DNA of 64,000 nucleotides from Thermoproteota archaeon (GTDB taxonomy: Archaea > Thermoproteota > Nitrososphaeria > Nitrososphaerales > Nitrosopumilaceae). The DNA lies in NCBI GenBank assembly GCA_003352285.1, contig QQVN01000005.1:186001-250000 (forward strand). Direction: 5' to 3'. Numbering within the stretch: position 1 is the stretch's first letter; each line of letters begins with the position of its first letter. Below are positions 1 through 64,000 of this stretch, in pieces. Position numbers and translations under genes: made by a program. The notes below the pieces were generated by a model. That model searched no databases and was not told the origin of the DNA. It worked only from the letters and a program-made list of their open reading frames with translations.

Positions 1-57
1 TTGATTGAGATCCCACTAGAAGACAGGCTGGAAAGAAAGATAATTAATGACAAATAA
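1..57 (+). CDS. 3' end of an unidentified gene (partial)
   Basis: An open frame runs in from before the window and ends at a TAA at 55-57. The visible tail is about 18 residues (ending RLERKIINDK). It lies just upstream of lysW on the same strand, so it could belong to the same amino-acid biosynthesis operon. Too little is visible to name it. Confidence 0.5.
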   Translation: MIEIPLEDRLERKIINDK

Positions 58-80
58 TGGAGAGGAAGTGAGAGATCAAA

Positions 81-248
81 TTGGCAAGTTGTGATGAATG
101 TGACGCAAATATTTCAATCCCAAGCGATGCAGTAGAAGGAGAGATTGTAACCTGCCCAGAATGTGGTGCAAGTTATGAATTAGTTAAATCATCAGGAGGT
201 TTTGATCTAAAGCCCGCCCAAACGGTAGGCGAGGATTGGGGGCAGTGA
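81..248 (+). CDS. lysW: LysW-type amino-group carrier protein
   Basis: This 55-residue acidic protein is the carrier of the LysW pathway. Biosynthetic intermediates of lysine and/or arginine are held on its C-terminus while they are converted. It has two Cys-x2-Cys pairs (CDEC near residue 4, CPEC near 31) forming the zinc knuckle, and the family C-terminal signature EDWG. The start is a TTG at 81, and the stop overlaps the GTG start of the next gene (GTGA). The odd point is the last residue. The family normally ends EDWGE, and the gamma-carboxyl of that Glu is the attachment site. Here the codon is CAG, giving EDWGQ. It is clearly LysW by sequence and context. Confidence 0.88.
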   Translation: MASCDECDANISIPSDAVEGEIVTCPECGASYELVKSSGGFDLKPAQTVGEDWGQ

Positions 249-1093
249 CCCCTGACATTACTGTTCTTTACGATACCATCCGATGGGAAGAAAAAGCGTT
301 ACTAGAAGCGGGAAAAAAAAAGAACGTTAATCTAGAAATGTTTGATTGTAAGAAACTTTCATTACAATTAGACAGCAAACGAGATGGTTTTGGAACAGTT
401 ATCCAGAGATGCGTAAGTTACTACAGAAATGTTCACTCTACTGCAGCACTTGAAGGGATGGGGGTCAACGTAATCAACTGTCTCAATACAGGAATTTTTG
501 CAGGAAACAAATTGTATACTCATATGTTACTAAGAAAGTTTGGAGTTCCAACTCCTTATGCTACTGTTGCATTTTCAAAAGAAGCTGCAATCGAAGCACT
601 TGAAAAAGAAGGATATCCAAAAGTCATCAAGCCAACAGTTGGAAGTTGGGGAAGAATGATCTCAAAAATTAATGACAAAGATTCTGCAGAAGGCATTATA
701 GAAGGAAGAGAAAAGATGTATCCAATTTATCAAATACATTATTTAGAAGAGTTTGTGCAAAGACCACCACGGGACATTAGAGCAATCATGGTAGGGGACA
801 AAGTAGTGGCGGCAATTTATAGAAATTCTGGAGATGGAAATTGGAAGACAAACATGGCATTAGGAGGACGAGCAGAAAAATGTGAGGTCACTAATGAATT
901 AGAAGATATTTGTATTAAAGCTAAAAATGCAGTCCAGGGACAAATCGTAGGCGTTGATTTGATGGAAAGTGACGACAGGGGACTCGTCGTTCACGAAGTA
1001 AACAACACTACAGAATACAAAAACACAGTTAGAGTCTGTGAAGTTGATATTCCATCACTCATGATTGACTACGCCTTAGAATCTAAAAGATAG
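245..1093 (+). CDS. lysX: LysW ligase (LysX/ArgX, ATP-grasp)
   Basis: This ATP-grasp ligase joins the amino group of alpha-aminoadipate and/or glutamate to the C-terminal residue of LysW, the first step of the carrier-bound pathway. It belongs to the RimK/LysX family. Support comes from the N-terminal LYD-x-IRWEEKAL segment, the central ATP-grasp (KPTVGSWGRM, EEFVQRP-RDIR), and a C-terminal metal/substrate motif VHEVNNTTEYKN. I chose the GTG at 245 because it overlaps the lysW stop. A TTG at 236 in the same frame would lengthen it by three residues. Only one LysX-type gene is visible, so it may serve both lysine and arginine synthesis as proposed for other archaea. Substrate choice cannot be read from the sequence. 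Confidence 0.88.
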   Translation: MTPDITVLYDTIRWEEKALLEAGKKKNVNLEMFDCKKLSLQLDSKRDGFGTVIQRCVSYYRNVHSTAALEGMGVNVINCLNTGIFAGNKLYTHMLLRKFGVPTPYATVAFSKEAAIEALEKEGYPKVIKPTVGSWGRMISKINDKDSAEGIIEGREKMYPIYQIHYLEEFVQRPPRDIRAIMVGDKVVAAIYRNSGDGNWKTNMALGGRAEKCEVTNELEDICIKAKNAVQGQIVGVDLMESDDRGLVVHEVNNTTEYKNTVRVCEVDIPSLMIDYALESKR

Positions 1094-1095
1094 AA

Positions 1096-2223
1096 ATGGA
1101 TTCCACATTTACAGTTACACCACGATTTGCAGTAAAGATGCTAGAAAAAGTACTACGATTGTACACACCGTCATTAAGTGAAAAGCCAGTTGCAGAATTT
1201 CTTGCAGACAAGTGTGATGATCTTGGTTTTGAAGACATTCACATTGATGAGGTTGGAAATATTATTGCAAAGAAAGGCTCTGGCTCGCCAAGAATTCTTT
1301 TGTGTGGACACATGGATACAGTTCCAGGAAAGATTAAGGTTAGAAAAGAAGGCGATAATCTGTTTGGCAGAGGAGCATCTGATGCAAAAGCTCCGTTGAT
1401 GGCAATGTTATTTGCAGCAGCATCTGTGCAGAACAATAATGGCACAGTGATATTTTGTGGCGCAGTTGATGAGGAAGGAAACGCAACAGGAATTAAAAAT
1501 CTAGTACAACAAAAATTAGATTTAGACTATGCAGTGTTTGGCGAGCCAAGTGGAATCAGACAAGTAACCATTGCATACAAGGGTCGTTTAGCAATTAATC
1601 TAAAGATCAATGTTGGTGACAGCGCTCATGCAAGTGCACCATGGCTTGCAAAAAACGCAATTGAAGAATCAGCAGTGTTTACTCAGGAAGTAAAGAGAGC
1701 ACTAGAAGCAGGGCAAGACGCAAAGAAAAAGAGCATGATGTTAACTGCAACCATCACTGAGATCAAAGGAGGTACAAGCCACAATGTAACTCCAAAGGAA
1801 TGTGAAACGATTCTGGACATTAGAATTCCAGTCGACATGAATTGTAAGATGGTTGAAGAAAAAATTGCAAAATCAGTTCAAGAAGTATCTAAGAAAAGAG
1901 AAGTCGAAGCATTCTACTCTATTCTCGATGAGACAGAGCCATTTGAGGCACCACATAACTCACCACTAGTTAGAGCATTTACCCTAGGAGTCATGGAGGT
2001 GGAGCATGCAAGACCAACTTTGATTAGAAAAACAGGCACAGGAGACATGAATGTCATAGGCAATAGGATGAAAATCCCTGTGGTAACTTATGGGCCAGGT
2101 GACCCACATCAGGCGCACACCATTGATGAAAAGGTCTCAATTGATGAGTACCTAAGAGGAATTGAGGTCCTCAAGAAGACCTTGCATCATTTAAAAAGAC
2201 TACACGATAGAAAAAACCAATAA
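1096..2223 (+). CDS. lysK: [LysW]-lysine/ornithine hydrolase, M20 family
   Basis: This 375-residue M20 metallopeptidase releases lysine or ornithine from the LysW carrier at the end of the pathway. The metal ligands are visible: CGHMDTVPG (His/Asp), FGRGASDAKAP, the catalytic-base region AVDEEGNATG, FGEPSG, and the C-terminal His in GDPHQAHT. The ATG lies 2 nt after the lysX stop, and its TAA shares one base with the next ATG (TAATG), so the genes are probably co-transcribed and translationally coupled. The kinase, reductase and aminotransferase of the pathway are not in this window. Confidence 0.88.
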   Translation: MDSTFTVTPRFAVKMLEKVLRLYTPSLSEKPVAEFLADKCDDLGFEDIHIDEVGNIIAKKGSGSPRILLCGHMDTVPGKIKVRKEGDNLFGRGASDAKAPLMAMLFAAASVQNNNGTVIFCGAVDEEGNATGIKNLVQQKLDLDYAVFGEPSGIRQVTIAYKGRLAINLKINVGDSAHASAPWLAKNAIEESAVFTQEVKRALEAGQDAKKKSMMLTATITEIKGGTSHNVTPKECETILDIRIPVDMNCKMVEEKIAKSVQEVSKKREVEAFYSILDETEPFEAPHNSPLVRAFTLGVMEVEHARPTLIRKTGTGDMNVIGNRMKIPVVTYGPGDPHQAHTIDEKVSIDEYLRGIEVLKKTLHHLKRLHDRKNQ

Positions 2224-3260
2224 TGCTGTGGTTTATTGGCATCGGAGTTTCTGGGTTGAATTCATTATCAAATGAAACACTCGATGTATTAAAAAAATCA
2301 GATATTGTCTACCTTGAGGCATTTACTAGTCCGATTAGTAAAGTAGAGCTCTCAAAGTTTAAGAAAAAAATCAAAGGGGAGTTTAAGATTGCCAAACGAT
2401 GGATGGTAGAAGATGGAAAAGAGATTTTAAAAAATGCTAAAAGGAAAAAAGTTTCATTAATTTCATATGGGGATCCTTACATTGCAACTACACACATAGA
2501 ACTAAGAACCCGTGCAATTAATGAAAAAATTAAAACGTATTCCATTCATGCTGCATCATCCATTACATCTATGGTCGGAGAGTGCGGTTTACACTATTAC
2601 AAAGTAGGAAGAATTGCAACAATAATGAGTGAGGAAAAATCATTAACTACACCATATTATGTAACATACAAAAATTTGATTGAAGGAAATCATACCATTT
2701 TGCTTTTAGAGTACAATCAGGATAAGGACTTTTTTTTAAAACCAAATGATGCATTACATGATTTGATAGAGACAGAAGCAGAACAGATTAGAAAGGTAAT
2801 TAGTAAATCAACATTTGTAATTGTTGCATCAAGAATTGGATTTAAAACTCAAAAAATTATTTGTGGAAGTATTAACAAGATTCAAAATGTAGACTTTGGC
2901 AAGCCCCCACACACCATAATAATTCCTGGCAACTTGCACTTTACAGAGTCTGACGCATTGAAAGTTTTGGTAAAATGTCTGGATGAGCCCGTTAGTAACT
3001 CTGAGAAAATAAAAAAGATCCCAACTCAAATGCTAGAGAAGTACGTTCCAATGGTTAGAGATGCAATAAAAGAGATTGCTCCTCATTACAAAGATTCTAA
3101 GGAATATTGTGAAATTTTAGAGAATGCAGAACTGTATGTTCAAGACGCAGAGAAATTTTTGGAGCAAGGAAAAGATGATGTAGCAATTCTTAGCATAGGG
3201 TATGCTGATGGGCTAGTAGATGCACTAAGAATTGCAAAAGGTATGGACCCCAAAATGTAG
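2223..3260 (+). CDS. dphB: Diphthine synthase fused to a DUF357-like domain
   Basis: The first ~255 residues are a SAM-dependent tetrapyrrole-methylase-fold enzyme that methylates the modified histidine of elongation factor 2 to make diphthine. Support: N-terminal WFIGIGVSGLNSL, YLEAFTSP, SYGDPYIATTH, and TIMSEEKSL near the middle. At 345 residues it is about 80-90 longer than ordinary archaeal DphB. The extra C-terminus (from about residue 258) is helical and looks like the small DUF357 family usually found as a separate archaeal protein, with YVPMVRDAIKEIAPHYKDS followed by a helix ending DALRIAKG. It overlaps lysK by one base. The DphB call is firm; the DUF357 assignment is by eye. Confidence 0.87.
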   Translation: MLWFIGIGVSGLNSLSNETLDVLKKSDIVYLEAFTSPISKVELSKFKKKIKGEFKIAKRWMVEDGKEILKNAKRKKVSLISYGDPYIATTHIELRTRAINEKIKTYSIHAASSITSMVGECGLHYYKVGRIATIMSEEKSLTTPYYVTYKNLIEGNHTILLLEYNQDKDFFLKPNDALHDLIETEAEQIRKVISKSTFVIVASRIGFKTQKIICGSINKIQNVDFGKPPHTIIIPGNLHFTESDALKVLVKCLDEPVSNSEKIKKIPTQMLEKYVPMVRDAIKEIAPHYKDSKEYCEILENAELYVQDAEKFLEQGKDDVAILSIGYADGLVDALRIAKGMDPKM

Positions 3261-3302
3261 TATCGATGAGTTAAAGAAAGGGTCAAGATTACATTATACA
3301 GT

Positions 3303-3920
3303 TTGGATGAAATAGATAACTCAATTCTCTGTTCAATTTTTGTTTCAAACCTTATTGGGGGCGATCCTGTGAAATTAGTGAGACAAAAGAGCAATCTTTC
3401 TGAGGAATATGTTATAGACAGAATTTTGAATTTAAGAAATAATGGGTTAATTGAGAAGGAAAAATACACGTTGACTGAAGTAGGTAGGACTTCCTTACGG
3501 GTAGTATTGACAGGAGGAGTCTTTGATATTATCCATCCAGGCCACATTCACACATTAAACTCTGCAAAAGAGCTTGGTAATGTCTTAGTTGTCGTAGTGG
3601 CAACAGATGATACTGCTGAAAAGATGAAAAAGAGAAGACCGCTTCACAATCAAAATGAACGAAGGGTTTTGGTAAATTCTCTTTCAATGGTTGATTTGTG
3701 TATCATAGGTCAGAAAGGAGATATCTTCAAGACTGTCGAGTTTGTAAACCCTCAGATCATTGCACTAGGATATGATCAAGTTCACCAGGAAAAGTTCATC
3801 ACTGATGGGTGCAAAAAACTCAATCTAGACATCAAGGTTGCAAGGCTGCAATCCCCCGTACCAGAGATTTCAAGTTCAAAGATTGAAAAAGAATACGGCG
3901 ATGCAATACACGATATCTAA
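3303..3920 (+). CDS. ribL: FAD synthetase-like nucleotidyltransferase with N-terminal HTH
   Basis: Residues ~66-205 are a cytidylyltransferase-type domain with the HxGH signature (GGVFDIIHPGHIHTL) and a C-terminal motif GYDQ, as in archaeal RibL, which adenylylates FMN to FAD. Residues 1-65 look like a winged helix (LSEEYVIDRILNLRNNGLIEKE, then a wing YTLTEVG). That could make it a DNA-binding enzyme or simply a dimer module. The start is a TTG at 3303; the nearby ATG is out of frame. The riboflavin kinase lies 0.6 kb away on the other strand, supporting the flavin role. The related glycerol-phosphate cytidylyltransferase activity cannot be fully excluded. Confidence 0.75.
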   Translation: MDEIDNSILCSIFVSNLIGGDPVKLVRQKSNLSEEYVIDRILNLRNNGLIEKEKYTLTEVGRTSLRVVLTGGVFDIIHPGHIHTLNSAKELGNVLVVVVATDDTAEKMKKRRPLHNQNERRVLVNSLSMVDLCIIGQKGDIFKTVEFVNPQIIALGYDQVHQEKFITDGCKKLNLDIKVARLQSPVPEISSSKIEKEYGDAIHDI

Positions 3921-3927
3921 TTAAGTT

Positions 3928-3945
3928 CGAATCTCTTTCGATTCG
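3928..3945. terminator. Possible bidirectional terminator hairpin
   Basis: A 6-bp inverted repeat (CGAATC ... GATTCG) with a 6-nt loop lies between the convergent ribL and thioesterase genes. Plus-strand T-runs are weak, so this is a tentative shared terminator. Confidence 0.3.
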
Positions 3946-3978
3946 CATTTAGATCCTCAAAAAAATTACTTCTAATCG

Positions 3979-4449
3979 TTAAAGTTTTTTTCTTTCACTG
4001 ATTCTTTGCTGCATTCGTTTTTCACCATCTTTGAATCGCTTTTTTTCATCTTCAGTTTCAAGAATTAATTCTGGTACCGGTGTGGGCTTGCCATTATCAT
4101 CTAATGCAACCATTGTAACAAAGGCAGTACCAGTAAGGGCTTTGTTGCCAGTTCGAAGGTCTTCAGCCTCCACAGTAATCTCAATTTCCATTGAAGACCG
4201 ATGGACATAGTTAATTCTTGCATGCAAATCCAAGACATTTCCAACAAATACAGGCTTTAGAAAATTTACACGATCAATGCTTGCAGTGACTGCATTGGTC
4301 TCACAATGTCTTTGAGCTACAATTCCTGCAACAGTATCAATCTGTTTTAAAATTTCCCCACCAAAGATATTTCCAGCAGGATTTGCTTCAGATGGAAACA
4401 TTCTAACTGTTATTTCAGCCTTGGAATCACTTGGTTTTTTTGCTTTCAA
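3979..4449 (-). CDS. Acyl-CoA thioesterase (hotdog fold, YciA/BFIT type)
   Basis: This 156-residue single-hotdog protein probably hydrolyses acyl-CoA thioesters. It shows the family pattern: VRMFPSEANPAGNIFGGEIL (helix entry with the catalytic Asn/Asp region), IDTVAGIVAQRH, DRVNFLKPVFVGNVL, and the strand with GNKALTGTAFVTMVALD. The start is TTG at 4449. The charged C-terminal ~25 residues are probably an extended tail. No neighbour gives its substrate. It faces ribL convergently. Confidence 0.82.
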   Translation of the reverse strand: MKAKKPSDSKAEITVRMFPSEANPAGNIFGGEILKQIDTVAGIVAQRHCETNAVTASIDRVNFLKPVFVGNVLDLHARINYVHRSSMEIEITVEAEDLRTGNKALTGTAFVTMVALDDNGKPTPVPELILETEDEKKRFKDGEKRMQQRISERKKL

Positions 4450-4503
4450 TAATTCTCACTTTTTGTGATTCACTCAATGATATTAACTCTCGTACATTTG
4501 AAA

Positions 4504-5190
4504 TTATTTTGAATTGATTGGAATTTTAATTACTACTTTGGAGCCGTCAGATAATTTTGCGTGTTTTCGAATATTTGTTTTTGATATTAGCTCAATTACT
4601 GAAGGATCGTGGTGAGTTCTCTCTAGTCTGATTAATTGACAGTCAACTGATTTGTTTAGAGTAGCTGAGAAGCACTTGACCCATCCATATGTTCTCTTTC
4701 CATCAGAAAATCCTTTAATCAATACTCCATCCAAGGCATCAAATTGCCTGATTGATTCAATGTTTTCTTTTGAATCTAGTTTGACATTTAGAGTACCTGG
4801 AAATGGTACATATCCAATTTTACTTTTGAATTGTTTTGTGTATCCTTTAAGCGACATATAGTATGCACCTTCTCCCATTCCAGAGATCAAATTTCCACGA
4901 AGCTCAATGTGCGAGGGTGAAGATTTCAGGCTAGAATTCAGTATTGTTGAGAGTTTTATCATCTCTGCAAATCCTTTTGAGGTAATTTTTACAGAAGACA
5001 CCCTTCCATTTAGGATTCTTTCTATGAACCCACCTTGTTCTAATTCCACAAGGTGCTTGGATGCTGCTTGCTGAGATTTTTTTATGTTCTTTCCTAATGC
5101 GGAAGTAGTTACAGGTACAAAATTGTATTTTGCGCCTTTTGATAAGAGATAAGATAGCGTAAGAATGTGTTGAATCTTAATGTCAGTCAT
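4504..5190 (-). CDS. ribK: CTP-dependent riboflavin kinase with N-terminal HTH
   Basis: Archaeal RibK (DUF120 family) phosphorylates riboflavin to FMN using CTP. The C-terminal ~130 residues carry the cradle-loop barrel signatures GMGEGAYYMSL, IGYVPFPGTLNVKL, FDGVLIKGF-like strands and a conserved HHDPSVIEL/ISKTNIR segment. Residues 1-85 are a MarR-like winged helix (SKGAKYNFVPVTTSALGKNIKKS... HLVELEQGGFIER), as in other HTH-fused archaeal RibK proteins. The ATG at 5190 lies 8 nt past the dnaG stop, so it may be read through from dnaG. With ribL nearby it completes riboflavin to FAD. Confidence 0.88.
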   Translation of the reverse strand: MTDIKIQHILTLSYLLSKGAKYNFVPVTTSALGKNIKKSQQAASKHLVELEQGGFIERILNGRVSSVKITSKGFAEMIKLSTILNSSLKSSPSHIELRGNLISGMGEGAYYMSLKGYTKQFKSKIGYVPFPGTLNVKLDSKENIESIRQFDALDGVLIKGFSDGKRTYGWVKCFSATLNKSVDCQLIRLERTHHDPSVIELISKTNIRKHAKLSDGSKVVIKIPINSK

Positions 5191-5198
5191 TAAAAATT

Positions 5199-6341
5199 CT
5201 AAACAACGCCTAGTTCTGAAAAGGTTCTTAGAGTTAATCCGTCTGCATTAGTTAGTTTTGCAACTCTATGACCAATAACACATTCTATTCCTGCATTCTT
5301 TGCACCTTCAAGTAATCGTTGTGTAATGATTCCATCAAGTACAAGATACTTGACTCCAGATTGACTTGATAATTTGCTAACAAGCTCACTAATTGGTACT
5401 TTGAATATCTCTTTTTTGTCACCATCAAGTGCGATTGCTTCTAGAGTTTCATTGAGATTAGGATAAATCTGTGATGCCAAATCTGCAATAGGCTTATCCT
5501 CAGTTTTTGCAGCTGTCTTTGGTTTAGAACCTCCTTCAATTTCTTTTGCAACTGGACCAAGAATTTCATCAATTCTTGTCGGAGTGAGTTCTTCAACTTC
5601 AATTCCAGAATCTGCACGAAGTTCATAATCAATGTTAACAACTGATTTTAGCTCTTTGAGAATAAAGCCGCCAGACCTGTCACCATCAAGAAATGCAACA
5701 ACATGATCTTTTTTGTTACAGAGTTCTTTTATTGATTCATCTATTCTTGCACCTTCAATTGCAAGTGTATTATCATAACCAGCTCGAAGTAAGTTGATAA
5801 TATCTGCACGACCTTCGACAAGAATTACCCAACTTGAATCAAAGACGCCAGAACCACATGGAAGATTTGATGGTCCGTATGTCATAACTTTACCAGAGTT
5901 GCCTTCATGAACATCTTTTAGCATGGTGTCACCCTCGCTAACAGTTTTTGTTGCCCATTTTTGCTTGATCTCTTTTGCTCTTCGGACAATATCGTCTTTC
6001 TTTGCAGCCCTTACATCATCAATTGCATCTAGAGTAAATTTACAATCAAATGGTCCAACTTTATCAATACTCTCAATAGCTGCAGCAATTAGTGCGCAGG
6101 TATCAATGTCAGTACTCATTGGAATTAGTGCGTCACCCTTTGTAGTGTTTGCAGTGCTATTGGTGTTTACTTCAATTCTTCCAACTTTGGATACTCTTTG
6201 GAGTTCGTTGAGATTCATCTCTGGTCCCAACAGTCCTTCTGTTTGACCGAAGATTGCGCCGATTATATCTGCCCTTTCAACGAGTCCATCAACTTCATAG
6301 GAAAGCTTAACATGATATTTGACAATTCCTGATTTTGACAT
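5199..6341 (-). CDS. dnaG: Archaeal DnaG-type primase (Toprim)
   Basis: This 380-residue protein is an archaeal DnaG homologue. Such proteins synthesise short RNA in vitro and associate with the archaeal exosome. The Toprim core is visible in the middle: VILVEGRADIINLLRAGYDN supplies the catalytic Glu, and VVAFLDGDRSGGFILKEL supplies the Asp-x-Asp. The N-terminal KYHVKLSYEVDGLVERADIIGAIFGQTEGL is characteristic, and a C-terminal domain starts near residue 295. The ATG at 6341 is preceded by GGAG about 8-9 nt upstream and a TATA-like element around 6355-6367. An exosome-linked RNA role is an inference from the family. Confidence 0.92.
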   Translation of the reverse strand: MSKSGIVKYHVKLSYEVDGLVERADIIGAIFGQTEGLLGPEMNLNELQRVSKVGRIEVNTNSTANTTKGDALIPMSTDIDTCALIAAAIESIDKVGPFDCKFTLDAIDDVRAAKKDDIVRRAKEIKQKWATKTVSEGDTMLKDVHEGNSGKVMTYGPSNLPCGSGVFDSSWVILVEGRADIINLLRAGYDNTLAIEGARIDESIKELCNKKDHVVAFLDGDRSGGFILKELKSVVNIDYELRADSGIEVEELTPTRIDEILGPVAKEIEGGSKPKTAAKTEDKPIADLASQIYPNLNETLEAIALDGDKKEIFKVPISELVSKLSSQSGVKYLVLDGIITQRLLEGAKNAGIECVIGHRVAKLTNADGLTLRTFSELGVV

Positions 6342-6500
6342 AACATTATCATCTCCTTATACATAATGAGATTACTTCTAGAGTTGAATATATTTGCTTA
6401 TCGATAGTTTTTACAGAAAATCCGTAAAATCTGCAAAAATTTCTTAAAATTTGAGCTTGGGATCCTCTTCTAAAAGATAAAAATGGAAAAAAGAGAGTGT

Positions 6501-6851
6501 TTACTCTGTGCTAAAAGAGTGACCACAAGAACATGATTTGGTTACGTTTGGATTGTTGATTTTGAATCCAGAACCCATCAGACTCTCGATATAGTCGACG
6601 TTTGCACCTTGTAGATGGTCGATACTGTAACTATCGATAACGAGTTTTACTCCGTTTTCTTCAATTACCTTATCATCTTCTTCTGGTTGTTTTTCAAATC
6701 CCATTCCATAGGATAATCCTGAACAACCTCCACCTTGAACATAAACTCGAAGATACTCAGGTTTCTCAGATTCCTCAGCCATGAATTCTTTGATCTTTTC
6801 AGCAGCCTTTGGAGTGACAGTTACAATTTTTTGAGTTTGCTCAGTTGCCAT
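6501..6851 (-). CDS. A-type Fe-S cluster carrier (IscA/ErpA/HesB)
   Basis: This 116-residue A-type carrier delivers iron-sulfur clusters to apoproteins. The three conserved cysteines are present: GGGCSGLSYGM near the middle and SCSCGHSF at the C-terminus. I chose the ATG at 6851 over a TTG two codons upstream. A TATA-like AT run (6871-6880) sits 25 nt before this ATG, which suggests a leaderless message. Just upstream of that lies a perfect CGGTACCG palindrome (6891-6898). The Fe-S carrier neighbours dnaG and the carbon-fixation genes but is probably its own unit. Confidence 0.9.
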   Translation of the reverse strand: MATEQTQKIVTVTPKAAEKIKEFMAEESEKPEYLRVYVQGGGCSGLSYGMGFEKQPEEDDKVIEENGVKLVIDSYSIDHLQGANVDYIESLMGSGFKINNPNVTKSCSCGHSFSTE

Positions 6852-6939
6852 GACCAAAATGCATTCTCAAATTATAATAAGCTTTTCACACGGTACCGAC
6901 TAGGAATTTAACAAAATAAGAAGGAAAATTAGGGATAGC

Positions 6940-9856
<2,917 letters not shown>

Positions 9857-9882
9857 AAGTCGATCGGTGAGAACAAAATTCA

Positions 9883-9892
9883 ATATATTAAA
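9883..9892 (-). promoter_or_regulatory. TATA box of the acyl-CoA synthetase gene
   Basis: On the minus strand the sequence reads TTTAATATATTG, centred about 30 nt upstream of the ATG at 9856. It sits inside the 43-nt gap after the amidotransferase stop. Its position argues for the ATG start with a leader of only a few bases. Confidence 0.55.
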
Positions 9893-9898
9893 CTTTGG

Positions 9899-10582
9899 TC
9901 AAAGGTCAAATTCTGATTTGAAATTTTTGTAGAATTTTCTTAAATTATCATTAACAAGTGTGATATTTTCATCAATATCATCACGTATTTTCTGAGGATC
10001 AATGTACGGGATTTTGTCAATCTTTTCTTGAGTGTTATCCAACCAAAGATTCACCATAGAGTCATCAACCTCTAGATGAAACTGAAGACCGACTGCAGTT
10101 CCAATCTGAAAAGCCTGATTTTGATACATTGAGGAGCGGACGAGTCTTTTTGCAGAACTTGGAAGATCAAATGTGTCACCATGCCAGTGAAATACTGTAA
10201 ACGGATTATCAAATCCAGAAAAGAGTCCAGTTTGTGATTCTGGAATTAGGTCATGATAGAATCCAATCTCTTTTTTTGGACCAGGAAAAACTTTCGCGCC
10301 AAATGCTTTTGCAATTAACTGGGAACCCAGACATATTCCTAAGACAGGTTTTTGTTTTGAAACGTATCTCCGAATCAGCTCCTGTTCTTTTTTCAAATAA
10401 TCTCTATCATCGTTTGCAGATTCTGGTGCACCCAGAACAATTAGAAATGAATATTCTTCATCAGGAATCTTTTCATGCTTTGCATTAATTGATGTTATAT
10501 CAAACCCATCAGATGAAAGAATTTTTCCAAGGAATCCTGAGCCCTCAATACGAGTGTTCTGAATTGCAAGAACATCACTCAT
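9899..10582 (-). CDS. Class I glutamine amidotransferase (GMP-synthase-like)
   Basis: This 227-residue protein has a complete class I amidotransferase triad: the nucleophile Cys in VLGICLGSQLIAKAFG, and His-x-Glu in GLQFHLEVD. It also has the HWHGDTFDLP segment typical of the stand-alone GuaA-like family. It would hydrolyse glutamine and pass ammonia to an unknown partner, or act as a gamma-glutamyl hydrolase-like enzyme. No synthetase partner is adjacent. It is transcribed divergently from the small Toprim gene, with 35-50 nt between starts. The function within the family is not determined. Confidence 0.82.
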   Translation of the reverse strand: MSDVLAIQNTRIEGSGFLGKILSSDGFDITSINAKHEKIPDEEYSFLIVLGAPESANDDRDYLKKEQELIRRYVSKQKPVLGICLGSQLIAKAFGAKVFPGPKKEIGFYHDLIPESQTGLFSGFDNPFTVFHWHGDTFDLPSSAKRLVRSSMYQNQAFQIGTAVGLQFHLEVDDSMVNLWLDNTQEKIDKIPYIDPQKIRDDIDENITLVNDNLRKFYKNFKSEFDL

Positions 10583-10617
10583 TTGTTATTATCCACCAAA
10601 GTTCTTAATATGTTCAA

Positions 10618-11010
10618 GTGACTATTGTTATCGTGCAAGTTTCATTACAAGAGATTCAAGACATCCAAAACTTTGTTGATACATTAAACCAGCAGACCCA
10701 AAGTGTAGTCGTAGTTGAAGGCAAACGTGACGAACTAGCCTTGAAAAAGATTGGGTTTTCAGGAAAGATAATTCAATTTCATAAATTTGGAGGAATTACA
10801 AGGTTTTCTGATCATATAGCAAATTATGATACAGTCATTATGCTTCTTGATGGAGATAGAAAGGGCAAATATCTTACTGGACGTATAATCTATCAGATAC
10901 AAAGAAGGACTAGAATTGATTTATCGTACAAGAAAAAACTCGTAGAGATTACTAAAGGAAAGATTCGATTTATTGAACAACTAGTATGTTATGAATCGTA
11001 TTTAGTATAG
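10618..11010 (+). CDS. Small Toprim-domain protein
   Basis: This ~130-residue protein is essentially a bare Toprim domain. SVVVVEGKRDELALKKIG supplies the Glu and VIMLLDGDRKGKYL supplies the Asp-x-Asp. Such stand-alone archaeal Toprim proteins resemble DnaG and RNase M5 cores, but their role is not established. The listed GTG start gives the longest frame. A TATA-like CTTAATATG at about 10603-10611 predicts initiation near a second in-frame GTG at 10633, which would remove five residues. It ends five bases before the convergent glutamate dehydrogenase. Confidence 0.75.
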   Translation: MTIVIVQVSLQEIQDIQNFVDTLNQQTQSVVVVEGKRDELALKKIGFSGKIIQFHKFGGITRFSDHIANYDTVIMLLDGDRKGKYLTGRIIYQIQRRTRIDLSYKKKLVEITKGKIRFIEQLVCYESYLV

Positions 11011-11015
11011 AAAAT

Positions 11016-12299
11016 TTAAGGCCAGATGCCTTTTTGGTTGAATGCTTCTACTACTCTACCAACTGCCAAAACCATTGCAGCTCTTCTCATGTCAATTTTA
11101 TGTTTCTTTGATAGTGCATATGTATCTCTAAAGCCTCGAGTAATGTTTGCCTCCATTTTGTTTGCAACTTCTTCAAATGACCAATAGTACCCCATGTTGT
11201 TTTGAACCCATTCAAGGTATGATATGCATACTCCGCCAGAGTTTGCTAAAATATCTGGAACAACAATAATCTTCTTTTTGTAAATTATTGGATCTGCTTC
11301 TGGTAATGTTGGACCATTTGCAGCTTCGGCAATAATTTTACATTGTAATTTTGCTGCAATCTTTTTATCGATTTGATTCTCCAAAGCACCAGGAATCAAG
11401 ATATCACATTTTGTTGTAAGTAATTGCTCAGTGGATACCTTTTTGCTTCCAGGGAATCCAACTACAGAGCCCCTGTTTTTCTTGTATTCGATTAACTTGT
11501 TAACTTTGAAACCATTTGGTACAATTATGGAACCTTTAGAATCGCTTGCTCCAATAACTTTAGCGCCCATCTTCTCAAGATATTCACCTGCAAATGTTGA
11601 TGCGTTTCCAAATCCTTGTAATACGACTTTGGCGCCTTTGAGTTTTAGTTTAATTGTTTTTGCTGCTTCTCTTACACAATATGCAGTACCAAGACCGGTT
11701 GCAACATTTCTGGCTAAAGAACCACCCATTGAGATTGGCTTGCCAGTAATTACACCTGGAGAGTATTTGTTTTCATTTAATTTACTAAAAGTATCCATGA
11801 TTTGCGTCATCTCTTTTCCAGTTGTATAGACGTCTGGTGCAGGAATGTCTTTTCCTGGACCTATTACTTCAGATAACATGTAAGCAAATCTTCGGGTAAT
11901 TCTTTCTAGCTCACCCTCGCTAAGTTTTTCTTTTTTAGGATTAACAAAAACACCGCCTTTACCACCACCTAATGGAACATCCACTACTGCACACTTCCAA
12001 GTCATCCATGATGATAGTGCCATGACTTCTCTTTCCATGTACTTTACTCCACCTTCTGGATCAAAGTATCTAATTCCTCCTTTGTATGGTCCACGGTCAT
12101 TGTTGTGTTGGCTTCTAAATCCAGTAAATACACGAATCTTTCCGTTATCCATCTTTACGGGAATTTTAATTCTAACCAATCTATTTGGCATTGTAAGATA
12201 ATCACGCATTCCTTTGTCTTTAATTCCCAAAACATCACATGCATCATGAACTTGTTGTGATGCATTCTCAAATGGATCTACATTTGCCAAATTAACCAA
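11016..12299 (-). CDS. gdhA: Glutamate dehydrogenase
   Basis: This 427-residue hexameric-type glutamate dehydrogenase interconverts 2-oxoglutarate plus ammonia with glutamate. It is the likely entry point for ammonium assimilation. Conserved segments: catalytic lysine region PLGGGKGGVFVNPKK, substrate-binding GPYKGGIRY, APDVYTTGKEM, Rossmann VVLQGFGNASTFAG and the C-terminal LANSGGVCISYLEWVQN. The start is TTG at 12299. A TTTAAATA element at 12320-12327 is about 25 nt upstream, so the transcript should be leaderless. Cofactor preference (NAD or NADP) is not decided here. Confidence 0.93.
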   Translation of the reverse strand: MVNLANVDPFENASQQVHDACDVLGIKDKGMRDYLTMPNRLVRIKIPVKMDNGKIRVFTGFRSQHNNDRGPYKGGIRYFDPEGGVKYMEREVMALSSWMTWKCAVVDVPLGGGKGGVFVNPKKEKLSEGELERITRRFAYMLSEVIGPGKDIPAPDVYTTGKEMTQIMDTFSKLNENKYSPGVITGKPISMGGSLARNVATGLGTAYCVREAAKTIKLKLKGAKVVLQGFGNASTFAGEYLEKMGAKVIGASDSKGSIIVPNGFKVNKLIEYKKNRGSVVGFPGSKKVSTEQLLTTKCDILIPGALENQIDKKIAAKLQCKIIAEAANGPTLPEADPIIYKKKIIVVPDILANSGGVCISYLEWVQNNMGYYWSFEEVANKMEANITRGFRDTYALSKKHKIDMRRAAMVLAVGRVVEAFNQKGIWP

Positions 12300-12319
12300 C
12301 TTGATGATCTTAGAATTGT

Positions 12320-12327
12320 ATTTAAAC
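12320..12327 (-). promoter_or_regulatory. TATA box of gdhA
   Basis: TTTAAATA on the minus strand is centred about 25 nt before the TTG start of gdhA. This supports both the non-ATG start and a leaderless message. Confidence 0.55.
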
Positions 12328-12387
12328 GCTGTCCTTATCTGAATTTGGAAATTTGTTTTTGATCGCTAATTGATAAATTTTCAATGA

Positions 12388-12774
12388 TTAGATGTACACT
12401 TTTTTGAATGTCATCTGTCTCTCTAATTTTTCAATTGCGTCATCTAATGCTCTAATGTTTATTTCTAGAAAATTAGATAGATGATACATTGCACCATATT
12501 TGTCTCCAATTTTTGAGACGATGTTATTTTTTTCAAGAACCTTCATGTGATGTTGAACTGCCTTGTAGTCCAAATCAAGTTCTTGCGATAGTTGATGTGT
12601 GTTAAGAGGTTGCTTGAGAAGCATCATTACAATTCTTAATCTTGTAAAGCCTCCTCTGGTACTGGTAAAAAGATACATCAAGAGTTTTTTTGTTTGCCGA
12701 TCAATCTTTCGTTCAGGGCTTAGTTCTGAAGATCGGATGACTTGTCGGAATTCCATCAGTTGAGAAATACTCAT
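12388..12774 (-). CDS. Winged-helix (ArsR-like) transcriptional regulator
   Basis: This 128-residue DNA-binding protein has a clear winged helix: FTRLRIVMMLLKQPLNTHQL, then the recognition helix region SQELDLDYKAVQHHMKVLEKNNIVSKIG. The C-terminus is short and helical. There is no ligand-binding domain and no metal-binding Cys/His cluster, so it is probably a simple dimeric regulator. The ATG at 12774 is preferred over a TTG two codons upstream. It is divergent from psmA and downstream of gdhA; whether it controls either is unknown. Confidence 0.8.
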   Translation of the reverse strand: MSISQLMEFRQVIRSSELSPERKIDRQTKKLLMYLFTSTRGGFTRLRIVMMLLKQPLNTHQLSQELDLDYKAVQHHMKVLEKNNIVSKIGDKYGAMYHLSNFLEINIRALDDAIEKLERQMTFKKVYI

Positions 12775-12866
12775 GACCAATCATAATTGTTGAAAATAGC
12801 ATAAAATACTATTTCCAGATCTATACCATATGTCACAGTAACTGAGACTAGAGTTAACAATTACCC

Positions 12867-12873
12867 TTAAATT
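12867..12873 (+). promoter_or_regulatory. TATA box of psmA
   Basis: CCTTAAATTG has its AT core about 28 nt upstream of the psmA ATG at 12898, consistent with a leaderless or nearly leaderless transcript. Confidence 0.5.
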
Positions 12874-12897
12874 GACTTAGCATAAACTCGTTTTGAA

Positions 12898-13623
12898 ATG
12901 ATGGCATCACGCGGTTATGATATGACGCCTACAATGTATTCTCCAGATGGTAGAATTTACCAAGTAGAATATGCCATTGAGACAGTCAAGCGTGGAACCC
13001 TAGCAATTGGGATTAAATCCAAAGAGGGTATCATCATGGCAGTTGAGGAAAAACCACGTGCATTACAGACATCAAATATTACTCAAAAAATATTCCAAGT
13101 CGACCAGCATATCGGCGTGGCCGCAGCAGGATACATTCCAGATGCTCGAGTTCAAGTAGATAATGCAAGATTCTTCTCACAAGGAAACAAGATGACCTAT
13201 GATGAACCAGTTGAGGTAGAGACGGTTGCAAAACATCTAGCAGACCAGTGTCATCAGTTTACACAGTATTCCGGAGTCAGACCATATGGTGTTGCACTAA
13301 TCATTGCAGGAGTTGACCAGAAAGGTCAATCAATCTATGTTACAGATCCTAGTGGAACTTTTGTTCCATATGCAGCAGTTGCAATTGGGGCTTCAGCTGA
13401 TGAAGTAACAGACTTTTTGGAGAAAACATACAATGATGGCTTGAGTTTAGAAGATGCAGCCGCACTTGCAGTAGCTGCTATCAGCATTAAATCAGAAAAG
13501 AAAGACGGTGTAAAAAATATCAAGATGGCAAAAATCACTACTGAGAAAAAAGTTTTAGAAAAGATCACAGAGAGCGAGATTGAAAAATATCAGCAAATTG
13601 CTAGCCAAAAATTCAAAGTGTAG
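12898..13623 (+). CDS. psmA: Proteasome subunit alpha
   Basis: This 241-residue subunit forms the outer alpha rings of the 20S proteasome and gates substrate entry. The N-terminal alpha signature is intact (YDMTPTMYSPDGRIYQVEYA, starting about residue 5), as is RGTLAIGIKSKEGI. The expected ~230-240 residue length and the absence of an N-terminal catalytic Thr mark it as alpha, not beta. It is preceded by its own TATA element and is divergent from the winged-helix regulator. Beta subunits are not in this window. Confidence 0.95.
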   Translation: MMASRGYDMTPTMYSPDGRIYQVEYAIETVKRGTLAIGIKSKEGIIMAVEEKPRALQTSNITQKIFQVDQHIGVAAAGYIPDARVQVDNARFFSQGNKMTYDEPVEVETVAKHLADQCHQFTQYSGVRPYGVALIIAGVDQKGQSIYVTDPSGTFVPYAAVAIGASADEVTDFLEKTYNDGLSLEDAAALAVAAISIKSEKKDGVKNIKMAKITTEKKVLEKITESEIEKYQQIASQKFKV

Positions 13624-13682
13624 TTTTGCTCTTTAGTTTTAATCATAAATTAAAAAATTATTTTGACGAGGTTATTTTCTAA

Positions 13683-14375
13683 ATGGGATTAGGCAGTAGC
13701 TACTGGGCAGAGGTAATTGAGGTACTAAGGGATATCATTCCAGTTTATGATAAAGTAAATTCATACATTTCATTGGGAAAAGACAAGGAACACAGAAAGC
13801 GAGGCATCTCTGGCAGAGTTCTTCCAGGAAACAAAATTCTTGATGCAGGTTCAGGTTTTGGAAACATGTCAAAAACTGCATCAGGGATTTGCAATGAAGA
13901 TATCACAATTACACTGTATGACCCGCTAGTTCCAATGCTAAAAAACACAGGAATGTTTTTCCAAAAAACACCAGATATGTCTTGCGGAGTTTTTGAACAC
14001 ATTCCGTTTCAAGATGAAAAGTTTGATGCAGTACTTTGCGGTTATTCATTACGAGATGCCATAAGCTTGAAAATTGCAATCTCAGAGATTCATCGAGTGT
14101 TGAAGGACGGAGGTAGATTTGTAATAGTAGATCTTGGAAAACCTGATGAGCTATTTATCAGATTAGGAGTTTCATTTTATCTTAGAGCGATTCTGCCTAT
14201 CGTTGCGCTAATTGCAGGGGGCAGACTAGGCTTGAAGTTTGGAACATTGTATGGAACATACAAGAGATGGCCCAAAAACAAAAAACTCGAAGAGATGTTA
14301 AGGGAGAAATTCTCCAAAGTAGAATTTGAGAAAGATCTTATGGGTGGGGCAATAATGGTTGCCGCATACAAATGA
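13683..14375 (+). CDS. UbiE/MenG-like SAM-dependent methyltransferase
   Basis: This 230-residue class I methyltransferase has motif I ILDAGSGFGNMS, a post-I acidic loop TLYDPLVPML, and the UbiE-like tail IHRVLKDGGRFVIVDLGKP. A hydrophobic stretch follows (SFYLRAILPIVALIAGG), as in quinone C-methyltransferases. Thaumarchaea use menaquinone-type electron carriers, so a quinone-ring methylation role is plausible but not proven. Its stop overlaps the start of the next gene by 4 nt (ATGA), so the two are probably co-translated. Confidence 0.75.
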   Translation: MGLGSSYWAEVIEVLRDIIPVYDKVNSYISLGKDKEHRKRGISGRVLPGNKILDAGSGFGNMSKTASGICNEDITITLYDPLVPMLKNTGMFFQKTPDMSCGVFEHIPFQDEKFDAVLCGYSLRDAISLKIAISEIHRVLKDGGRFVIVDLGKPDELFIRLGVSFYLRAILPIVALIAGGRLGLKFGTLYGTYKRWPKNKKLEEMLREKFSKVEFEKDLMGGAIMVAAYK

Positions 14376-15529
14376 AAAGAGCTTTAATTTTAGTAAATGT
14401 AACTGGACTCTTAGTTGGAATCTCTTATGGATTACATGGTCCAATACTACCAGTCTTTGCAAAAAATGTAATCGGTGCATCATATACAGAAATCGGACTC
14501 ATTGGATTTGCAAATTTTATTCCTTACATGTTTATCCCGTTGTTTGTTGGATTGCTACTGGATAGATTCAACAATGGATATCTTTTATCAATAGGGGTTG
14601 TAATCAACTCAACCTCAGTGTATCTGTTATCCATTGCACAATCAGTGCCAGAGATAATGGGATTTAGAATTATGACAGGAATAGCACATGCATTCTTTTG
14701 GCCCCCAAGTGTGGCAATCATATCCAATGTAAGTGATGGACGACAGCGAGTAAGAAACATTGCAAGATTTACAGGATTCTTTGTTGCCGGATTCACCATC
14801 GGGCCCTTGATTGGCTCGATACTTTTGGAAAATCTTGATGTATCATTAAGAATAGTATTCCAAATTGCAGCATTCATTCTTGCGTTTGCAATAATTTCAT
14901 CACTATCATCATCAAGATACAAAATTCGCGAGCATGCCGCCAAGTTTTCTTTTGATGCAATAAGGGAGATGAAAAAATTTCCACATGTGATTATAATGTT
15001 AATCTACTGTACATCGACATTTGGCATAATTTTGACAGTATACCCTGCGTTTCTAAATGATAATTCAATGAGTGATGTGCAAATCGAGATGTTATTTTTC
15101 ATATTTGGTATCTCTCGCATTGCAACACTTTTAGTTGCAGGAAAGCTGGCAAGAAGAACTAGTCATACTCTGATTGCAGCTGCTGCATCAATTGCCACAG
15201 GATTGTTAATATCGTTTGGTGCAGAATCAATGATAGAGTTTGCGGTTGCATTTTTGTTTATGGGATTTGGGTTTAGCATATTCTTCCCATTGACTATCGA
15301 AATAATCCTGAGTAAAACAAGAAAGGAGATTTCAGGTACAATCATTGGATCATATGAGACAATCTTTGGCATAGGATGGGCAATAGGTCCAATTTCTGCT
15401 GGAATAATATCAGAGATTCAAGCAAACAGTACTCCATATCTGATATTTTTTGCAATAGGAATAGGAGTTACGATTCTCTCAATAATCAAACGTAAGGAAT
15501 TAGAGCCAAAAAAGAATCCAAATCTTTAA
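14372..15529 (+). CDS. Major facilitator superfamily transporter
   Basis: This 385-residue membrane protein has about 12 hydrophobic segments. The MFS A-like loop between TM2 and TM3 is degenerate (GLLLDRFNNGYLL). TM4 contains RIMTGIAHAFFWPPSVA, and the second half repeats the pattern (AGKLARRTSH). The C-terminus is a short charged cytoplasmic tail. It overlaps the UbiE-like gene by 4 nt, suggesting linked function, but the transported compound cannot be told. It is probably a proton-driven exporter of a small molecule. Confidence 0.82.
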   Translation: MKRALILVNVTGLLVGISYGLHGPILPVFAKNVIGASYTEIGLIGFANFIPYMFIPLFVGLLLDRFNNGYLLSIGVVINSTSVYLLSIAQSVPEIMGFRIMTGIAHAFFWPPSVAIISNVSDGRQRVRNIARFTGFFVAGFTIGPLIGSILLENLDVSLRIVFQIAAFILAFAIISSLSSSRYKIREHAAKFSFDAIREMKKFPHVIIMLIYCTSTFGIILTVYPAFLNDNSMSDVQIEMLFFIFGISRIATLLVAGKLARRTSHTLIAAAASIATGLLISFGAESMIEFAVAFLFMGFGFSIFFPLTIEIILSKTRKEISGTIIGSYETIFGIGWAIGPISAGIISEIQANSTPYLIFFAIGIGVTILSIIKRKELEPKKNPNL

Positions 15530-15553
15530 TTTAAGATTTGAGTAATTGTATGC

Positions 15554-15907
15554 GTGATTGATTTTTCCCTAAATGTTGCAGGCAGTGAGTGGATAATCAT
15601 TATTTTTGTAGCACTGGTACTGATTCTTGGAACAAACAAGCTGCCAGAGGCAGCAAAAAAATTAGGACGTGCTTCTGCTGAATACAAAAAAGCTAGAGAC
15701 GAAGTGCAGAATCAAATGAAAGATTTTAGCACACAAAATGTTCAGGTCTCAGGTCCTGTGCAAAATGAAAGAGAAAAGCTTGAGATGATTGCAAAATCAT
15801 TGGGAATTAATTTTGCCGGAAAGACAACTGATGAGCTAAGAGAGATTATTTCATCAAAGATTGGAAAACCAATTGAGCCAAAAAAAGAAACGGAAAAGAC
15901 AGAATGA
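15554..15907 (+). CDS. tatA: Sec-independent translocase subunit TatA
   Basis: TatA forms the pore-like assembly that moves folded proteins across the membrane. The 117-residue protein has the single N-terminal membrane helix (WIIIIFVALVLILGTNKLP), the hinge NKLPEAAKKLG and the amphipathic helix with a charged tail, ending in a lysine/glutamate-rich C-terminus. The start is a GTG at 15554; an upstream ATG at 15550 is out of frame. TatC is not next to it. Confidence 0.87.
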   Translation: MIDFSLNVAGSEWIIIIFVALVLILGTNKLPEAAKKLGRASAEYKKARDEVQNQMKDFSTQNVQVSGPVQNEREKLEMIAKSLGINFAGKTTDELREIISSKIGKPIEPKKETEKTE

Positions 15908-15909
15908 AA

Positions 15910-16719
15910 TTACTTTTTAATTCTATAGATATTTTTGTCTAATCGCTTTTTTGCAAAGTTATAGTATTCCTTTACAATCTCAAAGCCAAGAAACTTTCGT
16001 CCATTCTTTTTGCTAATCACTGCAACCTGGCCAGACCCAAGGAATGGATCCAGTACAAGATCACCTCGCTTACTAGAATACTGCAAAATCTTTTCAATTA
16101 TTTCAGAAGGAAGTTTCGTTGGAGTCTTTTCATCACCAGTCCAGTACTCTCTTTTTATTTCCCAGACATCCTCTTTATCCTTATAGTGAAGGCTACGGCC
16201 TTCTTTATTTTTGGAATCTTTTTTGAATCTAGAAAATGGATAGAACTTTCTCTTCTTTGGATTCTTGCAGACATAAAGGCAGTGGTAATGTGACGTGACA
16301 AACTTTTTCTTTGTCACTACACCGAATTGATACTTCCAAATTAGATGATTAATCGTTACAAAACCAACATCATCTAAAGCCATTAGAATATCCTTGAGAT
16401 TGTTCCACCCTGAGAAGACATACATGCTTCCCGAATCCTTTAGGATTCGAAATGCTTCGGACATCCATTGAAAAGTAAAGTCATAGTAATCCTCAGGCTT
16501 TATTTCGTTATAGCCCTGCATGACTCGCGAGGCTGTTCGGTTGTAGTTTGCCTTTGTAGCTTTGAAATTTATTGCAAATGGAGGATCAGTTACTATAAGA
16601 TCAATCTTCTTGTCAGGTATTTCACTCATTCCATGAATGCAGTTTACATTGTAAATTTTGTTTGGAGTAAGTGATTTCAATTTTAGATTTGTTATGGAAA
16701 CCTTGCTTAATAATGTCAT
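15910..16719 (-). CDS. Site-specific DNA methyltransferase (beta-class, likely N6-adenine)
   Basis: This 269-residue DNA methyltransferase has motif order IV then I, the beta arrangement: catalytic VTDPPFAINF at about residue 40, and the SAM loop LDPFLGSGQVAVIS at about 220. The region between would be the target-recognition domain (including YWTGDEKTPTKLPSEIIEKI, which links to the SAM pocket). DPPF favours adenine-N6 over cytosine-N4. No restriction endonuclease is adjacent, so it is an orphan and may serve regulation or repair. It ends 3 nt from the convergent tatA. The target sequence is unknown. Confidence 0.85.
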   Translation of the reverse strand: MTLLSKVSITNLKLKSLTPNKIYNVNCIHGMSEIPDKKIDLIVTDPPFAINFKATKANYNRTASRVMQGYNEIKPEDYYDFTFQWMSEAFRILKDSGSMYVFSGWNNLKDILMALDDVGFVTINHLIWKYQFGVVTKKKFVTSHYHCLYVCKNPKKRKFYPFSRFKKDSKNKEGRSLHYKDKEDVWEIKREYWTGDEKTPTKLPSEIIEKILQYSSKRGDLVLDPFLGSGQVAVISKKNGRKFLGFEIVKEYYNFAKKRLDKNIYRIKK

Positions 16720-16752
16720 GAAAAATAAAGATGGAATAGTTGGAAAGTTCTA

Positions 16753-16947
16753 TTATCTGTATTCCATCTTGCCTTTGATTTTGTTGACTAGAGCCATCTC
16801 TTCTTTGAGATGCTTTGCAAGTAGCTTTTCGTGTTCTCTCTTGTGCTTCCAGTATGCGTTTAGAACAGCTTGTCTTGATTTTGCTTTTTTGATAGCTGCT
16901 TGAAAGCTTCGATGAATCTTTGCTACTTCATTTGTGTAACTGGTCAT
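16753..16947 (-). CDS. Small basic helical hypothetical protein
   Basis: This 64-residue protein starts at an ATG at 16947. It is rich in Lys, Glu, His and Ala and predicted helical throughout (AIKKAKSRQAVLNAYWKHKR, then EHEKLLAKHLKEEM). I do not recognise a family. The codon use looks real, and it sits 33 nt upstream of the DNA methyltransferase on the same strand, so it may be in the same unit. There is no signal peptide or cysteine. Confidence 0.6.
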   Translation of the reverse strand: MTSYTNEVAKIHRSFQAAIKKAKSRQAVLNAYWKHKREHEKLLAKHLKEEMALVNKIKGKMEYR

Positions 16948-17145
16948 GCTTCTAGTATCAGTATATGATAGATAACTCTGGCATGTTTACCAATTTAAAC
17001 ACCTGATGAGTTTACCTTGACTCGGGATTTTGCAGTATAGGCATGGTACAGGGATACAGTAGTGCGATCAATGAGGTATGCCCCCAGATATAGCTCAAGT
17101 GAATTCTCAAACAATAAATCCATTCACAGTCACTTATGAGACACC

Positions 17146-19659
17146 ATGAAGTATAGCTGCCCAAACTGTAAGACGCGTCTAGAGATACAAAGGACATTTA
17201 ACAAGAAGATGGTAATTTTTTGCCCAGGTTGCAAGCTGGAGGACATTTTAGAGTTTACAAAAAATTTTGATGAGGCGTATCTGAATTTTCTAACAAGGTT
17301 TGACAAGGGAAAGATACCAAACAAGGACCAGATGCAGCAAGGACTGCAGCAGCAGGGAATAATTCGCGATGAGGCAGAAATCAAAAAGATGATTGGCACT
17401 GCAAAGCTAGACGAGGTTACAAAATCTGTACTGTACTCAAAGAAGGATTACGTGTCATTTTACAAGGTAATGAAAAAACCAGAGCCAGAAATGGGTCAAA
17501 AGGTATCAGAATTTGGATTAGACAGTGAAATATCAAAGTACTTGTCTGAAAAAGGAATTGATTCATTTTACAAATTTCAAGAAGATGCAATATCGGAGAT
17601 AATCTATGGGAATAATGTAATCATTGAGGCCCCAACTGCATCAGGAAAGACTGAAGCATTTTTGATTCCAATTGTACAGAAGATTCTTTCTGAGAAGCAA
17701 AGTTTTGGGAAAACATTTGCACTGTTTGTGTACCCGACAAAGTCACTAGCAAGAGATCAGTTTCCAAAGATAAACTCGCTTGCGCAAAGAGTTGGAATCA
17801 AAGTTGGAGTATTTGACGGAGACACAAAACAGACAGAGCGCGCAAAAATTCTAGATGAACCACCAGAGATCATAGTAACAAACTTTGATGTGCTGCACTA
17901 CCACATGTTTCACCAGACAAAATTTGCTTCTCTTCTTGGATCAATAAAGTTTCTTGTTGTTGATGAGACACATGTGTACACCGGAATATTTGGCTCTAAT
18001 GTTCACTATATCATCAAACGGCTAAAAAGAATTGGAAAAAAAATTCAATTTGTTGCAGCATCAGCTACCCTTGATAACGCAATAGAATTTACCGAAAAGT
18101 TGTTTGGAGAAAAGATGAATCTCATTCACGGGTCTGGAAACAAGAGCGAAACAGATTTTGTTATGCTTTTTCCATCCTTGAGAACACAGCGTGCCCTGAT
18201 GGTTGATTTGACAAAAAGGCTTACACAAAAAAAACACAAGACGATGGTGTTTAGCAACTCGCATCTAAACTCTGAGCTGCTTGCAATGCAGGCAAGAAAG
18301 CAAAAGATTGGCATCAAGGTTCACAGGGCAGGGCTGATGGCAAACTATCGAAGGTCTGTTGAAAAGGCATTCAAGGAGGATGCGCTACAAGCAATATCAT
18401 GCACACCAACACTTGAGCTTGGCATTGATGTTGGAAACGTTGATGGAGTGATATCATCTACAATTCCTGTAAACAGACTGGTTCAAAGAATTGGAAGGGC
18501 GGCAAGGAAAGGACAGAGAGGATATGCATTTCTGGCATTGGGAAATGACCCAATATCTCAGTACTACAAGAATCACCCTGATGACTATTTTGATGATACA
18601 GAAAAGACGTACATTGACCCCAAGAATCCTTTCGTTGAAGAGTTTCAGGTTTTGGCCATGGCTTGCGATAAGCCAATCTCAAGGCATGAGCTAAAAGAGC
18701 ACTCTGATATCATTGAAAAACATCTTCAAGAGGGAAACCTTGTCTTAGTAGAAAACAGAATCGTTCCAAACTATGACACGGTGTACAAGCTGCTAAGCGA
18801 GTTTAGCATTCGAGGCATAGGAAGCTCAGTTGACATATTTCTTGATGGAAGAAAAGTAGGAGACAGAATTTTACCCATTGCATTAGAAGAGCTTCACAAG
18901 GATGCGATCTACTTTCTTGCAGGAATCAGATACAAAGTAAAAGAGTTTGAGTATCCTGAAAAAAACTTTGCAAAGCTTGAACGCATTCCAAGAGACTATC
19001 CATACTATACCAAAGCCCTAACTGAAGAGTGGCCTACAATTGAAACAGTGTATGAGCAAAGGAAGGTCTTTGGGATGGAAGTTGCGTTTTGCAAGCTGCA
19101 CATACAAAAGAGCGTTTACGGTTACGTCAACATTGAGCTAGGCCAAGAGGTATCGCAGGGAAAGAAAGTTCTGCTTGAGAAGAAGCTAGAGTATGACTTT
19201 GTAACTAAAGGAATAGTATTTCATGCACCAAGACCTGAAAAAGAGATCGCAAAGTCTGAAGACCAAGAGTATGTTGAGGCAAGCGGATACCATGCAACAG
19301 AGCATGTTGTAATAGAAGGAAGCAACATGATTACCGGAGGTGTATCGCAGGACCTTGGAGGAATATCTCTAGGGGCATCAGGTCTGATATTCATTTACGA
19401 TGGCGCAATTGGTGGAAATGGTGCAAGCAAAGCACTCTACGATAGATTTGAGAAAGCACTAGAGCGCAGCATGTACATTGTAAAAGAGTGCCCCTGCAAA
19501 AACGAGGCAGGATGTCCCAGGTGCACGTTTTCTTACAGATGTGGAAACAACAACGAGTATCTTCACAAGTACTCATCTCTTGAAGTCTTGCAGAGAATTA
19601 ACGATGGTGAGAAGACAGTGCTAGAGGATCCAACTGAAGGCGACAGGCCATTAGTATGA
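17146..19659 (+). CDS. DEAD/DEAH-box helicase with N-terminal zinc ribbon and C-terminal DUF1998 (Hrq1-like)
   Basis: This 837-residue superfamily 2 helicase has a zinc ribbon at its N-terminus (CPNCKT at 5, CPGC at 27). Motif I is IIEAPTASGKTEAF, motif II LVVDETHVYTGIFGSN (DETH), motif III VAASATLD, and motif VI RIGRAARKGQRGYA. The C-terminal region carries a four-Cys cluster (CPCKNEAGCPRCTFSYRCG), the DUF1998 signature of Hrq1/YprA-type DNA helicases involved in repair. The N-terminal zinc ribbon is an extra. It is preceded by a ~200-nt gap with no gene. Confidence 0.88.
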   Translation: MKYSCPNCKTRLEIQRTFNKKMVIFCPGCKLEDILEFTKNFDEAYLNFLTRFDKGKIPNKDQMQQGLQQQGIIRDEAEIKKMIGTAKLDEVTKSVLYSKKDYVSFYKVMKKPEPEMGQKVSEFGLDSEISKYLSEKGIDSFYKFQEDAISEIIYGNNVIIEAPTASGKTEAFLIPIVQKILSEKQSFGKTFALFVYPTKSLARDQFPKINSLAQRVGIKVGVFDGDTKQTERAKILDEPPEIIVTNFDVLHYHMFHQTKFASLLGSIKFLVVDETHVYTGIFGSNVHYIIKRLKRIGKKIQFVAASATLDNAIEFTEKLFGEKMNLIHGSGNKSETDFVMLFPSLRTQRALMVDLTKRLTQKKHKTMVFSNSHLNSELLAMQARKQKIGIKVHRAGLMANYRRSVEKAFKEDALQAISCTPTLELGIDVGNVDGVISSTIPVNRLVQRIGRAARKGQRGYAFLALGNDPISQYYKNHPDDYFDDTEKTYIDPKNPFVEEFQVLAMACDKPISRHELKEHSDIIEKHLQEGNLVLVENRIVPNYDTVYKLLSEFSIRGIGSSVDIFLDGRKVGDRILPIALEELHKDAIYFLAGIRYKVKEFEYPEKNFAKLERIPRDYPYYTKALTEEWPTIETVYEQRKVFGMEVAFCKLHIQKSVYGYVNIELGQEVSQGKKVLLEKKLEYDFVTKGIVFHAPRPEKEIAKSEDQEYVEASGYHATEHVVIEGSNMITGGVSQDLGGISLGASGLIFIYDGAIGGNGASKALYDRFEKALERSMYIVKECPCKNEAGCPRCTFSYRCGNNNEYLHKYSSLEVLQRINDGEKTVLEDPTEGDRPLV

Positions 19660-19661
19660 AA

Positions 19662-19778
19662 TTAAGAGTCTTGCGATAGAGTTTTTGTGTGGCCTGGATC
19701 TTCTTTACAAGCTTTGAGAATTCTAGAGTTTAGCTCTTCTTTTTCTTTTTGAGATAATTCTTTCTCCATTCCACCCAT
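19662..19778 (-). CDS. Possible small charged protein (38 aa)
   Basis: A short open frame on the minus strand starts at ATG 19778 (or an in-frame TTG at 19793) and stops at 19662, just past the convergent helicase gene. It encodes a charged, helical 38-residue peptide beginning MGGMEKELSQKEKEELNSR and containing one Cys. The amino-acid pattern looks protein-like and fills an otherwise empty gap. No family is recognised. Confidence 0.42.
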   Translation of the reverse strand: MGGMEKELSQKEKEELNSRILKACKEDPGHTKTLSQDS

Positions 19779-19884
19779 GCTCCCAGCATGCAATTTTTTC
19801 TAACTGCATAAAAACGATCCCCTGATTTTCAGCCTCGATTGAAAGAAATTGTCCGATATTACACCTAAAAGAAATGCTTCAAGA

Positions 19885-19891
19885 TTATATT
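19885..19891 (+). promoter_or_regulatory. TATA box of the sugar dehydrogenase gene
   Basis: TTATATT is centred 25 nt before the ATG at 19913. It lies inside the longer reading frame that begins at 19874, which argues that the ATG at 19913, followed by a signal peptide, is the true start. Confidence 0.55.
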
Positions 19892-19912
19892 GTTGTTGAA
19901 GAGAGTTACATC

Positions 19913-21226
19913 ATGAATGGAATTTTCTTAATATTTGCAGCACTGCTGATTGTAATTATTCCAACATCTTATGCGCAGGAATTTCCCGAATATGGAGTCA
20001 AGGTGGAAACAGTTGCAGAAAATCTTGAAGTTCCTTGGGCAATTGCGTTTGCACCAGATGACAGAGTCTTCTTTACTGAAAGAGTTGGCAAAGTAAGAGT
20101 AATTGAAGACGGAGTTCTAAATTCAGAACCGGTACTAACACTAAATGTTGCAGGAACAGAAGGCGGTTTACTTGGTATTGCGTTAGATCCAAATTTTAGT
20201 GAGAATCATTACGTATATCTTTACTACACATACAATGATTTCTTAAACACGTACAACAAGGTTGTTCGTTATACAGAATCAGATAACATACTTTATGATG
20301 AATTTATTTTGCTAGACAAGATTCCAGGTGCACCATGGCATGATGGCGGTAGGATAAAGTTCGGTCCGGATGGAAAACTGTACGTTACACTTGGTGATGC
20401 ATCAGATTACAGTCGCTCACAGAAGATGGATTCTCTTGCAGGAAAAATTTTAAGAATTAATTCAGACGGAAGCGTTCCCGAAGACAATCCGTTTGAGGAT
20501 TCGCTTATCTATTCACTCGGACACCGAAATCCCCAAGGTCTTGATTGGGATTCTTCTGGAAATCTTGTGGCTACAGAACACGGACCATCAGGGGAGAGGG
20601 GATTTGCACACGATGAGGTAAACGTGATAGAGCCAGGCAAAAACTATGGATGGCCAGAGATAGTTGGTGATGAGGCAGATGAAAAATTTGTTTCCCCAAT
20701 ACTACACACAGGAGATGAAACTTGGGCGCCATCAGGAGCAGCGTTTTACAAATCAGATAAAATTTCAGAGTGGAGTGAAAAGTTTTTTGTGGCTACACTT
20801 CGAGGAGTACATCTTCGAATGATAGATTTTGATCTGCAAAATAATGCTGTTCTATCAAGTGAAGCGTTATTCTCGGGAGAGTTTGGAAGACTACGAGATG
20901 CAAGCGTTGGCCCTGACGGACATCTGTATATTTTGACAAGCAACAGAGATGGAAGAGGAGGACCTGCGGTAAATGATGATAGAATTCTCAGAATTGTCCC
21001 CATAGTAGAAAAGACATCAGTCGAACAAGTTGCAACACCAAAAAAACAGATGGATTCAGGAGTGGACCCCCACATGATTCAGTGCAATGAAGGACGAAAG
21101 TTGATCTTCAAAGCAAACGGATGGGTTCCAGCATGTGTGAAGACATCCAGCTATCAAAAATTAATTGATATTGGCTGGGCAGCAGATCATCATCCTGATG
21201 ACCACATGATAAATATGTCAAAGTAA
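19913..21226 (+). CDS. Secreted PQQ-dependent-type sugar dehydrogenase (soluble GDH/ASD family)
   Basis: A signal peptide (MNGIFLIFAALLIVIIPTSYA, cleavage near AQE) precedes a six-bladed beta-propeller of the aldose sugar dehydrogenase family. Motifs include VPWAIAFAPD, FTERVGKVRV, GGLLGIALDPNF, PWHDGGRIKFGPDGKLYVTLGDA and YSLGHRNPQGLDW. It would oxidise extracellular sugars at the cell surface if PQQ is available. The last ~45 residues are a tag-like module with two Cys (IQCNEGRKLIFKANG, PACVKTSS, then a GW) that recurs on thaumarchaeal exported proteins. The ATG at 19913 was chosen over 19874 for the signal peptide and TATA spacing. Confidence 0.85.
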   Translation: MNGIFLIFAALLIVIIPTSYAQEFPEYGVKVETVAENLEVPWAIAFAPDDRVFFTERVGKVRVIEDGVLNSEPVLTLNVAGTEGGLLGIALDPNFSENHYVYLYYTYNDFLNTYNKVVRYTESDNILYDEFILLDKIPGAPWHDGGRIKFGPDGKLYVTLGDASDYSRSQKMDSLAGKILRINSDGSVPEDNPFEDSLIYSLGHRNPQGLDWDSSGNLVATEHGPSGERGFAHDEVNVIEPGKNYGWPEIVGDEADEKFVSPILHTGDETWAPSGAAFYKSDKISEWSEKFFVATLRGVHLRMIDFDLQNNAVLSSEALFSGEFGRLRDASVGPDGHLYILTSNRDGRGGPAVNDDRILRIVPIVEKTSVEQVATPKKQMDSGVDPHMIQCNEGRKLIFKANGWVPACVKTSSYQKLIDIGWAADHHPDDHMINMSK

Positions 21227-21238
21227 ATACCTTGAATC

Positions 21239-22069
21239 ATGGAAAAAGTTGCAGTTGTAACTGGCAGCTCAAGTGGTATCGGTCATGAAACCGCACTAGA
21301 GCTTGCAAGAAACGGATACGTTACATTTGCCACAATGCGAGATGTACAGAAGGGTAAAAAAATTCTAGATATTGCTAAAAAAGAAAATCTAAAGGTTGAG
21401 GTTTTAGCGCTTGATGTAGACAAGAAAGAATCTATTGAATCGGCGGTAAGTGAGATCCTAAAGAAGAAAGGAAGAATCGACATTTTAGTAAATAATGCAG
21501 GATATGGCTTGTTTGGTTCTCTTGAAGATGTATCAGTCGAGGAATTCAAAGCACAGTTTGAGACAAACTTTTTTGGAATAATAAGGCTCATACAACAAGT
21601 TGCACCAATTATGAGAAAGCAGGGTGACGGATTTATCGTCAACATCAGCTCCGTTGCAGGAAAGATTGGATTCCCAGGTTCTCCTGCATACATTAGCTCA
21701 AAGTTTGCACTAGAAGGACTGAGCGAATGCTTGAGGTACGAGCTTGGTCAGTTTGGTGTAAAAACAATCATCATCGAACCAGGTGTAATCAAGACAAACT
21801 TTTTTGATTCAATGAAGGTTACAGAACCAAAAGCAGATTCACCATACACTGAGATTACACACAAAGTAATTGCAGGTATTAAGATGATGGCAGAGATGGG
21901 CACTCCTCCAATTGAGGTTGCAAAGGCAATCAGCAAGGCAATATCAGACAACCCCCCACTACCAAGGTACGTCGTAGGCAATGATGCATCAATGTTCCTT
22001 GAAGCAAAGAAGATGAAGACAGACATTGAGTTTGAAAATTATTTGAAAAAAGAGCTCTTTGGGGCATGA
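21239..22069 (+). CDS. Short-chain dehydrogenase/reductase
   Basis: This 276-residue classical SDR has the cofactor loop TGSSSGIGHETA, NNAGYGLFG (NNAG motif), the catalytic Ser in INISSVAGKIGFPG, and YISSKFAL (YxxxK). The loop ending in TMRD after the second strand suggests NADP preference. The substrate is unknown; the family includes ketone/alcohol and steroid reductases. It starts 12 nt after the sugar dehydrogenase stop and may be co-transcribed. Confidence 0.85.
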   Translation: MEKVAVVTGSSSGIGHETALELARNGYVTFATMRDVQKGKKILDIAKKENLKVEVLALDVDKKESIESAVSEILKKKGRIDILVNNAGYGLFGSLEDVSVEEFKAQFETNFFGIIRLIQQVAPIMRKQGDGFIVNISSVAGKIGFPGSPAYISSKFALEGLSECLRYELGQFGVKTIIIEPGVIKTNFFDSMKVTEPKADSPYTEITHKVIAGIKMMAEMGTPPIEVAKAISKAISDNPPLPRYVVGNDASMFLEAKKMKTDIEFENYLKKELFGA

Positions 22070-22139
22070 CAAGACCTACGTTAAATTGATATACGCAAGA
22101 TTCTGAATTTATCAAAGTCTACAATTTTGGGAAAAAATC

Positions 22140-23708
22140 ATGAAATGGAAAACACTACAACATAACGGAATACTGTTTCCTCCAGCCTTTGAGTCTCAGG
22201 GAATCAAGATAAAGGTCAAAGGAGAGAAGGTTAGCCTTGATTTACTCCAAGAGGAGATGATATACCAGTGGGCAAAGAAGAAAGACACGCCATACGCTCA
22301 GGACAAAGTATTTCAGAAAAACTTTACAGCAGATTTTGCAAAGACATTAGATCCTAAATTCAAAGGAATAAAGTATGAGGACATTGACTTTTCAGAAGCT
22401 TTCAAAGTTGTAGACAAAGAAAAAGACCTCAAAGAGATGATGACAAAGGAAGAAAAAAAATCACTTGCTGCAAAAAGAAAAGAGCTCCGCGAAAAGATGA
22501 AAGAAAAGTACGGCAAGGCAGTAATGGATGGGCAAGAAGTTGAAGTTGCAAACTACATGGCAGAGCCTCCAGGAATTTTTATTGGAAGAGGGGAGCATCC
22601 GTTAAGAGGAAAGTGGAAGAAGAGAGTCACTCCAGAAGATGTCATACTAAATCTAGGAAAGGATGCAAAGGTACCGCCTGGTAAATGGGGCAAAATTATT
22701 CATGATCAAAATTCCATGTGGCTTGCAAGCTGGATGGATGATTTAACACAAAAAAGAAAGTACGTTTGGCTTGCAGACACTGCTGGACTAAAACAGGAAC
22801 GTGACCAAGCAAAGTACGACAAGGCAACAAAGCTTGCAAAGGAGATTGAGAAAATAAAGAACAGCATTGTCAAAGATATGAAGAGCAAGGATCCGAAACT
22901 AAGCAGGATTGCAACTGCGTGTTATCTTATTTACAGAACTGCAATGAGAGTAGGAGATGAAAAGGATCCCGATGAAGCAGATACCGTTGGTGCAACCACT
23001 CTAAGAAAAGAACACATCAAGCTAACAGGAAAAGCAATAGAGTTTGATTTTCTAGGAAAGGACAGCGTGAGATGGCAGGAGACAGTTCCAGCTGAAGGAC
23101 AGGACAAGCAATTTTACGATAACTTGGAGAAATTAATTGCAAACAAAAAACCCAAAGATGAAATCTTTGATGGAATTACCTCAAGACACGTTAATGCATA
23201 CTATTCCAGCATAGTGAAGGGATTAACAGCCAAAGTGTTTAGAACGTATCTTGCATCAACTGTTGTAAACAGCTACCTCAAAAATCATGATAATGTAAAA
23301 TCAAAATCAGCAAATGAGAAGCTTTACCACGCAAAGATGGCAAACCTAGAGGCTGCAAAGATGTGTAACCATAAAAGAACTATTCCAAAGACTTACGAAA
23401 CTGCACTGCAAAAGAAAAAGGAAACCCTGAAGAAGGCAAAGGAATCCACCCCAAAGACAGAGAAGCAAAAAGAGAAGCTCAAAGACCGAATTGAAAAATT
23501 AAAGCTGCAAATTGACCTGTCTGAGAAGACCAAAGATTACAACCTTGGCACATCATTGAGAAACTATATCGATCCCAGAGTCTTTAAGGCATGGACAGAT
23601 GAGGTAGGCGCAGAGTGGGAAAAGCTATACACAGCGGCATTGCAGAAAAAGTTCCTTTGGGTAAAAAGTGCAGATGTAAAGTGGAAAGACATCTCCCAGC
23701 AGTACTAG
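22140..23708 (+). CDS. DNA topoisomerase IB (eukaryote-like)
   Basis: This 522-residue type IB topoisomerase relaxes supercoils by a 3'-phosphotyrosine nick. Among archaea it is a thaumarchaeal hallmark. It matches the eukaryotic Top1 core: the N-terminal core begins WKTLQHNGILFPPAFE; the catalytic domain has ACYLIYRTAMRVGDEKDPDEAD (Arg) and FRTYLAST; a coiled linker rich in Lys/Glu runs at about 415-460; and the C-terminus is LGTSLRNYIDPRVF, where the Tyr is the nucleophile. The eukaryotic N-terminal tail is absent, so the core is minimal. It is preceded by a ~70-nt gap. Confidence 0.95.
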   Translation: MKWKTLQHNGILFPPAFESQGIKIKVKGEKVSLDLLQEEMIYQWAKKKDTPYAQDKVFQKNFTADFAKTLDPKFKGIKYEDIDFSEAFKVVDKEKDLKEMMTKEEKKSLAAKRKELREKMKEKYGKAVMDGQEVEVANYMAEPPGIFIGRGEHPLRGKWKKRVTPEDVILNLGKDAKVPPGKWGKIIHDQNSMWLASWMDDLTQKRKYVWLADTAGLKQERDQAKYDKATKLAKEIEKIKNSIVKDMKSKDPKLSRIATACYLIYRTAMRVGDEKDPDEADTVGATTLRKEHIKLTGKAIEFDFLGKDSVRWQETVPAEGQDKQFYDNLEKLIANKKPKDEIFDGITSRHVNAYYSSIVKGLTAKVFRTYLASTVVNSYLKNHDNVKSKSANEKLYHAKMANLEAAKMCNHKRTIPKTYETALQKKKETLKKAKESTPKTEKQKEKLKDRIEKLKLQIDLSEKTKDYNLGTSLRNYIDPRVFKAWTDEVGAEWEKLYTAALQKKFLWVKSADVKWKDISQQY

Positions 23709-23785
23709 AAAGGTTATCTTCTTTTTCAACTTGTTCAGTCAAGTACGAAAATGATTATTGGTTCTAGATGCAAAACATGGCCAAA

Positions 23786-23793
23786 TTTTATAA
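23786..23793 (+). promoter_or_regulatory. TATA box of the PEFG-CTERM gene
   Basis: TTTTATAA is centred about 27 nt before the ATG at 23817, supporting the short form that begins with the signal peptide. Confidence 0.55.
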
Positions 23794-23816
23794 CCTCCAA
23801 GAACGTCTCGTCTAAT

Positions 23817-24617
23817 ATGAAAACAAGCGTTTTGTTTGTGCTAGCAATTTTCACACTAGGTGTTTTCACGGTAAACTATGCTTATGCCGCACCAGGCATT
23901 GAGATTTCAGGATACAAAACAAACATCAACCCAAGTGACAGCATTCTGATAGTTGGAACAGCTGAAGGAATCACGTCTTACAAGAGAGTGAACCTGTCAG
24001 TGTACGACCCAACTGGAAAACTAATCTACTCACCTAACTTGATGGTAAGCGGAGATGGAAGCTTCAACTATTTGATACATCCAACTTTACCATCATTCAA
24101 GTCAGGCGCATACAAGGTAGTAGCCAGTCACCCAGACTTGCAACAGACATCTGAATTCACATTCACAGTAGGAGGAGCTGTATCGGCCCCGACACCTACA
24201 CCAAAACAGCCTGCAAAGATTACACTTGAACATGTAATCACAGGAGGTACTTTGCTTGATGTTATGGCAGATGAGCAAGCAAAGTCACTGGTTCTAGGGA
24301 TTGCATCTACAGGTGACGGACAGATAGTTGTTGACTTGCCAAGAGAAATTCTTGATGCAAGACTAGGTGGTTGTACAGGAGATGATGACAGTCTGTTTGT
24401 ACTAGTTGACGGTGAAGAAGAGAGCTTCGAAGAAACCAAAGACGCCAACATGCGACAAGTTACAATCAACTTTGCAGGCGGAACTGAAGAGATAGAAATT
24501 ATCGGAACTTGTGTTGTTCCAGAATTTGGAGCAATTGCATCAGTGATAATGATTATTGCAATAGCAGGAGTCATTATGATTTCAGCAAAATCAAAGTTTG
24601 GTATGCCCAAACTCTAA
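23817..24617 (+). CDS. PEFG-CTERM surface protein
   Basis: This 266-residue exported protein has a signal peptide (MKTSVLFVLAIFTLGVF..., cleavage after AYA) and an Ig-like beta domain (residues ~25-125). A Pro/Thr linker (APTPTPKQPAK) follows, then a second beta domain with a GGCTGDDD segment. The C-terminus is the PEFG-CTERM sorting signal: VPEFGAIAS, a hydrophobic helix and a short basic tail. Archaeosortase-like enzymes process such signals, so it is probably covalently anchored at the cell surface. An in-frame ATG at 23751 would add 22 residues before the signal peptide and is rejected because of TATA spacing. Confidence 0.88.
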   Translation: MKTSVLFVLAIFTLGVFTVNYAYAAPGIEISGYKTNINPSDSILIVGTAEGITSYKRVNLSVYDPTGKLIYSPNLMVSGDGSFNYLIHPTLPSFKSGAYKVVASHPDLQQTSEFTFTVGGAVSAPTPTPKQPAKITLEHVITGGTLLDVMADEQAKSLVLGIASTGDGQIVVDLPREILDARLGGCTGDDDSLFVLVDGEEESFEETKDANMRQVTINFAGGTEEIEIIGTCVVPEFGAIASVIMIIAIAGVIMISAKSKFGMPKL

Positions 24618-24636
24618 TCTTTTTTATTTATCAAAA

Positions 24637-24798
24637 TCATGCAGCGCTGATTCGCGGTAGCTGGCATAAAAGATGAATAGGATCATCAGAAAATGTGGAG
24701 CAGTTATCACACTGTAAATGAAGCGGCTGGCTACAGACTTCACAAAACTTTTTCACAGAAAGTGTCAGTCCACAGCATCTGCATGAATCTATTCTCAT
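24637..24798 (-). CDS. Small Cys-rich (zinc-finger-like) protein
   Basis: This 53-residue protein from ATG 24798 has eight cysteines in pairs (CRCCG, CEVC, CDNC, and a late Cys) plus His, consistent with one or two zinc ribbons. There is no signal peptide. An upstream in-frame start would add about 19 basic residues and is less likely. No family is recognised. Its 3' end faces the PEFG-CTERM gene. Confidence 0.65.
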   Translation of the reverse strand: MRIDSCRCCGLTLSVKKFCEVCSQPLHLQCDNCSTFSDDPIHLLCQLPRISAA

Positions 24799-24893
24799 AA
24801 TTCTTGCTTTAAAAAAAAGTATTAGACGTTTGGTGTGTAGTTTCTGCACACCCACGGTAAACAGACTGTAACCATTGTTTCCACTCCAAACAA

Positions 24894-25496
24894 TCAGACT
24901 CTACCCTTTTGATTATGCAAAACTCCTCGCTCAAGCATCCATTGGATTCCAATTGAAAACTCATCGTTTGTCATTCCATCAGAGGACCACTTTGCAGAGT
25001 TTGATTTAATCCAAACTGGAATTTCGGTGGGAGATGGTGCTTTTGGAGGTTTTGAGAACGGAACTTTGATCATGTCTTTTTCTAAAAGAAACTGCAGTGT
25101 GTTGATGTACTCTTGATCAGAAATGCTAGAGGAGGTCCAGAGTTTTGTTGTATGCTTGAACCAGTTTGGAATTTGCACAATATCATATCCTACAGTTACA
25201 ACAAAAGAAGTTCTCAGTGCATCACCGGAGGATGTTGTTGCCATGCATCTAACAGTTGTCTTGCCAACCTTGAATACTGAACCTGATGTCTTATCGCACT
25301 GAACATGCAATGCACCATTTGAATCACTAGCTTTTACATCAAATGATACAGGTATTGGAACTTTAGAGACACGATAGATATCTCCACCTGATGAGATTTG
25401 TGGTTTAACATCATTACTTGATAATGCATATGCACTAGCACTTATTGAGCTAATCATTAGTGTCATTACAGACAAAATTAGAACAAAATTGTTCAT
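24894..25496 (-). CDS. Secreted HYR-like domain protein with thaumarchaeal C-terminal repeats
   Basis: This 200-residue exported protein has a signal peptide (MNNFVLILSVMTLMISSISASAYA). An HYR-like Ig domain follows (IPVSFDVKASDSNGALHVQC ... VFKVGKTTVRCMATTSSG, two Cys). Two ~40-residue helical repeats with the pattern IPxWxK...W...D.E....I.xLLE (beginning IPNWFKHT and IPVWIKSN) form the C-terminus. Such repeats recur at the ends of thaumarchaeal surface and protease-like proteins; their role is unknown. No catalytic residues are seen. The gene stands alone. Confidence 0.75.
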   Translation of the reverse strand: MNNFVLILSVMTLMISSISASAYALSSNDVKPQISSGGDIYRVSKVPIPVSFDVKASDSNGALHVQCDKTSGSVFKVGKTTVRCMATTSSGDALRTSFVVTVGYDIVQIPNWFKHTTKLWTSSSISDQEYINTLQFLLEKDMIKVPFSKPPKAPSPTEIPVWIKSNSAKWSSDGMTNDEFSIGIQWMLERGVLHNQKGRV

Positions 25497-25668
25497 TGAA
25501 CATCATACCGTCGCATGTTGTTTTGATCGCAACTTTAGTTGGTTTTATGCAGTTAAAGCTTACTATACAATTCTATTTTTCAAAGAAATAAAAGAAAAAA
25601 TGATCAAAATCAAAAAAAAATTAACAAATAAAGTTGTCAATTATCAAAAAAAACTATACAAGCACTAC

Positions 25669-25675
25669 TTTTATC
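25669..25675 (+). promoter_or_regulatory. TATA box of the H1-like gene
   Basis: An AT-rich TTTTATC core is centred 25 nt before the ATG at 25697, consistent with a leaderless message. Confidence 0.5.
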
Positions 25676-25696
25676 GTTTGATCTTTGCGTTTTAAC

Positions 25697-26017
25697 ATGG
25701 CTGCAAGAAGAAAAAGATCAGCTAGACGAACAGCTACAAAGCGTAGAGCTGCAGGTGGAAAGAGAAGATCTGCAGGTGGAAAACGCAAGAGCTCAAGAAG
25801 ATCTACTGCTGGAAAGCGAAGATCATCAAGAGGTAGCGGAGCTAGCAAAGCTAAGAGAAAAGCAGAAAGTGTTGCCAGAAAGAGAAAGAACGAACTTCAA
25901 AAGGCACTAAACAAAGTAAAGTCTTTGAAGAAGGCAACAAGACAAGCTGAGAAATCAGCAAGAAAGAGAAAATCTGCTTTCACACAAGCTGCAAAAAGAG
26001 CAAAAAGTACCCGATAA
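25697..26017 (+). CDS. Histone H1-like lysine/arginine-rich protein
   Basis: This 106-residue, extremely basic protein is built from Lys/Arg/Ala/Ser repeats (RRKRSARRTATKRRAAGGK at the start). It has a short helical segment near the middle (RKNELQKALNKVKSLKKAT) and almost no acidic residues. It resembles the unstructured C-tails of linker histones and bacterial AlgP/Hc1-like proteins, so a role in DNA compaction or RNA binding is likely but inferred. The ATG at 25697 is preferred over 25685 because of TATA spacing. A strong T-rich terminator follows. Confidence 0.82.
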   Translation: MAARRKRSARRTATKRRAAGGKRRSAGGKRKSSRRSTAGKRRSSRGSGASKAKRKAESVARKRKNELQKALNKVKSLKKATRQAEKSARKRKSAFTQAAKRAKSTR

Positions 26018-26020
26018 GGG

Positions 26021-26054
26021 TCTTTCTTTATTTTTTATTATTTTTTTATTTTCA
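26021..26054 (+). terminator. T-rich terminator after the H1-like gene
   Basis: A long plus-strand T-rich run with several T4-T7 tracts begins a few bases after the stop codon at 26017. This is a typical archaeal terminator and no hairpin is needed. Confidence 0.7.
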
Positions 26055-26127
26055 TCAACAGCATATGTAATATAGTAATACTTTATGAGATGGTTACGTC
26101 ATGTTTAACCTATTCAAACAGACACTA

Positions 26128-26135
26128 AGATATAG
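26128..26135 (+). promoter_or_regulatory. TATA box of the archaellin-like gene
   Basis: A GATATAG core sits about 27 nt before the TTG start at 26159, supporting that start and a leaderless message. Confidence 0.5.
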
Positions 26136-26158
26136 TCTCATCATACGTAGGCCCAACA

Positions 26159-26875
26159 TTGAAACTAGCAACTAGGAGTAAACATAGAGGAGTCATAGGC
26201 GTCGAAGCAGCTATCGTAATGATTGCATTCGTAGTTGTAGCAGCCGCACTGGCTTTTGTAGTGTTAAATTCTGGATTTTCAGTTACTCAGGATGCAAAGA
26301 CTGCAATCATCTCAGGATTGAATGAAGCATCAAGTAGCTTAGAAGTTGCAGGCAAAGTAACTGGCATAGCATGTACTACATCTGCAAAGGGATGTGGAAC
26401 AACACCATACCTTAATGCAACAGGAATTCCACTTCGAATTGCATCAGGCGGAGACGTAGTTAATCTCGATGAGAACTACATCCAAGTAAGATATCTAAGC
26501 AATTCAATTGAATACGATGATATCTACATTGGTGCAGTAACAGCTTCTACACCAACAAGTCTAGAAGGAGGTTTTGATGCAGGAATTACTGCATTTTCAG
26601 AACTAGGAACAGCAGACAACCCAGTTGATCAAGCATTGACATCTGGAACTTATGCATTCACATACTGGAGTGTTTCAAGAGGAACACAAAATGCCATTCT
26701 AGATGAAGGTGAGCACGCAACATTGGCAATTGGATTTGACAGTAATGCAACTCCAGAAGAAAGACCAGCGGCACTAGACAGAATTAGAGTTGAAGTAATT
26801 CTTTCAACTGGTGCAACACTAACAGTAGAGCGAGACATTCCAACACTATCAAAAACAGTTGTAGATTTGGGATAG
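26159..26875 (+). CDS. Archaellin / type IV pilin-like protein
   Basis: This 238-residue protein has a class III signal: a short basic leader ending GVIGVEAAIVMIAFVVVAAA, with the pilin-type cleavage near the Gly before VEAA, followed by the hydrophobic assembly helix. The rest is a beta-rich extracellular domain with a Cys pair (IACTTSAKGCGTTPY) and the archaellin-like tail. This matches archaellins (PF01917 type). No archaellum motor or export genes (flaI, flaJ, flaH) are nearby, so a stand-alone filament subunit is also possible. The start is TTG at 26159. An upstream ATG at 26101 is out of frame. Confidence 0.78.
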   Translation: MKLATRSKHRGVIGVEAAIVMIAFVVVAAALAFVVLNSGFSVTQDAKTAIISGLNEASSSLEVAGKVTGIACTTSAKGCGTTPYLNATGIPLRIASGGDVVNLDENYIQVRYLSNSIEYDDIYIGAVTASTPTSLEGGFDAGITAFSELGTADNPVDQALTSGTYAFTYWSVSRGTQNAILDEGEHATLAIGFDSNATPEERPAALDRIRVEVILSTGATLTVERDIPTLSKTVVDLG

Positions 26876-27012
26876 ATCGTTTTTCCATCTTTTTATTATA
26901 ATCAAAACTATACATAGCTAAAGTGCCAATATTCACTTGGAGATGAATCTGCGTTCTAGACTGTATTGAAAAAATTCGGAACAAGACCTTACAGTGCAGC
27001 TCTTGTGAGAAC

Positions 27013-27222
27013 ATGGTGATTTTTGAAATTATTTCAAACGTAGAATGTGATTGGGGAAAGCATACAATAATTCAATGCCCTAGATGCGAAGATTTGTTCA
27101 CAACTGATGGCCCATGTCAGGCATTTTCAAACTTGATCAGATTGGTAGAGTTTAACAAGACGCTTTTGACAGATGATGAATCACGAGAATATTCAGAGTC
27201 CATCCACCCTTGTGATTTTTAA
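27013..27222 (+). CDS. Small hypothetical protein with a CPRC motif
   Basis: This 69-residue acidic protein starts at an ATG at 27013. It contains a CPRC motif near residue 22 and two more cysteines, so a partial zinc-binding site is conceivable. It has no signal peptide or membrane helix. It ends 40 nt before the next gene on the same strand. Not recognised. Confidence 0.55.
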   Translation: MVIFEIISNVECDWGKHTIIQCPRCEDLFTTDGPCQAFSNLIRLVEFNKTLLTDDESREYSESIHPCDF

Positions 27223-27262
27223 TCTGAAGGATTATACCATGTATTGAGATAATTCTTGCAAG

Positions 27263-27640
27263 ATGTCATCAAATAAGGAAATCGTAAAGAAATTTTATGA
27301 TTCCTTCAAAAGGAAGGATTCACTGAATGACTTTTTCCACGACAACATAGAGTGGATTACTATGAATGGCATGCCTAATGGCGGCAGATATGTTGGATTC
27401 AAGGCAATAATGGAAGATTATTTTCCAAAGATGCTATCCAATTTTGGTGAGTTTCACGCATTGCCAAAAGAATTTCTTGCCAGAAAGGACAGAGTAGTAG
27501 TTTTCGGAAAATACCATGTAAAATCCAAATCAGGAAAGGAAGGCAAAGTTCCTTTCTGCCACGTGTACACATTGCATGAACAAAAGATTGCAAAGTTTGA
27601 GCAGCATATTGATACAAAAAAAATTCAGGAATATCTTTAG
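27263..27640 (+). CDS. SnoaL-like/NTF2-fold protein
   Basis: This 125-residue protein has the ketosteroid-isomerase-like pattern: the N-terminal helix SSNKEIVKKFYDSFKRKDSLNDF, then HDNIEWITMNGMPNGGRYVG, VVFGKYHVKSKSG, and a C-terminal strand ending EQHIDTKKIQEYL. This fold covers isomerases, hydratases and small-molecule binders, and the catalytic role here is not evident. It is the last gene before tRNA-Met. Confidence 0.78.
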   Translation: MSSNKEIVKKFYDSFKRKDSLNDFFHDNIEWITMNGMPNGGRYVGFKAIMEDYFPKMLSNFGEFHALPKEFLARKDRVVVFGKYHVKSKSGKEGKVPFCHVYTLHEQKIAKFEQHIDTKKIQEYL

Positions 27641-27710
27641 AATTAGTGCAATTGAGTCATTTTTGAGGTTTAGAATCATTTAATTTGCAATATTTTACGC
27701 ATAATCTCAT

Positions 27711-27805
27711 GCCGGGGTAGCTCAGCCTGGCCTAGAGTGCCAGCTTCTCCAAAGAAGGCAATACTCATAATCTGGAGGTCGTGGGTTCGAAACCCACCCC
27801 CGGCA
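27711..27805 (+). tRNA. tRNA-Met (elongator, CAT) with an anticodon-stem intron
   Basis: The mature tRNA is 76 nt: acceptor GCCGGGG/CCCCGGC, D-stem GCTC/GAGT, T-stem GTGGG/CCCAC and discriminator A, with anticodon CAT at 27766-27768. A 19-nt intron lies at 27744-27762, between positions 30 and 31 of the anticodon stem, not at the usual 37/38. Only removing it restores the 5-bp stem CCAGA/TCTGG. The flanks form a bulge-helix-bulge: central helix TGCC/GGCA, bulges AG^C and AT^A, inner helix TTCT/AGAA with loop CCAA, outer GAG/CTC. CCA is not encoded. Confidence 0.92.
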
Positions 27806-28118
27806 TTACAAGCTACCACATAGAAAAATAATCCTCATACCGGAACGAATGTCCAAAAATCGGTATTGGTTTTTGTTAGGATCTTAGAACTAAAACTGTA
27901 CAGTTTTTTGCTTATTGTTTAGAGTTTTCTGCCTTTTTTTCAGTTGTTTCTTTGTTGTTTTTTTTCAGTTTTGAAAAGATGTTTTTGAACATAGGGCTAC
28001 AATCAATGACCCAAATATAAGGCAAGGAATTAGCTTTTTACAACTCAAGCACTCAATAAAAAATGAACGAGAACCAGTAGCTACCTCTTATTTAGACGAA
28101 AAATCATGAGAGAGGTAC
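27806..28118. other. 313-nt gap with no firm gene
   Basis: This stretch separates tRNA-Met from malic enzyme. I see a weak inverted repeat (ATACCG at 27837 and CGGTAT at 27861), T-rich runs that may end the tRNA transcript, and a 26-codon minus-strand frame (27912-27992) beginning MFKNIFSKLKK. None is strong enough to call as a gene. The 3' part presumably holds the malic-enzyme promoter. Confidence 0.5.
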
Positions 28119-29273
28119 TTGGTAAAGGATCCCATAGCTTTTCATAAAAAACTAGGAGGAAAAATTTTTGTCCAAAGCAAGCTAGACAAGATTACTCAAA
28201 AAGACATAAAGATAATTTACACGCCGGGGGTTGCCAAAGTTTGCAAAGAAATTAGCAAAGACCCAAAGCAAAAGTACTCACTAACATCAAAGTCAAACAA
28301 TGTTGCAATAGTTACAGACGGAACAAGAGTTCTTGGGTTAGGAAACATTGGACCTGATGCGGCCTTACCTGTAATGGAAGGCAAGGCAATGCTGTACCGC
28401 AAGTATGGAAACGTTAGCGCATACCCAATTTGTCTTTCAACTACAAACAAAAAAGAGATCATAGATGCAATAATTGCAATAGAGCCAGTCTTTGGTGCAA
28501 TTAACATTGAAGATATTGAATCTCCAAAAGTGTTAGAGATTGCACAGGAGTTGGACAGTAGGTTAAAAATTCCCGTGTTTCATGATGACGGTCAAGGAAC
28601 TGCGATGGTTGCATTGGCCGCAGTTATTAATTCATTAAAACTAGTCAAGAAGAACATTTCTAACATCAAAATCGTAATAGTGGGATCTGGCTCTGCAGGA
28701 TATTGGATTGCAAAGTTATTCTCTCATGCAGGATGCAAAAACTTAGTTGTAGTTGATTCACAAGGTGCAATCTATCAGGGAAGAAAGAGTACAAACAAAT
28801 TCAAAAAAGAGATTGCAAAGATTACAAAACCAAAGGTAAAAGGTTCACTTGATGAATGTCTGATAGATGCAGATGTCTTTGTTGGAGTTTCAGGAATAAA
28901 GAATTTGCTCAAAAAAGAGATGGTGCAAAAGATGAGCAAGAATCCAATAATCTTGGCACTTACTAATCCAGACCCTGAAATTACACCAAAACTTGCAAAG
29001 CAGTCAGGTGCAAAGATAGTTGCAACCGGCTCGTACAATTACAACAACCAAGTAAACAATGCACTTGTATTCCCATATTTTATGCGCGCAGTGCTTGATC
29101 TTAGAATTAGAGACATCACACTGGATGTACTATACAGTGCTTCACTAGCCATTGCAGAGACATTATCCCAAAAAGAGTTGTCTTTAGAGAGAATAATTCC
29201 AGATATTAGCGATAAGAGAATCCAAAACAGAGTAACAAAGTCTCTAAAGAATCTAAAGACTGCCAAACATTAA
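28119..29273 (+). CDS. Malic enzyme (NAD(P)-dependent)
   Basis: This 384-residue malic enzyme decarboxylates malate to pyruvate, linking the TCA pool with pyruvate. Signatures: IYTPGVAKVCKEI (catalytic Tyr), GNIGPDAALPVMEGKAML (Lys), NIEDIESP (metal-binding acidic residues), FHDDGQGTA, the NAD(P) loop VGSGSAGYWIA, and the C-terminal LALTNPDPEITPKLA. The length is at the short end for archaeal/bacterial types. The start is TTG at 28119. The cofactor cannot be told by eye. Confidence 0.9.
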   Translation: MVKDPIAFHKKLGGKIFVQSKLDKITQKDIKIIYTPGVAKVCKEISKDPKQKYSLTSKSNNVAIVTDGTRVLGLGNIGPDAALPVMEGKAMLYRKYGNVSAYPICLSTTNKKEIIDAIIAIEPVFGAINIEDIESPKVLEIAQELDSRLKIPVFHDDGQGTAMVALAAVINSLKLVKKNISNIKIVIVGSGSAGYWIAKLFSHAGCKNLVVVDSQGAIYQGRKSTNKFKKEIAKITKPKVKGSLDECLIDADVFVGVSGIKNLLKKEMVQKMSKNPIILALTNPDPEITPKLAKQSGAKIVATGSYNYNNQVNNALVFPYFMRAVLDLRIRDITLDVLYSASLAIAETLSQKELSLERIIPDISDKRIQNRVTKSLKNLKTAKH

Positions 29274-29299
29274 TCAGACATTACTGAATAATCACTGCA

Positions 29300-29950
29300 T
29301 TGGTGTTCCAGTATTTTGTAGAGACTGCTAGTTTTGCAGATTTTGCAAGGTATGTGTGCGCACTGAGGGAGCATCCTCTAAGGGTTTACCAGTTTTCTTA
29401 CAAAAAAAAGAACATCTTTTCAACTAGAAAGATTCTATCAAAGTCAATTCTACATTTTTTCACAGTATCAGAAAAAGATGGCAGATACATCTCCTATGAT
29501 CCTCTCGGTGGAAAGGAGACATTTTCTATTGTAAATGAGATTACAAGGGCAGGAAATTATGCTCCAATCGTAGAGCTTGATTCGTTACCTTTTCCGATAA
29601 AGCTGACAAAGACAATAAAAGACAAGTTCAAGCCAATCAAAGTACACGAGTTAGGCGACCTTGCTAGACTAACATACGACCCAGAATGGCCAGAAGACTA
29701 TGAATTCACACTGCTTGCATTTCCTAAAAAGAAAAAATGGTACATCGGATACATTACAAAGTTTGATCTTGATGATACGTTTTTCTGTTTCAACTATGTA
29801 GAGCAGGACGATGAGCCTCCGGCTCCGTTTCTAAAGTATTCAGGGCATAAAGGTGGAAAGGCGGAATTTACAAACAAGTTTCAGCACGGGTATCCATATC
29901 TGCCTGTGGTAAAGCTAAAAGCTGCACATCCAATTTTTGGACTAAAATAA
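29300..29950 (+). CDS. Hypothetical protein, 216 aa
   Basis: I do not recognise a family. The protein is soluble (no signal or membrane helix), mixed alpha/beta, and rich in aromatic residues, with EDYEFTLLAFPKKKKWYIGY and FCFNYVEQDDEPPAPF. The start is TTG at 29300 or the adjacent GTG at 29303. It lies 26 nt downstream of malic enzyme and 26 nt upstream of proline dehydrogenase on the same strand, so it could be an operon member. The codon pattern supports a real gene. Confidence 0.65.
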   Translation: MVFQYFVETASFADFARYVCALREHPLRVYQFSYKKKNIFSTRKILSKSILHFFTVSEKDGRYISYDPLGGKETFSIVNEITRAGNYAPIVELDSLPFPIKLTKTIKDKFKPIKVHELGDLARLTYDPEWPEDYEFTLLAFPKKKKWYIGYITKFDLDDTFFCFNYVEQDDEPPAPFLKYSGHKGGKAEFTNKFQHGYPYLPVVKLKAAHPIFGLK

Positions 29951-29976
29951 ATAATTAATCAATCCAATTACAGTAG

Positions 29977-30849
29977 ATGTCACTTGGAATTCAATTAATG
30001 GAAAAAGTACTTTTCAAGTTTGCAAAGCAGTGGATAGCAGGAAACACAATCGATGATGCCTTAACTTCTGCAAAGGATGCATACAAGAATGGACGAAATG
30101 TTATCATCAACAAGCTTGGAGAGTACCATACATCAAAAAGCCAAATTTCTACAACTGTAAAGGAGTACCAAAAGATTTCAAATTCATTAAGAAAGTGGAA
30201 TATTCGAGGAGCAATCTCTGTAAAGCCCACTCAAGTAGGTTTGTCAATTAGCCAAAGAGAATGTCATAAAAATTTTGAAAAGATTATTCAAAATGCCCGA
30301 GAGCAACACATCTTTGTTTGGATAGACATGGAATCAGCTGATCACACGGATGAGACAATTGAGATATACAATTCCTTTTTCTCAAAATATGAAAGATTGG
30401 GAATTGCTTTGCAGGCAAATCTAAAGAGAACTGAAGATGATCTAAAAAATTTAATCGAGATAGGTGCCAAGATACGTCTAGTAAAGGGAGCATACAGTGA
30501 GAATGCAAAGATTGCATTCAAGGCAAAAGAGGATGTTGATAAAAATTTCATGAGACTTGTAAGGATTCTTTTCAAAAATGGTAACGAGTTTGGTGTTGCA
30601 ACACATGATGGAAAAATAATATCAAAGGTAGAGCGTTTATCAAAAAGATACCCTAAAAAATTTGAATTTCAGATGCTTAGAGGAATTCGAGACGACATAA
30701 AGCCAGGCCTAATAAAGCGAAAATTTGTTGTTTCAGACTATATTCCTTATGGCACAAACTGGCTACCATATTCCATTAGAAGAATCAAGGAGAGAAAACG
30801 AAACATTTTGCTTTTGGGAAGCTCGCTTATTCAGTCACAGCGGGTTTGA
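29977..30849 (+). CDS. Proline dehydrogenase (monofunctional)
   Basis: This 290-residue PRODH-type TIM barrel oxidises proline to pyrroline-5-carboxylate with FAD. The family segments are VWIDMESADHTDETIEIYN, GIALQANLKRTEDDL, KIRLVKGAYSEN (flavin-binding Lys), VATHDGKII, FEFQMLRGIRDD, and the C-terminal YIPYGTNWLPYSIRRIKER. Its last 19 nt overlap the 3' end of the convergent P5C dehydrogenase that performs the next step. The ATG start is unambiguous. Confidence 0.9.
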   Translation: MSLGIQLMEKVLFKFAKQWIAGNTIDDALTSAKDAYKNGRNVIINKLGEYHTSKSQISTTVKEYQKISNSLRKWNIRGAISVKPTQVGLSISQRECHKNFEKIIQNAREQHIFVWIDMESADHTDETIEIYNSFFSKYERLGIALQANLKRTEDDLKNLIEIGAKIRLVKGAYSENAKIAFKAKEDVDKNFMRLVRILFKNGNEFGVATHDGKIISKVERLSKRYPKKFEFQMLRGIRDDIKPGLIKRKFVVSDYIPYGTNWLPYSIRRIKERKRNILLLGSSLIQSQRV

Positions 30850-32402
30850 GTCTGGGCACGCATAAACTGTTGCAGGTATTGCTCTCCACCCGCACCTTTA
30901 CCTGTAGAACCGGAATTTTTCCAACCTACAAATGGCTGACTAGCTACTAATGCAGCTGTAGTTGCGCTAGCAGAACGATTAGCATAAACAACACCTGCTT
31001 GAATCTTTGAGAAAAAATCATCTAACTGTTTTTGATCATTGCTAAAAATTCCTGCAGTAAGGCCATACTCTGTTTGATTTGCAAGTTTTATTGCATCATC
31101 AAAGTTTTCAAATCTTTGAACACACAAAAAGGGTAAGAAGAGTTCTTCTTTCATTAGCTTGTGGGATTCAGGAAGTTTAGTTACAATTGTCGGCTCTACA
31201 AAATATCCGTGCTCAAGACCAATAGCATTAATTACAGAACCGCCAGCAAGTACTTGGCCATCTTTTTTTGCAACATTTACAGCATCTTCAAATTTTGATT
31301 TTGCATCTTGGTTAATTACTGGTCCCAGAAATACTTCTTTTTGCCAAGGCATTCCTATCTTTAGCTTTTTTGTTTTTTCAACAAGTTTAGAAACAAATTG
31401 ATCTGCAATTTCATTTTGCACGTAAACTCTGGAACATGCACTACACTTTTGTCCTCCAAAACCAAATGCGGCATTCAATACACCATCTGCTGCTTTATCC
31501 AAATCAGTATTTTTTGTTACGATTACAGGATTTTTTCCTCCCATCTCTGAGATAAAGGGTCTTGCAGATGATTTTGTAAATTCCTTAAATCCAGACATGC
31601 CAACCTCGCGTGAGCCAGTAAACGCAATTCCATCAACATCTGGACTCTCAATCAGTGTCTTGCCAACAACGCTTCCAGAACCAGTCAAAAAGTTGATTGC
31701 ACCTGCAGGAAGTTTTGGGAAGATAATTTTTGCAAATTTGTATGATGATAACGGTGTATCGCTTGCAGGTTTTAGCACTGCAGTGTTACCGGTGATTAGC
31801 GCACCAGTAGTCATTCCAATTGCAATTGCAGATGGAAAGTTAAACGGAGCAATAATACCCCACACTCCAAATGGTTTGAGAACGGTTTGTGTCTTTTCAT
31901 TAGGATTGGGATGAAATGTGGGCTTGCAGAATCCTTCATTTTTTTCTAGTTGGTAGGCATAAAATCGCATAAAATCGATTGCCTCATCAACATCACCCAT
32001 TGCTTCAAGGCGATTTTTTCCGTTCTCAAATGTCATGAGTGCAGCCAAAGAAAACTTTTCCATTGAGAAGATGTTTGCACAGTCCCTAAAGATCTCGGCT
32101 CTTTTTTGGTATGAGGTACTGCTCCATTTTTCAAAGGATTCTTTTGCTGAAGCAATGGCTGATTTGGCATCCTCAATGGAAGCCTTTGGAAATTTTGCAA
32201 TTAAGATTCTAGTATCTGCAGGAGATTTTACGTTAAAACAAAAATCAGAAAAGATTTCTTTGCCATTTACTATCATGGGATATGTTTTGCCAAAATTATT
32301 TTGTACTTCATCTATTGCTTTGTCAAAATTTGCATGAAACTCATTTGTAGAATTATTTTGCACTGCCTTTCCCCAAGTAAATTCATTTTCAAATTCAGTC
32401 AT
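30831..32402 (-). CDS. 1-pyrroline-5-carboxylate dehydrogenase
   Basis: This 523-residue aldehyde dehydrogenase of the P5CDH type oxidises glutamate semialdehyde to glutamate. Conserved parts: NAD loop FTGSREVG, the catalytic Glu region EMGGKNPVIV, catalytic Cys in FGFGGQKCSACSRVYV, and the proline-utilisation-type C-terminus with NRSASATTAALVASQPFVGWKNSGSTGKGAGG. Its start overlaps the arginase-family stop by 4 nt. Together with PRODH it forms the proline-to-glutamate path. It converges on PRODH with a 19-nt overlap. Confidence 0.92.
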   Translation of the reverse strand: MTEFENEFTWGKAVQNNSTNEFHANFDKAIDEVQNNFGKTYPMIVNGKEIFSDFCFNVKSPADTRILIAKFPKASIEDAKSAIASAKESFEKWSSTSYQKRAEIFRDCANIFSMEKFSLAALMTFENGKNRLEAMGDVDEAIDFMRFYAYQLEKNEGFCKPTFHPNPNEKTQTVLKPFGVWGIIAPFNFPSAIAIGMTTGALITGNTAVLKPASDTPLSSYKFAKIIFPKLPAGAINFLTGSGSVVGKTLIESPDVDGIAFTGSREVGMSGFKEFTKSSARPFISEMGGKNPVIVTKNTDLDKAADGVLNAAFGFGGQKCSACSRVYVQNEIADQFVSKLVEKTKKLKIGMPWQKEVFLGPVINQDAKSKFEDAVNVAKKDGQVLAGGSVINAIGLEHGYFVEPTIVTKLPESHKLMKEELFLPFLCVQRFENFDDAIKLANQTEYGLTAGIFSNDQKQLDDFFSKIQAGVVYANRSASATTAALVASQPFVGWKNSGSTGKGAGGEQYLQQFMRAQTQTRCD

Positions 32403-33259
32403 TGTGTGTCACCTGATGAGTAAATAACTTCAGAGATAATTCGAGATGCAAGATGTGATGTTCTGTCTTTAACATCAAAACTTGGGCATACTTCCATTAT
32501 ATCCATTCCAACTATACCTTTAGCTGCAATTGCTTTTAAAATATACATGGCATCCGTGCTGCTCAAACCCATTGGAACTGGAACAGAAACCCCAGGTGCA
32601 AACGCAGGATCTATGCAATCCATATCAAATGAGACATACACGTTCTTTCCAATTTTATTCAAAACAGATTCTGTGATTTTTTTTATGCCTTGCTCTTGAA
32701 TGTCAAAAGGAGTTATCACTTGCAAGTTGTATTTGTTTATGTTATCAAGTTCTTCTTGTTCTGGGGTTCTAATTCCTATCTGAATGCTTGAATCAACATC
32801 AATGTTTGGAATTACATCATTTACAACAGAACCATAATAGTTTGTAGTAGAGCTTACAAAATCAGGGTGTGCATCAAAGTATACTAATGAAAATTTTTCC
32901 AAGCGGTTTGCCATGGAATGAATAATTTGTCTAGTGATAGAGTGATCCCCACCAATGGATATTGGAATTTTTGAGGAAGAAGTGATTTTATCAAATGTTT
33001 CATCAATCTCCACTCTTGTGATGTTTCCAAGATCAAAAACCTTCTTGGTACTACCAGTAAATGGACGTCCTAACGAAGTTTTCCCGCTCCGCTCAAAAGA
33101 ATCACGCTCATTTGAAATCTGCCTAATTCTATAGGGGGCTTCTTCAGTGCCCTTTCGGAGTGCGTGAGATTGGGATTCATCAGGTATGCCTACAATGACA
33201 AATTCAGCATCTTCAAATTCTTCAGTATTTGCCCAGCAGATTTCATCCATGTATGGCAT
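32399..33259 (-). CDS. Arginase/agmatinase family ureohydrolase
   Basis: This 286-residue binuclear Mn ureohydrolase is complete: ISIGGDHSITR, VYFDAHPDF (DAHxD), SFDMDCIDPAFAPG and GMDIMEVCPSFD. The substrate (arginine, agmatine or another guanidino compound) cannot be told from these motifs. It is translationally coupled (4-nt overlap) to P5C dehydrogenase. That favours arginine or ornithine catabolism leading through glutamate semialdehyde, while agmatinase for polyamines remains possible. The ATG is at 33259. Confidence 0.85.
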   Translation of the reverse strand: MPYMDEICWANTEEFEDAEFVIVGIPDESQSHALRKGTEEAPYRIRQISNERDSFERSGKTSLGRPFTGSTKKVFDLGNITRVEIDETFDKITSSSKIPISIGGDHSITRQIIHSMANRLEKFSLVYFDAHPDFVSSTTNYYGSVVNDVIPNIDVDSSIQIGIRTPEQEELDNINKYNLQVITPFDIQEQGIKKITESVLNKIGKNVYVSFDMDCIDPAFAPGVSVPVPMGLSSTDAMYILKAIAAKGIVGMDIMEVCPSFDVKDRTSHLASRIISEVIYSSGDTQ

Positions 33260-33316
33260 ACAATACCTGAATTTGGGTTTTAATTATATCCCAAATCCCA
33301 ATCATGATTCTCAAAG

Positions 33317-36010
33317 TTAAGATAAGATGTGCTTTCTTACCTTGATTGCAACTACTGCAGGTGCTGCAATGTACATTCCAAGGTTCAATGCAATGACAGA
33401 TATTCCAAGCAGTAACACTTGCTCTTCAGAGCCCTGGTCAGCCAGTGTCATTATTGAAAGTGTGGAGACCATTGGTGTGATGAATGCCTTTACAGCCTCT
33501 CTGAATGCTGGGTTTTCTCTTTCCCAGTCTGCAATTGTTGGTGAGAAGGAGTAGTAGATACCATTGAATCCAGTCATAAATGATGTTCCAGATTCAGTGG
33601 ATAGTAGAGTGTTGTCTCTTACTTCTCTGAGGAACTGTACTTGATGTGCCATCTCAGTTCCATATGCTGCAGTTGCTATAAGACAACCACCGCCTGCAGT
33701 GTTATCTGAAATCTTTTCACAAGTACCATTAATCAAAGTGGTTTGAGGACCACATACTCCAAACTCTGGTTCTGGAGGAGGCTCTGCACCTACTACATCG
33801 TAGATAGTATGATTTGGGAAGTTTTTATCAAACCAAGCTTTGTATGATTCTTCTTCATTGTATCTATCTACATAATACTGTGGGTCAACTTCAGGATCTG
33901 GAAATCCTGGAATGACTGTTAAAGGATCAGTTGACGGCTCAGGTAATCCAACTACTTCATAGATGGTAAAGTCTGGAAAGTTTTCATCAAACCAAGCTTT
34001 GTACTCTGGTTCATTTTGATATCGCTCTACATAGTATTGAGGATCCTTTGTGGGGTCAGGAAATCCTGGAATTCTTTTTGTTGGATCAGGATTTGGAATA
34101 AACTCTGTTGTTATTGTTACAAGATTTGATGGGTTACTTGTGCCAATTACATTAACTGCTGAAACCCTATACGAGTATGTTGTAGATGATTTTAGATCAG
34201 AGTGAGTGTAATTTGTTTTCGTTCCTGCATTTTGTGATAGCATTACAAATGCTCCTGAACCAGTCTTTGATTCTATTTTGTATCCTGTAATTTCAGTTCC
34301 ACCATCTATGGTGGGTACTTTCCATGTTAGCGTAACTTGGTTCGGTGAAGACAAGACAGCTTCTAATGCAGTTGGAGGAGATGGAGTAGTTCCAGAAATT
34401 TTTGGTATAGATGATGAGCTAGGTGTTGCTGTTGCGCTATTTGATGCTGCACTTGTCCCAACAGAGTTTATTGCATAAACTTTGTAGGTGTAAGATGTTC
34501 CGGGCTCACGTTCCGGATGTGAGAAGGCCCTAACGGAACTCTCTGTGTTTTGAACTAGAGTAAAGTAAGAACCAGCACCAACTTTGGCATCGATTCTATA
34601 CCCAGTGACATCAGTTCCACCATTATTGATTGGAGCATCCCAGGTAAGGTCAATTTGAATTGGTGAGCTTGCAGCAGCCTTTAGGTTTCTTGGAGGAGAA
34701 GGAACGGTGTCAGTTACAGGAGGTTTTGATGCGGAGGTAGGAGTTGCAGATGCTTCTGCGGATAGATCACTTGAACCAAGTGAATATCTTGCAAATACTA
34801 CAAAGGTATAGGTCTTGTCAGTTTCAAGTCCCGTCACAGAATAGCGTGTATTTTTATCACTCGTCTGCTCTATAGTTTGATAAACTCCAGTTGTGATTTT
34901 TTCCTGGATGGTGTATCCTACAATGCTTTGTCCATAGGTTTGTGAAGGTGCCTGCCATTCAAGATCAATCTGTGTTGGGGAGACATCTGTTGCAATCAAT
35001 TGAGTTGGAACAAAAGTATGCTTTGGTTGAGCTGTACTTTCAGGTGATGCACTACTTAATCCAACAGAGTTTATTGCATAAACTCTGTATGTGTATTTTG
35101 TATCAGTGTTAAGACCAGTGTGTTTGAAGAATCTCTTTGGACCATTATCATCTGCTAACACATTGTATGAACCAGTTCCAGATTTTACTTCAATCTTGTA
35201 TCCTGTAACAGGCGGCCCGTTGTTAGATGCAGGTTTATTCCAGCTAAGTGTTATCTCACTTGGAGACACAGGTAATGCAGACAATCCACTTGGTGAATTA
35301 GGAGCAAGTTCCTCAACAGGGGGTGCAGATGCTTCAGATGTACTTGCAGATACAGTTGCAGAAGAGTTGCTAATTCCAACAGAGTTTATTGCAAATACTC
35401 GGTAGGTGTATGTAGTTCCAGTTACTACGCTAGTATCAGAATAGCTAGTGGATGCCGTGTTGTTTACAAGAACAGAATATGATGTAGAGTTTGACTTTTT
35501 TTCAAGTTTGTAACCAGTTACTTGTGGGCCATTATTGGCTGAGGGTTTTTTCCATGTAAGGTCAATCTGTGTAGGTGACATGTCATTTGCAGTAAGATCA
35601 GTTGGGGGATTTGGCGGAACGTGTTGAGGTGGAGATGATGATGTAGAAGTAGTAGCCACTGCTTCAGAAGAAGGCAAACTTGTACCAATTGCGTTAATTG
35701 CAGAAATACGATAAACATAGGTTTTACCAGTTTGTAATCCACTGTGGAAGTAAAAGGTGCTATTTGAGCCGGTGTTTGCAACTAGAACATTATACCCGTC
35801 TGGAACGATTTTGAACTCGATTTTGTATCCAGTGATCGGAGAGTCACCATCATCGTTGGGAGCACTCCAATAGAGGTCAATTGCCGTAGGAGACACGTCA
35901 TCTGCTAGGAGGTTTTTTGGAGGATCAGGCTCAGACGCCGCATATACAGACGCACTTAGGCCTAGAGCTAGAAGGCCAAACGCCAATAGTGCAAAAATTG
36001 CTAAATTCAC
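33317..36010 (-). CDS. Multi-fibronectin-III surface protein with CFI-box C-terminus
   Basis: This 897-residue exported protein has a signal peptide (MNLAIFALLAFGLLALGLSAS) and six fibronectin type III domains of ~95 residues, each opening with a P-x-x-L...SP...DL.W pattern. Two ~50-residue repeats follow (IPGFPDPTKDPQYYVERYQN, IPGFPDPEVDPQYYVDRYNE). Then comes a Gly-Cys CFI-box (GGGCLIATAAYGTEMAHQV ... LREVRDN) and a terminal hydrophobic helix ending VRKHILS. It should be anchored outside the membrane and act in adhesion or cell-wall interaction. The start is GTG at 36010. Confidence 0.85.
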   Translation of the reverse strand: MNLAIFALLAFGLLALGLSASVYAASEPDPPKNLLADDVSPTAIDLYWSAPNDDGDSPITGYKIEFKIVPDGYNVLVANTGSNSTFYFHSGLQTGKTYVYRISAINAIGTSLPSSEAVATTSTSSSPPQHVPPNPPTDLTANDMSPTQIDLTWKKPSANNGPQVTGYKLEKKSNSTSYSVLVNNTASTSYSDTSVVTGTTYTYRVFAINSVGISNSSATVSASTSEASAPPVEELAPNSPSGLSALPVSPSEITLSWNKPASNNGPPVTGYKIEVKSGTGSYNVLADDNGPKRFFKHTGLNTDTKYTYRVYAINSVGLSSASPESTAQPKHTFVPTQLIATDVSPTQIDLEWQAPSQTYGQSIVGYTIQEKITTGVYQTIEQTSDKNTRYSVTGLETDKTYTFVVFARYSLGSSDLSAEASATPTSASKPPVTDTVPSPPRNLKAAASSPIQIDLTWDAPINNGGTDVTGYRIDAKVGAGSYFTLVQNTESSVRAFSHPEREPGTSYTYKVYAINSVGTSAASNSATATPSSSSIPKISGTTPSPPTALEAVLSSPNQVTLTWKVPTIDGGTEITGYKIESKTGSGAFVMLSQNAGTKTNYTHSDLKSSTTYSYRVSAVNVIGTSNPSNLVTITTEFIPNPDPTKRIPGFPDPTKDPQYYVERYQNEPEYKAWFDENFPDFTIYEVVGLPEPSTDPLTVIPGFPDPEVDPQYYVDRYNEEESYKAWFDKNFPNHTIYDVVGAEPPPEPEFGVCGPQTTLINGTCEKISDNTAGGGCLIATAAYGTEMAHQVQFLREVRDNTLLSTESGTSFMTGFNGIYYSFSPTIADWERENPAFREAVKAFITPMVSTLSIMTLADQGSEEQVLLLGISVIALNLGMYIAAPAVVAIKVRKHILS

Positions 36011-36130
36011 GATTAGTCATTACAGGCGGCGTTTAGATAGCTTCGAATTAATTATTTTAGAACTAGTGATTGAATTAAGTTAAGGCACACCCAAGGAATT
36101 GTTCTTAAGATAAGTCTACCAGGTACAGTT

Positions 36131-36571
36131 ATGGGTGTGGTGGAATCTGCATCAATCAATGATATTTCAGACATGCTTGAATTACTAGAGGAATTAGGAA
36201 GACCAAAACCTGAAGACAAGTCAGATTCGGAATTTTTTCGCTACATGCTAAAAAGGTACATCGAAGATAGCGACAAGGGAGTTTTAGTTGTAAAAGACGA
36301 CTCTAAAGTAATTGGGATGGCAAGTATGATGTTTTTAACAAGATTAAATCAAAAAAGACCTGAACTATACATACCAGAGTTAATCGTTTCAGAAAAACAT
36401 CAGCGAAAGGGACTAGGAAAGATGCTAATTGATTCTTGCATAAAACAAGGCAAGGAAAAAAACTGTCATAGAATAAGACTAGAGTCAGGAAACCAAAGAA
36501 CAGACTCCCATGAATTTTACAAAAAGATTGGCTTTGAGCAATCAGGTCTATCGTTTACAAAATCACTATAA
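36131..36571 (+). CDS. GNAT family acetyltransferase
   Basis: This 146-residue N-acetyltransferase has the acetyl-CoA loop in IVSEKHQRKGLGKMLIDSC, preceded by the strand GMASMMFL, and ends with the GNAT beta-alpha-beta unit DSHEFYKKIGFEQSG. The substrate is unknown. It converges on the methyltransferase gene with a 6-nt overlap of ends. Confidence 0.85.
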   Translation: MGVVESASINDISDMLELLEELGRPKPEDKSDSEFFRYMLKRYIEDSDKGVLVVKDDSKVIGMASMMFLTRLNQKRPELYIPELIVSEKHQRKGLGKMLIDSCIKQGKEKNCHRIRLESGNQRTDSHEFYKKIGFEQSGLSFTKSL

Positions 36572-37438
36572 TTTTTTTGCAACCACGACATCAACCAAGT
36601 ACTTTAGTTCAGTTCTTTTTGCGATTTGTAAATTCCATGGAATAAATGATTCCTTTTTTGTATCACTAGATATTGTAAAAGAATATTTTTTTATTTCATC
36701 CCTAAGTTCTTTTTCGTTTACAGTTCGCTTGACAGAATTTTTGCCTCTATCAAAATCATACGGGTCAGAAATTATTAGATGACCCTTTTGCATCTGAGAT
36801 GAAATAGTTTTGATTAGATCAATTGGTTCTATAATTTCAAGAAGATTTAGGGCAAGTATCAAATCAAATTTTTGATTTGCAAAAGGATGCAAAAGAGAAT
36901 CAGCTACAAAAAAATCAGCATTTGATAGTTTTTTTTCTTTGGCAGCCTTTATTGCAAAAAATGATTTATCAATGCCAAAAACTTGCTTGCTTGTCTTTGC
37001 CATCTGCTCAGAAATGGTACCTATAGAGCAACCATGCTCCAAGGAGACATCAGATTGAATCTGTTTTAATATCGACTTTATCTTTGAGTAAAATTTTGAT
37101 TTTGAATTATTTTGGTAAATTGTTGCCCATCTTTTCTCAATTAGAGTCTGATCCTCCACATTTTTTTCTACTTTAGAAAGAGTTTTTTTGATATGAGACT
37201 TTAGTTTGGAATTTTTTGCTTCATTGAGTAGTTGGCCCCCTAGCTCTTTTCTACTGCTCAAATATGATACAAAATCATTCCAAAGAATCGCAACACCAGA
37301 TACAATTGGATACAGGATATCGCATTTTTTACAAAGTAAGAATCCTTCCTTGATTTCATCAGAGCATGAAAAAACATCTAGCTCAAGTGCCCCATTACAT
37401 CTAACACAAAAAATGAAATTTAGACTTGATTGATGCAT
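36566..37438 (-). CDS. SAM methyltransferase with N-terminal Trm112-like zinc domain
   Basis: This 290-residue protein begins with a Trm112/Trm11-partner-like zinc segment (CVRCNGALELDVF ... LLCKKCDILYPIVSGVAIL, four Cys). A class I methyltransferase domain follows with LEHGCSIGTISEQM, FGIDKSFFAI and FDLILALNLLEIIEP. The fused layout resembles bacterial-type methyltransferases that carry their own Trm112-like head. The substrate is not known. The ATG at 37438 is preferred over a TTG six codons upstream. Confidence 0.75.
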   Translation of the reverse strand: MHQSSLNFIFCVRCNGALELDVFSCSDEIKEGFLLCKKCDILYPIVSGVAILWNDFVSYLSSRKELGGQLLNEAKNSKLKSHIKKTLSKVEKNVEDQTLIEKRWATIYQNNSKSKFYSKIKSILKQIQSDVSLEHGCSIGTISEQMAKTSKQVFGIDKSFFAIKAAKEKKLSNADFFVADSLLHPFANQKFDLILALNLLEIIEPIDLIKTISSQMQKGHLIISDPYDFDRGKNSVKRTVNEKELRDEIKKYSFTISSDTKKESFIPWNLQIAKRTELKYLVDVVVAKKL

Positions 37439-37522
37439 TGTAAATTTTATCTGCAAATTTGGATTAATACGTATTCACAAAGCTAGATAGTGTTAAATTT
37501 AGTTCTAAAAAATCAAGTCATT

Positions 37523-38713
37523 ATGGGAGAGTACGAAGAGTTTGCTGAGGCATTAATGGATCAATTATCAGTTGAGATTAATGAGGAAAAAGAGATTTCA
37601 GAGCTATCCAAAAAAATTTCAGAGGACTCTAGTTTTACAGTAAAATTTGAAGATATTGAAAAGTCATGCCAGGAAATTTTTGATTCACTCAAAGAAAAGA
37701 TCTCCCAATATGTTGGAATTCCTGTTTCAAATGATTTGAAGATAGTGTATCCAGATTTGCATGATTTTAAAATGCTTAAAGGAAAAAAGGTCTTTGCAGA
37801 TGATGCGGGCAGAATATTTACTGATAAGCTATTCGATGCAGTTGCAAATGAAAATTTAGAAAAGATTTCTAATTTGATAAAGGAAGATACTGCAAAGTTT
37901 TTAGTTTATTCAACTTATGCCAAAGGATACATCTCAAAGATATCAACTACCTATGGAGATTATCTTGACTCTAAAATTTACCTAAACAAATTTGTTCTTT
38001 CAAGCTATCCACAAATAATTTTGTACAAGCAGGGTCCACCCTATGAGTCAAGAGCAGAGTCAGTGAGGTCAGGATACACTGGTGCACTAAAGATGACGAT
38101 GCTTGAAGAAACGGTTCATTCTCTTCAGGAAAACCTTCACAGAGTAAACAAAGAAGCCGTAATCAAGGTAAATACTCTAAATGAAGAGCTTGCAAGGATC
38201 ATTTTAGCCTTAGATGATCAGACTTCATCAAAGTTATCAGAGTACCTTCAACTTCCTTCTGTTCCTGATGAATTCCCAGTTGCAAGAAGAGCAAATCTGT
38301 TTTTTATGCTAAATCCAGATAATTTTATCGTAAATGTGCTAGGGCCAGATGTAATGACGTTTACTAAAGTGGAAGTAGACCCAAAAATTTCTGAAATGGT
38401 TCCTGAGTTATTAGACATCTATCAGAGATGGTTAGGCCCAATTCAGACCCATCATGCTGCATTTACTACGATGGAAGGCATGGCAGAATTTGCAGTACAG
38501 GATATTCTCAGAGATGATGATGATTTCCAAAATTATCTTACAACGTTTATGGGAACTGATTATTCTTCATACAGAGTGAGAAAAAGTATGGGCAAGGACT
38601 TTACATCATCTGTTTTTGAAAAGCACGGAAAGCAGGCATTTAAAATGTTAATTGAGAACCCTCCTTCCACTAGAGAGCTAAAAGACCCATCGCTATACCT
38701 GAAAAGAATTTAA
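37523..38713 (+). CDS. Hypothetical protein, possibly a degenerate metallopeptidase-like fold
   Basis: I cannot name this 396-residue soluble protein. Its second half has a zincin-like order of elements: a helix with MTMLEETVHSLQENLHRV (Glu-x3-His) and, ~120 residues later, HHAAFTTMEGMAEFAVQDIL. The canonical first His of HExxH is missing, so a lost or altered metal site is possible. It lies 4 nt upstream of the SirB1-like gene and is almost certainly co-transcribed with it. The ATG at 37523 is preferred over an upstream TTG-type start at 37490. Confidence 0.62.
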   Translation: MGEYEEFAEALMDQLSVEINEEKEISELSKKISEDSSFTVKFEDIEKSCQEIFDSLKEKISQYVGIPVSNDLKIVYPDLHDFKMLKGKKVFADDAGRIFTDKLFDAVANENLEKISNLIKEDTAKFLVYSTYAKGYISKISTTYGDYLDSKIYLNKFVLSSYPQIILYKQGPPYESRAESVRSGYTGALKMTMLEETVHSLQENLHRVNKEAVIKVNTLNEELARIILALDDQTSSKLSEYLQLPSVPDEFPVARRANLFFMLNPDNFIVNVLGPDVMTFTKVEVDPKISEMVPELLDIYQRWLGPIQTHHAAFTTMEGMAEFAVQDILRDDDDFQNYLTTFMGTDYSSYRVRKSMGKDFTSSVFEKHGKQAFKMLIENPPSTRELKDPSLYLKRI

Positions 38714-38717
38714 AAAA

Positions 38718-39542
38718 TTGGAAGAAAAGTTTGATCCTTTTTTAGCAGAATGGATATCTTTTGCAAAAAGTGATCAGTATAATTTAGTAGAAAAATGTCT
38801 CAAGATGTCACAACTCCTTGAGTATCCAGAGCTTGACATTAATTCCTACGTACAAAAAATAAATGAGATTGGCAAAGCACTCAAAGTTTCAGTGACTGAA
38901 GTAAAAAATCCCACATACCTAATCTCTATGCTAAATGAAGTGTTGTTTGATAATTTTGGTTACCAAGCAGATGAAGAAGATTACTATAATCCAAAAAACA
39001 ATTTTCTAAACGCGGTAATTGATAAAAAATCAGGAATACCAATTACTTTGTCAATTCTTTATGCAGAAGTTGCAAAGCATATTGGTTTAGAATTAAAGAT
39101 CGTAGGATTTCCAAGCCATGTTGTAGTAAAGTACAACGAAGAGATGATCCTCGATCCATTTTATGGTGGAAGGTTATTAGAAATTACAGATCTTCAGGAA
39201 ATTTTAGATAGAAACTTTGGTGAAGGAGTGGAGTTTGAGCCAAATTTTTTAGATGAGATAACAACAGAAATGATACTCATTAGGCTAGCGAGAAATTTGA
39301 AGAACTCGTATGCGCAGTCTTATGCCTATGAGAAATCCCTAAGATGTACCAACATGGTTCTTGCATTGGAAAATAATTCACCGGAAGATATCAGAGACAA
39401 AGGAATTCTTGAAGAACGAATGCTAAATTCTGATGTAGCCCTAAAATATCTAAATCAATATCTGGAGATGAATCCAAATGGAGAAGACGTGGATTTTATT
39501 TTAGAATTAATTAAAAGTATCAAAGATAAGTCTAGTCAATAA
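38718..39542 (+). CDS. SirB1-like transglutaminase-fold protein
   Basis: This 274-residue protein matches the SirB1/transglutaminase-like family. The core is KKSGIPITLSILYAEVAKHIGLELKIVGFPSHVVVKYN and LDPFYGGRLLEITDLQEIL. The family His (FPSH) and Asp (LDPF) are present, but the expected catalytic Cys is replaced in the PITLSILY helix, so it may be non-catalytic. The C-terminal third looks like a pair of TPR helices. The start is TTG at 38718. Its 3' end overlaps the convergent coiled-coil gene by 11 nt. Confidence 0.75.
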   Translation: MEEKFDPFLAEWISFAKSDQYNLVEKCLKMSQLLEYPELDINSYVQKINEIGKALKVSVTEVKNPTYLISMLNEVLFDNFGYQADEEDYYNPKNNFLNAVIDKKSGIPITLSILYAEVAKHIGLELKIVGFPSHVVVKYNEEMILDPFYGGRLLEITDLQEILDRNFGEGVEFEPNFLDEITTEMILIRLARNLKNSYAQSYAYEKSLRCTNMVLALENNSPEDIRDKGILEERMLNSDVALKYLNQYLEMNPNGEDVDFILELIKSIKDKSSQ

Positions 39543-39702
39543 TAGACGAGATATCTCTGCCTTCTTTGATCATTCTTATTTCATGTCTTGCAATCTTGTT
39601 GCGAAGGGCCTTTTTGAAGACATCAAGTTCGCTTCTTAGAGATGCGACCTCATCTTCAAGTCGTGCGACTCTCTCATAGATGGTTTCTGCTTCTTCACTC
39701 AT
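39532..39702 (-). CDS. Small coiled-coil protein (56 aa)
   Basis: A 56-residue frame starts at ATG 39702 and ends by overlapping the 3' end of the SirB1-like gene. It forms a clear heptad coiled coil (YERVARLEDEVASLRSELDV) followed by a basic helix and a hydrophobic tail (DISSIID). The regular heptads and good codon use indicate a true gene. It has no recognised family and might be an oligomerisation adaptor. Confidence 0.7.
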   Translation of the reverse strand: MSEEAETIYERVARLEDEVASLRSELDVFKKALRNKIARHEIRMIKEGRDISSIID

Positions 39703-39775
39703 GCTGTTGTAAAAGAAGAATTTTTCCTTAAAAAGTTATGGGTAATTTTGTTGAGGCCTTTGTTAGCTTTTTGAA

Positions 39776-39937
39776 CTACAGATCAAATTCTTGATTGCAT
39801 GCTGGACATTTTGCTCGCTCTTTTCCTGTTTGTCCGATAATGAATATTCTACCAATAGTTTTGCATAGTGGACACATTCCAGTAGTGACATTCTTTGGCC
39901 CAGTCTTGATAATTTTTTGGGTCTTTCTACGCCCCAT
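39776..39937 (-). CDS. Small zinc-ribbon protein
   Basis: This 53-residue protein starts at ATG 39937 (MGRRKTQKIIKTGPKN). It contains a zinc ribbon with CPLCKTIGRIFIIGQTGKERAKCPAC, i.e. two Cys-x2-Cys pairs. The layout resembles a TFS/Elf1-like ribbon or a small ribosome-associated ribbon, but no exact family is recognised. A longer upstream reading would run into the tRNA-Ser gene, so the short form is right. It may be processed from the same transcript as tRNA-Ser. Confidence 0.75.
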   Translation of the reverse strand: MGRRKTQKIIKTGPKNVTTGMCPLCKTIGRIFIIGQTGKERAKCPACNQEFDL

Positions 39938-39975
39938 TCTTAAAAATCCATGAAACGGTCTATTAAGTCTAAGGA

Positions 39976-40062
39976 TGGCGCGGAGAGGGGGATTTGAACC
40001 CCCGAGTCCTTGCGGACATGGGATTAGCAATCCCACGCCCTACCAGGCTAGGCGACCTCCGC
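39976..40062 (-). tRNA. tRNA-Ser(GCT)
   Basis: On the minus strand the acceptor GCGGAGG pairs with TCTCCGC (one G-T pair). The anticodon arm GGGAT/ATCCC holds GCT (40026-40028). A long variable arm (GTCCGCAAGGAC) marks a class II tRNA, and the T-arm is GGGGG/CCCCC. The discriminator G is followed by an encoded CCA (39976-39978). There is no intron. Confidence 0.95.
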
Positions 40063-40094
40063 ACACGCATGCTAAACTTAATCTGTAAATAAAT

Positions 40095-40841
40095 TCATTC
40101 TTCGCCAAATCTAGAGTAGTTTTTTACGATATCCTCAATTGGGACACGTTTTCCACCAACAATCTTCAAATCAACTTGAACTTTTTTGTTCTCGATTTTG
40201 ATAATATTGTATGTATTCTCAAACAATCCGCGAACTCGTTCAGATGTTGCAGTTCCAGCATTTACAATTTGTAAATTTTTAAAATTCCAAATCCAAGGTC
40301 GGTGTTTATGACCACACAAAACAAGATCTACATCAGTATCAAGAATTGTTCTTAACACATCACCTGCATCAATAACAGTTAATCGATCAGAACCAGTATC
40401 TGGAATTCCAATTAGATGGTGATGCATGGCTAGTATCTTTATGCGATTTTTGTATTTTTTCATTGTTCTCTCTAGCCACAAGTTTTGTCTGTATCCAACC
40501 TCACCTTCATTTCTATCAGGTCTAGAGGTTCCAAGGGTAACTACAACTACATCTTCTCCTAATTCATTAATTGTTTCAAAAGGAAAGAATTTTTTAAACA
40601 CAAGATAACCGGTGTTTCGATAATCGTGGTTTCCACTAAGGGCTATGACCTTTTTTGTATTAAATTTAGAGACTAGTTGTTTGCATTTTGTATATTCACT
40701 TACCAGTCCCTCATTTGTTAAATCTCCTGTAATTATGATTGCATCAGGCTTTAACTCATTTACTTCTTGTAGAACTTTATCAAAGACTTCTTGTTGAAAT
40801 TGAGAACCAACATGCAAGTCAGAAAGTTGAACTAGTAACAT
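40095..40841 (-). CDS. Calcineurin-like metallophosphoesterase
   Basis: This 248-residue phosphoesterase has the five signatures: QLSDLHVGS, IITGDLTNEG, ALSGNHDYR, MHHHLIG and VLCGHKHRPW. Together these assemble a di-metal site. The C-terminal tail is short. Archaeal members act on cyclic nucleotides or nucleotide diphosphates, but the substrate here is unknown. It has its own promoter gap and faces the tRNA-Ser gene. Confidence 0.87.
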   Translation of the reverse strand: MLLVQLSDLHVGSQFQQEVFDKVLQEVNELKPDAIIITGDLTNEGLVSEYTKCKQLVSKFNTKKVIALSGNHDYRNTGYLVFKKFFPFETINELGEDVVVVTLGTSRPDRNEGEVGYRQNLWLERTMKKYKNRIKILAMHHHLIGIPDTGSDRLTVIDAGDVLRTILDTDVDLVLCGHKHRPWIWNFKNLQIVNAGTATSERVRGLFENTYNIIKIENKKVQVDLKIVGGKRVPIEDIVKNYSRFGEE

Positions 40842-40952
40842 GACAAAATTATTTTCAATTGCTCTAATAAATTGTCTCTATACAAAATTCGTAGACTAGA
40901 GGGTTATTTTCAGGGTAGAGTTAAATAAGTAACATCATGACTTGCAACTGAC

Positions 40953-41987
40953 ATGGCAAAGAAAGCAGCCATCATGAAAGGAGATGGTATAGGTCCAGAA
41001 GTAGTTGATGCCATGCTAAAGATGCTAAAAGAATGCAACATGCAATCAGAATTAATTTTATGTGAAGCAGGTTCTGAACAATGGGACAGAAACGGTAGAA
41101 AGGACAAATCATACATTCCCGATGCAACCATGAAGGTTTTAGAAGAGACTGATGCATGTTTTAAAGGACCAACCACTACAATACCAGTTCCAGGAGCACC
41201 AAGAAGTGTTGCAGTAACCCTCAGGCAAAAATTTGAATTATTTTCCAATATAAGACCATGTAAGACATATCAGAGATTAACTCCAAATAGAAATCTTGAT
41301 TGTGTTTGTTTTAGAGAAGCAACTGAGGGCCTATACACCGGAGTAGAAGCTACACTAACCGACGATGTTGCAATTGCCATCAGAAAAATTTCAAGACAAG
41401 GATGTAGAAGATTCATCAGTGCGTCATTAAAGTGGGCAAATGATTACAATATGAAAAAAATGGTTGCAATTACCAAAAGAAATATTCTAAAACAAACAGA
41501 CGGAATATTTTGGGATGAGATACAAACTGCACTAAAAGATCATCCCGACATTGAGTTATCAGAAATTTACATTGACAACATGGCTCAACAGCTAGTAGTA
41601 GCCCCCGAGCAATTCAATGGAGCAGTACTTGTTAGTACAAATCTCTTTATGGATATTATCTCAGAGCTTGCATCCGGATTAATTGGTTCAATCGGATTAA
41701 TCTATTCTGCAAATATGGGTGAGAATTATGCAATGTTTGAGGCAGCTCATGGAAGTGCACCATCTTTTGCAGGACAAAACAAGGTGAATCCTACTGCGAC
41801 TGTACTATCTGGTGCATGGATGGCAGAATATCTTGGTGAGCCAGATATTAAAAATGCAATATTTGATGCAACAAATCAAGTAATCAATGAAGGAAAATAC
41901 GTTACATTTGATATTGGCGGAAATGCAACTACAACACAAATGGCAGATGCAATTACAAACATTGCAAAAGAAAAGCTAAGAAAATAA
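40953..41987 (+). CDS. Isocitrate/isopropylmalate dehydrogenase family, likely isocitrate dehydrogenase
   Basis: This 344-residue decarboxylating dehydrogenase starts with GDGIGPEVVDAMLK. Its substrate loop APRSVAVTLRQKFELFSNIRPCKTY and REATEGLYTGVE resemble isocitrate rather than isopropylmalate dehydrogenase. The catalytic Lys/Asp segment is IYIDNMAQQLVVAPE, and the nucleotide-binding region is AAHGSAPSFAGQNKVNPTATVLSG. The role is probably 2-oxoglutarate supply for glutamate dehydrogenase. Homoisocitrate dehydrogenase, which would feed the aminoadipate/lysine route, is an alternative that phylogeny could settle. Confidence 0.8.
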   Translation: MAKKAAIMKGDGIGPEVVDAMLKMLKECNMQSELILCEAGSEQWDRNGRKDKSYIPDATMKVLEETDACFKGPTTTIPVPGAPRSVAVTLRQKFELFSNIRPCKTYQRLTPNRNLDCVCFREATEGLYTGVEATLTDDVAIAIRKISRQGCRRFISASLKWANDYNMKKMVAITKRNILKQTDGIFWDEIQTALKDHPDIELSEIYIDNMAQQLVVAPEQFNGAVLVSTNLFMDIISELASGLIGSIGLIYSANMGENYAMFEAAHGSAPSFAGQNKVNPTATVLSGAWMAEYLGEPDIKNAIFDATNQVINEGKYVTFDIGGNATTTQMADAITNIAKEKLRK

Positions 41988-42518
41988 TTATTTTATCGCT
42001 TCAACGACAATTAATTCTTCGAAAAATAATTTCTTTGTTGCAAAAATTTTTGCTTTCAAACCCATCTTGTTTGTCTCCTCGACAAGTTTTGTAAAATTTG
42101 ACAGGGATGAAGTTATAAAGAAAAATTTTCCACCCTTCCTGATGTTTGGAATTGCAGATTTGATTATTTGTAATGGAATCTCAAGGCCTTCTTTTCCACC
42201 ATCAGTTGCAATATCAAGTATTTCATCAGTAGCAAGATAGGGAAGATTACAAATCACAAGATCAAATTGCAAATTAATTGCATCTGCCCCATAACAACAC
42301 AAAAGATTCTGTGATGCATAGGTCTGGTTTTTTAATACATCAAGATTGATGTCTGTTCCTACAACAAAATCAAATGAACGCTCAAGTACTTTTGTTAGGT
42401 ATCCAGATCCAGTTCCTATTTCAAGGGCAGACTTGCCTTTTTCATTTTTAATACAGTCTTCTAAGAAGAAAGTGTCTTCTGCAGGATCATATTGTCCTTT
42501 ATGCAATTTGTTTTGCAA
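41988..42518 (-). CDS. HemK2/Mtq2-like protein glutamine N5-methyltransferase
   Basis: This 176-residue methyltransferase has the HEMK2 layout: YDPAEDTFFLEDC at the start, SAM motif LEIGTGSGYLTKV, VGTDIN, and the catalytic ICNLPYLATDEI (NLPY in place of NPPY). Such enzymes methylate the GGQ glutamine of release factor aRF1. NLPY also occurs in rRNA methyltransferases. Its 5' end overlaps ksgA by 20 nt, so it is the tail of the ribosomal operon. It ends immediately next to the isocitrate dehydrogenase stop. Confidence 0.8.
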   Translation of the reverse strand: MQNKLHKGQYDPAEDTFFLEDCIKNEKGKSALEIGTGSGYLTKVLERSFDFVVGTDINLDVLKNQTYASQNLLCCYGADAINLQFDLVICNLPYLATDEILDIATDGGKEGLEIPLQIIKSAIPNIRKGGKFFFITSSLSNFTKLVEETNKMGLKAKIFATKKLFFEELIVVEAIK

Positions 42519-43194
42519 TTTTTATTATTTCATCTCCATCTAATTCATCAAGGCGCTTTTTAGAGTTAGCAGTAATATCAAATTGTTTTAGAATGTTCTG
42601 AAGTGTCTTTCTTCTGTACGAAAAGAGCTTGTTTACAGCATGAATCATTTTCAGAGAAAGAGTTCTCTTAGATGTAATTGACAAAACAACAGAGTCAATT
42701 TTGGGTGGAGGATTGAAATTTTCTTTTCCTACATGTAGTACTTTTTCTATATCTAAACAATATTGTGCAAGAATGCTTATTGCTCTTTTTTCAGTATTTG
42801 AGAGCAATTTTTCTGCAAATTCTTTTTGAACCATTATTACTGCGCGCTCAAATTTTTGCTGAATTAGCCATTCAATTGCCTCTCTACTCTTTGAATAAGG
42901 CAAATTAGAGACAAGCACATCAAATTTTTCTCCAGTTTTGAATCCATCACCATGTTGCAATTCAAGATTTGGCAAATTACTGAATTGTTTTTTTGCATTC
43001 TCGTAAAGTGTTTTGTCGGCATCAATTGAGATTACTTTTTTTGCGTTTTTACATAATAGGTTTATGAGAATTCCTTTCCCAGTTCCTATCTCCAAGACAG
43101 TATCTGTGTTAGTTATCTTTGCTGTACGGACTATCTTTTCTGCAATGGAATTAGATGTTAGAAAGTGTTGTCCTAGTCGCTTTCGCTTTATCAT
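42499..43194 (-). CDS. ksgA: 16S rRNA adenine dimethyltransferase KsgA/Dim1
   Basis: This 231-residue protein dimethylates two adjacent adenines in helix 45 of 16S rRNA. Signatures: KRLGQHFLTSNSIAEKI, LEIGTGKGIL, VISIDADKT, and the catalytic VSNLPYSKSREAIEWL. The C-terminal domain is helical with SYRRKTLQNILKQ. It is somewhat shorter than many archaeal homologues (~260-270). It overlaps DUF655 by 4 nt and is part of the conserved L21e-RpoF-DUF655-KsgA cluster. Confidence 0.93.
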   Translation of the reverse strand: MIKRKRLGQHFLTSNSIAEKIVRTAKITNTDTVLEIGTGKGILINLLCKNAKKVISIDADKTLYENAKKQFSNLPNLELQHGDGFKTGEKFDVLVSNLPYSKSREAIEWLIQQKFERAVIMVQKEFAEKLLSNTEKRAISILAQYCLDIEKVLHVGKENFNPPPKIDSVVLSITSKRTLSLKMIHAVNKLFSYRRKTLQNILKQFDITANSKKRLDELDGDEIIKIAKQIA

Positions 43195-43766
43195 TTTTTG
43201 ACGAAAAGATTCATTCTAGTTTCGCCAGTTACTTCCTCTAGGATTCTTTGAGAGATATGCTTTATTGGTTCTTTTAACCCAACTCGTTCTTGTATATCAT
43301 CAAAACTAGTGAATTTTTTCTTTTCTCGTTCTTCTAGCATTGTTTTCATGTATGTTTTACCTATTCCAGGAATAAGTTCAAGTGCATGAATTCTTGGAGT
43401 TAATGGCTGTGCATTGTTTAGATAATTTACAAATCTCTCTTCGTTTTCTGTAACAATGTCTTCAACTACTCCAGGTAATTCGCTTTGTGCAGATGATGAG
43501 ATTTTTTCATACTGTAGTTTTCCCAGTACTGACAAAACTTTGGTTCTTCCATCTTTTCCAATGTATATTCGCTCTCCAACTTCAAATGTTGAATTTGGAA
43601 TTCCTAAAATTTCTAATAGAGTTAGTCTGTCTTCACCTATTGCAGTAACAATTATTCCTTCACGACCACGAACAGTGGATGATTTTCCCCTTGCATTAAA
43701 ATCCAATACGTAAGCGTATTCCTCATATTTTCTAGGGGGTACATTAGCCCTTTCCAAAAAAGTCAC
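43191..43766 (-). CDS. DUF655 family RNA-binding protein
   Basis: This 191-residue protein is the archaeal DUF655 member always found between rpoF and ksgA. It has an N-terminal beta domain (EEYAYVLDFNARGKSSTVRG ... VGERIYIGKDGRTKV). A C-terminal helix-hairpin-helix region follows (HALELIPGIGKTYMKTMLEERE). The start is GTG at 43766. It is inferred to act in ribosome or RNA metabolism from its context and nucleic-acid-binding fold. The exact function is unknown in the family. Confidence 0.88.
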   Translation of the reverse strand: MTFLERANVPPRKYEEYAYVLDFNARGKSSTVRGREGIIVTAIGEDRLTLLEILGIPNSTFEVGERIYIGKDGRTKVLSVLGKLQYEKISSSAQSELPGVVEDIVTENEERFVNYLNNAQPLTPRIHALELIPGIGKTYMKTMLEEREKKKFTSFDDIQERVGLKEPIKHISQRILEEVTGETRMNLFVKK

Positions 43767-43775
43767 CTAAAAGAG

Positions 43776-44102
43776 TTAGGAGTTCTCCTTGATTATCTTC
43801 AGCATTTTTTCTAGCGTTTCAGCAAGAATTAATTTTTTCCAACCAAATGTGAAAGAACGTAGTTCTGCCAATGTAGTTGGTCTAATGTTTACGATTTCTA
43901 CAGCTTCTTCTTCAGTAAGATCACATTCTTTTACTAATTGCTGCTTCATTTTTTTTGCATCTTTTGGATCAATCTTTACAAACTTTGAAACATAATCATA
44001 TGTCCAGCGTTGAATTTGGTCCATTGATTCTGGATCTCCTTTCTCAAGAATCTCCTTGACCTCAGAAATCGAAATAGCCTGTTTCTTCTTTATCTCTTCC
44101 AT
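43776..44102 (-). CDS. rpoF: DNA-directed RNA polymerase subunit F (Rpo4/RpoF)
   Basis: This 108-residue Rpb4-like subunit pairs with Rpo7 to form the RNA polymerase stalk. It has the family pattern of two helical modules: AISISEVKEILEKG, then VSKFVKIDPKDAKKMKQQLVKECDLTEEEAVEIVNIRP with the conserved NIRPTT loop. It overlaps L21e by one base, and its stop lies about 9 nt from the DUF655 start. The rest of the polymerase is not in this window. Confidence 0.93.
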   Translation of the reverse strand: MEEIKKKQAISISEVKEILEKGDPESMDQIQRWTYDYVSKFVKIDPKDAKKMKQQLVKECDLTEEEAVEIVNIRPTTLAELRSFTFGWKKLILAETLEKMLKIIKENS

Positions 44103-44404
44103 TATTGAACACCGAACGGTTTGATATGGTCAAATCTAGTGATTAAGGTTTTCGTCTTGTTACCTAGTTTGACATCCAAGGTTACTGCACGTCTTCCAAC
44201 TTCTGTGACTGTGCCCACCTTTCCATGATATCGTCTGTGAGGCATTCCTTTATGCTGTCTGGAATCAATAATGACTAATGCTCTCTCCCCTACATTATAT
44301 TCTCGTAGTAGAAATGAAACACCTCTTTGGGAGCTTTTTGTCATGACTGACCTGGATTTATGCTTGAATCCATGTGAGCGGCCAGATGGCTTTTTCGTTG
44401 TCAT
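44102..44404 (-). CDS. rpl21e: 50S ribosomal protein L21e
   Basis: This 100-residue large-subunit protein begins SGRSHGFKHKSRSV and has LREYNVGERALVIIDSRQHKGMPHRRYHGKVGTV, an SH3-like barrel that binds 5S/23S rRNA. It is the first gene of the rpoF cluster. A TTAAAATAGG box (44431-44438) lies about 30 nt before the ATG. Confidence 0.95.
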   Translation of the reverse strand: MTTKKPSGRSHGFKHKSRSVMTKSSQRGVSFLLREYNVGERALVIIDSRQHKGMPHRRYHGKVGTVTEVGRRAVTLDVKLGNKTKTLITRFDHIKPFGVQ

Positions 44405-44496
44405 ATCTGAGTAAAATCTCGAATAGCCCTATTTTAACACTTACCGTGAAATCAAGCCTACCGATCAAAGTATTCGAATAATGAAAAAGTAGAGGA

Positions 44497-44679
44497 TTAT
44501 TCCTCTAGAGTATAAAGCTCATGCTTTAGTTTCTTTATTTCGTGCTCTATTATGCGCTTTTGAATTCTTACCATCAGATTCATTGAAATTATATCAAAAA
44601 AAATAGGAAAAACGCCAAGCGTAGTAAAAGTTGATTTTTTGCCATAACTTTTGTATTTTTGAGGATAGGGTTTTTTCAA
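44497..44679 (-). CDS. Doubtful small ORF between radA and L21e
   Basis: A 60-codon frame has a basic N-terminus, a possible hydrophobic segment (LGVFPIFFDIISMNLMV) and a helical charged tail (RIIEHEIKKLKHELYTLEE). It lies in the 329-nt stretch downstream of radA, beyond a terminator hairpin. No promoter or family support was found, so it may be chance. The rest of that stretch holds the L21e promoter. Confidence 0.28.
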   Translation of the reverse strand: MKKPYPQKYKSYGKKSTFTTLGVFPIFFDIISMNLMVRIQKRIIEHEIKKLKHELYTLEE

Positions 44680-44680
44680 A

Positions 44681-44720
44681 AATTAAAAAAGAAAATGATT
44701 TGTTGCCCAATGGGCAACAA
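44681..44720 (-). terminator. Intrinsic-type terminator downstream of radA
   Basis: A perfect 9-bp inverted repeat (TTGTTGCCC and GGGCAACAA at 44700-44708 and 44712-44720) with a 3-nt loop sits 13 nt past the radA stop. It is followed on the transcribed minus strand by T-rich tracts. This is a textbook hairpin-plus-T-run, rarer in archaea than plain T-tracts. Confidence 0.75.
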
Positions 44721-44732
44721 CAGGAGAAAAAA

Positions 44733-45827
44733 TTATTCGTTTGTTGGTTCTGATTCGTCTACACTAGATTCCGTTGGTTCTGCAGATGGTTCTTCTTTGA
44801 TGTCAGTTGTTGTTTCTTCTTTTTTGCTAGTCTTTTTTGCAGTCTTTTTTGTCTTTTTTCCATCCTCATCAGGATCAACTACGCCTGCTTCACCCAATGC
44901 AAAGATTACTTCTTCTTCAGGATGATGTGGGCTATCTACCATTCTTGCTATTCTCTTTTTGCCAGATTTCTTAAAGTAGATTCTATAGGTGCTTGTATGT
45001 GCCACAACGTTTCCTCCAATTGGTCTTGTAGGATCACCAAAGAAGACATCAGGAGATGCCATAACTTGGTTTGTTGCAATTGCAGCACAATTGTATGTCT
45101 CTGCTATACGTGATAGTAGATGTACAAAGTGATTGAGTTTTTGCTGTCGTGCAGATAATGTTCCTCGTCCAAGATATTCAGAGCGGAACAAACCTACAGC
45201 AGAATCTGCAATGATTAGTTTGATGTTGTTTTCTTCAATTATTGGTCCTGCCTCTTCGAGAATTAGTACTTGATGTGCACTGTTGTATGCTCTAGCAACA
45301 ATGATTCGATCTAGAACTTTTTCTGGATCCATCTCATTTGCTTTTGCGATAGCAACAATTCTTTCTGGTCTAAAGGTATTCTCAGTATCAATATACAAGA
45401 CACCTCCATCCAGACCACCTTCTTCTTTTGATTTTTGAACATTAACACACATTGTGTGACAGAATTGTGTTTTACCACAACCAAACTCACCATAAACTTC
45501 AGTAAGAGCTTGGGTTTCTAAGCCTCCATCCAATAATGTATCAAGACAGTTAGTACCTGTGGTGATTTTTCCGATATCCTGTCTTCTTTTGTAGATGTCA
45601 GTTGCACTGACAAAGTCTTTTGCAATTAATCCTTCTTCGACTAGTTGCTGTCGTGCTTTGTTGACAATTTTATCTGCAGTGTCTTTCTCCATGCCAGTAA
45701 TTTCGGCAATTTCGACTGGACCTCGGACTATGAGATCCATAATATTGTGGATTCCTGCGTCAGTTAATTTTCTTGTAGTTACAGGGCCTACACCCTCCAA
45801 ACTATCTAATCTTAAATCTTCTACCAT
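44733..45827 (-). CDS. radA: DNA repair and recombination protein RadA
   Basis: RadA is the archaeal Rad51/RecA homologue for homologous recombination. The N-terminal helix-hairpin-helix region is LDSLEGVGPVTTRKLTDAGI. The ATPase has Walker A VYGEFGCGKTQFCH and Walker B KLIIADSAVGLFRSEY, and the DNA-binding/polymerisation region is ATNQVMASPDVFFGD. The core ends near AGVVDPDE. After it comes a ~45-residue unstructured tail that is Lys-rich (KKTKKTAKKTSKKEE) then acidic (EEPSAEPTESSVDESEPTNE), making it 364 residues. A promoter with palindromes precedes the ATG and a hairpin terminator follows the stop. Confidence 0.95.
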   Translation of the reverse strand: MVEDLRLDSLEGVGPVTTRKLTDAGIHNIMDLIVRGPVEIAEITGMEKDTADKIVNKARQQLVEEGLIAKDFVSATDIYKRRQDIGKITTGTNCLDTLLDGGLETQALTEVYGEFGCGKTQFCHTMCVNVQKSKEEGGLDGGVLYIDTENTFRPERIVAIAKANEMDPEKVLDRIIVARAYNSAHQVLILEEAGPIIEENNIKLIIADSAVGLFRSEYLGRGTLSARQQKLNHFVHLLSRIAETYNCAAIATNQVMASPDVFFGDPTRPIGGNVVAHTSTYRIYFKKSGKKRIARMVDSPHHPEEEVIFALGEAGVVDPDEDGKKTKKTAKKTSKKEETTTDIKEEPSAEPTESSVDESEPTNE

Positions 45828-45858
45828 ACCGTAAGGTACGGTACTAGTACTTTATAAG
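45827..45858 (-). promoter_or_regulatory. radA promoter with candidate palindromic operators
   Basis: On the minus strand, CTTATAAAG (45851-45858) is the TATA box, centred about 27 nt before the ATG, implying a leaderless transcript. Between them are a perfect 10-bp palindrome GTACTAGTAC (45841-45850) and a 7-3-7 inverted repeat TACCGTA-CCT-TACGGTA (45827-45843, sharing the start-codon base). Their position over the initiation region is that of a repressor operator. The regulator is not identified. Confidence 0.65.
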
Positions 45859-45908
45859 GATGTTGTTTTGTTAAATTATTCTAAAAGAGTTAGTTTAGCT
45901 AAAAAGAT

Positions 45909-46091
45909 CTAACGACGTCTTTTTCTTTGTCCTGGTTTGTTTTGACCAGGAATACGACTGAGTACAAATCGCTTCTTAAAGTTGCTCTTGTTTCTAAGGC
46001 TAGAGTTAGTACCGACTTTTTTTCTTCCTTCAACCTTTGGAGTTTGTCCTCTAACTTTTCCTGCTTTAGTAAGCGAACCGTGAGTTGCCAT
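45909..46091 (-). CDS. rps30e: 30S ribosomal protein S30e
   Basis: This 60-residue, very basic small-subunit protein has GSLTKAGKVRGQTPKVEGRKK and ends PGQNKPGQRKRRR, matching eukaryotic S30 without its ubiquitin-like fusion partner. It is a feature of some archaea, including thaumarchaea. It stands alone between radA and the radical SAM gene, on the same strand. Confidence 0.9.
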   Translation of the reverse strand: MATHGSLTKAGKVRGQTPKVEGRKKVGTNSSLRNKSNFKKRFVLSRIPGQNKPGQRKRRR

Positions 46092-46134
46092 AATTAGTCA
46101 TGATTTGATGTGAATTTATGTATTTGTATAAAAT

Positions 46135-47862
46135 TTACCAATAATTGGCTTTGATCTTCTCAATTACTCGCTCGTGTTCGCGGCTCTTTCGTCTGGCATA
46201 TCTCTCCATTGCACCCAATGGAACGCCGCCTAAGGAACGTGCAATCATGTTAAAGAAGTATTTCTTGGGACCTTTTTGACCGCCAGTCTTTGTCATGAAT
46301 TTTTGAATACCATACTTGAAGTTGTGTTGCCAAGTTTTGTACATGACACCTAGTTGTGCCGGGTCCATTTCATTTCCAATGTTAAAGAATTCAGATTTTT
46401 CTAGCAAGCCAATTGGAACAAATGTCAAAGGCGTTGTAGTAAACATGGAATCAGGTTGTTCTTTTTCTAATTCATTAATTATCTGAATTGTCTCCCATGA
46501 ATCTTCTGGGGTCTCATCATTATCTAGACCCATAATCAGGGTAAATGCTGGAACCCAATAGTGCTCATTAAGAGTTTTTACTCCTTCTTTTACAACCCAG
46601 TGCCATTCTTCTGGACGGTATGGGGCAAGTTTTCTATCAGCATATTTTTCAATTAATCGTAGACTGCCAGTCTCAAATCCACATTGAACACCAATCAAAT
46701 TCTCTGCTCCTGAGCGAATAATTTTTGAGATGTTTGGAATTAGTTTTTCATCAGCAATTGCACCTGCAAGAGTTCCATGAGTTGGGTTAGTGTGTTCAAC
46801 GCCAGTAGACATTATTGCAGTAAACAGCTCCTCTAATGCCTCTCTGTTTGGCTCCATGCCTTTGCTTGTCTTTGGATCCATTCCATAAACAAAGATATCA
46901 TCACTATGTATCCATGCAGATTTTTCTCCACCTTTTTTGAGGTTTATCTCAATCTCTTTTTTGACTTTTTCAGGCGGATAGTATCTTAATGCTCTAAGTG
47001 TAACATCGCAAAATTTGCATCCACGTCCACATCCCCTCATTACTTCAACCATTCCATGCATACTTGGTTCTACAATGTCTGGAATATCTTCAAGGTCTGG
47101 TCTGTCCCAAAAGTTTACAAATCTTCCATGGAGTGTGCGACCTTCACGTTGGAATTCTTTTATGTTTACTTTGAAATCACTTCGTTTTCTAAATGGATTC
47201 ATGTTTTCAAAGTCACCATTAATCAAATAATTGAAAAAGCGTCCTGCATGTCCATCAATTTCAGGGGCTATGCCTCCAAGTTCTCCTTCTAAGATTGCAT
47301 ATAGTCCATATTCCTCGATTTTTTCTGGATCATAGTTGTATTGCCAAGTTCCAGAAGCACCTGCAATAACTTTGGCATTGCTTCCGTTCTTCTTCTTTGC
47401 GGCATTAATTCTCATGTGTAAATCTCTATTGTAAAATTCATCATATGACATCTGCTTTCGTCCATAAGTAAAGGTCATAGTAACAGGTCCCATTCCAAGT
47501 GGATCCATTTCATATGTTCCAACTACTTGGGTTTCAGGTCCGATGAATTTCTCAATATGATCAGGATGTGCTACAACTACATCTTCTCGTCTAAAGCCAT
47601 CACGTAACAGTCCTGCCTCTACTTTTCGTAGTCCGTATGGAGCATAATTTGCAACACCGTTTGTGTGTTCTATGGGATTACAGATAAAATCAAACAAAAT
47701 TTTTGGAGTCACTTGGTTTTTGAGAATTTTATACCAAAAGCTCTTCTTATCACGATGTGGGTCTAGTGCAGGGGCACAGCCAAAAAACGTAGCTAAAGAA
47801 AGGTGTCGATATGGCGACATCAAAGTACGATCTGCTGTCAATACTATCTTTGGATGTGCCAT
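46135..47862 (-). CDS. Radical SAM protein, possibly B12-binding type
   Basis: This 575-residue protein has a radical SAM cluster VEVMRGCGRGCKFCDVT (CX3CX2C) in the middle, preceded by an N-terminal domain that could be B12-binding-like (KVIAGASGTWQYN, EGELGGIAPEIDGHAGRFF). The C-terminal region has GFETGSLRLIEKYADR and GLDNDETPEDSWETI. Relatives in archaea include lipid-modifying enzymes (GDGT ring and tetraether synthases) as well as many of unknown role, and I cannot distinguish these. Length and signature are complete. It has its own AT-rich promoter region downstream of the pyrK gap. Confidence 0.8.
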   Translation of the reverse strand: MAHPKIVLTADRTLMSPYRHLSLATFFGCAPALDPHRDKKSFWYKILKNQVTPKILFDFICNPIEHTNGVANYAPYGLRKVEAGLLRDGFRREDVVVAHPDHIEKFIGPETQVVGTYEMDPLGMGPVTMTFTYGRKQMSYDEFYNRDLHMRINAAKKKNGSNAKVIAGASGTWQYNYDPEKIEEYGLYAILEGELGGIAPEIDGHAGRFFNYLINGDFENMNPFRKRSDFKVNIKEFQREGRTLHGRFVNFWDRPDLEDIPDIVEPSMHGMVEVMRGCGRGCKFCDVTLRALRYYPPEKVKKEIEINLKKGGEKSAWIHSDDIFVYGMDPKTSKGMEPNREALEELFTAIMSTGVEHTNPTHGTLAGAIADEKLIPNISKIIRSGAENLIGVQCGFETGSLRLIEKYADRKLAPYRPEEWHWVVKEGVKTLNEHYWVPAFTLIMGLDNDETPEDSWETIQIINELEKEQPDSMFTTTPLTFVPIGLLEKSEFFNIGNEMDPAQLGVMYKTWQHNFKYGIQKFMTKTGGQKGPKKYFFNMIARSLGGVPLGAMERYARRKSREHERVIEKIKANYW

Positions 47863-47913
47863 TCCCTTGTGGGCAATAATTTCTTAATTTATTTTAAACC
47901 TTCCTAGCCAGTC

Positions 47914-48726
47914 TCAATAATTTTCCAAAATTCCAGCCTTGTTTCTGTAAAAATGACCAAATTCAGGATTTGAAGAGAGACAATTTCCATCAAAGATCGT
48001 TCCGTCCTTACACACTAGGTTTTCACCCACACAGCAGCTACCACATATTCCTACACCACATTTCATCATTCTCTCAAGACTTGCTTGTACAAAGAGATTA
48101 TTGGAGTTTGCAATTTGTACTGTCTTGTACATCATTTTTTCTGGTCCACAAGTGTAAATTCCATCAAACTTTACTTCTTTACATAATTTTTCGACAATAT
48201 CAGTGACAAATCCCTTGGTACCATAGCTTCCATCATCAGTTGTGACAATAACTTTGTGATTATTTTTTTGCAGTAAATGGTTTGCCAAGTCTTCAAAGAA
48301 AACTTCATCTTTTGTTTTTGCTCCCATTACAACAGTTACATTATCTGTTGGTTTAAGATGAGTGATTAATCGCATCAAAGGAACTAGCCCAGTACCTCCA
48401 CCTACAAGTAATAATTTTCCTGATTTAATATCAAAAGAATTTCCATATGGTCCCCTCACACCAATTTGTTGACCTGGACCAATATTGTATAGACCAGTAG
48501 AAGCAGGACCATGTCGACGAACAGTAAATGCAGCCTTTCCCTTATCTTGTGAAATCATGACACTCATTGGTAATTCATTAATTCCAGGAATCCAAACCAT
48601 CGCAAATTGCCCAGGTAAAACATTAGACATTACATCATCAGAAAATATCAAGGTTCTAACTGTAGGTGTTTCATCTATTACTTTCTCAATAGTACAAATT
48701 GTAGGATGATTATGATTTCTTTGCAC
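47914..48726 (-). CDS. pyrK: Dihydroorotate dehydrogenase electron-transfer subunit PyrK
   Basis: This 270-residue iron-sulfur flavoprotein carries electrons from class 1B PyrD to NAD(+). It has an N-terminal FAD domain (PMSVMISQDKGKAAFTVRRHG, then GPYGNSFD), an NAD-binding part (LLVGGGTGLVPLMRLI ... TCGPEKMMYKTV), and a [2Fe-2S] motif near the end: CGVGICGSCCVGENLVC. The ATG is at 48726. It overlaps pyrD by 17 nt and follows it in the same transcript. Confidence 0.92.
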   Translation of the reverse strand: MQRNHNHPTICTIEKVIDETPTVRTLIFSDDVMSNVLPGQFAMVWIPGINELPMSVMISQDKGKAAFTVRRHGPASTGLYNIGPGQQIGVRGPYGNSFDIKSGKLLLVGGGTGLVPLMRLITHLKPTDNVTVVMGAKTKDEVFFEDLANHLLQKNNHKVIVTTDDGSYGTKGFVTDIVEKLCKEVKFDGIYTCGPEKMMYKTVQIANSNNLFVQASLERMMKCGVGICGSCCVGENLVCKDGTIFDGNCLSSNPEFGHFYRNKAGILENY

Positions 48727-49621
48727 GGCCTATCATCTCCTCAATTTTTGTAATGCCCTTTCTTTCCATGTATTTTTCTATACCAACATTGATTTCATTA
48801 AATATTTCAAGCCAGTTGTCTCCAATCGCACTACCAATTTGAATTGCTGATGCTCCAGCTAAAAAGAATTCTACGGCATCTTCCCATGTAGATATTCCTC
48901 CACATCCAATTATTGGAATATCATATTTGGATGATATTTCAAAAACACATCGTAACGCGACGGGTTTGATCGGAGTGCCAGATAGTCCTCCTATTTTGTT
49001 GCTAAGAATTGGTCGCTGTGTTTCAACATCAATTGCCATGGCACGTAGGGTGTTAATTGCAGTTATTGCGTCAATTCCCGAATCAATGCATGCTCCAACA
49101 GTATTAAGATAATGAGTAGTTCCCAATCCAACCTTGGCTATTACAGGTACATCAGTAGATTTTTTGACAGTCTTTACAATTTTTTTAACTAGTTCAGGAT
49201 CATCGCCCACCTCTAGCCCCACTTTTGCTACATGAGGGCAGGATAGATTTAGCTCATATGCAACAACCTTACAGTTTTCAAATTGAGATACCATGAATTC
49301 AAAGTCTTCCCCAACAGAGCCAACAAGACTGACAATAATTGGAACGTCCTTGTTTTGAGAAATCATCTTTGCAAAGTTAGTTGCTCCAGGGTTTGAGAGA
49401 CCAACTGCGTTAATCCATCCACCTCCTTTTACGCTAAATATTGTAGGATTTGGATATCCCTCCCATGGTTCTTTGCTCAATGACTTTGTAACTACAGCTC
49501 CAGCCCCTGACTGATGAATTCTCTTAAAGACATCTAATGAAATTCCTAAAATTCCAGAAGCGAGCATTATTGGACGCTCTAATTTGATAGGTCCCAAGGA
49601 GGTCGCAAGAGAGGGTTTCAC
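48710..49621 (-). CDS. pyrD: Dihydroorotate dehydrogenase PyrD (class 1B)
   Basis: This 303-residue FMN enzyme oxidises dihydroorotate to orotate in pyrimidine synthesis. The class 1B catalytic Cys is in YELNLSCPHV; FMN-binding parts are GWINAVGLSNPG and PIIGCGGISTWEDAVEF; and GAVVTKSLSKEP is near the start. Together with PyrK it forms the heterotetramer. The start is GTG at 49621 with a TATA-like AATATAATA about 28 nt upstream (49645-49653), so it is leaderless. It is divergent from nop5 with a 90-nt gap. Confidence 0.93.
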   Translation of the reverse strand: MKPSLATSLGPIKLERPIMLASGILGISLDVFKRIHQSGAGAVVTKSLSKEPWEGYPNPTIFSVKGGGWINAVGLSNPGATNFAKMISQNKDVPIIVSLVGSVGEDFEFMVSQFENCKVVAYELNLSCPHVAKVGLEVGDDPELVKKIVKTVKKSTDVPVIAKVGLGTTHYLNTVGACIDSGIDAITAINTLRAMAIDVETQRPILSNKIGGLSGTPIKPVALRCVFEISSKYDIPIIGCGGISTWEDAVEFFLAGASAIQIGSAIGDNWLEIFNEINVGIEKYMERKGITKIEEMIGRAKKS

Positions 49622-49711
49622 TTTTAAATCTAGTTTGACTTTGGAATATAATAGTTGATTCTAGTCTTTGCTGGTACCTTTTTTAATGGAATGATTTGAA
49701 ATCAACTAGTT

Positions 49712-51232
49712 ATGCAGACAGTCGTTTTGACAGAGATGGGAATCGCAGTATTCGAGGAGAAAAAATGTAAGAAATCATTTCCATTCTCAAATCCATCAAA
49801 AGAGTACATTTCAGTACGAAAAGGAGAAGCCAGAATACATGATCTGATTGATTATGTTGCAAATCTTGACGGTGTGATCTCTGTAAGTGATGAAGCATTG
49901 TTATCAATTTTGAAAAAAAATTCTATTGATGCTCAATTAATGAGTGAGGATGGAGTAAATGAAATTCATGCTTCAAAGCCTGAAATTCTTGTAACAGCAG
50001 GTTTTGCAAAAGATCAAAACGATGCAATGGTAAAACTTCGAGATTTTGCTATTCAATTATCCTCATCAAAAGTTACCGAAGTATCTGAAAGTCCAGACTT
50101 GCACATCATTCAGGCTATCAACACATTAGATGACATTGATAAGATTGGAAACGGAGTTAGCTCGAGATTAAGGGAGTGGTATGGGCTACATTTTCCCGAA
50201 TTAGACAACATTATTGATAGTGTATATGGATATGCACAGATTGTTTTAGCAGGAAAAAGATCTCAACTAACAAAGAATGTATTTGTTGATGCAGGATTTC
50301 CAGAATCAAAAGTTGAGATGTTGCTTTTAGTAAGTGAGAAAAGTCGTGGAGGGGATATTTCAGATGAAAATCTATCAATTGTTCAGTCATTAGCAAGACA
50401 AATTGTTGAACTACATGATTTAAGAAAAAAGTTAGAATCACATATTGAAATTCAGATGAATGAGATTGCTCCTAATTTTGCTGCAATTCTTGGAACTGCA
50501 GTGGGAGCAAGAATTCTTGCCAGAGCAGGAGGATTAAAGAAACTTGCATCAATGCCTGCCAGTACAATTCAAGTTCTTGGTGCAGAAAAGGCACTATTTA
50601 GATCATTAAAGACAGGCTCCCAACCACCAAAACACGGATTGTTATTTCAGCATGCACTAGTTCATGCAGCGCCAAGATGGCAGCGTGGAAAGATAGCACG
50701 TGCAGTAGCTGCAAAGGCTGCAATTGCTGCACGAGTCGATGTGTATGGAGGAGGTCTTAACAAGACATTACTTGAGAAGCTAAACATTCGAGTCGATGAG
50801 ATTGGTAAAAAGTACAAAGAACCCACTGAGAAAAAACCAACTCCAAGAGGAGATTTCCGAAGTGATAGAGGAGAGTCAAGAGGAAATCGTGACTTTAGAA
50901 GAAGTGATAGAGGAGAGTCAAGAGGAAATCGTGACTTTAGAAGAAGTGATAGAGGAGAGTCAAGAGGAAATCGTGACTTTAGAAGAAGTGATAGAGGAGA
51001 GTCAAGAGGAAATCGTGACTTTAGAAGAAGTGATAGAGGAGAGTCAAGAGGAAATCGTGACTTTAGAAGAAGTGATAGAGGAGAGTCAAGAGGAAATCGT
51101 GACTTTAGAAGAAGTGATAGAGGAGAGTCAAGAGGAAATCGTGACTTTAGAAGAAGTGATAGAGGAGAGTCAAGAGATAATGATAAATCAAAAATGAAAG
51201 GCAAGAAGCGAAAAAAGTTTGGCAGAAGATAA
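49712..51232 (+). CDS. Nop5/Nop56-58 box C/D RNP protein with repetitive C-tail
   Basis: This 506-residue protein scaffolds box C/D RNPs that guide 2'-O-methylation. The N-terminal domain (~1-110), a coiled coil (residues ~140-250, with LREWYGLHFPELDNII), and the Nop domain (MNEIAPNFAAILGTAVGARIL, KHGLLFQHALVHAAPRWQRGKIARAVAAKAAIAARVD) are intact. From about residue 384 a disordered tail has seven identical copies of the 14-residue unit SDRGESRGNRDFRR plus a partial copy, followed by a Lys-rich end. It overlaps the fibrillarin gene by 14 nt. Confidence 0.93.
   Translation: MQTVVLTEMGIAVFEEKKCKKSFPFSNPSKEYISVRKGEARIHDLIDYVANLDGVISVSDEALLSILKKNSIDAQLMSEDGVNEIHASKPEILVTAGFAKDQNDAMVKLRDFAIQLSSSKVTEVSESPDLHIIQAINTLDDIDKIGNGVSSRLREWYGLHFPELDNIIDSVYGYAQIVLAGKRSQLTKNVFVDAGFPESKVEMLLLVSEKSRGGDISDENLSIVQSLARQIVELHDLRKKLESHIEIQMNEIAPNFAAILGTAVGARILARAGGLKKLASMPASTIQVLGAEKALFRSLKTGSQPPKHGLLFQHALVHAAPRWQRGKIARAVAAKAAIAARVDVYGGGLNKTLLEKLNIRVDEIGKKYKEPTEKKPTPRGDFRSDRGESRGNRDFRRSDRGESRGNRDFRRSDRGESRGNRDFRRSDRGESRGNRDFRRSDRGESRGNRDFRRSDRGESRGNRDFRRSDRGESRGNRDFRRSDRGESRDNDKSKMKGKKRKKFGRR
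50861..51175 (+). repeat. 42-bp tandem repeat inside nop5
   Basis: Seven complete 42-bp units starting at 50861, 50903, 50945, 50987, 51029, 51071 and 51113, plus a partial copy at 51155. The units are identical by eye at DNA level. Each begins agtgatagaggagagtcaag and encodes 14 residues. Because 42 is divisible by three, other frames also stay open here, so long overlapping frames in this segment are artefacts. Confidence 0.95.
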
Positions 51233-51893
51233 TGCTTTTGTCTGGGTTAAATCAGAAGGTAGAGATTCACTTGCTACTGAAAATTTAATTCCAGGCAATC
51301 AGGTTTACAACGAAAAATTAATTCTAAAAAAAGGTGTAGAGTATAGAACATGGGATGCATTTAGAAGTAAGCTTGCAGCTGCAATAAGGAATAATCTTGA
51401 AGACTTTCCTTTCAAAGATAAATCCAAAGTACTGTATCTTGGTGCATCCACTGGAACGACTGTAAGTCATATTTCTGATATCGTAGGTCCTCAGGGTAAA
51501 GTTTTTGCAGTAGAGCACGCAAGCAGAGTTGCACGTGATTTATTGGACAGGGTAGCATCATACAGATCCAATATAACACCAATAATTCAGGACGCAAGAC
51601 AACCAAAAGATTACTTTTCAATGTATGGTAAGGTGGACATTGTTTATTGTGACATTGCACAGCCAGATCAGACAGATATTGCTATTTCAAATTGTAAATT
51701 ATATCTCAAGGAAGAGGGCTATCTGTTTTTAGTAATTAAGACAAGAAGTATTGATGTCACAAAATCACCCCAAAGAATTATTGAAGAACAAATAAAGAAA
51801 TTGGAGAAAAATTTTGATGTTTTACAAACTATAGATCTAAAGCCGTATGACAAAGATCATGCAATGGTAATTGCTACGTATTCAAAAAACTAG
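51219..51893 (+). CDS. flpA: Fibrillarin-like rRNA/tRNA 2'-O-methyltransferase
   Basis: This 224-residue enzyme is the catalytic subunit of the box C/D RNP. It matches archaeal fibrillarin: KVEYRTWDAFRSKLAAAI-like start (EYRTWDAFRSKLAAAI), KVLYLGASTGTTVSHISDIVGPQGKVFAVEHASR (SAM site), PIIQDARQP, VDIVYCDIAQPDQ (catalytic Asp), and FLVIKTRSIDVT (Lys). The start is TTG at 51219, overlapping nop5 by 14 nt. Its 3' end overlaps convergent rnhB by 4 nt. Confidence 0.93.
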   Translation: MAEDNAFVWVKSEGRDSLATENLIPGNQVYNEKLILKKGVEYRTWDAFRSKLAAAIRNNLEDFPFKDKSKVLYLGASTGTTVSHISDIVGPQGKVFAVEHASRVARDLLDRVASYRSNITPIIQDARQPKDYFSMYGKVDIVYCDIAQPDQTDIAISNCKLYLKEEGYLFLVIKTRSIDVTKSPQRIIEEQIKKLEKNFDVLQTIDLKPYDKDHAMVIATYSKN

Positions 51894-52510
51894 TGTGAGT
51901 TTACAATATTTTGAACGGGTTTCCAGCTTGCTCTAACAAATTTTGGTAGCTCATGAAATTCTGACAAATATGCTTTGACAAAATTAATTGCTTTAACATC
52001 AGAAGGGTAACCACTACCTACATCGTATTTCTTTTGTAAACGTGAAATTGCCCTATCTCTGCTTACCTTAGCAATAATTGATGCAGCAGAAACTATGACA
52101 AAACGGTCATCTGCGTGATGATATGAGCGAATTTTCTTACCATTTGATAATTTTGATATTTCCTTCCCAAATCTTTTTGGGTTTACATCACAAGAATCAA
52201 CGTAGGATATACCAGGTTGGAGTTTGGTAATTACTTTGGCCATGTATTTGGCCTCTAAATTATTCAAATCATGTTTTTGGACGCTTTTATCAATGGTCTT
52301 TGGGGCAATTTTAGCCACATAATAGTCATCAGCAAATTCAATGATCTTTTTGTAGAGACGTTCTCTTTCTGCTGGAGATAATTTTTTAGAATCACGAATT
52401 CCCATTGCGCTTAGTTTTCTAATTTTTGATCGTTGTAGTGAAACTCCTGCAATAACTAATGGCCCTAACAAAGAACCCCTACCAGCATCATCTACCCCGC
52501 ATACTTGCAC
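51890..52510 (-). CDS. rnhB: Ribonuclease HII
   Basis: This 206-residue enzyme cuts RNA in RNA/DNA hybrids and single ribonucleotides. Support: CGVDDAGRGSLLGPLVIAG, IAPKTIDKSVQKHDLNNL-like segment, SYVDSCDVNPKRF (third acid) and FVIVSAASIIAKVSRDRAI. In most homologues the start of the active site reads DEAGRGP, whereas here it reads DDAGRGS, a Glu to Asp change at a catalytic position and Pro to Ser after the GRG. The rest of the site is intact. It converges on flpA. Confidence 0.9.
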   Translation of the reverse strand: MQVCGVDDAGRGSLLGPLVIAGVSLQRSKIRKLSAMGIRDSKKLSPAERERLYKKIIEFADDYYVAKIAPKTIDKSVQKHDLNNLEAKYMAKVITKLQPGISYVDSCDVNPKRFGKEISKLSNGKKIRSYHHADDRFVIVSAASIIAKVSRDRAISRLQKKYDVGSGYPSDVKAINFVKAYLSEFHELPKFVRASWKPVQNIVNSH

Positions 52511-52643
52511 GATAATTCTGATTATGAAACGATATTAAATCATTTTAGTGAAAGAAAATCATCACACTATAATCAATTTGTTAGTACAGAAGGGTTTAGA
52601 ATAAATCAGAGGAGAGTAGAGATACAACAGAAATTGAATAACA

Positions 52644-52748
52644 ATGATTAAAGAAAAATGTGACAGATGTGGTAGTCCACTTGGTACAGAAAGTAAAAAG
52701 ACAAAGCAGCGTTTTTGTGGAAACTGTAGACGAAAATTTCAATTATAA
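52644..52748 (+). CDS. Mini zinc-ribbon protein (34 aa)
   Basis: A 34-residue frame from ATG 52644 contains two Cys pairs (CDRC and CGNC) spaced as in a zinc ribbon, with basic flanks. The clear Cys-x2-Cys pattern suggests a real gene. It lies in a 330-nt stretch between rnhB and trm1 that otherwise holds only promoter-like AT-rich sequence. No family is recognised. Confidence 0.6.
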   Translation: MIKEKCDRCGSPLGTESKKTKQRFCGNCRRKFQL

Positions 52749-52840
52749 CTTCATTTGGCAAGTTTTAATGGATTTTTAAAAAATTGCTACAGGTAAAATT
52801 TCTCGATACCCATAATAGGTTTGTAAAATAAATCCTTTTG

Positions 52841-53980
52841 ATGCAGAATTCAGATTTTGATATTGCAGAAATCATAGAAGGAACAACAAAATTTCTTGTT
52901 CCAAGAGAATCTATTACTGAAAAAGTTCCACCAAAAGAGCCTGCATTCTTTAACCCTAGGGCAAAACTAAACAGAGATTTTTCCATCATTGCATATTCTG
53001 CATTTTTAAAAAATTTTGATGGACCAAAAATCTTTCTTGAAGGATTATCAGGTTTAGGGGCAAGAGGATTACGAGTTTCAAATGAAATTAAAAGTGTAGA
53101 AAAAGTTGTGATTAATGATCTAAATCCTAGTGCATTAGATATTGCAAAAAGATCTGCAAAATTAAATGAATTAAAAAACGTAGATTTTTCAGAAAATGAA
53201 ATTTGTCGTTTTCTAAGTGATTATTCTAAAAAAGGAAATAGAGGAACTATAGTAGACATTGATCCATTCGGTTCACCCTCTAGATACATCGATTGTGGTA
53301 TTAGGGCAACAATGCACGGTGGAATGCTATCAGTTACTGCAACTGACCTTCAGGTTCTTCATGGTCTGTTCCAAAATGCATGTAAGCGACGATATGGAGG
53401 AACTCCAATCAAAGTAGAATACGGAAATGAGATAGCTATCAGATTGATTTTAGGATGCATAAGAAGTGTTGCAGCAAGATTGGATATTGAGTTTATTCCT
53501 TTATTTGTTGAAAGTGACATGCATTATTATCGGGTGTATCTAAAAATTCTAAATCGTCCAGACCAAGAAGAAAATTTAGGTTATATCATACACTGTAAAA
53601 AATGTGGAAAAAGAGAAACATCATTAGAAAAGAAGATTAACTGTGAATCTTGTGGTGAAAAAAATCATCATGCAGGTCCTTTATGGATTGGAAAAATGTT
53701 TGATAAGAAATTTCTTGAGCTGATGTTAGATGAAACTACAAATTTCCAAGTGGATAAAACCTGTGAGAGAATAATTCAAAAATGCATTTTAGAAGAAGAC
53801 ATGCCTGGCACATACTATACTTTGGATGAAATTGCATCAAGATTAAAGACCTCACCGATAAGATTAGAAAAAATTATTGAGAAATTACAAGAAAGTGGTT
53901 TTAAGGCAAGTCAAACATGTCTAAATCCAACGGGTTTTAGAACAGATGCAGATATTGAAAAGATTAAAGAGTTTTTTTAG
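52841..53980 (+). CDS. trm1: tRNA (guanine26-N2)-dimethyltransferase Trm1
   Basis: This 379-residue Trm1 dimethylates G26 of tRNA. Signatures: AFFNPRAKLNRDFSI, the SAM loop LEGLSGLGARGLR, the catalytic TIVDIDPFGSPSRYID, and TATDLQVLHG. A C-terminal zinc part has CKKCGKRETS ... CESCGEKNHHAGPLWIG. The ATG at 52841 is preferred to the TTG one codon upstream. It is convergent with rlmE (4-nt overlap of ends). Confidence 0.93.
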   Translation: MQNSDFDIAEIIEGTTKFLVPRESITEKVPPKEPAFFNPRAKLNRDFSIIAYSAFLKNFDGPKIFLEGLSGLGARGLRVSNEIKSVEKVVINDLNPSALDIAKRSAKLNELKNVDFSENEICRFLSDYSKKGNRGTIVDIDPFGSPSRYIDCGIRATMHGGMLSVTATDLQVLHGLFQNACKRRYGGTPIKVEYGNEIAIRLILGCIRSVAARLDIEFIPLFVESDMHYYRVYLKILNRPDQEENLGYIIHCKKCGKRETSLEKKINCESCGEKNHHAGPLWIGKMFDKKFLELMLDETTNFQVDKTCERIIQKCILEEDMPGTYYTLDEIASRLKTSPIRLEKIIEKLQESGFKASQTCLNPTGFRTDADIEKIKEFF

Positions 53981-54570
53981 AGTCCAAATCCTAAGCAAAC
54001 ATAGTATAGCTCACTTGCAGCTTTTCTGCTTGCATTTGGTTTTGTTAACTTTACTTTGGCAAATTGTTTTTTTAGATAATCACGAAATTCAGTCGAATAT
54101 TCACCATCGAACACTTTGAAAACTGCATTTCCCTTGTGAGTCAAGACTTGCTCCATAATTTTTACTGCATCATAATTTAGTGATATTTGCTTTGCATGAT
54201 CGACAGACCAATTGCCAGTTACTTGTGGAGATAAATCACATATTACTGCATTAGCTTTGCGGCCAAAGTACTCTAAGATTTCATCAACGATGGATTCATC
54301 CTCGATGTTTTCACGCATAATGTAGGCACCGGCTATTTCTTCAACATAAGATGTGTCAACGCCAATAACTTTGCCTTGATTGCCAACTAGTTGAGCTGCT
54401 ACTTGTGTCCAACCTCCTGGAGCACATCCTAAATCAAGAACATAAAATCCCGGACCAATAATTCGATATGCTTTGTTTAGTTCTTTGAGTTTGAAAGCAG
54501 CTCTGCTCCGATAACCTTGTTCACGGGCGAGTTTTCTGTAATGATCTCGCCTTGCGTCAATTAGCTTCAT
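53977..54570 (-). CDS. rlmE: RlmE/FtsJ-type RNA 2'-O-methyltransferase
   Basis: This 197-residue class I methyltransferase carries the FtsJ catalytic K-D-K-E pattern: early Lys in GYRSRAAFKLKELN, SAM loop LDLGCAPGGWTQ, Asp in VICDLSPQVTGNWSVDH, Lys near GNAVFKVFDGEYS, and Glu near the end (AASELYYV). Archaeal members modify rRNA or tRNA. Its start overlaps the stop of the RPC34-like gene by 4 nt, so these two are translationally coupled. Confidence 0.9.
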   Translation of the reverse strand: MKLIDARRDHYRKLAREQGYRSRAAFKLKELNKAYRIIGPGFYVLDLGCAPGGWTQVAAQLVGNQGKVIGVDTSYVEEIAGAYIMRENIEDESIVDEILEYFGRKANAVICDLSPQVTGNWSVDHAKQISLNYDAVKIMEQVLTHKGNAVFKVFDGEYSTEFRDYLKKQFAKVKLTKPNASRKAASELYYVCLGFGL

Positions 54571-55397
54571 TGTGAAACCTTTGGTTTCTTCAAATCAGCT
54601 GTGACCCATTCATCAATCCATTGGCAAGTTCTTGGACTGATTTCACCATCCAAGGAACATTTTTGCTCTACAGGACAGATAAGACATGGAGCATTTTCAA
54701 TTGATTGTGTACTAATTGGAGTCTTTTTTAGAATTAGTTTGTATGTCCAACGTCCTTTTTCAAGTAGTTTTTCTCTATTGATGATTCCAGTACGTTCTAG
54801 TTTTAGTGCTAATCGTGAGCCATCCCTACTACTAAGTTTGAGTTTTTTCCATAGTTCACTTTGAAACATTCCATTTGATTCATACTTTGCGAGCATTTCA
54901 CAAACTCGGTTTGTGAGTTTTTCCATATCGACTTTTTCAATTTGAAAATTTTCAATCTCTGCATCAGTGAGTTGTTCTTCTAATTCTTCTTCTAAGGTTC
55001 GCTGCTCTTCTGCTTCTTTCTTTGCTGCTAGTTCTCTTTCTTGTTTTTTTGTTAATTTTACTTTCTTTTCTTCTTTCTTTGTAGTCTTTTTGGTTTTAGT
55101 TTCTTCTTTCTTTGCTTCCTTCTTTGATTTCTTTGGCTCTTTCTTTGCAGTCTTTTTGGTTTTAGTTTCTTCTTTCTTTGCTTCCTTCTTTGATTTCTTT
55201 GGCTCTTTCTTTGCAGTCTTTTTGGTTTTAGTTTCTTCTTTCTTTGCTTCCTTCTTTGGTTTCTTTGGCTCTTTCTTTGCAGTCTTTTTGGTTTTAGTTT
55301 TTTCGTCTAATTTCTTTTTAGTTTCTTTTAATTGCTCAAGCTCAGCCTTTAGTTTTTCAGCTTCTATTGCTAGTTCTTCGTCTTTCTTTTTTGCCAT
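54567..55397 (-). CDS. RPC34-like RNA polymerase subunit homologue with Lys/Glu-rich N-tail
   Basis: The C-terminal ~120 residues hold a winged helix (FQSELWKKLKLSSRDGSRLALKLERTGIIN) and a four-Cys Fe-S site CLICPVEQKC ... ISPRTCQWIDEW. This pattern is diagnostic of eukaryotic RPC34/hRPC39, a subunit of RNA polymerase III known to have orthologues in Thaumarchaeota and Crenarchaeota. Residues 1-150 are a low-complexity charged tail with a 22-residue tandem repeat (KTKKTAKKEPKKSKKEAKKE). It is upstream of, and coupled to, rlmE. Its proposed role is transcription of noncoding RNA. Confidence 0.82.
   Translation of the reverse strand: MAKKKDEELAIEAEKLKAELEQLKETKKKLDEKTKTKKTAKKEPKKPKKEAKKEETKTKKTAKKEPKKSKKEAKKEETKTKKTAKKEPKKSKKEAKKEETKTKKTTKKEEKKVKLTKKQERELAAKKEAEEQRTLEEELEEQLTDAEIENFQIEKVDMEKLTNRVCEMLAKYESNGMFQSELWKKLKLSSRDGSRLALKLERTGIINREKLLEKGRWTYKLILKKTPISTQSIENAPCLICPVEQKCSLDGEISPRTCQWIDEWVTADLKKPKVSQ
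55084..55299 (-). repeat. 66-bp tandem repeat in the RPC34-like gene
   Basis: Three full 66-bp units begin at 55084, 55150 and 55216, with a fourth partial from 55282. They differ by at least one base (Ser/Pro change) and encode a 22-residue Lys/Glu-rich unit. Confidence 0.9.
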
Positions 55398-55410
55398 TAT
55401 TTCATCTCAT

Positions 55411-55878
55411 TTATTTAACAGAAAACTTTCCCACTGTTGATATAATGTTTTGTTGTTGTTTATCATACATTTCTACTTTGATTTCATAATTTCCAGGCTC
55501 ATCAACTGTTTCTGAAAAATCATCATCGAGAGGTAAGATTATACTTTCATCCCCAAAGCATTGACCAAAGAAACCGCTTTGAGTAACTACGGCTTTAGAT
55601 GAAGCAGAATAAATTGTAACATACAGATCACCACAGTCAAATTTTTCATCTTTTACACTAACTTGAATCTCAATTGGAGTAGATGTGGAGTAAGATGATT
55701 CCAAACCAATAATTCCAATTGCCTTATTAGAAATGATTGGTCTGTCTGAAATCTCAAACTGCATCATATTGAGTTCTCTGTCAGGCTCTTGTAAGACTTG
55801 GCCTAAAACAGATGATGCAAAGATAATTGAAAGTACTACGGGAACCACAAAAACTACGTATAAGACGCCTCTGGCCAC
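55411..55878 (-). CDS. Secreted hypothetical protein with beta fold
   Basis: This 155-residue exported protein starts at GTG 55878 with a signal-like hydrophobic N-terminus (GVLYVVFVVPVVLSIIFASSVLG). The mature part is a beta-sandwich-like domain of ~100 residues (PIEIQVSVKDEKFDCGDLYVTIY ... YEIKVEMYDK). Two Cys (FDCG and GQCFG) may pair. Similar single-domain secreted proteins are common in thaumarchaea; their function is unknown. Confidence 0.65.
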   Translation of the reverse strand: MARGVLYVVFVVPVVLSIIFASSVLGQVLQEPDRELNMMQFEISDRPIISNKAIGIIGLESSYSTSTPIEIQVSVKDEKFDCGDLYVTIYSASSKAVVTQSGFFGQCFGDESIILPLDDDFSETVDEPGNYEIKVEMYDKQQQNIISTVGKFSVK

Positions 55879-55983
55879 GTCGATACTTGATTTTTTGTTC
55901 CCATATATCTATTTAGTAATTATAATGATTTAAGAGAAATTTGTCGTACAAGTTAAATCGAAGGGACCGAATTAGTCGTTTAG

Positions 55984-58080
55984 ATGAGACTAAGAAAATT
56001 CAGAGTCAGAGCTTATCGTTGCATTCATGATTCCGGCGAGATTACAGTAGGCGATCTTGCTGCTTTTGTTGGAAGAAATGAGAGTGGAAAGACTACAATT
56101 TTGCAAGCGCTAACTCTTCTAAACAAAGATGAGATTGTTTCAGACCTTGATCTTTGTGATGAGATGTCTGATGAGCTAAAATCAGAGATTCGTCTAGTTG
56201 AAGGAGATTTTTCACTTAGCCCAAATGAAACAAGGCTCATTAAAGAAAAGTTTCCAAATTTACCAGAAATAAAAAAGATTCAGCTGTTTAGAACCAACAA
56301 AAATCAAAAGGTAAGATATGATTTTGGAGAATTACAAATTAGTGAAGACGAGAACAGAGGATTAAACTCATGGGAGAATTTTAAGTCAAAAATTTTTAGT
56401 TTCCTTGAAACAATTCCAAACCACATTAGAATTCAGCTTGATACAAAGTTCTTTGAAGGTCCACCTCCAAAGACTCAGGAAAAATTTGACAGTGAAATGG
56501 CGGACTTTAGTAACAAGTTTCATGTTTTAGCAAGCCAAGAGTCTCAAGTAATAGAAGAATGGGAGAAAATTTATGAAAGTCCGGAAAATCAATTTTCAAA
56601 TCTGTTATCTGGAACCACCGATAAGATAGCATTAACTAATTTTATTGAAAGTGAGCTACATCCAAGATTTGTTTATTTCTCGGATTACAAAAAAATCTAT
56701 GGAAACATCAACCTAAATGAATACATCAAAGAATCAAAGGGAGATAAACGCGATGGTATAGAGTATATTGAAGAGTTTGACAAGGCAGAGACTGTTAGAA
56801 ATCTCTTCTATCTTGCAGAGTTAGATGTGCAAGAAATGGAGGAGCTTCATGATAGTCCATCAAAATTAATAAAATTTCTAAATACTGCTAGCAATCGCCT
56901 GACAAGTAGGCTCAATCCTGCTTGGAAAGGAGATCCAATACATGTTGACTTGAGATATCAACCAGGTAACATCATGAGTGTTGTAATCTCCGATGTTCAC
57001 CGAGATGGAACAATTACCAATACAGGTTTGTTAAACAGAAGAGCTGAAGGCTTTAAATGGACATTTTCATTTATTGTTAACTTTGCAGCAGAGACACAGA
57101 GGGCAGAATTAAAAGAAGCAATACTACTACTTGATGAGCCTGCAAGAAACCTACACCCAACACAACAGATGGGAATATCAGATTTACTAAAAGAGTTAGC
57201 AGGCTCTAACCAAGTTTTGTACGCCACACATTCACCGTTTATGATTTTTGATTACACACCAGGTAATCTACTAGTTGTAGAGCTTGACAAAAGAAAGCAT
57301 CTCAGTAGAATATTTTATGATTATTGGAATGCAGATGATAAGACTCTGACTCCAATTCTGTATGGATTATCAAGAGGGTTAGTTCAATCAATCACCGACA
57401 GAGAGATTGGAACAAACTCTAGACCAATAATTATCGTTGAGACAATGTCAGATAGCATGTACCTTAATTCATTTGATAAGTTTTTACAGGATCCAAACAT
57501 TTCGATGAATCCATTAAATGTAATTCCTGCATACAATAAAAACTCAGTTTTACCCTTAGCAATATTTTATAGAAATCACGGATACAGAACATTTATCCTA
57601 TTAGATAACAGTGAGGAATCAAGACAGATTTCATCACAGCTTGTTGCAAATGACTTTTCACAGGTTCAAACAATATTTTTTGAAAGAGAAGGAAAACCAG
57701 TACAGTCAATGGAGGATTACATGGTCTTGGAAGATTATCTTTATGCGGTTAATCAGACATATGAAATAAAATTAAGACAAGAAGGATTCAGCAATCTAAC
57801 TCCTGAAGAGATTCAAGAAAAAAATCAAGAAGGAATCATAGAGAATCTGCAAGCAATCTGGAGAGACCACAGGGAAGATGGATGGGGTAAATTTGACAAT
57901 GAAGAGATTACAAGATACATTTGTGAAAAAATTGCCCTAAATGAGACAGACTTTTTGTCTGATAAGACAAAAGATAGTTTTAGATCATTATACAGGTTGA
58001 TTGCTGAGCGAATCAGACAATATCAGAATGTTACTTCTGCCAAACCTGAGCAAGGAAAGGCAGCAAAAGCCAGGGCTTAA
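55984..58080 (+). CDS. OLD-like ATPase/nuclease-type protein
   Basis: This 698-residue protein starts with an ABC-type ATPase: AAFVGRNESGKTTILQAL (Walker A), then a long insert, ILLLDEPARNLHPTQQMG (signature/Walker B region) and VLYATHSPFMIFD. After residue ~470 comes a Toprim-like domain beginning RPIIIVETMSDSMYLNSF (Glu) and continuing FILLDNSEESRQIS. The expected Asp-x-Asp is replaced by an Asp-Asn-Ser-Glu arrangement, so nuclease activity is uncertain. OLD proteins act in phage defence or DNA repair. It is a lone gene. Confidence 0.78.
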   Translation: MRLRKFRVRAYRCIHDSGEITVGDLAAFVGRNESGKTTILQALTLLNKDEIVSDLDLCDEMSDELKSEIRLVEGDFSLSPNETRLIKEKFPNLPEIKKIQLFRTNKNQKVRYDFGELQISEDENRGLNSWENFKSKIFSFLETIPNHIRIQLDTKFFEGPPPKTQEKFDSEMADFSNKFHVLASQESQVIEEWEKIYESPENQFSNLLSGTTDKIALTNFIESELHPRFVYFSDYKKIYGNINLNEYIKESKGDKRDGIEYIEEFDKAETVRNLFYLAELDVQEMEELHDSPSKLIKFLNTASNRLTSRLNPAWKGDPIHVDLRYQPGNIMSVVISDVHRDGTITNTGLLNRRAEGFKWTFSFIVNFAAETQRAELKEAILLLDEPARNLHPTQQMGISDLLKELAGSNQVLYATHSPFMIFDYTPGNLLVVELDKRKHLSRIFYDYWNADDKTLTPILYGLSRGLVQSITDREIGTNSRPIIIVETMSDSMYLNSFDKFLQDPNISMNPLNVIPAYNKNSVLPLAIFYRNHGYRTFILLDNSEESRQISSQLVANDFSQVQTIFFEREGKPVQSMEDYMVLEDYLYAVNQTYEIKLRQEGFSNLTPEEIQEKNQEGIIENLQAIWRDHREDGWGKFDNEEITRYICEKIALNETDFLSDKTKDSFRSLYRLIAERIRQYQNVTSAKPEQGKAAKARA

Positions 58081-58162
58081 GTACATTACGGATGATAATT
58101 TCAAAAGTAAGAAATAGTAATTGGTAAAAGGTAATTAAGGTAAATCAAAGGTAGGAAACTGA

Positions 58163-60313
58163 ATGAAGGGAATTATCTTTAGTGTATTATTTGCTATTTT
58201 GTTATTAGGTGTTAGTACACATGCAGTTTTTGCACAAGAAGATGCAGTTTCAGCAAAAAGTGTAGGTTTTGAAAAAACCATAATTATTGATTTTGCTAAT
58301 AATGGCAATACAAGTATTGAAACATTTAGGCTTTGGCTTGGAAGTGATGATGGTTCATTCAAGTCATTTAAGACAGAACCAGGATGGACTGGAATTAAAA
58401 CTCCCCAAGGTGTTCTAGTATTTACTACTGACAAGCCGATAAAATCGGGCGAGTCAGTAAAGTTTGGAGTAAAGACAGACAAGGTAAAGCCAGGAATTAA
58501 CTGGAAAGCACTAGACACTAAAGAAAAAGAACTTGATATAGGTAAAGCACTTGTTTCGGATTTACCAGCGACTCCAGTTGAAACTTCAAAGAGTTCAACT
58601 CCACAAGATAATACTCCCGAACAAACAACATCATCCACAGGAATATTATCAAATTCTGAATTTAGGTTCATCCCAGATAAACCAAAGGTTGGCGCTACAA
58701 TTAGAGTAGTAGGTGAAAAGTTTGGTGAAAATCAAAAGCTAGACTTGTATTTAGGAAATACAAAACTCAATTCATTTGAATCAAATGGAGACGGAAATTT
58801 TATGATTACTACAAAAATTCCTTCAGCACAACAAGCTGACAGAGTTAATTTTAGTGTAAAAGATTCCCAAGGGAATGAAAAGACAGTTAGCTTAAGACTA
58901 TTAGAAACAGACGACGTACCAGAAACAACAACTATTCCATTAACGGTCAGCGGTCTACCATCTACATTATCCAGAGGATTACAGCTATCATTATCTGGAA
59001 CAGGATCTCCAAACACTTCTGTTACTGCAACAATTACGAATCCAAATGGAATTATCACTACAACAAATGCCACTGAGGTGAACATAAGTGGAAAGTGGTA
59101 CTATGAAACAATTATTCCGGGAGACGCAACACTTGGAACATATACTATTGACATTACTGATGGAAAAAAACACATCACCAAAGAAATTCAGATAGAATCA
59201 TCTGAATTAATTGAGATCTTTCCAGTCAAATTAAAGTACGAGCCAGGAGAGAAAATAATATTTAATGGAACCGCAATTCCAAATGAAACTCTAGAAGTAG
59301 TCATAGAAAATCCACAGGGCGCCGAGGTATTTTCTGATATTTTTGAGGTAGACTCTACTGGATACGTAGAGTTTGAATTCCCTACATCGCTAGCAGATAT
59401 TCAAGGAACATACATCATGTTTGGATTCCAAGGAAAAGAAGCGGGAATTAGTCTTGTAGGATTGGGTCAATTACCTGAAGTTCAGATTATTGCAAAAATG
59501 GACAAGCTAAACTACAAAGCAGGAGAAATTGCAACTGTTGCCTTAGATGGACCACCAAGTGCAACAATGTCAATAATTGTTGTAGACCCATCAGATAAGA
59601 CAAAGGAGAGTGCTACTGCAACTGTAACCTTGGGTCCTGACGGGAAGAAATCACATTCAATTGATTTGACAGGGTATGCATCAGGTGTGTATACATTGGT
59701 AGTAAAGAGAGGAACATCACAAACTTCCGAAGTGTTTACTGTTGGACTACAGACAGGCTCTGGTGAAATTGACATTAGAACTACAAAGTTAGATTACAAA
59801 CCAGGAGAGGCTGTTTTGATTCTAGGAAATTCTAAGCCAAATATTCTTGTAACTATTACAATGTATGATAATCAAGGAAATGTAGTCAAGGTAAAGGAGA
59901 CATACACTAACAAGGACGGAGTTTTATCAGACAGTTCATTTAGGATTCCATCAGGCACGCCTGTTGGAAAATGGAAGGTAGAAGGTAGAAGTGGATCAAA
60001 CTTTGATGAGTCATTCATCAATGTCGTAACAAACACAGAAGTTGAAGGAATGATTGTAACATTTGAAGGATTTGAAAATAATCCCACTGTAGGAAAACTT
60101 GTGAAGATCAGAGTAATTGGTGCACAGCAGCTAGTCACAATAAATATTCTCAACCCATTGGGTGAAGAAGTTGGCAAGTTACAATTCCCAGCATCAGGCA
60201 AGGGAGAGATATCAACGCCATGGCCTATGCCCAAAAATTCACCAAAAGGTATCTACACCATTAATGCAAAGGATGCATACAATTCAGCAAGTACAACTTT
60301 TGTTTTGCCATAG
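58163..60313 (+). CDS. Large secreted protein with multiple Ig-like domains
   Basis: This 716-residue exported protein has a signal peptide (MKGIIFSVLFAILLLGVSTHAVFA). The first beta domain (~25-130) resembles a cell-surface domain. A Ser/Thr/Pro linker follows, then five or so Ig-like domains with a repeated opening (KLKYEPGEKIIFNG, KLNYKAGEIATVA, TKLDYKPGEAVLIL), like bacterial macroglobulin MG2-type folds. It ends in a hydrophobic tail VLP without a sorting signal, so it may be released or held by other partners. The function is unknown, probably in the cell envelope. Confidence 0.78.
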   Translation: MKGIIFSVLFAILLLGVSTHAVFAQEDAVSAKSVGFEKTIIIDFANNGNTSIETFRLWLGSDDGSFKSFKTEPGWTGIKTPQGVLVFTTDKPIKSGESVKFGVKTDKVKPGINWKALDTKEKELDIGKALVSDLPATPVETSKSSTPQDNTPEQTTSSTGILSNSEFRFIPDKPKVGATIRVVGEKFGENQKLDLYLGNTKLNSFESNGDGNFMITTKIPSAQQADRVNFSVKDSQGNEKTVSLRLLETDDVPETTTIPLTVSGLPSTLSRGLQLSLSGTGSPNTSVTATITNPNGIITTTNATEVNISGKWYYETIIPGDATLGTYTIDITDGKKHITKEIQIESSELIEIFPVKLKYEPGEKIIFNGTAIPNETLEVVIENPQGAEVFSDIFEVDSTGYVEFEFPTSLADIQGTYIMFGFQGKEAGISLVGLGQLPEVQIIAKMDKLNYKAGEIATVALDGPPSATMSIIVVDPSDKTKESATATVTLGPDGKKSHSIDLTGYASGVYTLVVKRGTSQTSEVFTVGLQTGSGEIDIRTTKLDYKPGEAVLILGNSKPNILVTITMYDNQGNVVKVKETYTNKDGVLSDSSFRIPSGTPVGKWKVEGRSGSNFDESFINVVTNTEVEGMIVTFEGFENNPTVGKLVKIRVIGAQQLVTINILNPLGEEVGKLQFPASGKGEISTPWPMPKNSPKGIYTINAKDAYNSASTTFVLP

Positions 60314-60359
60314 ATACTAGTAGATACAATTTTTATTCCCCTACAGGAGCCAAGGTATT

Positions 60360-60872
60360 GTGAAATTAGAAGACAGGATTGCGGAATACCCTAATTTTCC
60401 AAAAAAAGGAATTTTATTTAGAGATTTTAGTCCAATTTTAAAAGATCCACAAGCTCTATTGTATGTAATTGATGAGTTTGCTAGATATTTTCATCCAAAA
60501 GATATTGATGTTTTTGCAGGAATAGAATCAAGGGGATTTTTGCTTGCCTGTGCACTGGCAATTCGCTATAACAAGGGAATGATTATGATAAGAAAGGCAG
60601 GAAAACTTCCAGGAAAGACAACAAAATTATCATACACAATAGAGTATGGGAAAGATACCATAGAGATTCAAAATGATATTGTAGAAAAGAATCAAAGAAT
60701 TCTCATCTGTGATGATCTTCTTGCAACCGGTGGAACCGCAAAAGCCTCTGCCAAATTAATTGAGAGAGTAGGCGGAAAAGTTGCAGGTTTTGCTTTTATA
60801 ATTGAATTAACGGAATTAAATGGAATTAAAGGAATCAGCAAATACAACTGTAAATCATTGGTGAAATACTAG
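60360..60872 (+). CDS. apt: Adenine phosphoribosyltransferase
   Basis: This 170-residue salvage enzyme makes AMP from adenine and PRPP. Signatures: FPKKGILFRDFSPIL, DVFAGIESRGFLLA, MIMIRKAGKLPGKT, and PRPP loop ILICDDLLATGGTAKA. It starts at GTG 60360 with an AT-rich box about 25-30 nt upstream. It abuts the MTA phosphorylase gene directly (stop then TTG), so the two form a salvage unit: the phosphorylase frees adenine and Apt recaptures it. Confidence 0.93.
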   Translation: MKLEDRIAEYPNFPKKGILFRDFSPILKDPQALLYVIDEFARYFHPKDIDVFAGIESRGFLLACALAIRYNKGMIMIRKAGKLPGKTTKLSYTIEYGKDTIEIQNDIVEKNQRILICDDLLATGGTAKASAKLIERVGGKVAGFAFIIELTELNGIKGISKYNCKSLVKY

Positions 60873-61661
60873 TTGGAAGAAGCAGAGATTGGAATTTTTG
60901 GAGGTACGGGAATTTATGATTCAGGATTACTCAAAGAATCAAAAGAAGTAACAATTGAAACACCATATGGAAAACCATCAGATTCCATAACAGTTGGAGT
61001 TTTCAAGGATAGGAAAATTGCATTTTTGCCAAGACATGGTAAAAAACACACCATTCCACCACATATGATAAATTTTAGAGCCAACATTTGGGCGTTTAAG
61101 AAACTAGGAATAAAACGAATCATAGCTCCCTCTGCTGTTGGAAGCCTACAAGAAAAGATCGAACCCGGTCATTTTGCTTTACCAAATCAATTCTTAGATT
61201 TTACAAAATCACGAAAAGGTTCTTTCTCAGAAGATGGGAGAGTGATACACATTTCTGTAGCGGACCCATTTTGTCCCGAATTACAAAAATCCATACTTGA
61301 TGTATCAAGTAAACAAAATCGCCACATTCACAAAGATTGCACATATGTATGCATTGAAGGTCCAAGATTTTCTACAAAGGCTGAGTCAAAATTTTATCGA
61401 AGTACTGGAGCAGATATTATCGGAATGACACTAGTTCCTGAATGCCAATTGGCAAGAGAAGCGCAAATGTGTTATGCGTCAATCTCAACAGTAACCGATT
61501 ATGATGTATGGGCAGAAAAACCAGTCACTGCAAAAGAGGTTTTGGAAACATTGGCAAAAAATGTCGAAGGAACAAAAAAATTACTCACTGATCTAATTGA
61601 GAATATTCCAAAGAATAGAAGTTGTAGTTGTGAAAAAGCACTCTTAGAAGCTGAATTCTAA
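60873..61661 (+). CDS. mtaP: S-methyl-5'-thioadenosine phosphorylase
   Basis: This 262-residue purine-phosphorylase splits methylthioadenosine into adenine and methylthioribose-1-phosphate. It has [36 protein letters not shown] (phosphate and substrate binding), [28 protein letters not shown], and a C-terminal Cys pair (SCSCE). The start is TTG at 60873, immediately after apt. A polyamine or ethylene-like donor source for MTA is not evident here, but SAM-dependent reactions produce it. Confidence 0.9.
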
Positions 61662-61942
61662 TCATCTACAAATGATTCTTTTTTTAGGCCATCAGGTAAC
61701 GAGAGATTCCCCTGCAATAGTTGTGTTTGAAGATTCAGTATTACTTCTTCTACATCATAACCTAATTTTTTTAATTCTGCTTCAGTTTCTTTTGATAATT
61801 TTGCACCCACGTTTTGACCACCTATTCGTCCAAAAGCAATTGCTGTGAATCTAAACGTGTTTTCATCAATGGAGAATTTGCCAGTGATTTTTGCAGCCAT
61901 CTGACTGCCATGAATATTGTTGATGTGAACTTTGAGATCCAA
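61658..61942 (-). CDS. Conserved-looking hypothetical protein (94 aa)
   Basis: This 94-residue soluble protein starts at TTG 61942. It is beta-rich then helical ([20 protein letters not shown] ... [21 protein letters not shown]), and it converges on mtaP with 4 nt of overlap. No family is recognised. It forms a compact cluster with the next gene. Confidence 0.62.
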
Positions 61943-61947
61943 TTTAT

Positions 61948-62340
61948 CTAAATTTCTACTGCCTTGTTAACATTTTCATCAATCAGAAAGCTCCAATGCT
62001 TCTCATCATTGACTTTGTATTCATTAACTTTGAGTGGAATGATTTTTTCATCTAGACATTCATGTTTATACTCAAAATTATCTTTTAATTTTGCCAGTCT
62101 CCATTTGTCCTTTCCTTTCTGTAATTTACATACGACAACTGCCCATTTTTCATCAGGTTCAATTTTTGGCATCCCTACAATATCAGATATAGATTCAATA
62201 CCGAGTTGTTTTTCTTCACAAAACTTTTTCTTGCAAACAGCACATCGCCAAACATCAACGGAGCCAATGGTTCGCTCATCGATATTGATGTTCGTAACAC
62301 CAAAGTATACAGGTTGATGCTTGCATGATTCCGTGTCCAT
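61948..62340 (-). CDS. Hypothetical protein with possible zinc knuckle (130 aa)
   Basis: This 130-residue protein starts at ATG 62340. The N-terminal ~45 residues contain a Cys/His set (CKHQ at residue 5, then WRCAVCKKKFC), likely one zinc site. The remainder is mixed alpha/beta with WAVVVCKLQKGKDKWRLAKL and ends KAVEI. An upstream TTG is possible. It lies 5 nt upstream of the preceding-listed small gene, so they are co-transcribed. No family is recognised. Confidence 0.65.
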   Translation of the reverse strand: MDTESCKHQPVYFGVTNINIDERTIGSVDVWRCAVCKKKFCEEKQLGIESISDIVGMPKIEPDEKWAVVVCKLQKGKDKWRLAKLKDNFEYKHECLDEKIIPLKVNEYKVNDEKHWSFLIDENVNKAVEI

Positions 62341-62367
62341 TGTCAATAAATCTTCAAAAATTTAGTT

Positions 62368-62721
62368 CTATTTAGTCCTTGCAGCATCGTATGATCGTTC
62401 AAGTAAAACCCCGATACTGTCAACATTTTTGTTCCGCTTGAAATCAATTTTTTCTCTTTCACACATCTTTCGATACATGTTTACTGCGGTAAACCTAGGA
62501 TGCATTGCCTCAAACTCAGTAGGACTAAAATCAATAAGTGCTCCTAATTTCATTAAGTTTTTTGCACACTCTAAGGCCTCATCTTCAGTGATATTCAGTC
62601 TTTTTGCTATTTGATTCGGAGTCATCTTTCCTTCTGTGGTTATTAGAAGAAATATTTTTGCCTGAATAGATGTTAATTTAATTTCTGAAACAAGGATTTT
62701 TTCTATCTGGGAAGTATCCAT
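62368..62721 (-). CDS. Winged-helix transcriptional regulator (TrmB-like)
   Basis: This 117-residue protein has an N-terminal winged helix typical of TrmB-type archaeal regulators (LTSIQAKIFLLITTEGKMTPNQIAKRLNITEDEALECAKNLMKLGALI). A C-terminal helix-rich segment follows, containing MHPRFTAVNMYRKMCERE. It lacks the sugar-binding C-domain of full TrmB. It lies upstream of the two small hypotheticals and could regulate them. Confidence 0.8.
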   Translation of the reverse strand: MDTSQIEKILVSEIKLTSIQAKIFLLITTEGKMTPNQIAKRLNITEDEALECAKNLMKLGALIDFSPTEFEAMHPRFTAVNMYRKMCEREKIDFKRNKNVDSIGVLLERSYDAARTK

Positions 62722-62741
62722 GCTAGTGATGAAGATAGGAA

Positions 62742-62984
62742 TTATTTATTTTCGGTTGTTGAATCCGGCTTTGTAGTGAAGAACTTTTTAGAAATTTTAA
62801 AAGAGAAACCCAAAGCAACGAAATGAATTACTCCTCCAATGATTGCTGATTTGATTAAATCATCTAAAATTAACCAACTAATTGCAAATGCAGCAAGCGA
62901 GGGAGCAGTGACTAAAACTCCAATGATGGATCCTTTTGCCATAATATCTTTAGTTGAAAGTTTTTTTGGAGTTTTTTCATCCAT
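62742..62984 (-). CDS. Small membrane protein (80 aa)
   Basis: This 80-residue protein has two likely membrane helices (SIIGVLVTAPSLAAFAISWLI and SAIIGGVIHFVALGFSF) flanked by charged ends. It has no cofactor site. No family is recognised. It is divergent from the Hsp20-like gene, with its start 72 nt away. Confidence 0.65.
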   Translation of the reverse strand: MDEKTPKKLSTKDIMAKGSIIGVLVTAPSLAAFAISWLILDDLIKSAIIGGVIHFVALGFSFKISKKFFTTKPDSTTENK

Positions 62985-63024
62985 TCAAATAATACTCAAA
63001 ATTTGGTAATAAAAACCAAATATG

Positions 63025-63034
63025 CTTTATATTT
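63025..63034 (+). promoter_or_regulatory. TATA box of the membrane Hsp20-like gene
   Basis: CTTTATATTT is centred about 26 nt before the TTG at 63056, supporting that start and a leaderless message. Confidence 0.6.
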
Positions 63035-63055
63035 GGCAAAACATCATTTGCAATA

Positions 63056-63517
63056 TTGGCCAGTTATAAGGGAGCATATTCAAATGAACAATCACTAAAT
63101 TTTGTAATTCCGATTATGGTGATTATTTTTCTTGGAATTGTGTACATTATGGCACAAAGAGCAGGGGCAGGATTTGTTAGCTTTATCTTGATTGGTGCAG
63201 CCGCTGTAACTATGATCTATTGGGTTCAAGTTCTCAAAAAAATGACAAAGGAACAAAAGCCAAAATACACTGTTAGAGAACAAGAAACAAAGAACTGGGT
63301 TTACGATTTAATAAAAGGTGATCAGGAATTTGTATTTGTCGCAGAGGTTCCAGGGCCAGAAGATAGAATTATGGTAAGACTTGTTGATGGAATCTTATAC
63401 ATTCGTGGAAGTGGAAACTTTTCAAAAGAAGTTCCAATTGAAGGTTCAAACGATATGCAAATTTTTGATTTCAAATATAGAAATGGCGTCTTGACATTAA
63501 GAATTAAAAGATCATAG
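63056..63517 (+). CDS. Membrane-tethered alpha-crystallin (Hsp20-like) domain protein
   Basis: This 153-residue protein has two membrane helices at its N-terminus (FVIPIMVIIFLGIVYIMAQ and GFVSFILIGAAAVTMIYWV). After a short linker, its C-terminal ~75 residues look like an alpha-crystallin domain: EFVFVAEVPGPEDRIMVRLVDGILYIRG, then DFKYRNGVLTLRIKRS with the GVLTLRI motif. Small heat-shock proteins are usually soluble, so a membrane-anchored one may protect membrane proteins. The start is TTG at 63056. It converges on top6A. Confidence 0.78.
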   Translation: MASYKGAYSNEQSLNFVIPIMVIIFLGIVYIMAQRAGAGFVSFILIGAAAVTMIYWVQVLKKMTKEQKPKYTVREQETKNWVYDLIKGDQEFVFVAEVPGPEDRIMVRLVDGILYIRGSGNFSKEVPIEGSNDMQIFDFKYRNGVLTLRIKRS

Positions 63518-64000
63518 ACTCTTTGCAATTTCTAATTTGTGTGGAAGATATTTGTCAGTGATATTTGTAAGACCATACTTTGAGAAAGCCTCCAACTCTG
63601 CTTTGCGTTTAATTTTCAAAAATACTTCCAATTCTTTTTTCCATATTCCCTCTTGATATCTTGGATCTTTTTGAAGATCATAGCATCGTTTGATGTCAGA
63701 TTCAGTCATTGGAATTGTAGGAAGTTTGTATTTTTCAATATCAGTTGCCCAGACACCAACCCATTTTGCATCAGGAACGGTTAGTTCACGTAGGTGTGCG
63801 GCGTTTGCAGAACCAGATTTGATTACCATAGCAATATGTTCCCCATACACATCTCCATCAGTAAGAATCACAACGGGAAGACTGAGCTCATCATGTAATC
63901 TCTTTAGTAGAGTTCTTGTGGAACGAGGAGCTTGTCCACCGGTATCGACAATTATCGCTTTGAATTTTTTATCCACTTGTTCTTCAACGAATCTTGTAAA
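63512..64000 (-). CDS. top6A: DNA topoisomerase VI subunit A (partial, C-terminal part)
   Basis: This is the Toprim part of the Spo11-like subunit of Topo VI. VVILTDGDVYGEHIAMVI gives the Asp-x-Asp metal site, followed by KWVGVWATDIEKYKLPTIPMT and a C-terminal helical region. The open frame continues through the window edge (residues FTRFVEEQ before 63977), so the N-terminal winged-helix with the catalytic Tyr is outside. Its 3' end overlaps the Hsp20-like gene by 6 nt. Confidence 0.93.
   Translation of the reverse strand, partial: FTRFVEEQVDKKFKAIIVDTGGQAPRSTRTLLKRLHDELSLPVVILTDGDVYGEHIAMVIKSGSANAAHLRELTVPDAKWVGVWATDIEKYKLPTIPMTESDIKRCYDLQKDPRYQEGIWKKELEVFLKIKRKAELEAFSKYGLTNITDKYLPHKLEIAKSL

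Follow-up and report, generated by a model that had tools for sequence, protein, structure and literature searches.

Gene structure and intron boundary

The window, a 64,000-nucleotide stretch from an ammonia-oxidizing-type archaeon, carries an elongator tRNA-Met(CAU) gene on its forward strand at positions 27711–27805, interrupted by a short insertion in the anticodon stem. The Rfam tRNA model (RF00005) matches the same interval (27711–27805, + strand, 47.5 bits, above the gathering score). The gene and its precursor comprise the following features:

27679–27686, + strand: putative TATA-like element TTTAATTT at about −32 (sequence)
27711–27743, + strand: exon 1, tRNA positions 1–30 (Rfam match, splice arithmetic, ARAGORN on the spliced sequence)
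27735–27766, + strand: predicted precursor bulge-helix-bulge (BHB), with outer helix of 3 bp, central helix of 4 bp and inner helix of 4 bp (pairing, BHB scan, central-helix covariation in relatives)
27744–27762, + strand: 19-nt non-canonical intron at position 30/31 (top strict-BHB excision in the gene, boundary shared by 147 of 163 related loci)
27763–27805, + strand: exon 2, positions 31–73 (sequence, spliced ARAGORN call Met(cat))
27764–27770, + strand: anticodon loop CTCATAA, with anticodon CAT at 27766–27768 (sequence)

The exons supply an acceptor stem (GCCGGGG/CCCCGGC), a D stem (GCUC/GAGU) and a T arm (GUGGG UUCGAAA CCCAC), and the anticodon arm is split into CCAG, the 19 intervening nucleotides and A CUCAUAA UCUGG. 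The intron, CTTCTCCAAAGAAGGCAAT, lies between G30 and A31, with GCCAG immediately upstream and ACTCATAATCTGG downstream. Its register is unique and its site is other than 37/38; the junction cannot slide, because a shift of one base would place C at position 31 or T at position 30 and break a stem pair. Excision restores C27–G43, C28–G42, A29–U41, G30–C40 and A31–U39 as a regular anticodon arm and leaves a complete 76-nt tRNA, called Met(cat) by ARAGORN. A preliminary description had placed a 19-nt intron at 30/31 of a tRNA-Met and held that its removal alone restores the stem; position and length agree with the Rfam match, the sequence and the spliced call, and all five stem pairs return.

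Transcription would proceed from the putative TATA-like site. Of 74 distinct upstream regions, 57 have a TTTAW motif between −45 and −20, which in 53 of them lies at −33 to −31 (raw counts).

Precursor structure

Among all strict-BHB excisions inside the gene, the one at 30/31 ranks first (3 outer, 4 central and 4 inner pairs), and of the four such excisions listed it alone yields Met(cat). The predicted motif has two 3-nt bulges on opposite strands of a 4-bp central helix (5′ bulge A29 G30/C1, 3′ bulge A18i U19i/A31, the slash marking the exon–intron boundary and i an intron base). The central pairs are U25–A17i, G26–C16i, C27–G15i and C28–G14i, the outer pairs G22–C34, A23–U33 and G24–C32, and the inner pairs, within the intron, U2–A13, U3–A12, C4–G11 and U5–A10. 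When the intron was shuffled 200,000 times, the central helix was kept in register in 0.5% of shuffles, and the central helix with three inner pairs in 0.0085%.

The minimum-free-energy fold of the isolated segment is a rival at −7.8 versus −4.8 kcal/mol for the BHB. The same program also fails on the cloverleaf of the spliced tRNA; because it misfolds the mature molecule, we gave its energies little weight and set thermodynamic folding aside as a test of the BHB.

Conservation in related archaea

A BLAST search with the gene gave matches in 95 of 101 genomes at E ≤ 0.001 (own genome included); some cover just a piece of the T arm and may stem from a different tRNA. Homologues were further sought with exon patterns allowing 1–31 nt (pattern 1) or 31–61 nt (pattern 2) between GCCNG and CTCATAA. 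Among 400 genomes of the order, pattern 1 had matches in 109, each with the intron; among 400 of the class it had matches in 124. Pattern 2 matched 66 of 120 same-family genomes that were at least 90% complete. Across those 120 genomes, 111 carry the 30/31 intron (66 long, 44 short and genome G438, tallied by hand from the pattern tables), none is intronless and nine yielded no recognizable gene with the exon patterns (G003, G035, G255, G265, G272, G283, G286, G289 and G298). The exact string CTCATAATCTGG is absent from eight of these nine; G298 has it, but the sequence around it is not readable as a tRNA.

Of the 163 individual loci that were read, 147 share this intron boundary, five are intronless (L198–L202) and 11 lack the exon arrangement (L111, L178, L179, L180, L182, L183, L184, L187, L188, L189 and L190). 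Twelve loci failed a T-arm filter, and all of them except L111 were regained by an upstream-side filter. The 147 intron-bearing loci reduce to 84 distinct strings of exon 1 plus intron. Because most homologues were fetched by exon-anchored patterns or BLAST, exon conservation is partly by construction; the intron bases were unconstrained.

The intron also occurs in named records, among them Nitrosotalea devanaterra, Nitrosotalea bavarica, and MAGs of Nitrosopelagicus and Cenarchaeum, and a Nitrosopumilus strain (L126) has an intron identical to that of the window. These names point to Nitrosopumilaceae as the probable family of the window. Beyond the order, the intron is present in families f20 and f21; f22 has an 11-nt intron in some genomes, and five of its genomes have none. 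A probable homologue from f18 (L179) lacks the 30/31 intron and has insertions elsewhere (by eye). We do not claim universality across the order, since the exon patterns used recovered no readable elongator tRNA-Met from two of its large family groups, f8 and f10. The single f10 match (L205, on contig C61 of G142) has the same tRNA sequence and flanks as an f22 genome (G433, L204), so that contig is probably contamination.

The presence of the intron in 111 of 120 same-family genomes and 147 of 163 loci answers the proposal in the preliminary description that its conservation be checked in relatives, and we rejected a recent or genome-specific origin because the boundary is the same across relatives. 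The insertion is old, with one boundary shared by most same-family genomes examined and by several other families of the class.

Other families show further insertions in elongator tRNA-Met (by eye): a second one in the variable region (L185, L186, L110, L195–L197, L200–L204 and L208), one in the T loop (L105, L106, L109 and L210) and one near position 8 (L084, L107–L109, L210 and L211).

Covariation of the central helix

Aligned over the 84 distinct homologues, positions 25–28 and intron bases −6 to −3 pair in 333 of 336 cells, which count related sequences and not independent events, and all four central pairs are kept in 81 of 84 rows. Registers slid by −2, −1, +1, +2 and +3 gave 64, 137, 139, 145 and 104 of 336 pairing cells, and with shuffled introns all four pairs were kept in a mean of 0.74 and a maximum of 5 of the 84 rows. 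Position 25 and intron base −3 form U–A in 56 homologues and C–G in 26, with one C–A and one C–U counted as broken; at position 26 the pair is G–C in 54 and G–U in 30. The rival minimum-energy fold relies on U25–A31, which would become a C·A mismatch in the 28 of 84 homologues that have C25.

Immediately past the 5′ bulge, the inner helix measures 0, 1, 2, 3 and 4 bp in 7, 44, 24, 6 and 3 of the 84 homologues, so many relatives have relaxed motifs; that of the window has 4 bp. Intron length ranges from 11 to 87 nt. The shortest introns, of 11–12 nt, are in L071, L072 and L073 (from g5, in genomes of about 0.8 Mb) and in a named record, L144; those of L071 and L144 are 11 nt. In these four the inner helix is little or none, and the 5′ splice site would consequently fall in a loop.

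We regard the comparative evidence for the central helix as decisive: intron sequence and length drift while this helix is kept. The full BHB with a 4-bp central helix that had been described for the precursor is thus shown as a possible and covarying structure, formable in strict form, although the minimum-energy calculation does not choose it.

Identity as the elongator

Rfam returned 40 tRNA matches over the cut-off, and 44 at E ≤ 10, in the genome, which is 99.64% complete. Three of the 40 have a CAT anticodon: the window gene, L016 and L040. The acceptor stem of L016 resembles that of tRNA-Ile(GAT) (L028) and the genome encodes TiaS, by which we read L016 as Ile2-like. L040 we take to be of the initiator type, by the initiator features A1–U72 and three G–C pairs in the anticodon stem. 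By elimination among the three, the window gene, which has neither initiator nor Ile2 features, would be the genome's only recognized elongator tRNA-Met(CAU).

The two other CAT tRNAs could suggest that the interrupted gene is a pseudogene or relic and that internal AUG codons are read by another tRNA, a prospect the preliminary description had tied to a different elongator elsewhere. No second elongator tRNA-Met was found in this genome by Rfam at E ≤ 10 (44 matches) or by pattern search, and L040 and L016 show the features of an initiator and an Ile2 tRNA, respectively. The exons are moreover strongly conserved, the BHB pairs covary in relatives and most relatives have the TATA-like motif at a fixed distance, all of which makes a relic highly improbable.

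Run on the unspliced gene, ARAGORN calls a tRNA-Gly (tcc) at 27710–27806, and a CUUCU/AGAAG hairpin is possible in the minimum-energy fold, as if this were an intronless or oddly looped tRNA-Gly(UCC) with the TCC inside the supposed intron as its anticodon. We rejected the call and find this reading scarcely credible: an ordinary tRNA-Gly(TCC) is present elsewhere in the genome (L007), about 20 bases would be left surplus, and homologues vary most in the supposed glycine anticodon arm, which is down to 11 nt in some, whereas CTCATAATCTGG is kept.

Splicing machinery

The genome that encodes this intron-bearing elongator has two EndA genes (PF01974), alpha (L041:1246–1782) and beta (L042:1234–1818), and an RtcB (599 bits). 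EndA alpha aligns with the alpha subunit of Aeropyrum pernix (3p1z_B) over residues 5–177 (E = 1.2e-40), with Y116, H124, K155 and K35 aligned to Y125, H133, K164 and K44; H133 and K44 are named in PMC6379350. In this alignment K35 is the lysine of the crenarchaea-specific loop, opposite Aeropyrum K44. EndA beta has Gly at the catalytic His and retains the Tyr and Lys. This matches the (alpha beta)2 pattern reported for thaumarchaea (PMC3218864 and PMC4090602).

The EndA type, which the preliminary description had named as a check, is therefore of the alpha plus beta kind, with a catalytic alpha and a beta without the catalytic His. That description had also stated that non-canonical introns need a broad-specificity endonuclease. 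The loop lysine is linked to broad specificity in PMC6379350. ‘Need’ is an overstatement, because the window copy is a strict BHB and such motifs, according to the same paper, are recognized by narrow endonucleases too. The case for a broad enzyme would be better made by the relatives with 11–12-nt introns and little or no inner helix.

Other apparently interrupted tRNA genes and mobile elements

Several further tRNA genes of this genome look interrupted. Strict-BHB excisions restore Val(CAC) (L027) on removal of 22 nt that follow the anticodon stem, Glu(TTC) (L215) on removal of 15 nt from the T arm and, at 37/38, Ile(GAT) (L028) and Tyr(GTA) (L032) on removal of 13 and 47 nt, respectively. 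Gln(CTG), Leu(CAA), Arg(CCT), Trp, Leu(TAA) and Ser(GGA) genes (L038, L039, L213, L214, L216 and L037) are apparently interrupted, some of them twice, and the Trp insertion contains box C/D-like motifs (by eye). The initiator tRNA-Met (L040; G000:C4:35168–35222, minus strand) has a D-arm insertion, the Rfam match covering only 10–63 at 31 bits. Removing about 15 nt leaves a normal D loop (by eye); the insertion boundaries are uncertain, as the strict-BHB scan gave no plausible excision. The 44 Rfam matches of the genome include neither Arg(TCG) nor Arg(CCG).

Genome G161 has two intron-bearing elongator tRNA-Met genes (L218:6755–7927 and L217:6606–6734). The copy adjoining a topoisomerase IB gene is truncated in the T arm; the intact copy has a Phage_integrase gene (PF00589, E = 1.2e-13) immediately after it. 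This arrangement is similar to the integrase-beside-tRNA case of Caldiarchaeum, linked to intron gain in PMC3293823. Assembly breaks often fall within or beside the tRNA-Met gene, at contig ends of G285, G306 and G315 (L219–L224) and in several named contigs, and could reflect strain-level insertions. Apparent duplicates, for example in G285, G306 and G315, look like one gene at two contig ends and were for that reason not counted as duplications.

Proposed pathway and relation to known systems

The locus is almost certainly the genome's only recognized elongator tRNA-Met(CAU), interrupted at 30/31 by an old 19-nt archaeal BHB intron that is predicted to be spliced by EndA and RtcB. Before splicing, positions 26–28 and the D stem's 3′ strand would pair with the intron end and C32-U33-C34 to form the strict BHB. 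By known pathways, cleavage at both 3-nt bulges would fall to the presumed heteromeric EndA that this genome encodes, and ligation of the exons by RtcB would re-form the anticodon stem. Because G22–G24 pair with C32–C34 in the precursor BHB, the D stem and anticodon loop would be barred from their final shape until the intron leaves.

More speculatively, and in our judgement improbably, the ancestor of much of the class Nitrososphaeria already had the 30/31 intron, and selection, not just inertia, has maintained it. Pairing of the 3′ strand of the D stem with C32-U33-C34 in the precursor could then serve as a checkpoint for folding or modification, and the intron could interact with mobile elements that target the tRNA gene. 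The thought of selection comes from the zero intronless copies among the 111 readable same-family genomes, though one family outside the order shows loss or absence.

The analysis corrects an annotation trap, in which an essential tRNA-Met gene is named tRNA-Gly by ARAGORN. It also provides a large natural alignment, in which the BHB central helix covaries through 84 distinct introns of 11 to 87 nt while the rest drifts. As the homologues span a full BHB to no inner helix, they could serve directly as substrates for probing what a heteromeric EndA that has the loop lysine is able to cut.

Our literature search, with GtRNAdb, SPLITSdb and supplements outside its scope, found no paper naming a 30/31 intron in the elongator tRNA-Met of this group. 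The kind of intron is already known. Position 30/31 is on a published list of non-canonical intron sites (PMC4090602), and tRNAscan-SE 2.0 has a BHB model trained on Thaumarchaeota, with 107 non-canonical introns in thaumarchaeal genomes (PMC8450103). The window intron is the same in kind as these archaeal and thaumarchaeal non-canonical BHB introns, with no difference; it is ordinary though ancient, since it fits the known archaeal splicing machinery and occupies the same site in most related archaea examined. Its best feature is the depth of its conservation. The split tRNA-Lys(CUU) of Nanoarchaeum and Staphylothermus has the same 30/31 exon junction, with an hBHBh′ motif (PMC3218864), but is assembled in trans from two separate genes, whereas the tRNA-Met of the window is one gene with an intron. 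With the alpha subunit of the (alpha beta)2 EndA of Aeropyrum pernix, the EndA alpha of this genome aligns over nearly its whole length and shares the catalytic triad and loop lysine.
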